Below are positions 1 through 30,151 of a stretch of 30,151 nt of DNA, piece by piece (the first letter of the stretch is position 1; the number at the start of each line of letters is the position of its first letter). This DNA comes from a virus. The translations under genes and the position numbers were made by a program. The notes below the pieces were generated by a model. It was not told the origin of the DNA, did not search any database, and worked only from the letters and a program-made list of their open reading frames with translations. The stretch spans positions 1 to 30,151 of the IMG/VR virus record IMGVR_UViG_3300034109_000055; one strand, given 5' to 3'.

Positions 1-1008
1 ATTACCAGGATCTACAGTCCATACTTGTCTGCATGTTTCACCATACTCAGCATTGACAGCAGGAACCTGTGCCATGTTAGGGCTGTGATGCGTCATACGC
101 CCTGTGACAGCACCGTTAGTGATGACCTTACCGTGTACCCTACCATCATCAGCAACGTGCTCTAGCCATGATGAGGACTGTGCTATACGCTTCTGGATAA
201 GTAGATACTCAGCCATTGCCTTAGCCTCTGGATAAGGTAGCTTAGACAGGATCACTTCATCAACCATTGGCTTACCTGTTTCAGTGAACTTCTCAGGCTT
301 CCATCCTAATGATGTCAGTCTACGTCCTATCTGATCTCTAGAGCCTGGGTTAAACACTTCAACATGATCCTTTAGTTTCTTACCTGTCTTTTCACTAACA
401 CGTTCAGTGATGATCGGTGGGAATATAGTTTGTAGGTTCTCCTCAATGTCAGATAACTTTGTCTTAAGATCAGAGACAAATGAAGTACATAGTGGTATAT
501 CAAGTTTGAATCCATGTCTTTCCTGCTGTGCAACAATAAACTGTACCTTGTGTTCAATGTCAATGCTTTGTGGTGAGAAGTCCTTCAACTCTCCGCATAG
601 TTTGCGATGAAGTTCACCAGTAAGATTGACATCTTGGATACAGTAATCAATCATCTCTTGTGTCAAAGCAGTAAAGTCTTGGAACTCAATCTTGTGATTC
701 CCTAATCTTTTCCCCCATGCTTCTAGACTGTGTCCTCCTTCGATACTGGGATTCCATAGCCTCGACAGCACGAGCGTATCTGAGGCCTTCTTGAGTGGTA
801 TCGTAATGTTCCACAATCTCCGAAGGTGGTAACCGTCGAAGCTGATTAGATTGTGTCCGATCACTGTGTCGTAATCCTCTATAAGAGGCTTTAGTGTATT
901 TGGATGAGTATGACATACCACCTCACTTGTTGTCAGATCCTTCGTGACTACGCAGAAGATAACAGTCTGTTCCATGTCTGTTTCGATGTCCAGCACTAAG
1001 CTCTTCAT
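1..1008 (-). CDS. Family A DNA polymerase, T7 gp5-like (partial, C-terminus off the window)
   Basis: Replicative DNA polymerase with proofreading. The first 336 residues are visible. The 3'-5' exonuclease shows ExoI LDIET (residues 5-9), ExoII GHNLISFD (about 54-61) and ExoIII YCIQDV further on; DTLVLSRLWNP and HSLEAWGKRLG match the T7 polymerase exonuclease domain closely. The visible part ends inside the conserved segment DGRVHG...NGAVTGRMTHHSPNMAQVP, which precedes motif A. Motifs A, B and C are beyond the edge. The ATG at 1008 is the first start after an in-frame TAG 30 bases upstream. It has no strong ribosome site and lies inside the preceding small gene, so coupled translation is likely. 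Family assignment is secure. Confidence 0.95.
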   Translation of the reverse strand, partial: MKSLVLDIETDMEQTVIFCVVTKDLTTSEVVCHTHPNTLKPLIEDYDTVIGHNLISFDGYHLRRLWNITIPLKKASDTLVLSRLWNPSIEGGHSLEAWGKRLGNHKIEFQDFTALTQEMIDYCIQDVNLTGELHRKLCGELKDFSPQSIDIEHKVQFIVAQQERHGFKLDIPLCTSFVSDLKTKLSDIEENLQTIFPPIITERVSEKTGKKLKDHVEVFNPGSRDQIGRRLTSLGWKPEKFTETGKPMVDEVILSKLPYPEAKAMAEYLLIQKRIAQSSSWLEHVADDGRVHGKVITNGAVTGRMTHHSPNMAQVPAVNAEYGETCRQVWTVDPGN

Positions 1009-1102
1009 ATTTATGTACCAGTCTCTGATAGTCTTCTAGCAGTGTATCATACTTCTTCTTTAACTCAGCATGGTCAGCTAACAGCCTATCCATTACCCAC
1101 AT
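923..1102 (-). CDS. Small coiled-coil protein overlapping the polymerase start
   Basis: A 59-residue ORF (MWVMDRLLADHAELKKKY...). An AAGGAG ribosome site lies 7 bases before its ATG, better than the polymerase's own signal. Residues 6-36 have the charged and leucine heptad look of a short coiled coil. It overlaps the polymerase gene by 86 bases in another frame and the upstream 77-residue gene by 10 bases. It may encode a small partner protein, or mainly deliver ribosomes to the polymerase start. No family recognised. Confidence 0.6.
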   Translation of the reverse strand: MWVMDRLLADHAELKKKYDTLLEDYQRLVHKYEELSAGHRNRHGTDCYLLRSHEGSDNK

Positions 1103-1326
1103 GGTTTACTCCTTGCTCGTATGACGTTGGATATGCAAGCACCATAGTTGGTGTGAGGGTGTGATGCGTCCCAATCTTTTGCAATCTGAGCACACGCCTC
1201 ACGCTCGGCAGCAGCAACAAGGGCAGCGAAGCGTTCAAGCTCATGCACCATAAGAAGGTGCGGAGTTTCAATCGCCTGTTTAATGTTGGCCTCCCGCGCC
1301 ATGCGGATAATTTCTTCTCGGTTCAT
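1093..1326 (-). CDS. Small phage hypothetical protein (MNREEIIRMAREA family)
   Basis: A 77-residue protein. The pattern MNREEIIRMAREA, then LERFAALVAAAEREACA and a C-terminal IRARS, is one I know from many phages of Gram-negative bacteria; the function is unknown. It is predicted mostly helical and soluble, with no membrane segment. Its ATG overlaps the stop of the upstream gene as ATGA, typical of translational coupling in this operon. Confidence 0.8.
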   Translation of the reverse strand: MNREEIIRMAREANIKQAIETPHLLMVHELERFAALVAAAEREACAQIAKDWDASHPHTNYGACISNVIRARSKPCG

Positions 1327-1535
1327 CCCTCACCCCTGATGATATCTGCTGCATCAGCATAACCTCTTCTCTCTAAAGCTTCAATGCAGCGATCTAGTCT
1401 TTCTTCACTGGCTTGAAAGGCTACCATCTCAGCAAACTTTTCAAAGTCAAAGCGTTCACAATCCATGCGATTGTTCCAGCATTGGCTCATCATATCTCTA
1501 AGTGTTTGTTTCACTGCCGCTGTCCTTCCAATCAA
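1323..1535 (-). CDS. Small hypothetical phage protein, TTG or internal ATG start
   Basis: A 70-residue frame if the TTG at 1535 is used. That TTG has AAAGGA about 8 bases upstream but overlaps the previous gene by 38 bases. The alternative is the ATG pair at 1493/1490 (MMSQCWNNRMDCERF), just after the upstream stop at 1498, giving about 56 residues. The protein is charged and helical (FEKFAEMVAFQASEERLDRCIEAL). No family recognised. The stop overlaps the next start as ATGA. Confidence 0.65.
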   Translation of the reverse strand: MIGRTAAVKQTLRDMMSQCWNNRMDCERFDFEKFAEMVAFQASEERLDRCIEALERRGYADAADIIRGEG

Positions 1536-1677
1536 AGTTCTTTTCCTTTAAGAAAGCTAACTTAATTGCTTCTTTGATAGCCCAACTAATAAGTATCTTA
1601 ATCTCTTCTTCAGTTAGATCAAAGTGTACAGTAGCTGTGCCATCATCATGCTCTTCAATGTTTGTTACCTCAGCCAT
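1498..1677 (-). CDS. Small acidic hypothetical protein, 59 aa
   Basis: The ATG at 1677 follows a strong AGGAGG and shares a base with the upstream stop (TAATG). The translation MAEVTNIEEHDDGTATVHFD then LTEEEIKILISWAIKEAIKL is acidic at the N-terminus, with an amphipathic helix after it. Such short 'LTEEEIxxLxxxAxxxAI' proteins are common and uncharacterised in phage early operons. It lies between the primase-helicase and the polymerase. Confidence 0.7.
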   Translation of the reverse strand: MAEVTNIEEHDDGTATVHFDLTEEEIKILISWAIKEAIKLAFLKEKNFDWKDSGSETNT

Positions 1678-1847
1678 TAAGGCCTCCTGTTAGCATCTTG
1701 CATAGCCTCTACGTAGTCTGATGTCTTTCTGATCTCATTGATGATCTCTTCGAACGAACAAACTACTTCACCCATTGTAGACCCTGTACGGATCTGCTGT
1801 AAAGCAAATCGTTTAGTATCCTCTTTCAAATCTTCATAAGTCTTCAT
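1677..1847 (-). CDS. Small hypothetical protein just downstream of the helicase, 56 aa
   Basis: The likely start is the ATG at 1847 (MKTYEDLKEDTKRFALQQIR), 9 bases after CAGAGG. The frame stays open further upstream, but that part is a shadow of the helicase gene. It overlaps the helicase end by 14 bases. Two predicted helices and no cysteine pairs or membrane segment. Function unknown. Confidence 0.7.
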   Translation of the reverse strand: MKTYEDLKEDTKRFALQQIRTGSTMGEVVCSFEEIINEIRKTSDYVEAMQDANRRP

Positions 1848-3441
1848 CTTGTGTGACCTCTGATAACCTTCCTGTTGTGTGGCTGTAGTAGACGTTACAG
1901 GCTGGACCTGTAATGCCATTGAATCTACTCTTAAGCACCCTAATCCTGGTGGTATTGCGTTCACGTTCATCATCATGCTGTGCATTCCTTTCCATACCGA
2001 TCACCATATCAGACAACTGTGCAATGCTACCAGATCCCCTAAGCTGACCTAGTGAAGTAGCTGCTCCTTCTTCATGGCCTTTACCATCTGGTCTCTTAAG
2101 ATGGCTGACAATCAACAGTGCAATGCCTGTCTCTTGCACAATCATCCTAAGCTTGGTCATGATCTCATCTAATGCTTTACGTTCATCGCCAACATCGCCA
2201 GAACTGACGACAATACTAATATGATCCAACACAACAAAGCTACATCCGAGTCCTTTAGCCATGAATCTGACTCTTGATAGTATGTTGTCAATTGATGTAC
2301 TCCCAAAATGATCAAAAAGATAAACCCTATTAGTGCCAAGAGTGTGCTCGAAGGCATCTCTAAACTCCTCATCAGTGTATGCTGTGTCAGGTAGATGCAG
2401 TGGCTTGTTCGCATGGATAGACATGATACCTTTAGCAGTGCGAACAGTAGACTCCTCCAAGAACATCAAGCCAATGTTGTCCTCAGTCTTACATAGGATG
2501 TGGTATACGATCTCCCTAAGCACCTGTGATTTACCCAGTCCAGATCCTGCTGTAAACGTCACCAGCTCACCTTTACGGATACCATAAGTCAAAGCATTCA
2601 TACCTTGCCAAGGATAGTCACAAGAGGCTTTAATGGCTGGTGTGTTGATCTCTTCCCAGAGCTTTGATCCTTCGATGATCCCATCAGGTACATAGACTTC
2701 AGCAGCAAACCAGTCCTGGATATACTCCTTGATCATCTCATCTTTGAGATAATCGTTAGCATCCTTGTGTGGCTGTCTGTGCTTTACTACCTTAGCCTTA
2801 GCACCGAATAGATCCGCTACTTTCGTAGCAGCTTGCTTACCAACCTCATCAGCATCAAAGCTGATAACAATGGTCTCAAAAGAGTCAAGATATTCATAGT
2901 TGTCCTTACAGTCCTTAATTGCTGATTGTGCGCCATTACGTATACTGACTACTGGATACCGCATACCGTTCATCTGATACACAGCAACAGCATCGAATTC
3001 ACCTTCAGTGATGGTAATGCTCTTACCACCTTTAGGGAATAGATGCTGTCCGAACAAAGTAGCCTTAGACCAATCACCTTTGATGGTGCAGTCAGTCTTC
3101 ATTGCATCATGTCTTACCTTGTATGCAGTTACCTTACCATCAGCATCACAGTAGGGAAAAGCCACACCACCCTCATCAGTGATCATCACACCAAAGGCTT
3201 TTAAAGCATCTCTGGAGAGGTTTCTTAGCGGTATAGACTGATACTTACCATCTAACATTGGAATCACCTTAGCAGACTTTGTATGCTTTTGCCTGAAGTT
3301 GTCATCATGTTCAGACATTTTAGTATTCGTACCACAAGCAAAACAATGTGACCAAGTCTCTCCTTTATCATTAACAGATACGGATAGTGCATCACTAGAT
3401 CCACAATCATCACAGCCAACATGCGTGGCTAAGTAGTTCAC
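1834..3441 (-). CDS. Primase-helicase, T7 gp4-like (DnaB-family helicase with Toprim primase)
   Basis: A bifunctional replisome enzyme that makes primers and unwinds DNA at the fork, 535 residues. Zinc-binding domain: Cys10/Cys13 and Cys33/Cys36. Toprim domain: TEGEFD at 145-150 and FDADEVG at 195-201. RecA-like helicase: Walker A AGSGLGKS at 298-305, an acidic FLEE at 327-330 that fits the catalytic glutamate, Walker B VVLDH at 403-407, SHLKR at 446-450 and QLRGSGSIAQLSD at 466-478, all in the order seen in T7 gp4 (566 aa). The start is GTG, 7 bases after AAAGGAG. It works with the polymerase encoded downstream in the same operon. Confidence 0.95.
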   Translation of the reverse strand: MNYLATHVGCDDCGSSDALSVSVNDKGETWSHCFACGTNTKMSEHDDNFRQKHTKSAKVIPMLDGKYQSIPLRNLSRDALKAFGVMITDEGGVAFPYCDADGKVTAYKVRHDAMKTDCTIKGDWSKATLFGQHLFPKGGKSITITEGEFDAVAVYQMNGMRYPVVSIRNGAQSAIKDCKDNYEYLDSFETIVISFDADEVGKQAATKVADLFGAKAKVVKHRQPHKDANDYLKDEMIKEYIQDWFAAEVYVPDGIIEGSKLWEEINTPAIKASCDYPWQGMNALTYGIRKGELVTFTAGSGLGKSQVLREIVYHILCKTEDNIGLMFLEESTVRTAKGIMSIHANKPLHLPDTAYTDEEFRDAFEHTLGTNRVYLFDHFGSTSIDNILSRVRFMAKGLGCSFVVLDHISIVVSSGDVGDERKALDEIMTKLRMIVQETGIALLIVSHLKRPDGKGHEEGAATSLGQLRGSGSIAQLSDMVIGMERNAQHDDERERNTTRIRVLKSRFNGITGPACNVYYSHTTGRLSEVTQDEDL

Positions 3442-3463
3442 TGATTAGCTCCTTTAACTTGAG

Positions 3464-3480
3464 TCGTAGTCCTACTACGA
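3464..3480 (-). other. Perfect 7-bp hairpin before the helicase gene
   Basis: TCGTAGT and ACTACGA flank a 3-base loop in the 42-base gap between the 87-residue gene and the helicase ribosome site. There is no U-tract, so it is not a classical terminator. It could be an RNA processing or stability element; function is inferred from position only. Confidence 0.4.
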
Positions 3481-3483
3481 TAT

Positions 3484-3747
3484 TTACCACTTGTTCTTCT
3501 CCTTCAAGGCTTGTTCAATGGCCTTAGCAAAACCCAACCGATCAAACCACGGTGAATTACCTTCGTCGATTTTCTGGGACAGATGACTCAAGTCCTGAAT
3601 CTCCTCATCCGTCAGCCCAACCCATTGCTTCAGCGCCAATCGGCGCAGTTCGGAAGCGGCTTCTCCGCATAAACCCGTGTGGCTGAATTGCGCATCAAGT
3701 TCTTCCAGCGCATCAGCTAGCCGCAGGGCTTCGGGTCGTGTGTTCAT
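3484..3747 (-). CDS. WVGLTDEEI-motif phage protein (copy 1)
   Basis: An 87-residue protein with MNTRPEALRLADALEE, then ELRRLA, then WVGLTDEEI at 42-50 and a C-terminal helix AIEQALKEKN. The WVGLTDEEI module recurs in many small phage proteins of unknown function. The next gene upstream carries the same motif, and the DNA for it is identical over 29 bp, so this is a recent duplication or recombination. The start overlaps the previous stop (ATGA). Confidence 0.8.
   Translation of the reverse strand: MNTRPEALRLADALEELDAQFSHTGLCGEAASELRRLALKQWVGLTDEEIQDLSHLSQKIDEGNSPWFDRLGFAKAIEQALKEKNKW
3598..3626. repeat. 29-bp exact direct repeat, copy 1 (copy 2 at 3852-3880)
   Basis: The same 29 bases occur at 3598-3626 and 3852-3880, both encoding the WVGLTDEEI segment in the same frame of adjacent genes. 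Flanking sequence differs, which suggests a shared module inside otherwise diverged paralogues. Confidence 0.9.
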
Positions 3748-4049
3748 GTGTTCTTCTCCTTTAGCTTGGCTTCGATAGCGCGGGCGAACTCATACAAATC
3801 AGCCGATGAGATTTCGTACTGAGGCATTCCGACTTCTTCTTCACAGTCATAAATCTCCTCATCCGTCAGCCCAACCCATTCATGTTCACGTTTTGCCTTT
3901 TCATCGACACGTTCTTGCGATTTGTCGTCAGCATCAACAAGTGCTTGGCGCAGTACGGTGATAGCTTGCTTTTTGTTAATAAGCCAAGCAAGACTTGTTG
4001 GATCACTCTCCAGCGCCTCAAGCGCCATCTGCATAGCTTTTCTGCTCAT
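3744..4049 (-). CDS. WVGLTDEEI-motif phage protein (copy 2)
   Basis: A 101-residue protein: MSRKAMQMALEALESDP (a common phage N-terminus), a charged linker, EWVGLTDEEIYDCEEE around 56-71, and a C-terminal FARAIEAKLKEKN helix that parallels the end of copy 1. Function unknown. ATGA overlaps on both sides. G+C looks higher here than in the replication genes, which suggests import from another phage lineage. Confidence 0.8.
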   Translation of the reverse strand: MSRKAMQMALEALESDPTSLAWLINKKQAITVLRQALVDADDKSQERVDEKAKREHEWVGLTDEEIYDCEEEVGMPQYEISSADLYEFARAIEAKLKEKNT

Positions 4050-4327
4050 GATTTCTCTCCTGTTGCCTTGGCGATGGCGGCGCGTACGTACTCATAAGTC
4101 CTTGGCCGACCATCTAAAGCATTTGGATCATCCAGCACCATCAAAAGCGCATCTAACAAATCAGGCGCGGCGGCGATCAGGCGGGCGTTGGCTTCTGATG
4201 TTTCCAGACGCTTGTCGTCCATTGACAACGCGGTCACAAGTTCGCGTCCGCTGTTGACGTACAAGGAATAGCCGCTTCTGTCGTAGTTCCACGGACCTGG
4301 TGTGTGTTTAATAGCTTCTCTGCTCAT
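4046..4327 (-). CDS. HTPGPW / EANARLIAAAP family phage protein
   Basis: A 93-residue protein with HTPGPWNYDRSGYSLYV at the N-terminus and EANARLIAAAPDLLDALLMV in the middle, the signature of a very widespread phage protein of unknown function. It is complete in length for the family. It is coupled by ATGA overlaps to both neighbours and shares their GC-rich composition (for example around 4165-4200). Confidence 0.9.
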   Translation of the reverse strand: MSREAIKHTPGPWNYDRSGYSLYVNSGRELVTALSMDDKRLETSEANARLIAAAPDLLDALLMVLDDPNALDGRPRTYEYVRAAIAKATGEKS

Positions 4328-4611
4328 GTTGTCCTCAGATTAAAAGGGTTATGCCAACAGATACCAGTGTTATCCCTGGTGTTGTATCCGCCTAGTGAAT
4401 ACGATATCAAGTATTGGTGATCATCCTTCCTAATATCCCTATCAACAGTGTAGTTATCAACTAACTTTGACATAGAGTCTCTGATCTGCTTAGAGGTCTT
4501 GTCAGGGAATGCCTCTAGGAGGTCTTCTAAGGTGGCATGGCGGCCATGATTCTCTAGGTAGGCTACGTAGGGGTTAACCTTACGCTTTCGTGGCTGTATA
4601 CGCTTTCTCAT
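4324..4611 (-). CDS. Basic hypothetical protein, possible winged-helix DNA binder
   Basis: A 95-residue protein with a very basic N-terminus (MRKRIQPRKRKVNPYVAYL). The segment TLEDLLEAFPDKTSKQIRDS followed by a hydrophilic strand region resembles a winged helix-turn-helix, with SKQIRDSMSKLV as a recognition helix. This is a visual guess without a family match. It lacks cysteine pairs and membrane segments. Coupled by ATGA to the next gene. Confidence 0.65.
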   Translation of the reverse strand: MRKRIQPRKRKVNPYVAYLENHGRHATLEDLLEAFPDKTSKQIRDSMSKLVDNYTVDRDIRKDDHQYLISYSLGGYNTRDNTGICWHNPFNLRTT

Positions 4612-4820
4612 ACGTTGAACCCTTTAGCGTTAAGAGCCTTAGTTAACTGACGCATCATGAAGTAAAAACCATACTCTTGACATAAGCGAACAAAACGATT
4701 TAACACATCATTGACATTGTGATCTTCCATCATGTCTTCGTACTCACCTTTAGTGATCTCATCGAATGCTTCTTCAGGTAAAAACTCATCATCAGGGTAC
4801 ATTTCGAACAATCCTTTCAT
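4608..4820 (-). CDS. Acidic hypothetical protein, first gene after a structured leader
   Basis: A 70-residue protein (MKGLFEMYPDDEFLPEEAFD...), strongly acidic in the first half with a hydrophobic/aromatic helix FVRLCQEYGFYFMM near the end. AGGA lies 4 bases before the ATG. It is the first gene downstream of the promoter and the long inverted repeat at 4839-4962. The acidic surface would fit a DNA-mimic or small inhibitor, but nothing else supports that. Function unknown. Confidence 0.65.
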   Translation of the reverse strand: MKGLFEMYPDDEFLPEEAFDEITKGEYEDMMEDHNVNDVLNRFVRLCQEYGFYFMMRQLTKALNAKGFNV

Positions 4821-4838
4821 TGAGTCCTACTGTACATA

Positions 4839-4913
4839 GGCTAAATAGTCTAAGTACTAAGTATATATTAAATATTATACATAGTATATACTTAGTACAT
4901 AGACTAAGTAGCC
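4839..4913. repeat. Long inverted repeat, 29-bp arms, in an operon leader
   Basis: The arms are 4839-4867 and 4885-4913; they match at 26 of 29 positions, and the inner 14 bp (4854-4867 with 4885-4898) match perfectly around a 17-base AT-rich centre. It lies between a leftward promoter and the first gene at 4820, so the RNA could fold into one long hairpin ending about 18 bases before the start codon. The DNA could equally be an operator cruciform. Confidence 0.85.
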
Positions 4914-4933
4914 TACATAGCCTATATAGATTT

Positions 4934-4962
4934 AGGGTATCAGAGAAAAACAAAGTTGTCAA
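4934..4962 (-). promoter_or_regulatory. Leftward sigma70-like promoter
   Basis: On the minus strand, a perfect TTGACA (4957-4962), a 17-base spacer and TACCCT (4934-4939) preceded by TG, an extended -10. The -10 itself matches only three consensus bases. Start expected near 4927. The context ACTTGACAA is shared with the promoters at 8526 and 12402. It overlaps the end of the 65-residue gene and would feed the genes from 4820 leftwards. Confidence 0.6.
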
Positions 4963-4963
4963 G

Positions 4964-5161
4964 TCATTCTTCATCAATGTTACGTTTACTTACAATGTCA
5001 TCATCTCCTTCATTGATCAATCGTACATTACCAACAGCAGCAATCTCATCTCGGACATAACGAAAACATCCATTGCATAAGTCAATGTACTGGTGTGTTC
5101 GAACACTACGCCTAGAGGCTTCATAGTCACTTAAGGCTTCATTACATGATAAGCATCTCAT
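4964..5161 (-). CDS. Small zinc-ribbon-like phage protein
   Basis: A 65-residue protein with two CxxC knuckles, Cys3/Cys6 and Cys29/Cys32 (MRCLSCNEAL...LCNGCF), then an acidic tail EGDDDIVSKRNIDEE. The MRCxxCNxxLSDxE N-terminus is familiar from many small phage proteins thought to bind zinc; no function is known. The start overlaps the previous stop as ATGA. A promoter lies over its 3' end, so it belongs to the upstream transcription unit. Confidence 0.75.
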   Translation of the reverse strand: MRCLSCNEALSDYEASRRSVRTHQYIDLCNGCFRYVRDEIAAVGNVRLINEGDDDIVSKRNIDEE

Positions 5162-5331
5162 TTTAAGTCATCCCTCATAGAGTCAATCAACGAAACAAGT
5201 CTGTAATACTGAACATGCTCTTTCTCTGCTTCTTTGTCCGCAGCATCAGCATGACCTAATGCTAAGGCAATGTTAGCCTTGATTTGAAGCTCGATTAAGT
5301 ACAACAACTCATCTAACATATCTTTAGTCAT
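5158..5331 (-). CDS. Small helical hypothetical protein, 57 aa
   Basis: Start chosen at the ATG at 5331 (MTKDMLDELLYLIELQIK), which overlaps the methyltransferase stop as ATGA and has GGGGT about 6 bases upstream; the in-frame ATG at 5343 would add MGYS. All-helical, alanine-rich centre, no membrane-length hydrophobic run. Function unknown. Confidence 0.7.
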   Translation of the reverse strand: MTKDMLDELLYLIELQIKANIALALGHADAADKEAEKEHVQYYRLVSLIDSMRDDLK

Positions 5332-5879
5332 AGAATACCCCATTGATTAGCCATAGCATCAGCGATGCCTTGAAATGTAGCACTACGAATCTTCCATCGA
5401 TCAGGACTAGGCGGAAGCTTCCATATCCTTTGATCCCTTCCATCAACGATATTAGTAGGAACCAGTTTAGGCAAGCCCTTAAGCCATAGACAAGTCCTTT
5501 TAGTCTCACCGTGACCAAATTGCCAAGGCTGGATGGTTTGATCCGGTTTCCTAATCCTACTACTAATAATAGATACAGGGTTTTCTATACAGATACGATC
5601 AATGTCAGCATTGATAAGTTTACGAACAAAGTCTAAAGCTTCTGCCTGCTCTGTAACCTTATCCTTAAACCACCTAGCACCACTCACAGCAAGATGGGTA
5701 CATGGAGGATGAGCAATCATCAAATCCCAACCATCATTGATAACATCAAATACATCACCCTGATAGTGTGGTCCTGGTTTATCAGTAGGTAGTAGATCAC
5801 ATGACATAGCGTCATGACCTTTAGCGATAAAAGCATCTCTGACAGTGCCAGAGTATTCACAAGCAACTAAGACTCTCAT
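5328..5879 (-). CDS. DNA cytosine methyltransferase-like protein
   Basis: A 183-residue protein. VACEYSGTVRDAF at 5-17 is a SAM-binding-type first strand and loop, GDVFDV follows at 41-46, the PPC motif is at 58-60 (AHPPCTHLAVSGARW; Cys60 would be the catalytic cysteine of C5 methyltransferases), and ENP at 99-101 takes the place of motif VI. GHGETKRTCLWLKGLPKL fits the later conserved part of this phage family. It is much shorter than classical C5 enzymes (300+ aa) and lacks an obvious target-recognition domain. Likely role: marking phage DNA against restriction, or regulation. Activity is inferred. Confidence 0.75.
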   Translation of the reverse strand: MRVLVACEYSGTVRDAFIAKGHDAMSCDLLPTDKPGPHYQGDVFDVINDGWDLMIAHPPCTHLAVSGARWFKDKVTEQAEALDFVRKLINADIDRICIENPVSIISSRIRKPDQTIQPWQFGHGETKRTCLWLKGLPKLVPTNIVDGRDQRIWKLPPSPDRWKIRSATFQGIADAMANQWGIL

Positions 5880-5895
5880 AATACCCTCTAGAATC

Positions 5896-5928
5896 GATTA
5901 AAACAGGCCTAGAAGCGACGATCTAGGC
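5896..5928 (-). terminator. Candidate intrinsic terminator after the HNH gene
   Basis: On the minus strand, GCCTAGA and TCTAGGC form a 7-bp stem (5907-5913 with 5922-5928) around an 8-base loop, followed by CTGTTTTA. The stem includes the HNH stop codon. The U-run is only four bases, so termination may be partial. Confidence 0.4.
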
Positions 5929-6408
5929 TAAGGTGGACTCCGCAAAGGACGGAAACGTCTCAGGCCTTATTTGACGGCTTTGAATGGCTCTTATTTTATA
6001 CATGAAACGACTAGCCATTTCTTGCCTAGCTCTAACAAAGTCTTTAAGGTTTCGCCCAAGTTCATCAATTTCGTCATCAGTCCATAAACTCCTTTGTTTT
6101 TGAAGTTTAACGTCATAGTAAGATTCTAAGAAAACAAGTCTATCCATCACTGTAAACAGTTTTCTATTACCTAATGCAGTGTTGCATTCATTGCAGCATG
6201 TAATCAACGAACATGGTATATCGTTTTTCCTCCTGTAGTCATGGTCTAAATTGTCCATAGCCGTTAGTGGCGGCACATGATCTAAGACATTAGCAGGGTC
6301 GGCGCAGTAAAAACAATAAAAGCCTTCGCTGATAAAGTGTCGTTTATACTTATGCCCGTGTAATTGATTAAGTCTTTTGCGTTCCTTGAGTAGATTTCTT
6401 TTGTTCAT
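5923..6408 (-). CDS. HNH endonuclease (probable free-standing homing enzyme)
   Basis: A 161-residue protein. Zinc pairs CFYC (32-35) and CNEC (72-75) flank LDHVPPL, where D43-H44 is the HNH 'DH', and N76 follows the second pair. An in-frame ATG at 6429 exists, but the ATG at 6408 has GGAGA 9 bases upstream and fits better. The gene breaks the chain of overlapping genes: it has untranslated DNA on both sides, its own extended -10 promoter at 6443 and a hairpin at its stop. This is how inserted homing-nuclease cassettes often look. The target site is unknown. Confidence 0.85.
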   Translation of the reverse strand: MNKRNLLKERKRLNQLHGHKYKRHFISEGFYCFYCADPANVLDHVPPLTAMDNLDHDYRRKNDIPCSLITCCNECNTALGNRKLFTVMDRLVFLESYYDVKLQKQRSLWTDDEIDELGRNLKDFVRARQEMASRFMYKIRAIQSRQIRPETFPSFAESTLA

Positions 6409-6442
6409 GACGTGCAGTCTCCATAGCATACATAGTGTTGCT

Positions 6443-6451
6443 ATTTTACCA
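6443..6451 (-). promoter_or_regulatory. Extended -10 promoter for the HNH gene
   Basis: The minus strand reads GTGTGGTAAAATAGCAAC: TGG followed by TAAAAT (6443-6448), an extended -10. No good -35 hexamer is seen at 17 bases. The string GTGTGGTAAAAT is the same as in the strong promoter at 12402-12430. The start would lie near 6436, giving a leader of about 28 bases. Confidence 0.45.
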
Positions 6452-6486
6452 CACTAAACTTACATGATCCTTACATTGTAGTTGAC

Positions 6487-6699
6487 CTACATTAGAGCAT
6501 CTTCAATGCCTTGTAGGGCCTCTAATTGCTTAGCGTGTTTAGACTGCCTAAGCTTAGACAATACTCTGGGATCAACCCAAGTATAATTAGGGAAAGGCCA
6601 GTTAGGATTATCAGCAGCGTATCTGACGCATACAGTACCGTCTGCAGAGTCTCTGCTAACTATCTCACAAGGTTTACCATTAAAGTATAACTGAATCAT
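6487..6699 (-). CDS. Small hypothetical protein, 70 aa
   Basis: MIQLYFNGKPCEIVSRDSAD... begins with a compact beta-rich segment (SH3-like in look) holding the NPNWPFPNYTWVD stretch, and ends in a helix KQLEALQGIEDAL. No family recognised. Its ATG overlaps the stop of the 30-residue membrane peptide by ATGA, so the two are co-translated. Confidence 0.7.
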   Translation of the reverse strand: MIQLYFNGKPCEIVSRDSADGTVCVRYAADNPNWPFPNYTWVDPRVLSKLRQSKHAKQLEALQGIEDALM

Positions 6700-6788
6700 A
6701 GGGTTAGTCCTATAAAGGTCATGAAGGCGAACAATACACCGAAAGCACTGCCACCAAGATACAACACAAAGTCACTAGATTTATTCAT
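6696..6788 (-). CDS. 30-residue single-span membrane peptide
   Basis: MNKSSDFVLYLGGSAFGVLF then AFMTFIGLTL: residues 7-30 form one hydrophobic span. ATGA overlaps link it to both neighbours, so it sits exactly in the chain of coupled genes, which argues for real coding despite its size. It may be an inner-membrane peptide; the role is unknown. Confidence 0.6.
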   Translation of the reverse strand: MNKSSDFVLYLGGSAFGVLFAFMTFIGLTL

Positions 6789-6865
6789 GATGAAAGCTTT
6801 ACAAGTAGACAAAGGACAAAAACGTTTACAGCAATGATTGATATGGCTATCAAGGCATCTTTCAT
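6785..6865 (-). CDS. 26-residue single-span membrane peptide
   Basis: MKDALIAISIIAVNVFVLCL then LVKLSS: residues 4-22 are hydrophobic, flanked by charged residues. GGGG lies 5 bases before the ATG, which directly follows the upstream stop (TAAATG), and its stop overlaps the next start (ATGA). Two consecutive tiny membrane peptides suggest a paired membrane function, but this is inference. Confidence 0.6.
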   Translation of the reverse strand: MKDALIAISIIAVNVFVLCLLVKLSS

Positions 6866-7036
6866 TTAATCCCCTGATAGGTCTACGATAGGGTTAATCC
6901 AAAATTCTTCAGGCTCTAAACGATCAACGAAGTCTTCTGCATCGTCCAACGTATCGAACCTATCCAAGTGCTCTAAGCCACCTTCAAGACTTAGATAGTA
7001 TGTGACTAGATAGCCTACAATCTTAAAGTTTTCCAT
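6866..7036 (-). CDS. Small acidic hypothetical protein, 56 aa
   Basis: Start chosen at the ATG at 7036 (MENFKIVGYLVTYYLSLEGG) with AAGGAG 5 bases upstream and a TGATG overlap with the gp88-like gene stop. The longer frame, up to 7096, runs inside that gene. A beta-strand-like N-terminus is followed by an acidic helix FDTLDDAEDFVDRLEPEEF, the layout of small phage proteins that resemble DUF-type cell-surface or regulatory domains. Function unknown. Confidence 0.7.
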   Translation of the reverse strand: MENFKIVGYLVTYYLSLEGGLEHLDRFDTLDDAEDFVDRLEPEEFWINPIVDLSGD

Positions 7037-7704
7037 CAATGCTCCTTGAATGCAATTGGTTTGGTAGTGGACCAGCAAAGTGCACATGTCATGCAAGATT
7101 GAGTTTTGCCAGTCTGCTCAGGGCATTGTATACCTTCGCCGTTAACATTAGCAGACATGATACCGCCTTTATCACTAAATCGAATCCATGCTCTGCTATT
7201 TTGCAAGCCTGAGCGGATAACGTCCATAATGTCCTGCTCGGACCTATGGGTGTAACCGAATATTCTAAGCGCAGGGTACTCTAGCAGTGCGTCGACCCAA
7301 TACTGAGCATATGCTGCACTGAAGAAGTCGCCTAGGATGTGCAAGCGTACAACAAAGCCCTCGGGATGCACATTAGATAAGTGCGAAAGCTCATCGGACA
7401 ATCTAAGCATGAGTAGCTCAGGATCATCTGGCTTGATACGATGAGCAAATGCCATGTTATTACCAAAGCAATTAGCCCATTGCTGGCAAGTGCGGGAGCA
7501 TGTAGATCTTTCTTCGAGTGTAAGGGAATACACTGGAAAGCCCTTCCATGCGCCTTTGGTAATGGTTTTACTACCATTGCCAAGCTTATCATTGTAGGAT
7601 ACTGGCTTCAATAACCTATGCTCATAATCGGACACCATACGTACAGTTTTCTTATGTATCGTAATGGCTTGAGACAATGCAGCATGGTCGGCACGTAGTC
7701 GCAT
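7036..7704 (-). CDS. Cysteine-rich phage protein, gp88-like
   Basis: A 222-residue protein. N-terminal half: GNGSKTITKGAWKGFPVYSLTLEE, then Cys69/Cys73/Cys79 (TCSRTCQQWANCFGNN). Middle: VVRLHILGDFFS at 118-129, then RIFGYTHR. C-terminus: Cys194 and a CMTCALC cluster (204/207/210). Seven ordered cysteines around an alpha/beta core suggest a metal or iron-sulfur site, and the layout matches the phage family often called 'gene product 88'; biochemical function is not established. AAAGGAT lies 8 bases before the ATG. This is the second gene of the leftward operon. Confidence 0.7.
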   Translation of the reverse strand: MRLRADHAALSQAITIHKKTVRMVSDYEHRLLKPVSYNDKLGNGSKTITKGAWKGFPVYSLTLEERSTCSRTCQQWANCFGNNMAFAHRIKPDDPELLMLRLSDELSHLSNVHPEGFVVRLHILGDFFSAAYAQYWVDALLEYPALRIFGYTHRSEQDIMDVIRSGLQNSRAWIRFSDKGGIMSANVNGEGIQCPEQTGKTQSCMTCALCWSTTKPIAFKEH

Positions 7705-7751
7705 GATAGATAATCCTTTGTGGGGTTGATTGAAGCTTTAGTGTACTTCCA

Positions 7752-7778
7752 ACAATGCCCTATGTTGTAAGGCATTGT
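7752..7778. other. 8-bp stem-loop in the leader of the gp88-like gene
   Basis: ACAATGCC (7752-7759) and GGCATTGT (7771-7778) flank an 11-base loop between the 58-residue gene and the gp88-like gene. No U-tract follows on either strand. It may be an RNA stability or processing hairpin. Confidence 0.4.
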
Positions 7779-7788
7779 AAGCTGGACA

Positions 7789-7965
7789 CTAGCTGACAGT
7801 GGCTTTGTGCAACGATGCACGAACATCCAATGCCGATGTAAAAGCTTTTGCTTGTAGTGTACCGACTACTTTAGGATCGGCTAAATCGTCCATAGTCATT
7901 TTATGCAGGTCGTGTAGAATTTCCAGGATTCTGAGAGCTTCAACGTGGTCCAGTTCGATTTTCAT
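7789..7965 (-). CDS. Small hypothetical protein, first leftward gene
   Basis: A 58-residue ORF: MKIELDHVEALRILEILHDL, HKMTMDDLADPKVVGTLQAK and AFTSALDVRASLHKATVS. AAAGGATTA before the ATG matches the ribosome site of the gp88-like gene. It is all-helical and soluble. It would be the first product of the leftward operon from the central control region, so an early role is likely; no family recognised. Confidence 0.65.
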   Translation of the reverse strand: MKIELDHVEALRILEILHDLHKMTMDDLADPKVVGTLQAKAFTSALDVRASLHKATVS

Positions 7966-8000
7966 TTGATTAATCCTTTGTTGGTTGCGATGAAAACCAT

Positions 8001-8027
8001 CTTATAGAGTTTCCGAACATGTTTCAA
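8001..8027 (-). promoter_or_regulatory. Candidate leftward early promoter
   Basis: On the minus strand, TTGAAA (8022-8027) and TATAAG (8001-8006), each five of six consensus bases, but with a short 15-base spacer. Start near 7994, about 30 bases before the first leftward gene. It is the best candidate found for the replication operon. Confidence 0.4.
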
Positions 8028-8097
8028 TAGGATTCTGCATCTATCTGGATGAACGGACAATAATCCAGGATGAATGGTAGTGTTGTTCGAATACAAC

Positions 8098-8113
8098 AGT
8101 TTCACGTGGAACA
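8098..8113. promoter_or_regulatory. parS-like centromere site
   Basis: AGTTTCACGTGGAACA fits the chromosomal ParB-binding consensus TGTTTCACGTGAAACA at 14 of 16 positions. All bases of the generalised core (GTT, CACGTG and AAC with the standard spacing) are present. No parA or parB gene is in this window, so a host or distant phage ParB would have to bind it. Confidence 0.65.
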
Positions 8114-8114
8114 T

Positions 8115-8141
8115 CTGCACAGTCTGCACAGTTTACACAGT
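8115..8141. repeat. 9-bp tandem repeats next to the parS-like site
   Basis: CTGCACAGT, CTGCACAGT and TTACACAGT run head to tail. Two related units, CTGCACAGC and CTACACAGC, lie at 8208-8225. The shared core CACAG also occurs in the DnaA boxes that follow. They could be iterons for a phage initiator. Confidence 0.75.
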
Positions 8142-8150
8142 CTTATGTGT

Positions 8151-8182
8151 CATTGTAGGTATCATTGTAGGTATCATTGTAG
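8151..8182. repeat. 12-bp tandem repeats with CATTGTAG core
   Basis: CATTGTAGGTAT occurs twice in tandem (8151-8162, 8163-8174), followed by a partial third copy (8175-8182). The CATTGTAG core also appears at 6474-6481 near the HNH promoter and at 8636-8643 inside a palindrome. Iteron or operator function is possible. Confidence 0.8.
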
Positions 8183-8236
8183 GGTGCTACACCGATACTC
8201 TTTTCCCCTGCACAGCCTACACAGCTACCAACATAG

Positions 8237-8289
8237 TTATCCACAGGTTACTAACAGGTTATCCACAGATAACATCATAGTTATCCACA
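8237..8289 (+). promoter_or_regulatory. Cluster of three perfect DnaA boxes
   Basis: TTATCCACA occurs at 8237-8245, 8259-8267 and 8281-8289, all in the same orientation and exactly 22 bp apart (about two helical turns). A fourth weaker box, TTATCAACA, lies at 8292-8300. This is the standard bacterial DnaA recognition sequence, so host DnaA loading is plausible. Confidence 0.8.
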
Positions 8290-8302
8290 GGTTATCAACA
8301 TA

Positions 8303-8315
8303 GGGGGGGAGGGGG
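8303..8315 (+). other. G-tract next to the DnaA boxes
   Basis: Seven G, one A, five G, directly after the DnaA cluster. It may affect strand opening or fork movement, or form a two-molecule G-quadruplex. There are too few separate G-runs for a classical intramolecular quadruplex. Confidence 0.5.
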
Positions 8316-8525
8316 TAGAGTTGTATAGTAAATTGTTGTGGTGCTACCTAGACACAAAAAAGAGCAAAATAGACAATGCTAATGATAATCCATTACTAAT
8401 AAGAAATCTCTTTAGAATCAATGAGTTAACTATATTGCCTCTGCGGAGCCTCTGACACCATGTTAATGGAGTCCCGCTGAAGCCTAGAAAGTTGGTAGAA
8501 TCTGCACTGAATATGAAGAAATAAC

Positions 8526-8554
8526 TTGACAAACTCTGAAAAATATGCTACAAT
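8526..8554 (+). promoter_or_regulatory. Rightward promoter for the structural genes
   Basis: Perfect TTGACA (8526-8531), 17-base spacer, TACAAT (8549-8554, five of six). Start near 8561, leaving a 147-base leader before the small terminase gene. The leader holds the palindrome CTACATTGTAG (8633-8643) and a hairpin (8673-8686), both possible control points. It shares ACTTGACAA with the promoters at 4934 and 12402. Confidence 0.8.
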
Positions 8555-8672
8555 AAGTCCTTCTATGTAGGCTATGAACAAAACATCGTATAAAAACAAT
8601 TCAGTAATAGACATATAACTAATCGTCATACACTACATTGTAGATACATAAAATTTTATACACCCTACAGTC

Positions 8673-8686
8673 CTGCCTTCCGGCAG
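8673..8686 (+). other. Leader hairpin before the small terminase gene
   Basis: CTGCC-TTCC-GGCAG, a compact 5-bp GC-rich stem with a tetraloop ending 12 bases before the AGAGG ribosome site (8698-8702). It is followed by an A-rich stretch, not U, so a stability or translation element is more likely than a terminator. Confidence 0.4.
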
Positions 8687-8707
8687 AGAAACTATATAGA
8701 GGTAGTG

Positions 8708-9196
8708 ATGTCTGAAATTAAAACTGAAGATGTAGTATCTGATCTTTGTTCGCTACCTTCATCGGTCAGCCAGGATGTTGTGGCAGTCAATGAAGAAAAG
8801 AAAGTGCCTGCTAAAAAAAGAAAAAGAGGAAGACCAAAGAAGGAAGAGGTACAGAAGTACATCAAAAGAGCTAAAAGAGGACGTCCTCCTGGTGAAGCAG
8901 CAAGGATTAAAGAACTAACAGCTTCGCTGTTGCTGACACACTCACAGGCCATTATCCGTAAGATTGTTCACAAAGCATTGAATGATGAGGATAAGGATCA
9001 GATGGCAGCACTGAAGCTGTGTGTTGATAGGATGTTGCCAGTATCTTATTTTGAAGAAAAAGGTGTTGGAGGAGGCTCTAGAGCCATTACCATCAACATC
9101 ACTGGAGTGAATGATAATCCAGTAGAAATGATTGAGCATGAACCTGTTGAGGTAGAAACCACGTTGATTGATTACGAAGAAGAAGACGATGAGTAA
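8708..9196 (+). CDS. Probable small terminase subunit with two AT-hooks
   Basis: A 162-residue protein directly upstream of, and overlapping, the large terminase gene, the usual place for the DNA-recognition subunit. Start chosen at the ATG at 8708, with AGAGG 5 bases upstream; a GTG lies one codon earlier. Residues about 36-60 contain two AT-hook-like cores, KRGRPKK and KRGRPPG, followed by a helical segment ARIKELTASLLLTHSQAI and an acidic tail DYEEEDDE. AT-hooks bind the minor groove of AT-rich DNA. The terminase role rests on position and general layout; no HTH was clearly seen. Confidence 0.65.
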   Translation: MSEIKTEDVVSDLCSLPSSVSQDVVAVNEEKKVPAKKRKRGRPKKEEVQKYIKRAKRGRPPGEAARIKELTASLLLTHSQAIIRKIVHKALNDEDKDQMAALKLCVDRMLPVSYFEEKGVGGGSRAITINITGVNDNPVEMIEHEPVEVETTLIDYEEEDDE

Positions 9197-10445
9197 TTTG
9201 AATGTAGCTCTTCTTCCGTGGCAGCAGGACGTTTTTAAAGATCCAGCAAGGTTTAAGATCATCGCTGCTGGTAGACGTACAGGTAAATCTAGGTTAGCAG
9301 CTTGGACACTGATCATAGAGGCACTACAGACTGAGAAGGGTCATGTTTGGTATGTAGCACCTACACAGGGACAAGCTAGAGATATTATGTGGTCTACGCT
9401 GTTAGAGCTAGGTCATACAGTCATTAAAGGTAGTCATGTTAACAATATGCAGATTACCTTAGTCAATGGTGCAATGATCTCACTAAAGGGTGCTGATAGA
9501 CCAGAGACAATGCGTGGTGTCAGCTTAAAGTATTTAGTGATGGACGAATACGCTGATATGAAGCCACAAGTGTTCGAACAGATCTTAAGACCTGCTTTAG
9601 CGGATCAGAAGGGTAGAGCAATGTTCATTGGTACGCCAATGGGTAGAAACCACTTCTATGAACTGTATAGGCTAGGTGATAGTGGTAAGGATAAGGATTA
9701 CAAGGCATGGCACTTCACTAGCTTTGATAATCCATTGTTAGATCCAGCAGAGATTGAAGCTGCTAAAGGTTCAATGTCTAGCTTTGCTTTCAGACAAGAG
9801 TTTATGGCTTCGTTTGAAGCAGCACAGAGTGATGTGTTTAAACATGACTGGATCATTGTTAGTGGAGATGAGCCTGATGAAGGTAGTTACTTTATGGCTG
9901 TGGATCTCTGTGGTTTTACAGATGCTACGCAAACGAATAAGCCTAAGAATACAAGACTGGATGAGACAGCGATAGCAGTTGTTAAAGTGAACACCAGAGG
10001 CTGGTGGGTTGCTGACATACTACATGGTAGATGGGATGTCCGAGAGACAGCAGTACGTATTCTTAAGACTGCAAAGGACTACAACGTCACTTGTTTAGGA
10101 ATAGAGAAAGGTGCACTGAAGAATGCAGTGATGCCTTACATGCATGACATTATGCGTAGAACTGGATTCTTTCCTAGGATTGATGAACTAACACACGGTA
10201 ATAAGAAGAAAGTAGATAGGATTGTTTGGTCACTACAGGGTAGATTTGAGCATGGAAGGATTGTTCTTAATGAAGGTTCATGGAACAGCGTCTTTATTGA
10301 CCAGCTAATGCAGTTTCCTGACTCAAAGACTCATGATGATTTGATTGATGCACTTAGCTATATTGACCAGATACAGACTGCTAGTTGGTCACAATCAATC
10401 GATGAAGAAGAGTATGAAGTTATGGATGACGTAGCAGGCTACTAA
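9189..10445 (+). CDS. terL: Large terminase subunit (packaging ATPase/nuclease)
   Basis: Motor that cuts and pumps DNA into the prohead, 418 residues. ATPase: adenine-motif LLPWQQDV (8-15), Walker A GRRTGKS (28-34), Walker B YLVMDE (115-120) with Glu120 as the catalytic carboxylate, coupling motif IGTPMGRN (147-154). RNase H-like nuclease: FMAVDL (D239), IEKG around 305-308 and HDDLIDAL (382-389), the expected three acidic clusters. The start is the ATG at 9189, overlapping the upstream stop by 8 bases; an earlier TTG in frame lies inside the small subunit gene. Compact but complete for the family. Confidence 0.95.
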   Translation: MSNLNVALLPWQQDVFKDPARFKIIAAGRRTGKSRLAAWTLIIEALQTEKGHVWYVAPTQGQARDIMWSTLLELGHTVIKGSHVNNMQITLVNGAMISLKGADRPETMRGVSLKYLVMDEYADMKPQVFEQILRPALADQKGRAMFIGTPMGRNHFYELYRLGDSGKDKDYKAWHFTSFDNPLLDPAEIEAAKGSMSSFAFRQEFMASFEAAQSDVFKHDWIIVSGDEPDEGSYFMAVDLCGFTDATQTNKPKNTRLDETAIAVVKVNTRGWWVADILHGRWDVRETAVRILKTAKDYNVTCLGIEKGALKNAVMPYMHDIMRRTGFFPRIDELTHGNKKKVDRIVWSLQGRFEHGRIVLNEGSWNSVFIDQLMQFPDSKTHDDLIDALSYIDQIQTASWSQSIDEEEYEVMDDVAGY

Positions 10446-10459
10446 TAGGATACTTGAAG

Positions 10460-12394
10460 ATGAAATTTGACTCAGATACCACACCTCAGAATGCTCTTGT
10501 AGCGTTTGTGATGGAACGGTGTGACCAGTGGAGAGATCATAGAGATGAAAACTACTTAGATCGTTGGGACGAGTATGAGCGTCTATGGCGTGGTATCTAT
10601 GAAGAAGGTGATCGAACACGCTCTTCTGAACGGTCTAAGCTGATATCCCCTGCCCTACAACAAGCTATTGATAACAAGACATCAGAGATTATCGAAGCTG
10701 TATTCGGTAAAGGTCAGTTCTTTGACATTGTTGATGATCTACAGGATCAGGACAAGACAGACATTGAACTAATGAGAAAACAGCTACAACAAGACTTTGA
10801 CAAAGATCGTATTCGTAAAGCAATAACTCACATCGTTACCCTTGCAGAGGTATACGGCACTGGTATCGGTGAGTTGATTGTCCGAGAAGTCAAAGACTCT
10901 GCACCAGCTACCAGACCTACAGCAGTGCCTGGAATGAATATGGTAGGTGTAAACGCTACGAACAGAATCTCTGTACAGCTAAAGCCTATTAACCCTAGGA
11001 ACTTCCTAATCGATCCTAATGCTACCAGTGTTGATGAAGCACTAGGATGTGCAGTAGAAGAGTATGTAGGCCGTCACAGCGTGATTAAAGCGATGGAAGA
11101 TGGTGTCTATCGTAGGGTTTATGTTGGTGTTGCTTCTGAGAATACAGATCTAGAGCCTTCACAGGATGTAACTTACTACCAAGATGACAAGGTTTTGATG
11201 CTTCGTTACTATGGATTAGTACCAAAAGCATTGTTAGATAACCCTGATCAGACAATTGGTCCTGATGAAGAGTTATATTCAGAGATGGTTGAAGCTTTAG
11301 TGGTGGTTGCTAACGGTGAATCACTATTAAAAGCTGAAGAAAGTCCCTTCATGATGCAAGATAGGCCTGTAGTGGCTTACCAAGCTGACATTGTTCCTGG
11401 TCGTTTCTGGGGTCGAGGAACGGCTGAGAAGGGCTACAACATGCAAAAGGCTACGGATGCACAGATTCGTAGTCACGTGGACTCTTTAGGGCTTACAACG
11501 GCTCCTATGATGGCTATAGATGCCACCAGATTACCTCGTGGAGCTAAGTTTGAAGTACGTCCTGGTAAGACAATCCTTACCAATGGTGCTCCTAACGAGA
11601 TTCTACAGCCTTTAAAGTTTGGTAATACTGATCCAGGTAACATTCAGACAGCACAGTTGTTCGAAAAGATGCTATTACAGGCTACAGGAACACTTGATTC
11701 AGCCTCTTTACCTGGACAAGTAGCTGGTGGAGACGCTGCTTCTGCTGGTTTAGCAATGGCAGTAGCTGGTCTAATCAAAAAGAACAAGAGAGCACTAACA
11801 AACTTCCAAGATGACTTCCTAATTCCCTTTGTTGAGAAGGCTGCATGGCGTTATATGCAGTTTGATTCACGTCGATACCCTGTCCAAGACTTTAAGTTTA
11901 TACCAACAGGTACGATGGGTATGATGGCTAGGGAGTTTGAACAGGCTCAGATCATTTCCTTGATGTCTACACTTGGTCCGAACAGTCCTGTACTGCCATT
12001 ACTGCTTCAGAGTGTGGTTGAAGCTTCATCGTTACCAAACAGAGAAACTATCCTACAGCAATTAGCTCAACTATCACAGCCTGATCCAGCAGCACAGCAG
12101 GCTCAACAGCAGGCTATGCAGATTCAAATGGCTACAGCACAGGCTGATGTACAGGAAAAGCAAGCAAGAGCACAGAAGGCCCAAGCAGAGGCTCAGAAGG
12201 CTATGGTAGAAGCACAGCTTATGCCTGAAAAGCTTAAGGTTGATGTTGTTCAAGCTGCATCAACAAACATTGATGATCCGAACAGGGAGTTTGAACGTCG
12301 AGTAAAGATCGCTGAACTGATGTTGAAAGAGAAAGACATTGATTCAAAGGTCAATATCGTAAGAGAACAAACTCGTCAAGATGCAATGAATTAA
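10460..12394 (+). CDS. Portal protein
   Basis: A 644-residue protein that would form the dodecameric DNA gate at one capsid vertex. Evidence is its place between terminase and scaffold, its size, and a typical podovirus-portal layout: N-terminal ERCDQWRDHRDENYLDRW, RTSSERSKLISPALQQAIDNK, the INPRNFLIDPNATSVDEA segment, a VPGRFWGRGTAEKGYNMQK segment, and a long Gln/Ala-rich coiled coil near 550-600 that would form the barrel inside the head. The ATG at 10460 has AGGA about 9 bases upstream and is preferred over the TTG two codons before it. Confidence 0.85.
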   Translation: MKFDSDTTPQNALVAFVMERCDQWRDHRDENYLDRWDEYERLWRGIYEEGDRTRSSERSKLISPALQQAIDNKTSEIIEAVFGKGQFFDIVDDLQDQDKTDIELMRKQLQQDFDKDRIRKAITHIVTLAEVYGTGIGELIVREVKDSAPATRPTAVPGMNMVGVNATNRISVQLKPINPRNFLIDPNATSVDEALGCAVEEYVGRHSVIKAMEDGVYRRVYVGVASENTDLEPSQDVTYYQDDKVLMLRYYGLVPKALLDNPDQTIGPDEELYSEMVEALVVVANGESLLKAEESPFMMQDRPVVAYQADIVPGRFWGRGTAEKGYNMQKATDAQIRSHVDSLGLTTAPMMAIDATRLPRGAKFEVRPGKTILTNGAPNEILQPLKFGNTDPGNIQTAQLFEKMLLQATGTLDSASLPGQVAGGDAASAGLAMAVAGLIKKNKRALTNFQDDFLIPFVEKAAWRYMQFDSRRYPVQDFKFIPTGTMGMMAREFEQAQIISLMSTLGPNSPVLPLLLQSVVEASSLPNRETILQQLAQLSQPDPAAQQAQQQAMQIQMATAQADVQEKQARAQKAQAEAQKAMVEAQLMPEKLKVDVVQAASTNIDDPNREFERRVKIAELMLKEKDIDSKVNIVREQTRQDAMN

Positions 12395-12401
12395 AAAACA
12401 C

Positions 12402-12430
12402 TTGACAAATCTAAAAAAGTGTGGTAAAAT
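12402..12430 (+). promoter_or_regulatory. Very strong promoter before the head-assembly genes
   Basis: Perfect TTGACA (12402-12407), 17-base spacer, TAAAAT (12425-12430) with an upstream TGG extended element. The expected start, about 7 bases downstream, falls at 12437, the first base of the next start codon. It would raise expression of the scaffold and capsid genes above the level of the terminase and portal genes. Confidence 0.8.
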
Positions 12431-12436
12431 TACAAC

Positions 12437-12679
12437 ATGGATGTAAAACTACAAAGATACTATGAAGCTAGATTCGATATGGTTTCATCAGCAGGATGGA
12501 AAGATCTTATCGATGATGCTGAGAAGATGAGAAAAGCAATAGCAGACATTACCAGCATTGACAGTGAAAAGCTATTGTATCTAAGAAAAGGTCAGTTAGA
12601 TATCCTAGATTGGCTCCTGACACTCAAAGAAGTATCAGAAAAAGTCTATGAGGATTTACAGAATGAAGGTAATGAATGA
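12437..12679 (+). CDS. Small hypothetical protein, possibly translated from a leaderless mRNA
   Basis: An 80-residue protein, MDVKLQRYYEARFDMVSSAG then WKDLIDDAEKMRKAIADI, all-helical and charged. No Shine-Dalgarno sequence precedes the ATG, and the promoter above would start transcription on it. The YYEARFDMxxxxGWKDLIDD pattern is one I associate with small phage genes beside the portal; function unknown. The next gene overlaps its 3' end by 17 bases. Confidence 0.75.
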   Translation: MDVKLQRYYEARFDMVSSAGWKDLIDDAEKMRKAIADITSIDSEKLLYLRKGQLDILDWLLTLKEVSEKVYEDLQNEGNE

Positions 12680-12902
12680 CTTTGTGTGTTCGAACGGACA
12701 CCATACAGAACTTTTAGTAGACAACACAGCAACTGAAGTACCTTGTCCGCACTGTACTGAGGTTGCTTACAAAGTACTAGCAGCACCTAAAGTAAAGCTA
12801 GAAGGTATTACTGGCTCTTTCCCAGGAGCTTATGACAAATGGGAACGCCAGCATAAGCAAGCACTAAAAGTAGCGCAGTCTAAGTCCTACTACGAGGGAT
12901 AA
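12663..12902 (+). CDS. Small zinc-ribbon protein (FmdB-like)
   Basis: A 79-residue protein. Start chosen at the ATG at 12663, which has GAGGA 8 bases upstream; an ATG three codons later is too close to its AAGG. Cys9 with His12/His13, and CPHC at 28-31, form a probable zinc ribbon like those of FmdB-type proteins; the C-terminus carries the GSFPGAYDKWERQHKQ segment often found in phage zinc-ribbon genes between portal and scaffold. Role unknown. Confidence 0.75.
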   Translation: MKVMNDFVCSNGHHTELLVDNTATEVPCPHCTEVAYKVLAAPKVKLEGITGSFPGAYDKWERQHKQALKVAQSKSYYEG

Positions 12903-12957
12903 CTTAGACATTTTAACAATTCCTAACAATTGGGTTTATCCCGACTAGGAGAAGCAG

Positions 12958-13749
12958 ATGGCTGAATTTGTAGATTCTATTGACAATGAAGAAGTTCAAC
13001 AAGATGAATTTCAGGCTGAAGAAGCCAAACAACAACAGGAGCAAGTAGCAGAGGAATCACCAGCGATCCCTGAGAAGTACAAGGGTAAATCGATGGATGA
13101 GATTATCAAGATGCACCAGGAAGCTGAAAAGCTCATTGGTAGACAAGCTCAGGAAGTTGGAGAAGTTCGTAAGTTAGCTGATGAGTTGATCAAAAGGCAA
13201 ATCACTCCTGCAAAGCAAGCAGCAACAGCAGCCGTCGAAGATGATGTAGATTTTTTTGCCGATCCTGTTAAGGCAGTAAATAAAGCTGTAGCTCAACACC
13301 CAGCAGTGCAACAAGCTCAAGTAGCTGCTGCACAGGTAGCTAGGATGAACACAGCAAACAGGTTAGCTCAAACCCACCCTGATTATACTCAAGTGGTAAC
13401 AGACCCTGAGTTTGCTGGTTGGGTAAACGAGTCACCAGTACGCCGTCAGTTGTTTGCCGCAGCGGACCAACAGTTTGATTTCGACTCAGCACATGAACTG
13501 CTTACTAACTTTAAAGCCTTGAAGAAAGTACGTCAAGAAGCTGTAAAGCAAGCAGCAGAGCAGATGCAAGAAGAAAACACTAAACAGTTGAAGGCCGCAA
13601 CTGTGTCAGCTCCAAGCAGTACAGGTGAAACGAGCAATAAAATATATCGTCGAGCAGAACTTATTCGGCTCCAGCTCACGGACCCTGAGCGTTATATGGC
13701 TAATCAAGATGACATCATGAGAGCCTACGCTGAAGGACGTGTTCGATAA
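12958..13749 (+). CDS. Scaffolding / head assembly protein
   Basis: A 263-residue, highly charged, Gln/Glu/Ala-rich helical protein directly before the capsid gene, the standard scaffold position. The N-terminus is acidic (VDSIDNEEVQQDEFQAEEA), PEKYKGKSMDEIIKMHQEAE follows at about 38-57 (a segment typical of podovirus scaffolds), and the C-terminus is basic with YRRAELIRLQL and ending RAYAEGRVR, fitting a capsid-binding tail. AGGAG lies 6 bases before the ATG. Confidence 0.8.
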   Translation: MAEFVDSIDNEEVQQDEFQAEEAKQQQEQVAEESPAIPEKYKGKSMDEIIKMHQEAEKLIGRQAQEVGEVRKLADELIKRQITPAKQAATAAVEDDVDFFADPVKAVNKAVAQHPAVQQAQVAAAQVARMNTANRLAQTHPDYTQVVTDPEFAGWVNESPVRRQLFAAADQQFDFDSAHELLTNFKALKKVRQEAVKQAAEQMQEENTKQLKAATVSAPSSTGETSNKIYRRAELIRLQLTDPERYMANQDDIMRAYAEGRVR

Positions 13750-13778
13750 CTTAATTCAATTCTTAAAGGATTTTTAAA

Positions 13779-15324
13779 ATGGCTACAGCAGCTTATCCTG
13801 GAGGTAGTTCCTCCATCGTTAACAAGACCAATGCGGATAAATTTATCCCTAGCCTATAATTTTGGGGATGTAAAACCTTCTCTGAATAACTGGGAAAGAA
13901 CGTAAGGTGTCTTAACCAGAGGGAACACGACATTACCAACAATGCAGTTCACGCCTAGGAGGGTGTATGAAGCGATTAAGTTGGAAGTATATTGCAGGTT
14001 TGATTGATGGCGAAGGCTGTCTAGATGTTCAAGTAACAAACGGTATTTATGTCAGACCAAGAGTAAGAATAGGTATGGCAGTGAATGCAAAGATGATACT
14101 TGATATGATGCAAGTTAATCATGGTGGTTATTTATGTCACCGTGAAAGTAAGAATGAAAACTGGCAAGATTCTGTAAGTTGGGAGCTTGTTGGTTACAGT
14201 CAAGTATGTCCTTTCTTACGAAATATTGCTAACCATCTATATATCAAACACGAACAAGCCAGGTTTCTCCTTTGGATGGAGAATAACTTAAAAGGCAAGC
14301 AGGTCGCTGATGAAGCAAGACAGCTTGTGATAACTGAGCTAAAAGCAATGAAGCGTGACCCGCACAGACTAAGTGAGAAGGCACAGGAGAAAGTTTTAAT
14401 ACTTCTGTGATGCGATAGTCGGAGTATCTTTTTAGATACTGGGAAATTTGGTCAGATGAAATCGTTGCTTCTTACAAAAAAGCTCTTGTGATGGCTAACC
14501 TCATCAACAAGATGAGCATGAAAGGTAAGAAAGGCGATACCCTTCACATTCCAGTACCAACCCGTGGCTCTGCATTCGCTAAAGCAGCTAACACTGCTGT
14601 TACGATTCAGGCTGATGTTGAGACTGAAGTTCAGGTGCTCTTGAACAAGCACTTCGAATACAGCCGCTTCATCGAAGATATCGTCGAAGTTCAGGCTCTG
14701 TCCTCGCTTCGTCGTTTCTATACGGAAGATGCAGGCTATGCACTTGCTCGTCAAGTAGATACCGATCTTATCCAACTTGGTCGTTCCGCTAACAACGGTG
14801 CTGGCACTGCTGCTTATGCTAACGCATACATCGGTGGTGATGGTAGCACTGCTTATAATAGCGGTACGCCTAACGCTTCAGCATTGACTGACGCAGGTAT
14901 TCGTCGTATGATCCAACGTCTGGATGATAACGATGTTCCTATGACAGATCGTTATTTGGTTGTTCCTCCTTCCAGCCGTAACACGTTGATGGGTATCGAC
15001 CGCTTCACCGAGCAAGCTTTCGTTGGTGAAACCGCTGGTGGTAACACCATCCGTAACGGTCAGATCGGTGATGTGTATGGCGTTAAAGTGTTTGTTACGC
15101 CTCAGTGTGACACCGCTACTGGTTCAGCACGTATTGCTCTTATCTTCCACAAAGATGCAGCAGTAATGGCAGAACAGATGGGTGTTCGTTCGCAGACTCA
15201 ATACAAGCAAGAATACCTTGCTACGTTGTTTACTAGCGATATGCTTTACGGTGTTTCTTTGCTCCGTAAAGGTGACCTTGCTAGCGTACCAACCTCAATG
15301 TTCCCCATCGCAGTACCTGCTTAA
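13779..15324 (+). CDS. Major capsid protein, split by a group I intron (exons 13779-13850 and 14443-15324)
   Basis: Joining the exons gives 317 residues with the junction FIP|EIWSDE, which restores the conserved N-terminal segment of this capsid family (NKFIPEIWSDE..xxYKKxLVxANL then MSMKGKKGDT and HIPxPTRG). Exon 1 encodes 24 residues after AAAGGA and an ATG; without splicing, translation stops at TAA after 26 residues. The later sequence, with RYLVVPPSSRN, IGDVYGVKVFVT and HKDAAVMAEQMGVRSQTQYK, fits an HK97-fold shell protein. Exon 2 uses more C-ending codons than its neighbours, as expected for a highly expressed gene. Confidence 0.88.
13851..14442 (+). mobile_element. Group I intron with homing endonuclease ORF
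   Basis: 592 bp. Boundaries come from RNA pairings I could draw. P1: exon bases ATCCCT (13845-13850) pair with the guide GGGGAT (13864-13869), with the expected U.G at the splice site. P10: guide bases AATTTT (13858-13863) pair with exon 2 GAAATT (14443-14448). The intron ends in G (14442). CTGG at 13892 and CCAG at 13917 could form P4, and CGAC near 13929 with GTCG near 14418 could be part of P7. The subgroup was not determined. Confidence 0.88.
13967..14410 (+). CDS. LAGLIDADG homing endonuclease inside the intron
   Basis: A 147-residue protein with a single LAGLIDADG motif, YIAGLIDGEGCLD at 8-20, so it should act as a homodimer. The two acidic residues of the motif (D14, E16) are present. 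The rest shows the LAGLIDADG fold pattern: PRVRIGMAVNAKMILDMM, then a strand-rich part ending near SWELVGYSQ, then a helical end HLYIKHEQARFLLWM. AGGAGG lies 4 bases before the ATG, so it has its own translation signal. It presumably cuts intronless capsid genes at the insertion site and may also aid splicing. Confidence 0.9.
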   Translation: MKRLSWKYIAGLIDGEGCLDVQVTNGIYVRPRVRIGMAVNAKMILDMMQVNHGGYLCHRESKNENWQDSVSWELVGYSQVCPFLRNIANHLYIKHEQARFLLWMENNLKGKQVADEARQLVITELKAMKRDPHRLSEKAQEKVLILL

Positions 15325-15331
15325 TTAAGCA

Positions 15332-15357
15332 TAGGGGAGGCTAAACAGTCTCCCCTA
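15332..15357 (+). terminator. Strong hairpin after the capsid gene, possible partial terminator
   Basis: TAGGGGAGGCT and AGTCTCCCCTA form an 11-bp stem (one G.U) closed by AAAC. It starts 7 bases after the capsid stop. The downstream ATTACAAAG is not a U-tract, so it may mainly protect capsid mRNA or lower downstream expression. Confidence 0.5.
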
Positions 15358-15374
15358 ATTACAAAGAGGTCACA

Positions 15375-15533
15375 ATGGTCAAATTTCGTTGTAAGTTATC
15401 TGGTGTAGTACATGAGTTTGAATCAGAGTATGACATTAAACAGATGCGTAGACATCCTGATTATGTTGAAGTAAAAGAAGAAGAACAAAAACCTATAGAG
15501 AAGAAGGTCACGAAGAACTCTAAAGAGGGTTAA
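15375..15533 (+). CDS. Small hypothetical protein after capsid, 52 aa
   Basis: MVKFRCKLSGVVHEFESEYD then IKQMRRHPDYVEVKEEEQKP and a Lys-rich end. AGAGGT lies 4 bases before the ATG. The KFRxxxSGxxxEF...DIxxMRxHPDYxEV pattern recurs directly after capsid genes in many phages and may be a small head or neck component; function is not known. Confidence 0.75.
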   Translation: MVKFRCKLSGVVHEFESEYDIKQMRRHPDYVEVKEEEQKPIEKKVTKNSKEG

Positions 15534-15535
15534 CA

Positions 15536-17050
15536 ATGCCTACCATTAAAATCAAGGGATCATCAACAGCTTCTTCTGTACCGTCATCTCTTGCATTAAG
15601 AGAACTAGCAGTTAACGTCACAGACAAGAAGCTTTATGTTGGTGATGGGTTTACTGTCCAGAAAGTTGTTGGTTCTCTTGGTAATCAAGAAGCTAACGCT
15701 GTAGCAATCACTGGTGGCTCTGTTGTTGGTATTACTGACTTAGCAGTTGCTGACGGTGGAACAGGCGCATCAACAGCAGCACAAGCAAGAACTAACTTAG
15801 GTGTCACGGCTACAGGCTCTGACACCACTTATGCTTTCAGGGCTAACAATCTTTCTGACTTAGCTAATGCAACAACTGCAAGGACGAACCTAGGTTTAGG
15901 TACGATTGCAACACAGAATGCTAATGCGGTTAATATCACTGGTGGTGTTGTCAGCGGTATCACTGATCTTGCAGTCGCTGATGGCGGTACTGGAGCAAGT
16001 ACTGCTGCTGATGCAAGAACTAATCTAGATGTTCCTAGTAGAACTGGTAGCGATGCTTCTGGTACATGGAATATTAGCATCACAGGTAATGCAGCTACCG
16101 CAACTAACGGTGTTGTTACGACAGGAAGCTACAGCAATCCTACATGGTTAACAGCACTAGCATGGTCTAAGGTTACTGGTACACCAACAACACTAGGTGG
16201 TTATGGCATCACTGATGGTGTATCAACAGCAAGTACGTATAGTAACCCATCCTGGTTAACAGCATTAGCATGGTCAAAGATTACATCAACACCTACGACA
16301 CTAAGTGGTTACGGTATCACTGATGGTGTATCTACAGGTGGTAGCTATGCAGATCCAACCTGGATTACATCTTTAGCTGGTTCTAAAATCACTGGTAACA
16401 TCAGTGGTAATGCAGCAAATGTCACTGGCACAGTAGCAGTTGCTAATGGTGGTACTGGTGGTACAACAGCAGCTACAGCAAGAGCTAACCTGTTACCATC
16501 TTACGCTACCAACGCTACAAAGGTATTGGCTGTCAATGCAGGAGAAACCGATGTTGCTTGGGTTACTGCTGGTGGTGGTGGTATTGGTGATGTTGCTGGT
16601 CCTGCATCTTCTACTGACAATGCTGTAGCAAGGTTTGATGGTACAACAGGTAAGCTTATCCAGAATAGTGCATTCACTGTTAATGATAGCGGTGAAGTCA
16701 TGGCCGGTACGTGGACAGCTACAACGATTAGTCCTTTATATGGTGGTACTGGACAGACTAGCTACACTAATGGCCAACTACTTATTGGTAACGCTTCTGG
16801 TGGTTTAACGAAGGCTACGCTAACCGCTGGTTCGAATGTAACCATAACTAATGGTGATGGTGCTATTACCATCGCTGCTACAGGTGGTGGTGGCGGATCA
16901 TCAACGATCCTAGAGAATGATGTTGTCATATCATCTAGCTACACACTAACAGCAAACAAGAATGGACTATCTATTGGTCCTGTAACAATTAACACTGGCG
17001 TGGCTGTAACTGTACCTACTGATCAGCGGTGGGTTGTTTTAGCTTATTGA
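15536..17050 (+). CDS. Tail fibre-like protein with repeated segments
   Basis: A 504-residue protein. The N-terminus MPTIKIKGSSTASSVPSSLA then ELAVNVTDKKLYVGDG is a common fibre start. Residues about 60-320 contain repeats: ITDLAVADGGTGASTAA twice, ARTNLG three times, and three units of the type WLTALAWSKVTGTPTTLGGYGITDGVST. A Gly/Ser-rich middle and a beta-rich C-terminus ending VAVTVPTDQRWVVLAY follow. Such repeats build a trimeric fibre shaft. It is the first gene of a three-gene fibre/adhesin block. Confidence 0.8.
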   Translation: MPTIKIKGSSTASSVPSSLALRELAVNVTDKKLYVGDGFTVQKVVGSLGNQEANAVAITGGSVVGITDLAVADGGTGASTAAQARTNLGVTATGSDTTYAFRANNLSDLANATTARTNLGLGTIATQNANAVNITGGVVSGITDLAVADGGTGASTAADARTNLDVPSRTGSDASGTWNISITGNAATATNGVVTTGSYSNPTWLTALAWSKVTGTPTTLGGYGITDGVSTASTYSNPSWLTALAWSKITSTPTTLSGYGITDGVSTGGSYADPTWITSLAGSKITGNISGNAANVTGTVAVANGGTGGTTAATARANLLPSYATNATKVLAVNAGETDVAWVTAGGGGIGDVAGPASSTDNAVARFDGTTGKLIQNSAFTVNDSGEVMAGTWTATTISPLYGGTGQTSYTNGQLLIGNASGGLTKATLTAGSNVTITNGDGAITIAATGGGGGSSTILENDVVISSSYTLTANKNGLSIGPVTINTGVAVTVPTDQRWVVLAY

Positions 17051-17059
17051 GGATAAAAA

Positions 17060-17638
17060 ATGTCTGCTATTAAAGTTCAAGGAAATGCTAGCGGTACTGG
17101 TACACACACGATTCAGTCCGCTAATACTAACTCTAACCGTACTGCTACGTTGCCTGATGCGGATGGTACGCTCATCGTGGCAGATGCTGCTAATACCTTT
17201 ACAGGTACGCAGACTTTTGCTGGATCAAGTAGTGCCTTAGCAATGATCTTAAATGACGTTGCTGAGACAACAACAATATCAGCAACAGCAGCCACAGGTA
17301 CGATTAACTATGATGTAACAACACAATCAGTGTTGTACTACACCAGCAATGCCTCTGCTAACTGGACTGTAAACTTCAGAGCATCTGCTGGTACATCATT
17401 GAATACTGCGATGTCTACAGGACAAACACTTACTGTTGTCTTCTTAGTTACTCAAGGATCTACAGCTTATTACAACAGTGCTGTGCAGGTTGATGGTTCA
17501 TCAGTAACACCTAAATGGCAGCAAGGTACAGCTCCATCTGCAGGTAACGCATCCAGTATTGATGCTTATGTATACAGTATTGTAAAGACAGGTAACGCAG
17601 CCTTTACTATCTTTGCATCACAAACTAAGTTCGCTTAA
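17060..17638 (+). CDS. Fibre-associated structural protein
   Basis: A 192-residue protein. The N-terminus MSAIKVQGNASGTGTHTIQS, then NSNRTATLPDADGTLIVADA, is a segment common in fibre proteins of marine and freshwater phages, here followed by a beta-rich domain (TISATAATGTINYDVTTQSV... YVYSIVKTGNAAFTIFASQT). Thr/Ser/Ala/Asn-rich, few charged residues. AGGATAAAAA precedes the ATG. It is probably a short fibre or fibre tip; partner unknown. Confidence 0.75.
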   Translation: MSAIKVQGNASGTGTHTIQSANTNSNRTATLPDADGTLIVADAANTFTGTQTFAGSSSALAMILNDVAETTTISATAATGTINYDVTTQSVLYYTSNASANWTVNFRASAGTSLNTAMSTGQTLTVVFLVTQGSTAYYNSAVQVDGSSVTPKWQQGTAPSAGNASSIDAYVYSIVKTGNAAFTIFASQTKFA

Positions 17639-17642
17639 TACC

Positions 17643-19658
17643 ATGCCTATCTTAACTACATTAGGTGCTGCTTGTGCTAGAGCCTGGGGTTTTACCTCAG
17701 GTTTAGTCAAAGACCAGTACTTTAACTTAACAACCTTGCTCCTCCCAGGCAACGGCACTGACGGAAAACAAAACCGTACTTTCAAAGACAGTTCAGTCAA
17801 TGACTTCTTAATCACGCCTAACGGCAACACAACGCAGGGTACGTTCTCGCCGTTCAGCCAGACTGGGTGGGGGAATTATTTCAATGGTAGTTCTTATTTG
17901 ACATCATCACATCCAGCGCTTAATGCAACTTTCACAATTGAAGCATGGATTTATAGAACTTCTGGCAGTGCTCTCCAAAGTATTATTTTTCTCAATGCTG
18001 GAGGCAATAGCGGTGTTATCGTTTACATTGATGCTTCAAATTATCTAACTGTTACGGACGGAAGCACCGGCCAATCAGCATTTAGTAATTTGACCGTTCC
18101 GATTAACTCATGGACACATATCGCAGTGGTGCGTAGTGGTGGAACAACAACCGGTTATGTAAACGGTACGGTTGCTGGTTCACATACATTTACACCTAGC
18201 ACTGTTAATGCTGCAACCATAGCCAGATATTCAGCCGCAAGTCCTCTTTATTTTCCAGGCTACGTTTCAAATGTTCGTGTAGTCAACGGAACTGCCGTGT
18301 ATACAGGAGCCTTTACACCATCAACAGTACCATTAACGGCAATCACCAACACATCGCTTCTCACTTGCCAATCTAACCGCTTTATAGATAACAGCTCTAG
18401 CCCATTAACCATTACAGCCAACGGCTCACCCTCCGTCACCCCCTTCTCCCCCTTCGCCCCTACACAGTCCTACTCAGCAGCAGCAGTGGGTGGTAGCGGG
18501 TATTTCGATGGGAATAGTGACTACCTGAGCGTTGCTAACCAAACTGCACTGCAACTCAGCGGTAGTCAATTTACGATTGAGGGTTGGTTTTACTTTACAA
18601 CGTCTGGAGTTGATAACTACATTGTTGTTCAGTCATCAGCACTAGCAGATGCAAACGTCAACTGGTTGGTAAGAGTTACGTCAGGAAATAAACTTCGTGT
18701 ATTGCTAATGACTTCAGGAGCAACGGCTGTTAGTTTTGATGGTTCAACAACTGTTACAGCAAACTCATGGCATCACTTTGCAGCAACTTGTGACGGAACT
18801 GGAGCGGGGTCAAATGTGCGTTCATGGCTTGATGGTGTTTACCAAGGCGGCACAACAGTAAACACGGCAAACATAAACACAAACTCAGCGGCGACTCAAA
18901 TTGGTGGATGGAGTTTTGCTTCGTCTTATTCAACTGGGTATGTTAGTAATTTGCGAATCTTAAAAGGTACTGCGCTTTACACAGGAACGTCTGACATTGC
19001 CGTCCCCACCGCACCACTCACCGACATCACCAACACCTCCCTCCTCCTCAACTTCACCAACGCTGGCGTTGTCGATGCCACTGCCAAGAATGTGCTGGAG
19101 ACTGTTGGGAATGCTCAGATCAGCACAACACAGAGCAAGTGGGGTGGTGGGAGTATTAGTTTTGATGGGACGGGTGATTACTTAAAAGCCCCGGATGATG
19201 TTAACTGGGATCTAGGCTCTTCTAACTTTACTATAGAGGCTTGGGTTTATCCAACGGCATCGCCGCTACAACCTATTTTAATTGGCCAGTGGACATCTTC
19301 GTACGCTTGGTTACTAACTTTATCTAATGATTCAAACAGATATTTAAGAGGGATTCTGTATAACGGTTCTTTCAATGATTATGTTAGTACGTCACCTTTA
19401 CAACTTAATAATTGGAATCATTGTGCGATGGTTCGTGAAAGCAACACAGTAAGTTTGTATCTAAATGGATCTCGTGTTTACACAACAACATTTACAGGTT
19501 CAGTATCAACTTCAACGTCAGCCGTTACAGTTGGAGCAAACGCAAGTGGTGCAGATCCTTTCACTGGTTATATGGATGACGTAAGAATTACTAAAGGTCT
19601 TGCTCGGTACACAGGCAGCACCTATACCACGCCAACAGCACCCTTCCCAGTCCAGTGA
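17643..19658 (+). CDS. Adhesin with three LamG/lectin-like domains
   Basis: A 671-residue protein. After an N-terminal attachment region (FKDSSVNDFLITPNGNTTQG near 47-66), three concanavalin-like jellyroll units occur at about 80-250, 285-460 and 505-665. Each has FTIEAWIY or FTIEGWFYF, a SWTHIAVVR/SWHHFAAT/NWNHCAMVR strand, and an ending of the type GYVSNVRVVNGTAVYTG. Such domains bind carbohydrates, so this is a likely receptor-binding protein. Linkers around 18430-18470 and 19003-19070 are C-rich and unlike the AT-rich domains, which suggests assembly by recombination. The ATG at 17643 is used; the frame is open upstream without a good start. Confidence 0.85.
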   Translation: MPILTTLGAACARAWGFTSGLVKDQYFNLTTLLLPGNGTDGKQNRTFKDSSVNDFLITPNGNTTQGTFSPFSQTGWGNYFNGSSYLTSSHPALNATFTIEAWIYRTSGSALQSIIFLNAGGNSGVIVYIDASNYLTVTDGSTGQSAFSNLTVPINSWTHIAVVRSGGTTTGYVNGTVAGSHTFTPSTVNAATIARYSAASPLYFPGYVSNVRVVNGTAVYTGAFTPSTVPLTAITNTSLLTCQSNRFIDNSSSPLTITANGSPSVTPFSPFAPTQSYSAAAVGGSGYFDGNSDYLSVANQTALQLSGSQFTIEGWFYFTTSGVDNYIVVQSSALADANVNWLVRVTSGNKLRVLLMTSGATAVSFDGSTTVTANSWHHFAATCDGTGAGSNVRSWLDGVYQGGTTVNTANINTNSAATQIGGWSFASSYSTGYVSNLRILKGTALYTGTSDIAVPTAPLTDITNTSLLLNFTNAGVVDATAKNVLETVGNAQISTTQSKWGGGSISFDGTGDYLKAPDDVNWDLGSSNFTIEAWVYPTASPLQPILIGQWTSSYAWLLTLSNDSNRYLRGILYNGSFNDYVSTSPLQLNNWNHCAMVRESNTVSLYLNGSRVYTTTFTGSVSTSTSAVTVGANASGADPFTGYMDDVRITKGLARYTGSTYTTPTAPFPVQ

Positions 19659-19666
19659 GGCCAACC

Positions 19667-19966
19667 ATGCTCTACAGTAAAAACGGAAGTATTCCCAAGC
19701 ATCACACAGACGGTACAGAGGGCTGGATTGAAGTGCCTGATGCGCCGGACTGCCCTGAAGGTATGGAAGTTATCTGGTGGTCGCATGAGTGGGTTGTACG
19801 TCCACCAAAGCCAGCAGACAGGGCAGGTTACCAGTGGAACTGGAACCACTCTGACAAGACATGGGTTGAGGGTAAGTATGCAACAACGGTGGATGAGGTT
19901 GTAACTGTTGAAGCAATCTTTGCTGACTCTGTTGGTGCAGACTCTGTAGCTGATTCAGTGAGCTAA
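19667..19966 (+). CDS. Small protein downstream of the adhesin
   Basis: A 99-residue protein from the ATG at 19667 (MLYSKNGSIPKHHTDGTEGW), with GAGG 6 bases upstream. Tryptophan-rich middle (VIWWSHEWVVRPP, YQWNWNHSDKTWVEG) and a repetitive acidic end ADSVGADSVADSVS. Position after the adhesin suggests a fibre-assembly or tip protein, but no family is recognised with confidence. Confidence 0.7.
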   Translation: MLYSKNGSIPKHHTDGTEGWIEVPDAPDCPEGMEVIWWSHEWVVRPPKPADRAGYQWNWNHSDKTWVEGKYATTVDEVVTVEAIFADSVGADSVADSVS

Positions 19967-19968
19967 TC

Positions 19969-20172
19969 ATGGCTTTACAGGCAGATGAGCATGTAAAGCA
20001 AGTTGGTGATGCCCTATCAATCATTACAGTTGTAGGTACTCTAGCTGAATTACTGCCTGCAATGGCTGCTGTCCTCACCATTGTATGGACGGCAATCAGG
20101 ATATGGGAAACAGATACTGTTCAATCTATCTTTAATAGAGACAAACATGGAAGCGGTGGAACTTCTGAATAA
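19969..20172 (+). CDS. Small membrane protein, candidate holin
   Basis: A 67-residue protein with a hydrophobic region at about 16-45 (LSIITVVGTLAELLPAMAAV then LTIVWTAIRIW), enough for one long or two short spans, and a charged, soluble C-terminus ending HGSGGTSE. This is the size and shape of small phage holins, and it is followed by another membrane peptide. However, the lysozyme lies 10 kb downstream beside a different membrane protein. Holin is therefore a guess. Confidence 0.65.
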   Translation: MALQADEHVKQVGDALSIITVVGTLAELLPAMAAVLTIVWTAIRIWETDTVQSIFNRDKHGSGGTSE

Positions 20173-20296
20173 ACTATGGCCTATCTTTTTAGGATTCTTA
20201 GGGTTAGTAGGTTTTCTAGTTCGCAATGATGTCAGAGTAAAAGATTTAGAAGCTAAAGTAGAAACACTGTTTGAGCTTCACAATAGAGGTAAATAA
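20147..20296 (+). CDS. Small membrane-anchored coiled-coil peptide
   Basis: A 49-residue protein from the ATG at 20147 (MEAVELLNKLWPIFLGFLGL), overlapping the previous gene by 26 bases in another frame. One membrane span at about 11-26, then a charged helix VRVKDLEAKVETLFELHN that could form a coiled coil. It could be an antiholin or spanin-like partner of the preceding protein; no signal peptide or lipobox is present to support a spanin. Confidence 0.65.
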   Translation: MEAVELLNKLWPIFLGFLGLVGFLVRNDVRVKDLEAKVETLFELHNRGK

Positions 20297-20297
20297 G

Positions 20298-20450
20298 ATG
20301 CAACAAAAGCCAAAGAAGATTGAGAAGGTTATGCGTGAGTACAAAGAAGGTACTCTGCATAGCGGTAAAGGTGGTCCTGTAGTTAAGTCACGTAAACAAG
20401 CAGTTGCCATTGCCTTATCAGAGGCTAAGAAGAAAGGAAAGAAGAAATGA
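20298..20450 (+). CDS. DUF6496-like small basic protein
   Basis: A 50-residue protein: MQQKPKKIEKVMREYKEGTL, HSGKGGPVVKSRKQAVAIAL and SEAKKKGKKK. The VMREYKxGTLHSGKGGPVVxSRKQAxAIALSEA pattern is that of the DUF6496 family found in phages and bacteria. Very basic and probably nucleic-acid binding; biological role unknown. First of four consecutive tiny basic genes linked by ATGA or GTGA overlaps. Confidence 0.75.
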   Translation: MQQKPKKIEKVMREYKEGTLHSGKGGPVVKSRKQAVAIALSEAKKKGKKK

Positions 20451-20542
20451 TGAAACCCTGTCCAGGATGTCCTACCCCAGCTAAGTGCAAGAAAGCTGGT
20501 AAGTGTATGATGAAAGCCAAAGAAGCAAAGAGAACAAAGTGA
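20447..20542 (+). CDS. 31-residue cysteine-rich basic peptide
   Basis: MMKPCPGCPTPAKCKKAGKC then MMKAKEAKRTK. Four cysteines (CPGC...KC..KC) could bind one zinc ion. ATGA overlap with the gene before and GTGA overlap with the gene after place it in the coupled chain, which supports real coding at this length. Function unknown. Confidence 0.6.
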   Translation: MMKPCPGCPTPAKCKKAGKCMMKAKEAKRTK

Positions 20543-20685
20543 AACCAGGATTGTACGCTAACATCAACGCCAAGCGTAAGCGTATTGCTGAAGGCTCTGG
20601 TGAGAAGATGAAGAAGCCTGGAAGTAAAGGTGCTCCAACCGCTAAAGATTTCAAGGAGGCAGCTAAAACTGCTAAGAAGAAATGA
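20539..20685 (+). CDS. Small basic phage protein (KPGLYANI family), GTG start
   Basis: A 48-residue protein starting at the GTG at 20539 (MKPGLYANINAKRKRIAEGS), with AAAGAGA upstream; the frame is open further upstream but that part overlaps the cysteine-rich peptide. The sequence KPGLYANIxAKRKRI..GSGEKMxKPGxKGAPTAKxF is a widespread phage and metagenome family of unknown role. It is strongly basic; whether it is packaged with DNA or ejected is not known. Confidence 0.75.
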   Translation: MKPGLYANINAKRKRIAEGSGEKMKKPGSKGAPTAKDFKEAAKTAKKK

Positions 20686-20939
20686 AAGACTCTAGATTGG
20701 CAAGGGCAGGAGTGTCTGGGTACAACAAACCGAAGCGTACGCCGGACCATCCTACGAAATCTCATATTGTTGTTGCAAAGGACGGTGATCAAGTAAAGAC
20801 GATTCGCTTCGGACAACAAGGTGTTAAAGGTTCTCCTGAAGGTTCAGCAAGGAACAAAGCCTTTAAAGCTCGCCATGCAAAGAACATAGCTAAAGGTAAG
20901 ATGTCAGCGGCCTTCTGGGCTGATCAGGAGAAGTGGTGA
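20682..20939 (+). CDS. DUF6321-like small basic protein
   Basis: An 85-residue protein: MKDSRLARAGVSGYNKPKRT, then HPTKSHIVVAKDGDQVKTIR, FGQQGVKG and ARHAKNIAKGKMSAAFWAD. This matches a conserved phage family (DUF6321 as I recall it) that often sits beside the KPGLYANI proteins. The FKARHxKNIxxGKMSAAxWA end is its hallmark. Basic, no membrane span. Its neighbour downstream is the head-tail connector, so it may be a minor virion or DNA-associated protein. Confidence 0.75.
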   Translation: MKDSRLARAGVSGYNKPKRTPDHPTKSHIVVAKDGDQVKTIRFGQQGVKGSPEGSARNKAFKARHAKNIAKGKMSAAFWADQEKW

Positions 20940-20940
20940 A

Positions 20941-21597
20941 ATGGCTACTACTTATTTGGATCTAGTTAATGCAGTACTACTTAGAGTACGTGAACCTACA
21001 GTACAGACTGTAAGTCAATCATCGTACTCTTTGTTGATTGGTGAGATGGTCAATGAAGCCAAGAGAGAAGTTGAAGATGCTTGGAACTGGGCTATCTTTC
21101 GTACAACAAAGACTATAAGCACTGCTAGTACTGTATCTCAATATGAGATTCCTAGCACTAACCCACGTACTAGGGTGTTATCTATTTATCTTCCAAGTGC
21201 TCATCTCTACTTAGAGAAAGTATCTGAAGATCATATGAACACACTACTGAATGTTAATCCTACACAGGCTGGTAGACCTTACTACTACAGCTTTGCACCA
21301 TCTACAGCAGCTACAGGTGTACTTAACATCAGTGTATTCCCTATACCAGATCAGGTATACAGCATCAAAGCAGAGTGTGTTGTACCTCAAGAAGATTTAG
21401 TAAATGACCTAGACTATGCTTGGTTACCAAAGGATGTGATCGTACAAGGTGCTTATCTTCGTGCTATCAATGAACGTGGTGAAGATGGTGGTCGTTTGTC
21501 CGATCAACAATCAGAGTTATATCGTAAGACTGTAGCTAACTATATCTCTATTGAAGCTGAACGCTTCAAAGATGAGTTAACCTGGGAAGCAGTATAA
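20941..21597 (+). CDS. Head-tail connector / adaptor (tail tubular protein A-like)
   Basis: A 218-residue protein: TYLDLVNAVLLRVREPTV at the N-terminus, MVNEAKREVEDAWNWAIFR at about 36-54, a beta-rich middle (YEIPSTNPRTRVLSIYL) and a C-terminal helical segment YRKTVANYISIEAERFKDEL. This is the fold layout of T7 gp11/SU10-type adaptors, which sit as a ring below the portal. It is followed directly by the nozzle gene (TAATG overlap), the conserved gene pair of podovirus tails. Confidence 0.8.
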   Translation: MATTYLDLVNAVLLRVREPTVQTVSQSSYSLLIGEMVNEAKREVEDAWNWAIFRTTKTISTASTVSQYEIPSTNPRTRVLSIYLPSAHLYLEKVSEDHMNTLLNVNPTQAGRPYYYSFAPSTAATGVLNISVFPIPDQVYSIKAECVVPQEDLVNDLDYAWLPKDVIVQGAYLRAINERGEDGGRLSDQQSELYRKTVANYISIEAERFKDELTWEAV

Positions 21598-23117
21598 TGG
21601 CTGATCAACTCAAAGCCATCAGTATTGTAGCTCCTGGCTTTGCAGGACTTAACACCCAAGACTCTTCTGTCTCATTGACAAAAGACTATGCTTTGATTGC
21701 ACAGAATGCAGTGATTGATCAGTTTGGTCGTATCGCTGCTAGGCGTGGTTGGGACAATGTTAATACCTCTGCTGGGTATAACAGCACAGAACCTTATGTT
21801 ATCAAACAAGTGATTAAGGATGATGGTACAACTGAGATCCTTACCATTGGTGATAACAAGATCTATTCAGGTACTACGTCACTTACATTGAAGTACACTG
21901 GTTCTACGTGGACAGCACAGGATTGGAAAGTCATTGACTTCAATGATATGACCTTCTTCTTTCAGCGTAACCACAATCCTATAGTGTATGATCATGTAAC
22001 TAATACATATAGTTTGATGTCAGCACATCCTGGTTATTCAGGTACAGTACCATTAGGTAACGAAGTATTAGGTGCTTTTGGTCGTTTATGGGTTGCTGAC
22101 ACCACCACTGATAAGGTTACCATCACATGGTCTGATGCTCTACAAGGGTTTAAATGGTCTGGAGGCTCTTCAGGCTCTATTAACTTAGAGAGTCAGTTCA
22201 CTAATGGTACTGATAGTATCGTAGCCTTAGCAGCCTTTAATGGCTTTCTCATAGCATTCTGTAAGAAGTCTATCATCATCTTCTCTGGTGCTGCATCAGA
22301 TCCTACGAGTAACCTCGCTATCGTAGAAGTTATTGATGGTGTTGGTTGCATCAGTAGGGATTCAGTACAGGATGTAGGATCAGATATCTTCTTCTTAGCT
22401 GATACAGGTGTACGTAGTCTTGGTCGTATCATACAAGAGAAGTCAGCACCTTTGTTTGATGTATCAAAGAACGTTAGAGATGATCTTATTTCTGATGTGA
22501 TTGCTAACAGTAATGATGCAGAGATCAAGTCAGTCTATTATGAGAAGGATGGTTTCTATCTACTAACACTACCTACTCGTGGTATTACATACTGTTTTGA
22601 CCTAAAGAGTAGACTTCCTGATGGTTCTTGTAAAACAACTACATGGACTTTATCACCAAAGAACTTCTGTGCTACGAACAACCGCTTACTTTATCTTACT
22701 CGTCCTGGCTACATTGGTTTGTATACAGGAAACAATGACAACGGATCTTCATTCCGTTTTGCATACTACACCAGCCACATCGATGCTGGGTCAGCATACG
22801 TATTGAAGATCTTAAAGAAGATTGTGTTGTTGATCATTGGTGGTCAAGCAACTAACGTGTTCCTTAACTGGGGTGTTGATTATGGTAATTCATACCAATC
22901 AGCATTGATCCCACTACCTGCACAGACTCGTGCTGAATACAATGTGTCAGAGTACAACATCGCTGAATACAACGCAGGTATCTTAATCAATACTGTACGT
23001 CAGCAAGTTAGTTCTACTGGTAGAGTATTCCAGATAGGTATTGAAGCTGATATCAGCACTGACATCTTTTCTGTACAACAATTGGATGTGTTCGTTAAAT
23101 CTGGTAGGGTAATCTAA
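21597..23117 (+). CDS. Tail nozzle / stabilisation protein (T7 gp12 / P22 gp10-like position)
   Basis: A 506-residue protein. The N-terminus has APGFAGLNTQDSSVSLTKDY then ALIAQNAVIDQFGRIAARRG, a conserved start for podovirus tail nozzle proteins; the rest is beta-rich with propeller-like strands (SWSG-type and FWxxRNHNPIVYD elements), and QTRAEYNVSEYNIAEYNAG near 440-458 shows short repeats. It should form the six-fold nozzle below the adaptor. Both ends overlap neighbours by one base (TAATG). Confidence 0.78.
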   Translation: MADQLKAISIVAPGFAGLNTQDSSVSLTKDYALIAQNAVIDQFGRIAARRGWDNVNTSAGYNSTEPYVIKQVIKDDGTTEILTIGDNKIYSGTTSLTLKYTGSTWTAQDWKVIDFNDMTFFFQRNHNPIVYDHVTNTYSLMSAHPGYSGTVPLGNEVLGAFGRLWVADTTTDKVTITWSDALQGFKWSGGSSGSINLESQFTNGTDSIVALAAFNGFLIAFCKKSIIIFSGAASDPTSNLAIVEVIDGVGCISRDSVQDVGSDIFFLADTGVRSLGRIIQEKSAPLFDVSKNVRDDLISDVIANSNDAEIKSVYYEKDGFYLLTLPTRGITYCFDLKSRLPDGSCKTTTWTLSPKNFCATNNRLLYLTRPGYIGLYTGNNDNGSSFRFAYYTSHIDAGSAYVLKILKKIVLLIIGGQATNVFLNWGVDYGNSYQSALIPLPAQTRAEYNVSEYNIAEYNAGILINTVRQQVSSTGRVFQIGIEADISTDIFSVQQLDVFVKSGRVI

Positions 23118-23353
23118 TGAGTAACTATACGAAGACTGTTAACTTTGCTGCTAAGGATTCCCTACCTAGTGGGAATGCTGCAAAGATTATTAAAGGCACT
23201 GAGATCGATACTGAATACAATAATATTGCTTCTGCTGTTCAAACAAAAGCAGATATCGCATCTCCTACTTTCACTGGTACAGTAACAGTACCTACGTTGA
23301 ATGTTACCACATCATTCACTGGTAGCTTTGACGTAGATGGGGGTACATACTAA
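23117..23353 (+). CDS. Short fibre-base or tail protein
   Basis: A 78-residue protein: MSNYTKTVNFAAKDSLPSGN then AAKIIKGTEIDTEYNNIASA, followed by KADIASPTFTGTVTVPTLNV. This is the classic N-terminal tail-attachment segment of podovirus fibres, but here the protein ends after about one 'SPTFTG' repeat, so it is a free-standing fibre anchor or a fibre that lost its shaft. TAATG overlaps on both sides. Confidence 0.75.
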   Translation: MSNYTKTVNFAAKDSLPSGNAAKIIKGTEIDTEYNNIASAVQTKADIASPTFTGTVTVPTLNVTTSFTGSFDVDGGTY

Positions 23354-25674
23354 TGAGTACGACAAGGATTGGGGATTTTAGGCAGACTGAAGGTGATGAT
23401 GGTTTGTTCGCCTTAGCTGCTAATGGATCTGCTACTGTAAGCACTACTTCTGCTAGATCAGCTTATGATCTTATAGTTGATGATCTAAACAATCTGTACA
23501 CCACACTACTGAAGCGATCAGCAGACAAGCCTGGGCTTGATTGGTGGGCTAGTCAGGTCAGTGCTGGTAACGCTTCCATAGCTGATGTAGCTAATGAATT
23601 CAGAAACAGTGCAGAGTACAAAGTTGTTACTGCATACAATGATGTACTTGGACGGTATCCTGAAGAGGCTGGTCTTAACTGGTGGGTTGATCAAGCATCT
23701 AAGCAGAATCTAACTGTAGATCAACTTAAGAAAGAACTAAGTAAGACTCCTGAACTAATCTCTAAACAGTTAGCACCACTACAATCTAAGTGGGATGCTG
23801 AAGTAGCGAACCAAGAGCAACCAGGAATCCAGACAGATATCAAGACTGGGGAGATTACCTTTGGTGGTGATAGCTGGGATGCGTACAGAGTTCCTAATGG
23901 TGGTCTGATTATTCAGAAGATGAATGCTGATCAGTCTAACTTAGGAAAGAATCAGTACAGGGCAGATATCTTAAATCCTGATACAGGCGAAGTAACTACT
24001 CAGGTTGTTAACCGCAGTCAAATGCCTACGATTGGTAGGAATATCACACTAGGTTTGATGGCTCTAGCAGCCCTTAATCCTGGTTTGTTCGATATCGCTG
24101 GTACAGCGGCAGGATCTACCAGTACCGGAGCTACTACAGCAGGTACGACAGCAGCAACAGGAGGAACAACTACTGGTGGTTTACTCAGTGGGGCTTCTGA
24201 CCTTGCTGTTGCTGGTGTTGAAGGAGCAGCATCACAGGCTGCAACAAGTGCTTATACGCAGACACTAGCTGCTACTGGTAATACAGCCTTAGCAAACATT
24301 GCTGCTGATGTAGCCTCTGGTAATGTTGCTGGTGGTCTATCTGTTTCTGATGCGGTAAATGCTGGAGTTACAGCAGCATCTAATGCAGTTGCTACAGGCG
24401 CAGTAACTGGTACAGGTGCTGTTACTGGTGGAGGTGGTGCTGTAACAGGTGGTATTTCAGCAGGCACTGGGGCTACAGCAGGCGGTTTACTAACTGGTGC
24501 TGGTACTGCTGCGACAGGAGCAACTACCGCAGGTACTACCACAGCAGGAACTACTACTGGAGCAACCACGGCTGGTGCTGCTGGCGCAGGTGGAGCCGCA
24601 GCCGGAACAGCAGGTGCTACAGCAGCGGGTACGGCAGCAGGGTCTACGGCTGTAGACACAACTAAACTATTAACTGGGTTTGGTGATTCTCTTGTTAAAG
24701 GGTTCAAAGACGTAGCTAGTACTTTGTTAGGTGGTTTAGCAGGTGGTAATCAGTCCAACGCTGTTGCTGGTCTTATCAGTGCTGGTATCGGTTATCAACA
24801 AGCTAAAGAAGCTGCTGATGCGTTACTCCAACAAGGGCAGATCAGTCAACAACAATACAATGCACTTGCATCTAACATTCAAGGACAGTATAATAATCTA
24901 GCAACACAGACAGGTCAACAGTTAGGTGAGTTTACACCTTATGGTATCACTACCAACTTGTTTGGTCCTTCTGGTCAGAACATTCAGAATGCTGCAATGC
25001 AGGCTGCACAGCAGTCTTTCAACCAAGCAGGTCTAACTAATGTTGATCAGTTATCTCAGGATTACTACAACAAGTTAGCTGCATTGTCCGCACCAGAGCA
25101 ACAACGTCAGCGATTAGCCACTGAAGAACGCTTACGTTCGCAAGGTAGATTGGGTGTAAGTGGTTCTGCTTATGGTGGTACGTCACCAGAGTTATTAGCT
25201 CAGGAACAAGCTATAGCACAGCAGCAACTACAACGTGAGCTACAGTCTAGACAGGCTGCATTAGGCGAACGTGGTACGTTACTGTCTCAAGGCACTGCTG
25301 CACTACAACCTGCTGTACAGCTTGGAACCACAGCACAGCAAGCAGCACAACAACAGTTTTCTTCTAACCTTGCTAGACAGAATCTGTTAACTAACTTGCA
25401 GACACAAGGTATTCAATCTGCTGGTGTACTACAGCGTCAAGGGTTACAAGATGCTTTGTCAAGACAGTTGGCAGCAACCTATGCTAGGGCTAATGCTAAT
25501 CAGCAACTAACACAAGGCTTGTTAGGTGGTGCTGGTGGTTCTAATGCCTTAGGTGGTGTTGTTGGTAGTGCTCTAGGTAATCTATTCAATCCTAATGCAG
25601 CGGGTAACGTAAACTCTTTAGGTTTTGGTACTGGCTTGGGATACGGTAATCAAGACATTGGTCTGTTTATCTAA
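23353..25674 (+). CDS. Large virion protein with DUF4214-like repeats and a Gly/Ala/Thr-rich linker
   Basis: A 773-residue protein. Residues about 40-95 and 96-140 look like two DUF4214-type units (LNNLYTTLLKRSADKPGLDW; NDVLGRYPEEAGLNWWVDQA), a helical module otherwise known from secreted and surface proteins. About 245-435 is a low-complexity Gly/Ala/Thr segment with repeated TGATTAG/TAGTTTGA units. The C-terminal third is Gln/Ala-rich and helical, like internal virion proteins. Likely an ejected or internal protein from its place after the nozzle gene; the fusion is unusual. Confidence 0.7.
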   Translation: MSTTRIGDFRQTEGDDGLFALAANGSATVSTTSARSAYDLIVDDLNNLYTTLLKRSADKPGLDWWASQVSAGNASIADVANEFRNSAEYKVVTAYNDVLGRYPEEAGLNWWVDQASKQNLTVDQLKKELSKTPELISKQLAPLQSKWDAEVANQEQPGIQTDIKTGEITFGGDSWDAYRVPNGGLIIQKMNADQSNLGKNQYRADILNPDTGEVTTQVVNRSQMPTIGRNITLGLMALAALNPGLFDIAGTAAGSTSTGATTAGTTAATGGTTTGGLLSGASDLAVAGVEGAASQAATSAYTQTLAATGNTALANIAADVASGNVAGGLSVSDAVNAGVTAASNAVATGAVTGTGAVTGGGGAVTGGISAGTGATAGGLLTGAGTAATGATTAGTTTAGTTTGATTAGAAGAGGAAAGTAGATAAGTAAGSTAVDTTKLLTGFGDSLVKGFKDVASTLLGGLAGGNQSNAVAGLISAGIGYQQAKEAADALLQQGQISQQQYNALASNIQGQYNNLATQTGQQLGEFTPYGITTNLFGPSGQNIQNAAMQAAQQSFNQAGLTNVDQLSQDYYNKLAALSAPEQQRQRLATEERLRSQGRLGVSGSAYGGTSPELLAQEQAIAQQQLQRELQSRQAALGERGTLLSQGTAALQPAVQLGTTAQQAAQQQFSSNLARQNLLTNLQTQGIQSAGVLQRQGLQDALSRQLAATYARANANQQLTQGLLGGAGGSNALGGVVGSALGNLFNPNAAGNVNSLGFGTGLGYGNQDIGLFI

Positions 25675-25683
25675 GGAAATATA

Positions 25684-26931
25684 ATGGCACAGCAACAGAT
25701 GAGTTTGTTTGGTCCTAGCCTAGCACAAGCACAGGCTGCTATGGCTCAAGAAGATGAGGCAATCACAGCTAAGTTAGCACAGCTTACACCTGAACAAGGA
25801 TTAGTCCGTATAGCCACGCAAGGCGGTAGACAAGCTGGTAGAGCTTTAGGTGGTTTGTTCGGTATCGAAGATCCTAGGCTGAAGGAAGCAGCACAGCAAG
25901 AAGCTATCTTCAAAGAACTGAAGGATAGTGGTGTTGACTTCACTAAACCAGAGCAACTGTACCCTGCATTGATTAATGCTTATCAGTCCAGAGGTATGAT
26001 TGACAAAGCTATCGTAGCAGCAGCTAAGTATGAAGATGTTAAAGCTACATCGCTTAAGACTCAAGCAGAGCTTGGATTGAAAGGAGCACAGACTAAAAAG
26101 GCACTTGCCGATGCCGCTAAAGCACTTAAAGACAATGCTACGCCAATTGCTAAATTACAAGAACTTCGCCAGCAATTAAAAGATTCTAGAGCTGAAGCAG
26201 AAACTCCAGAGCAATTAGCAGAAATCGATCAACGAATCAAAGAAGTTAGTAACGCTATTAACAAAGAAAGCACATTTGCTCCTCCAGCACCAATTAAAGC
26301 TGGAAAAGCAGGTGTGTCTGAAACGGGTCAAATTGTTTACTTTGATCCAGCAAAAGAAGAGCAATTTACTCTTGATGCTAAAGGCAATCGAGTACCTTTT
26401 ACAGGTAAAATTAGAGAAGGTTCCTCGACTAATATTACATTAAACACAGGACAAACTGCTGCTTTAGTTGAACAAGGACAGAAAGCAACTAAATCAATAA
26501 CTGATAGAGTAGAGTCTATTGATCGTTCTCTAACACTGATTCAGCAAAACACACCTTTCTCTGAAGCTGCCTTACGTCAAGAAATTTCTTCAATCTTTGG
26601 GGATGCTAATAAAGCAGCTATTGAAATTAAAGCTTTAGCTAATACTGGTTCTCTTGATGAACGTATTGCTAATAGGGTTGTTAACTTTGTTTCTGGTAAA
26701 GACACTAAAGTTACCAACGAAGATCGTAAAGCTGTTTTACTTGCATTGCGTAAAAGAGAGCAGGAACAGTATGAGCGTAGGTTAACACCATATAGACAAG
26801 CTATTAAGGAAGGTTCTGGTGGAAACCCTACCGCTATCTTCCCATCATTTGAAGAAGCTTTTGGGGTATCTCCTGGAACTGCTACAGGAAAAAGAAAAAC
26901 AAAGTCAGGCACTGAATACACTGTTGAATAA
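25684..26931 (+). CDS. Internal virion protein, probable
   Basis: A 415-residue Ala/Gln/Lys-rich helical protein (MAQQQMSLFGPSLAQAQAAM...), with coiled-coil-like stretches around 120-195. It lies between two other large virion-type genes in the order seen for podovirus ejection proteins. Codon use from about 26100 on is richer in A/T-ending codons than its start, hinting at a mosaic joint. No enzymatic motif found. AAGGAAATATA precedes the ATG. Confidence 0.65.
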   Translation: MAQQQMSLFGPSLAQAQAAMAQEDEAITAKLAQLTPEQGLVRIATQGGRQAGRALGGLFGIEDPRLKEAAQQEAIFKELKDSGVDFTKPEQLYPALINAYQSRGMIDKAIVAAAKYEDVKATSLKTQAELGLKGAQTKKALADAAKALKDNATPIAKLQELRQQLKDSRAEAETPEQLAEIDQRIKEVSNAINKESTFAPPAPIKAGKAGVSETGQIVYFDPAKEEQFTLDAKGNRVPFTGKIREGSSTNITLNTGQTAALVEQGQKATKSITDRVESIDRSLTLIQQNTPFSEAALRQEISSIFGDANKAAIEIKALANTGSLDERIANRVVNFVSGKDTKVTNEDRKAVLLALRKREQEQYERRLTPYRQAIKEGSGGNPTAIFPSFEEAFGVSPGTATGKRKTKSGTEYTVE

Positions 26932-26945
26932 CCTAAGGAATAAGA

Positions 26946-29567
26946 ATGCCTACTTATACCATTAACGGTAGAACTGTAAGAACTACTAAACCTCTTACAG
27001 ACGATGAGATTGATGAGATTGCAGCTACACTACCTACACAGGCTGGTGTAACACCTAAAGAGTTATCTAAGGTATTCCAACGTAACCGTCCACAGGATAC
27101 TGGTGCTACTCCTGGTCAATATTTAGCTGATGTCGCTAAAGGTGCTGTTGCTAGGTTTGGACCTCAGATTATGCGTGGTATTGCTGGTATGGAAGCTCCT
27201 CTACAGACTCCAACAGCAGAGCCAGGACTAACACAACAGATTGAGCAGCAGTTCATTAGACCTGTAGAGCAAAGAGCACAGCAGGCTGTAGGTTATCAAC
27301 AAATACCTGCTCCTGATAAAGCATCACGTCTTGTTGGTGCTGGTATTGAGTCTACACTGGATCCATTAAGTATGGCAGGTGGGACTGGAATTGTTGGTCG
27401 TGTTTTAGGTGGTTTTATACCAGGGATGACAGCAGAGTTTGGTGGTCAAGTAGGACAAAACATCGCTGGTGATGCTGGTCAGTTTGTCGGTGCTTTAGCT
27501 GGTGGTATTACTGGTGGATTAGCACAGTCTCAGATCGGTGGAAGAGTTGTTAAGGCTGGTTATGAAAAAGGTATGCCAATTGCTAAACGGACTTGGCAAA
27601 GAGTGACAGGAACAAGGCCAGAGGAAGAAATACAACGTGAAGCCAGCGGTGCTGTAGAAAACATCCTACGTGCTGCTGCTGACGCTGATCCTAACATTGC
27701 TGCTAACATTCAAAGAGCTGATGAGATAACTCGTACTACTGGTGTACAACTACCAGCAACGGCTATCCTAAACAGTAACCCAGTGTTGGTTGACCAAGTT
27801 AGAAGTTTAGCTGCCAGAGATCCTGTATTCCGTAGTCAGTACGGTCAACAGTTTGAACAAGCTCAACAGGCTTTAGAGGGAAGAGCTACACGGTTGTTCG
27901 GACAACCAGCAACAGCTAATACAATCATCGAACAAACTGTTAGGGATATACCTTTAGATAAAGTACAGCAGCGTAGGCTAGATGCACTGAATAAACAGAT
28001 TGCTAAAGAGTCTAGTTTTAACGTAGAAGATCAACAACAGTTAGGATCTCGTTTAGCTACTTTAGTTGCTACAAAAGAAGATGAAGCTAAAAAGGCTGTA
28101 GCTCCTTTGTATAAACGTGCCTTTGATTACGCAGAACAGAACAACGTAGGTCTTCCCGCTGCTGGTGTAGAAGACATATTTCAGTTCGCTACTGATCAGC
28201 GATCTGCTGATGTGTTCAAGACATTTCCTTCTATCTGGAATAAGATCAACACACAGTTTAAACCTACACTATCAGAGCCAAGTGCGTTGTTAAACGAACG
28301 TGGTCGTCCTTTAGTGCCTGGTGGTGAACAGGTGTTTAAAGCAGCTAGTATTGAAGATCTTGATTCATTGAAACGTGAAATCAATAGACAATTACGAACA
28401 ACAAGAGATGAGGCCTCTGTAAGGCTTTTAAATGAACTTAAGTCTAAAGTAAACAATGTAATCAATACACTTCCAGAAGGATTTGTTACTCAGTACAAAG
28501 CTGCTGATGCTGCTTATCTTGATCAAGTAGGTCTACCATTCAATACCGAGGCTATTAAGCAAGTAGATAGAGCCAAGTTTGATGAATCTGTTTTACCTGT
28601 CCTAACTAAGAATAAATCAGCCTTATCTCAGTTCTTAGATGTAACTGGTAATGAAGGATCAGATTTGGCCATGAAAGCTTTCTTGTTAGACTTTGACAAG
28701 ACAGCAGTTAAGAACGGTGTCATTGATGTTAACGCTGCTAGGAAGTGGTTAAAAGCAAACAATGCTGAATTGTCTTTGTTAGGTGATAAAGCAGATACTG
28801 TTAGAAACGCTGTTGATAACGTAACTGCTCTTAACGCAGAGAAGGTAAAGATTAATAATTCCTTCACAGAAGCTAAGAAGAATAAACTACTCCAACTAGA
28901 AGGTAAAACAGCACAAGAGATCGTAAGCGGTCTATACAGCAAACCAGCTAACGTAAATCAGTTCTTACGTACCTATGGTAGTAACGTAGATACTCTCAAC
29001 GCTGTACGGTCCTTTATGTTAGATGATGTATTGTCAGCTTCTGATCCTATTACAGCATTAACTGATAGGACTAGAAAGGCTACCTATGATAAAGTCTTTG
29101 GGCCTACGTACATCAAGAATGTAGAGAGCTTAGCAGAGGCTTCTAGAAGATTAGCGGACAATCCTGCTAACGTTAAGTTTAATGTTGAAGAAGTTCCTAA
29201 GACAGGGTTTGAAAGGTTTACAGGAACAAGTCCTGAATCTGCTCTTTCGCAGGTACGAAACCCAGTAGCATCTACAGCCTATGCTGTATCGTCTCTGTTG
29301 TCTAAGTTCTGGGCTAAACAGACAGCAGAAGCTACTGATGCTCAGCTTAAGGCTTTATTACTTAATCCTCAAGAAGTTAAGAAGCTATCACAGGCTTTTG
29401 CACCAAGAGCTGATGGATCTTTAGATTTAACTAAGGTTAACTCAGCACTGAAGTCAGCACAGAAGTTCGGTGTTAACTTACTAGAGATGGTAATCAACGA
29501 TGCTGCAATGGGTGCTGTAAGAGCTACACCAGCTATCCAGGCTAACATGCCAGAGGAGATGCAGTAA
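26946..29567 (+). CDS. Large internal virion / ejection protein, probable
   Basis: An 873-residue protein. The N-terminus MPTYTINGRTVRTTKPLTDD then EIDEIAATLPTQAG is a small domain repeated in other phage ejection proteins. A glycine-rich hydrophobic stretch at about 135-200 (GGTGIVGRVLGGFIPGM, FVGALAGGITGGLA) could insert into membrane, as expected for a DNA-ejection conduit. The rest is long, helical and charged. No transglycosylase motif is visible. AAGGA lies 6 bases before the ATG. Confidence 0.68.
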   Translation: MPTYTINGRTVRTTKPLTDDEIDEIAATLPTQAGVTPKELSKVFQRNRPQDTGATPGQYLADVAKGAVARFGPQIMRGIAGMEAPLQTPTAEPGLTQQIEQQFIRPVEQRAQQAVGYQQIPAPDKASRLVGAGIESTLDPLSMAGGTGIVGRVLGGFIPGMTAEFGGQVGQNIAGDAGQFVGALAGGITGGLAQSQIGGRVVKAGYEKGMPIAKRTWQRVTGTRPEEEIQREASGAVENILRAAADADPNIAANIQRADEITRTTGVQLPATAILNSNPVLVDQVRSLAARDPVFRSQYGQQFEQAQQALEGRATRLFGQPATANTIIEQTVRDIPLDKVQQRRLDALNKQIAKESSFNVEDQQQLGSRLATLVATKEDEAKKAVAPLYKRAFDYAEQNNVGLPAAGVEDIFQFATDQRSADVFKTFPSIWNKINTQFKPTLSEPSALLNERGRPLVPGGEQVFKAASIEDLDSLKREINRQLRTTRDEASVRLLNELKSKVNNVINTLPEGFVTQYKAADAAYLDQVGLPFNTEAIKQVDRAKFDESVLPVLTKNKSALSQFLDVTGNEGSDLAMKAFLLDFDKTAVKNGVIDVNAARKWLKANNAELSLLGDKADTVRNAVDNVTALNAEKVKINNSFTEAKKNKLLQLEGKTAQEIVSGLYSKPANVNQFLRTYGSNVDTLNAVRSFMLDDVLSASDPITALTDRTRKATYDKVFGPTYIKNVESLAEASRRLADNPANVKFNVEEVPKTGFERFTGTSPESALSQVRNPVASTAYAVSSLLSKFWAKQTAEATDAQLKALLLNPQEVKKLSQAFAPRADGSLDLTKVNSALKSAQKFGVNLLEMVINDAAMGAVRATPAIQANMPEEMQ

Positions 29568-30031
29568 TGTTTGAACTCATTGGTGCTCTTATCGGTGGTG
29601 TCTTTCGTCTTGCTCCAGAGGTCTTAAAGATCTTAGATAGGAAGTTTGAAAGAGAACATGAACTGAAGAAGTTAGATGTTGAAGTCTCTATCGCTAAGAT
29701 GCAAGCAGAGTTTGCTCTACAGCAGGGACATCAACGTCTACAAGAGCATGAGTTAGATGCTATCGGTGAAGCATTCAAACAACAAGCAGAGTCTGATAGC
29801 AAAGCCTGGAAGTGGGTAGCATCACTATCTGCTTTGGTTAGACCAGCAGTGACGTACTGGTTTGTATTCTTTTATACTGCTGTAAAGGTAGCAGGCTTGT
29901 ATTTAGCTTTCTTACAAGATGGTGTTTGGACTAATGTACTCATCACAGGTTGGACGGATTTTGATGAGGGTATGTTGGCTATGATACTATCGTTCTATTT
30001 TGTAGGTCGCGTATGGGAATCAAAGAAGTAA
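29567..30031 (+). CDS. Membrane protein next to the lysozyme, candidate holin
   Basis: A 154-residue protein: an N-terminal hydrophobic stretch, a charged coiled coil at about 24-70, then spans near 95-116 (YWFVFFYTAVKVAGLYLAFL) and 134-149 (GMLAMILSFYFVGRVW). The type is common beside phage lysozymes and is often called holin. The following lysozyme gene starts inside its last 19 bases, so the two are made together. Holin function is inferred from that pairing. Confidence 0.7.
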   Translation: MFELIGALIGGVFRLAPEVLKILDRKFEREHELKKLDVEVSIAKMQAEFALQQGHQRLQEHELDAIGEAFKQQAESDSKAWKWVASLSALVRPAVTYWFVFFYTAVKVAGLYLAFLQDGVWTNVLITGWTDFDEGMLAMILSFYFVGRVWESKK

Positions 30032-30151
30032 TCGCCATTGCTGAACCACTAATCAAGAGATTCGAAGGCTGGAGAAGTAAACCCTATCTGTGTAGTGCTA
30101 ACGTCCCCACCATAGGCTGGGGATCAACCATGTATGAGAATGGTGATAGGG
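30013..30151 (+). CDS. Lysozyme / endolysin, GH24-like (partial, C-terminus off the window)
   Basis: 46 residues visible: LIKRFEGWRSKPYL carries the catalytic glutamate of T4/lambdoid-type lysozymes (Glu18), followed by VPTIGWGSTMYENG, where the conserved T-I-G-W/Y-G strand follows. Such enzymes cut the MurNAc-GlcNAc bond of peptidoglycan at lysis. Start ATG at 30013, overlapping the membrane protein by 19 bases. No signal-anchor is visible at the N-terminus, so release would depend on a holin. Confidence 0.88.
   Translation, partial: MGIKEVIAIAEPLIKRFEGWRSKPYLCSANVPTIGWGSTMYENGDR

Follow-up and report, generated by a model that had tools for sequence, protein, structure and literature searches.

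What are three perfect DnaA boxes doing in the genome of a phage that encodes its own DNA polymerase? The boxes (TTATCCACA) lie on the same strand at a spacing of exactly 22 bp and are followed by a weaker fourth box (TTATCAACA, one mismatch), as a first-pass annotation of the locus had described, and that annotation went on to propose that replication of the phage starts here in dependence on host DnaA. The DNA that we analysed, referred to below as the window, is an IMG/VR virus record of 30,151 bp with 43% G+C, in which the array occupies a non-coding gap with leftward early genes on one side and rightward terS and terL on the other (Table 1).

The T7-type DNA polymerase and primase-helicase that the first-pass annotation had recognised are both present in the leftward block, the former as a family A enzyme, together with a DNA methyltransferase. 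In fuller relatives (37-42 kb), the leftward block adds ribonucleotide reductase, ThyX, a RusA-like resolvase and a 5'-3' exonuclease. The rightward genes of the window include terL and those for portal, major head protein, tail fibre and amidase; a 681-aa protein at 17613-19655 carries concanavalin A-like lectin (Laminin_G_3) domains and is likely adsorption-related. We found no close cultured phage, the identity of terL, portal and head protein to cultured phages being below 50% and mostly over partial-length matches, and the best cultured-phage identity of the primase-helicase was 53%. A phage RNA polymerase had been reported as absent, and none was seen in the window or in the fuller relatives, where the large proteins examined were either assigned otherwise or stayed below the Pfam cut-off; the profile search for a single-subunit RNA polymerase (PF00940), however, which gave no match in 8 records, was equally silent on the control genomes. 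The phage is podovirus-like and apparently lacks an RNA polymerase of its own. No integrase was found in it by a search that was positive on its control, a search of bacterial genomes with terL returned only two contigs, from unrelated MAGs, and yielded no prophage or host assignment, and Rfam and tRNA scans found nothing.

Table 1. Features of the array, the predicted terminal repeat and the flanking genes in the window
Feature	Position	Strand	Remark
Family A DNA polymerase (partial)	1..1008	-	Leftward block
Primase-helicase	1834..3441	-	Leftward block
parS-like site AGTTTCACGTGGAACA	8098..8113		Just left of the slot
Inner-edge element TAGGGTGCTACACCGAT	8180..8196	+	Counterpart of A/TAGGGACACAGAGAC, inner edge of T7-like repeats
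Predicted direct terminal repeat, 165 bp	8180..8344	.	Encloses the array; inferred from its edges
Perfect DnaA box 1 TTATCCACA	8237..8245	+	
Degenerate box TTACTAACA	8248..8256	+	Same 11-bp register as the perfect boxes
Perfect DnaA box 2 TTATCCACA	8259..8267	+	
Perfect DnaA box 3 TTATCCACA	8281..8289	+	
Weak DnaA box TTATCAACA	8292..8300	+	1 mismatch
G-run GGGGGGGAGGGGG	8303..8315	+	Conserved; contains GGGNAGGG; bounds the swappable slot on the right
Outer-edge element TACCTAGACACAAAAAAG	8345..8362	+	Counterpart of TACCCAYTCAGA, just outside mapped T7-like repeats
Sigma-70-type promoter TTGACA-17-TACAAT	8526..8554	+	Faces terS/terL
Small terminase subunit candidate (terS)	8705..9196	+	Assigned by position, directly upstream of terL; AT-hook-like
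Terminase large subunit (terL)	9168..10445	+	

The three perfect boxes are the only ones in the whole window. Dinucleotide shuffles of the window contained 0.31 perfect boxes on average and none of 100 shuffles reached three; the array is far beyond chance. For the comparison with relatives, these were collected via terL and the gene upstream of terL, and loci obtained from box searches were kept out of the tests. We defined a cassette as 300 bp to the left and 60 bp to the right of a conserved G-run, and 101 distinct cassettes were obtained. Perfect DnaA boxes occurred in 29 of these, always at least two in each and on either strand, and their total of 115 matches compared with 0-1 for column-permuted decoys; 191 kb of other upstream sequence held a single match. 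The helical phasing proposed for the window, where the boxes share an 11-bp register, was borne out in the relatives, as 76% of adjacent same-strand spacings deviated by no more than 1 from a multiple of 11 (n = 80; a uniform distribution would give 27%). When IMG/VR was scanned by box triplets alone, 40 of the 119 loci listed belonged to the window's phage family, and in a clustered-triplet control a permuted box gave 10 loci versus at least 120 for the real box. Three viral loci outside the family carry DnaA boxes spaced by 11-12 bp directly 5' of sigma-70 promoter-like sequence. Selection on the perfect phased boxes is supported, and because the array is beyond chance and recurs, phased and in either orientation, across the family, host DnaA very likely binds it and would do so cooperatively.

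Perfect boxes are absent from 72 of the 101 distinct cassettes, and the slot to the left of the G-run holds wholly different arrays in phages with 95-100% identical terS, namely forward DnaA boxes, AACTTACG/ATCTTGC repeats, TTGTC-N8-GACAA dyads, AAATGAGAATCATTCTCAAT or TTCATCGGCTAGACTATGCC repeats. A sister clade (terS about 80% identical) has reverse DnaA boxes as well as other arrays. Across three array types the primase-helicase is 97-99% identical, and the 9 kb to the left contain no gene that varies with the array type as a cognate DNA-binding gene would.

Several of the alternative arrays resemble binding sites of other host proteins. The AAATGAGAATCATTCTCAAT arrays, which we take to be Fur-box-like, replace DnaA boxes to the left of the G-run in six loci. 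Distant clades carry TGGCAY-N5-TTGCW arrays (51 matches in 16 cassettes; decoys 0-3), similar to sigma-54 -24/-12 elements, and six loci show three to nine such sites left of the G-run, an odd layout for promoters. Distant clades also carry NtrC-like sites (22 matches; decoys 0-2); at two loci, NtrC-like palindromes (GCACCACTTTGGTGC) lie next to DnaA boxes upstream of terL. LexA-like sites gave 13 matches in the cassettes, a weak result given that a single permuted decoy yielded as many as 20. The AACTTACG/ATCTTGC repeats and TTGTC-N8-GACAA dyads, seen left of the G-run in four loci, fit no regulator known to us. As a plasmid iteron, the AACTTACG allele found matches at chance level only, no clear enrichment in the slot was obtained for matS, the SlmA site, Tus/Ter, dif, the Noc site, CRP, FNR, ArcA or PurR, and IHF-like matches fell outside the slot. 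The KOPS motif GGGNAGGG was present in 101 of 101 cassettes, which is not evidence in its favour because the cassettes were selected by the G-run that contains it.

Just beyond the left side of the slot lies a 16-bp palindrome, AGTTTCACGTGGAACA, which is close to chromosomal parS (TGTTTCACGTGAAACA) and fits the degenerate consensus TGTTYCACGTGRAACA at 15 of 16 positions (the parS consensus is documented in PMC5450999 and PMC4333373). It occurs once per locus, at a fixed place, in 36 of the 101 cassettes, all of which belong to the window's clade of 54; the rest of the upstream sequence had no copy, and decoys gave none. In contrast to chromosomal systems, no phage ParB (PF02195) was detected in 8 records by a search whose control was positive in 10 genomes, so that the partner would be host ParB. 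A conserved imperfect dyad (TGTTGTTCGAATACAACA, 8081-8098) adjoins the parS-like site and may be an operator.

The borders of the slot resemble mapped ends of T7-like genomes. As references we used terminal repeats annotated in KpV767, KlebP_144 and SH1 and those checked by Sanger primer walking in Oda and its set (PMC10438801). At the outer edge of the reference repeats, a G-run is followed by 25 nt ending in TGAGA, the cut and then TACCCAYTCAGA or a variant, and the inner edge reads A/TAGGGACACAGAGAC. In the window's family, the G-run is followed by 23-29 nt and a TACCYRCTCAGA-like sequence on the outside, with TAGGGTGCT (TAGGG) on the inner side. The outer-edge match was strong in clade d (9.25/12 versus a permuted mean of 6.55, reached by 0 of 500 permutations, with a modal spacing of 25 nt), moderate in clade e (4 of 500) and weak in the clade to which the window belongs (30 of 500, with a spacing of 29 rather than 25), although these permutation figures overstate the support because members of a clade are related and not independent. 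A TAGGGTGCT-like inner edge was found in 38 of the 101 cassettes versus a decoy mean of 2.7 and lies at position 8180 in the window. The predicted repeat has a family median length of about 181-190 bp, compared with 180-231 bp annotated in T7-like phages. Within a given phage, the left edge element resembled the right one only a little more than shuffles did (mean 10.4/16 versus 9.4/16), and contig ends showed no pile-up at the predicted cut. On the resemblance of its edges to those mapped in T7-like phages, the slot probably lies in the repeated end of the genome, and a terminal repeat at about 8180-8344 that encloses the array is a moderately supported prediction.

Under the proposed replication start, DnaA would open the duplex next to the array, and this is where helicase and polymerase of the phage would load. 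The strong boxes in helical register with weaker sites interspersed, the AT-rich DNA to the right of the array and the lack of a recognised initiator gene all speak for an origin. The GC-skew check that had been suggested did place a minimum near the array, no more than about 2 kb from terL in 13 of the 14 genomes examined, but skew cannot decide the matter because transcription diverges at the same gap and accounts for the minimum equally well. Fur-like and sigma-54-like sites, moreover, are not initiator sites, and DnaA arrays are also found in or near the terminal repeats of phages with an RNA polymerase gene of their own. Since relatives drop the boxes and fill the same slot with other arrays yet keep their replication proteins, a need for DnaA at this site is unlikely; the case for an origin is weak, we consider it quite improbable, and the array is one of several interchangeable arrays, apparently not a dedicated origin. 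Alternatively, array-bound DnaA could tune the divergent early and late promoters so that their output follows the cell-cycle state of the host, for which the place of the array between divergent blocks, the strong sigma-70-type promoter facing terS and the promoter-proximal DnaA arrays of some unrelated viral loci might be cited. Control of transcription nevertheless strikes us as decidedly improbable, given that the last box lies about 225 bp from the rightward promoter, that the orientation and distance of the arrays vary and that the array type is swapped while this promoter stays unchanged.

The strongest rival to our own interpretation is titration, which fits the same anatomy. Near-consensus sites would act as decoys that soak up DnaA, Fur, sigma-54 holoenzyme, LexA or ParB as the phage genome multiplies, thereby disturbing host replication or regulation. 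The sites are near-consensus and present in several copies, with no set orientation or distance, which would suit a decoy, as would the arrays of relatives whose matches to various host factors (DnaA, sigma-54 and NtrC-like) greatly exceed those of permuted decoys, the Fur-like arrays of several cassettes, the single parS-like site per locus and the LexA-like matches, even if one permuted decoy outnumbered the latter. On the other hand, each genome has no more than 3-7 sites, some of the alleles (AACTTACG repeats and TTGTC-N8-GACAA dyads) fit no regulator known to us, and titration leaves the fixed place at terminal-repeat-like edges unexplained; we regard it as rather unlikely. Tandem slippage in a non-coding gap might also yield box-like units by accident, and the slot is indeed hypervariable and made of tandem units of about 11 bp, but many separate cassettes contain perfect boxes, in both orientations, while permuted boxes stay near zero, and such neutral turnover is very hard to credit.

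We tentatively favour, with somewhat less than even confidence, the interpretation that the boxes are the DnaA version of a swappable phased array for host proteins, which lies in the predicted terminal repeat and acts at the DNA end. It builds on the boxes themselves, their phasing and recurrence, the exchange of arrays and the resemblance of the edges, all of which were observed directly. With the array only about 45-108 bp from the predicted genome end, a bound protein would most likely act on the end itself. It might hold or pause the entering DNA near the membrane, as has been proposed for the injection stop region of T5, or it might shield the ends and help to process them during concatemer resolution, and the remaining array types would serve the same purpose via other proteins. 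Several array types without a recognised protein speak against such a terminal-repeat role, as do a terminase unlike that of T7, the absence of a contig-end pile-up at the predicted cut and the weak outer-edge match in the window's clade. It is conceivable, although we lean against it, that the lineage more generally keeps a dedicated, exchangeable module for the capture of host proteins in its terminal repeat, with DnaA, Fur and others swapped in, sigma-54/NtrC-like sites in distant phages and parS beside the module in many close relatives, the captured proteins either holding or ratcheting incoming DNA or being titrated off the chromosome. The repeat arrays at the ends of T7- and T5-type phages have been without a clear function, which becomes open to testing now that a large uncultured family is seen to swap such arrays, with several types that match DNA-binding proteins of the host. 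Our results also call for caution, as DnaA-box clusters that origin-finding software calls phage origins may be terminal elements.

Like a bacterial oriC, the window combines perfect R-type boxes in helical register with weaker sites in between, but relatives that share its replication proteins do not keep its boxes. The DnaA arrays of cultured phages often lie in or near genome ends. In Berlinvirus P483 and nasanit and in Klebsiella 140f, they occupy the stretch from gp19 to gp0.3 or to the first early genes, near-boxes of Siara fall inside its PhageTerm repeat, and several T5-like box matches coincide with PhageTerm or DTR features. In T7, the short repeats SRL and SRR adjoin the terminal repeat. 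The T7-like phages (Studiervirinae) and the window's family share regular short-repeat arrays where late and early genes meet, which in Berlinvirus P483 and nasanit and in 140f hold DnaA boxes. The family also resembles them in a G-run some 25 nt away from the predicted outer edge, in putative edges of TACCYRCTCAGA type outside and TAGGG type inside and in a predicted repeat of similar length. However, the terminase of the window belongs to a different family, terS and terL are transcribed away from the junction, arrays are swapped between near-identical phages, no phage RNA polymerase was found, and the ends are predicted from sequence whereas those of T7-like phages are mapped. The injection stop signal of T5 and its relatives, described as containing repeats, palindromes and DnaA boxes, has been proposed to interact with host components (PMC13250531), and the region in the window is likewise non-coding with repeats, palindromes and DnaA boxes. 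The T5 repeat, by contrast, measures about 9-10 kb, while the window's array would lie within little more than 100 bp of the end, and the T5 signal controls a two-step transfer of DNA. Short-repeat arrays at phage termini were already known, as were DnaA boxes close to the ends of T5. The literature searched, which included few subscription journals, contained no report of near-identical phages that swap whole arrays, with several types resembling sites of different host proteins.
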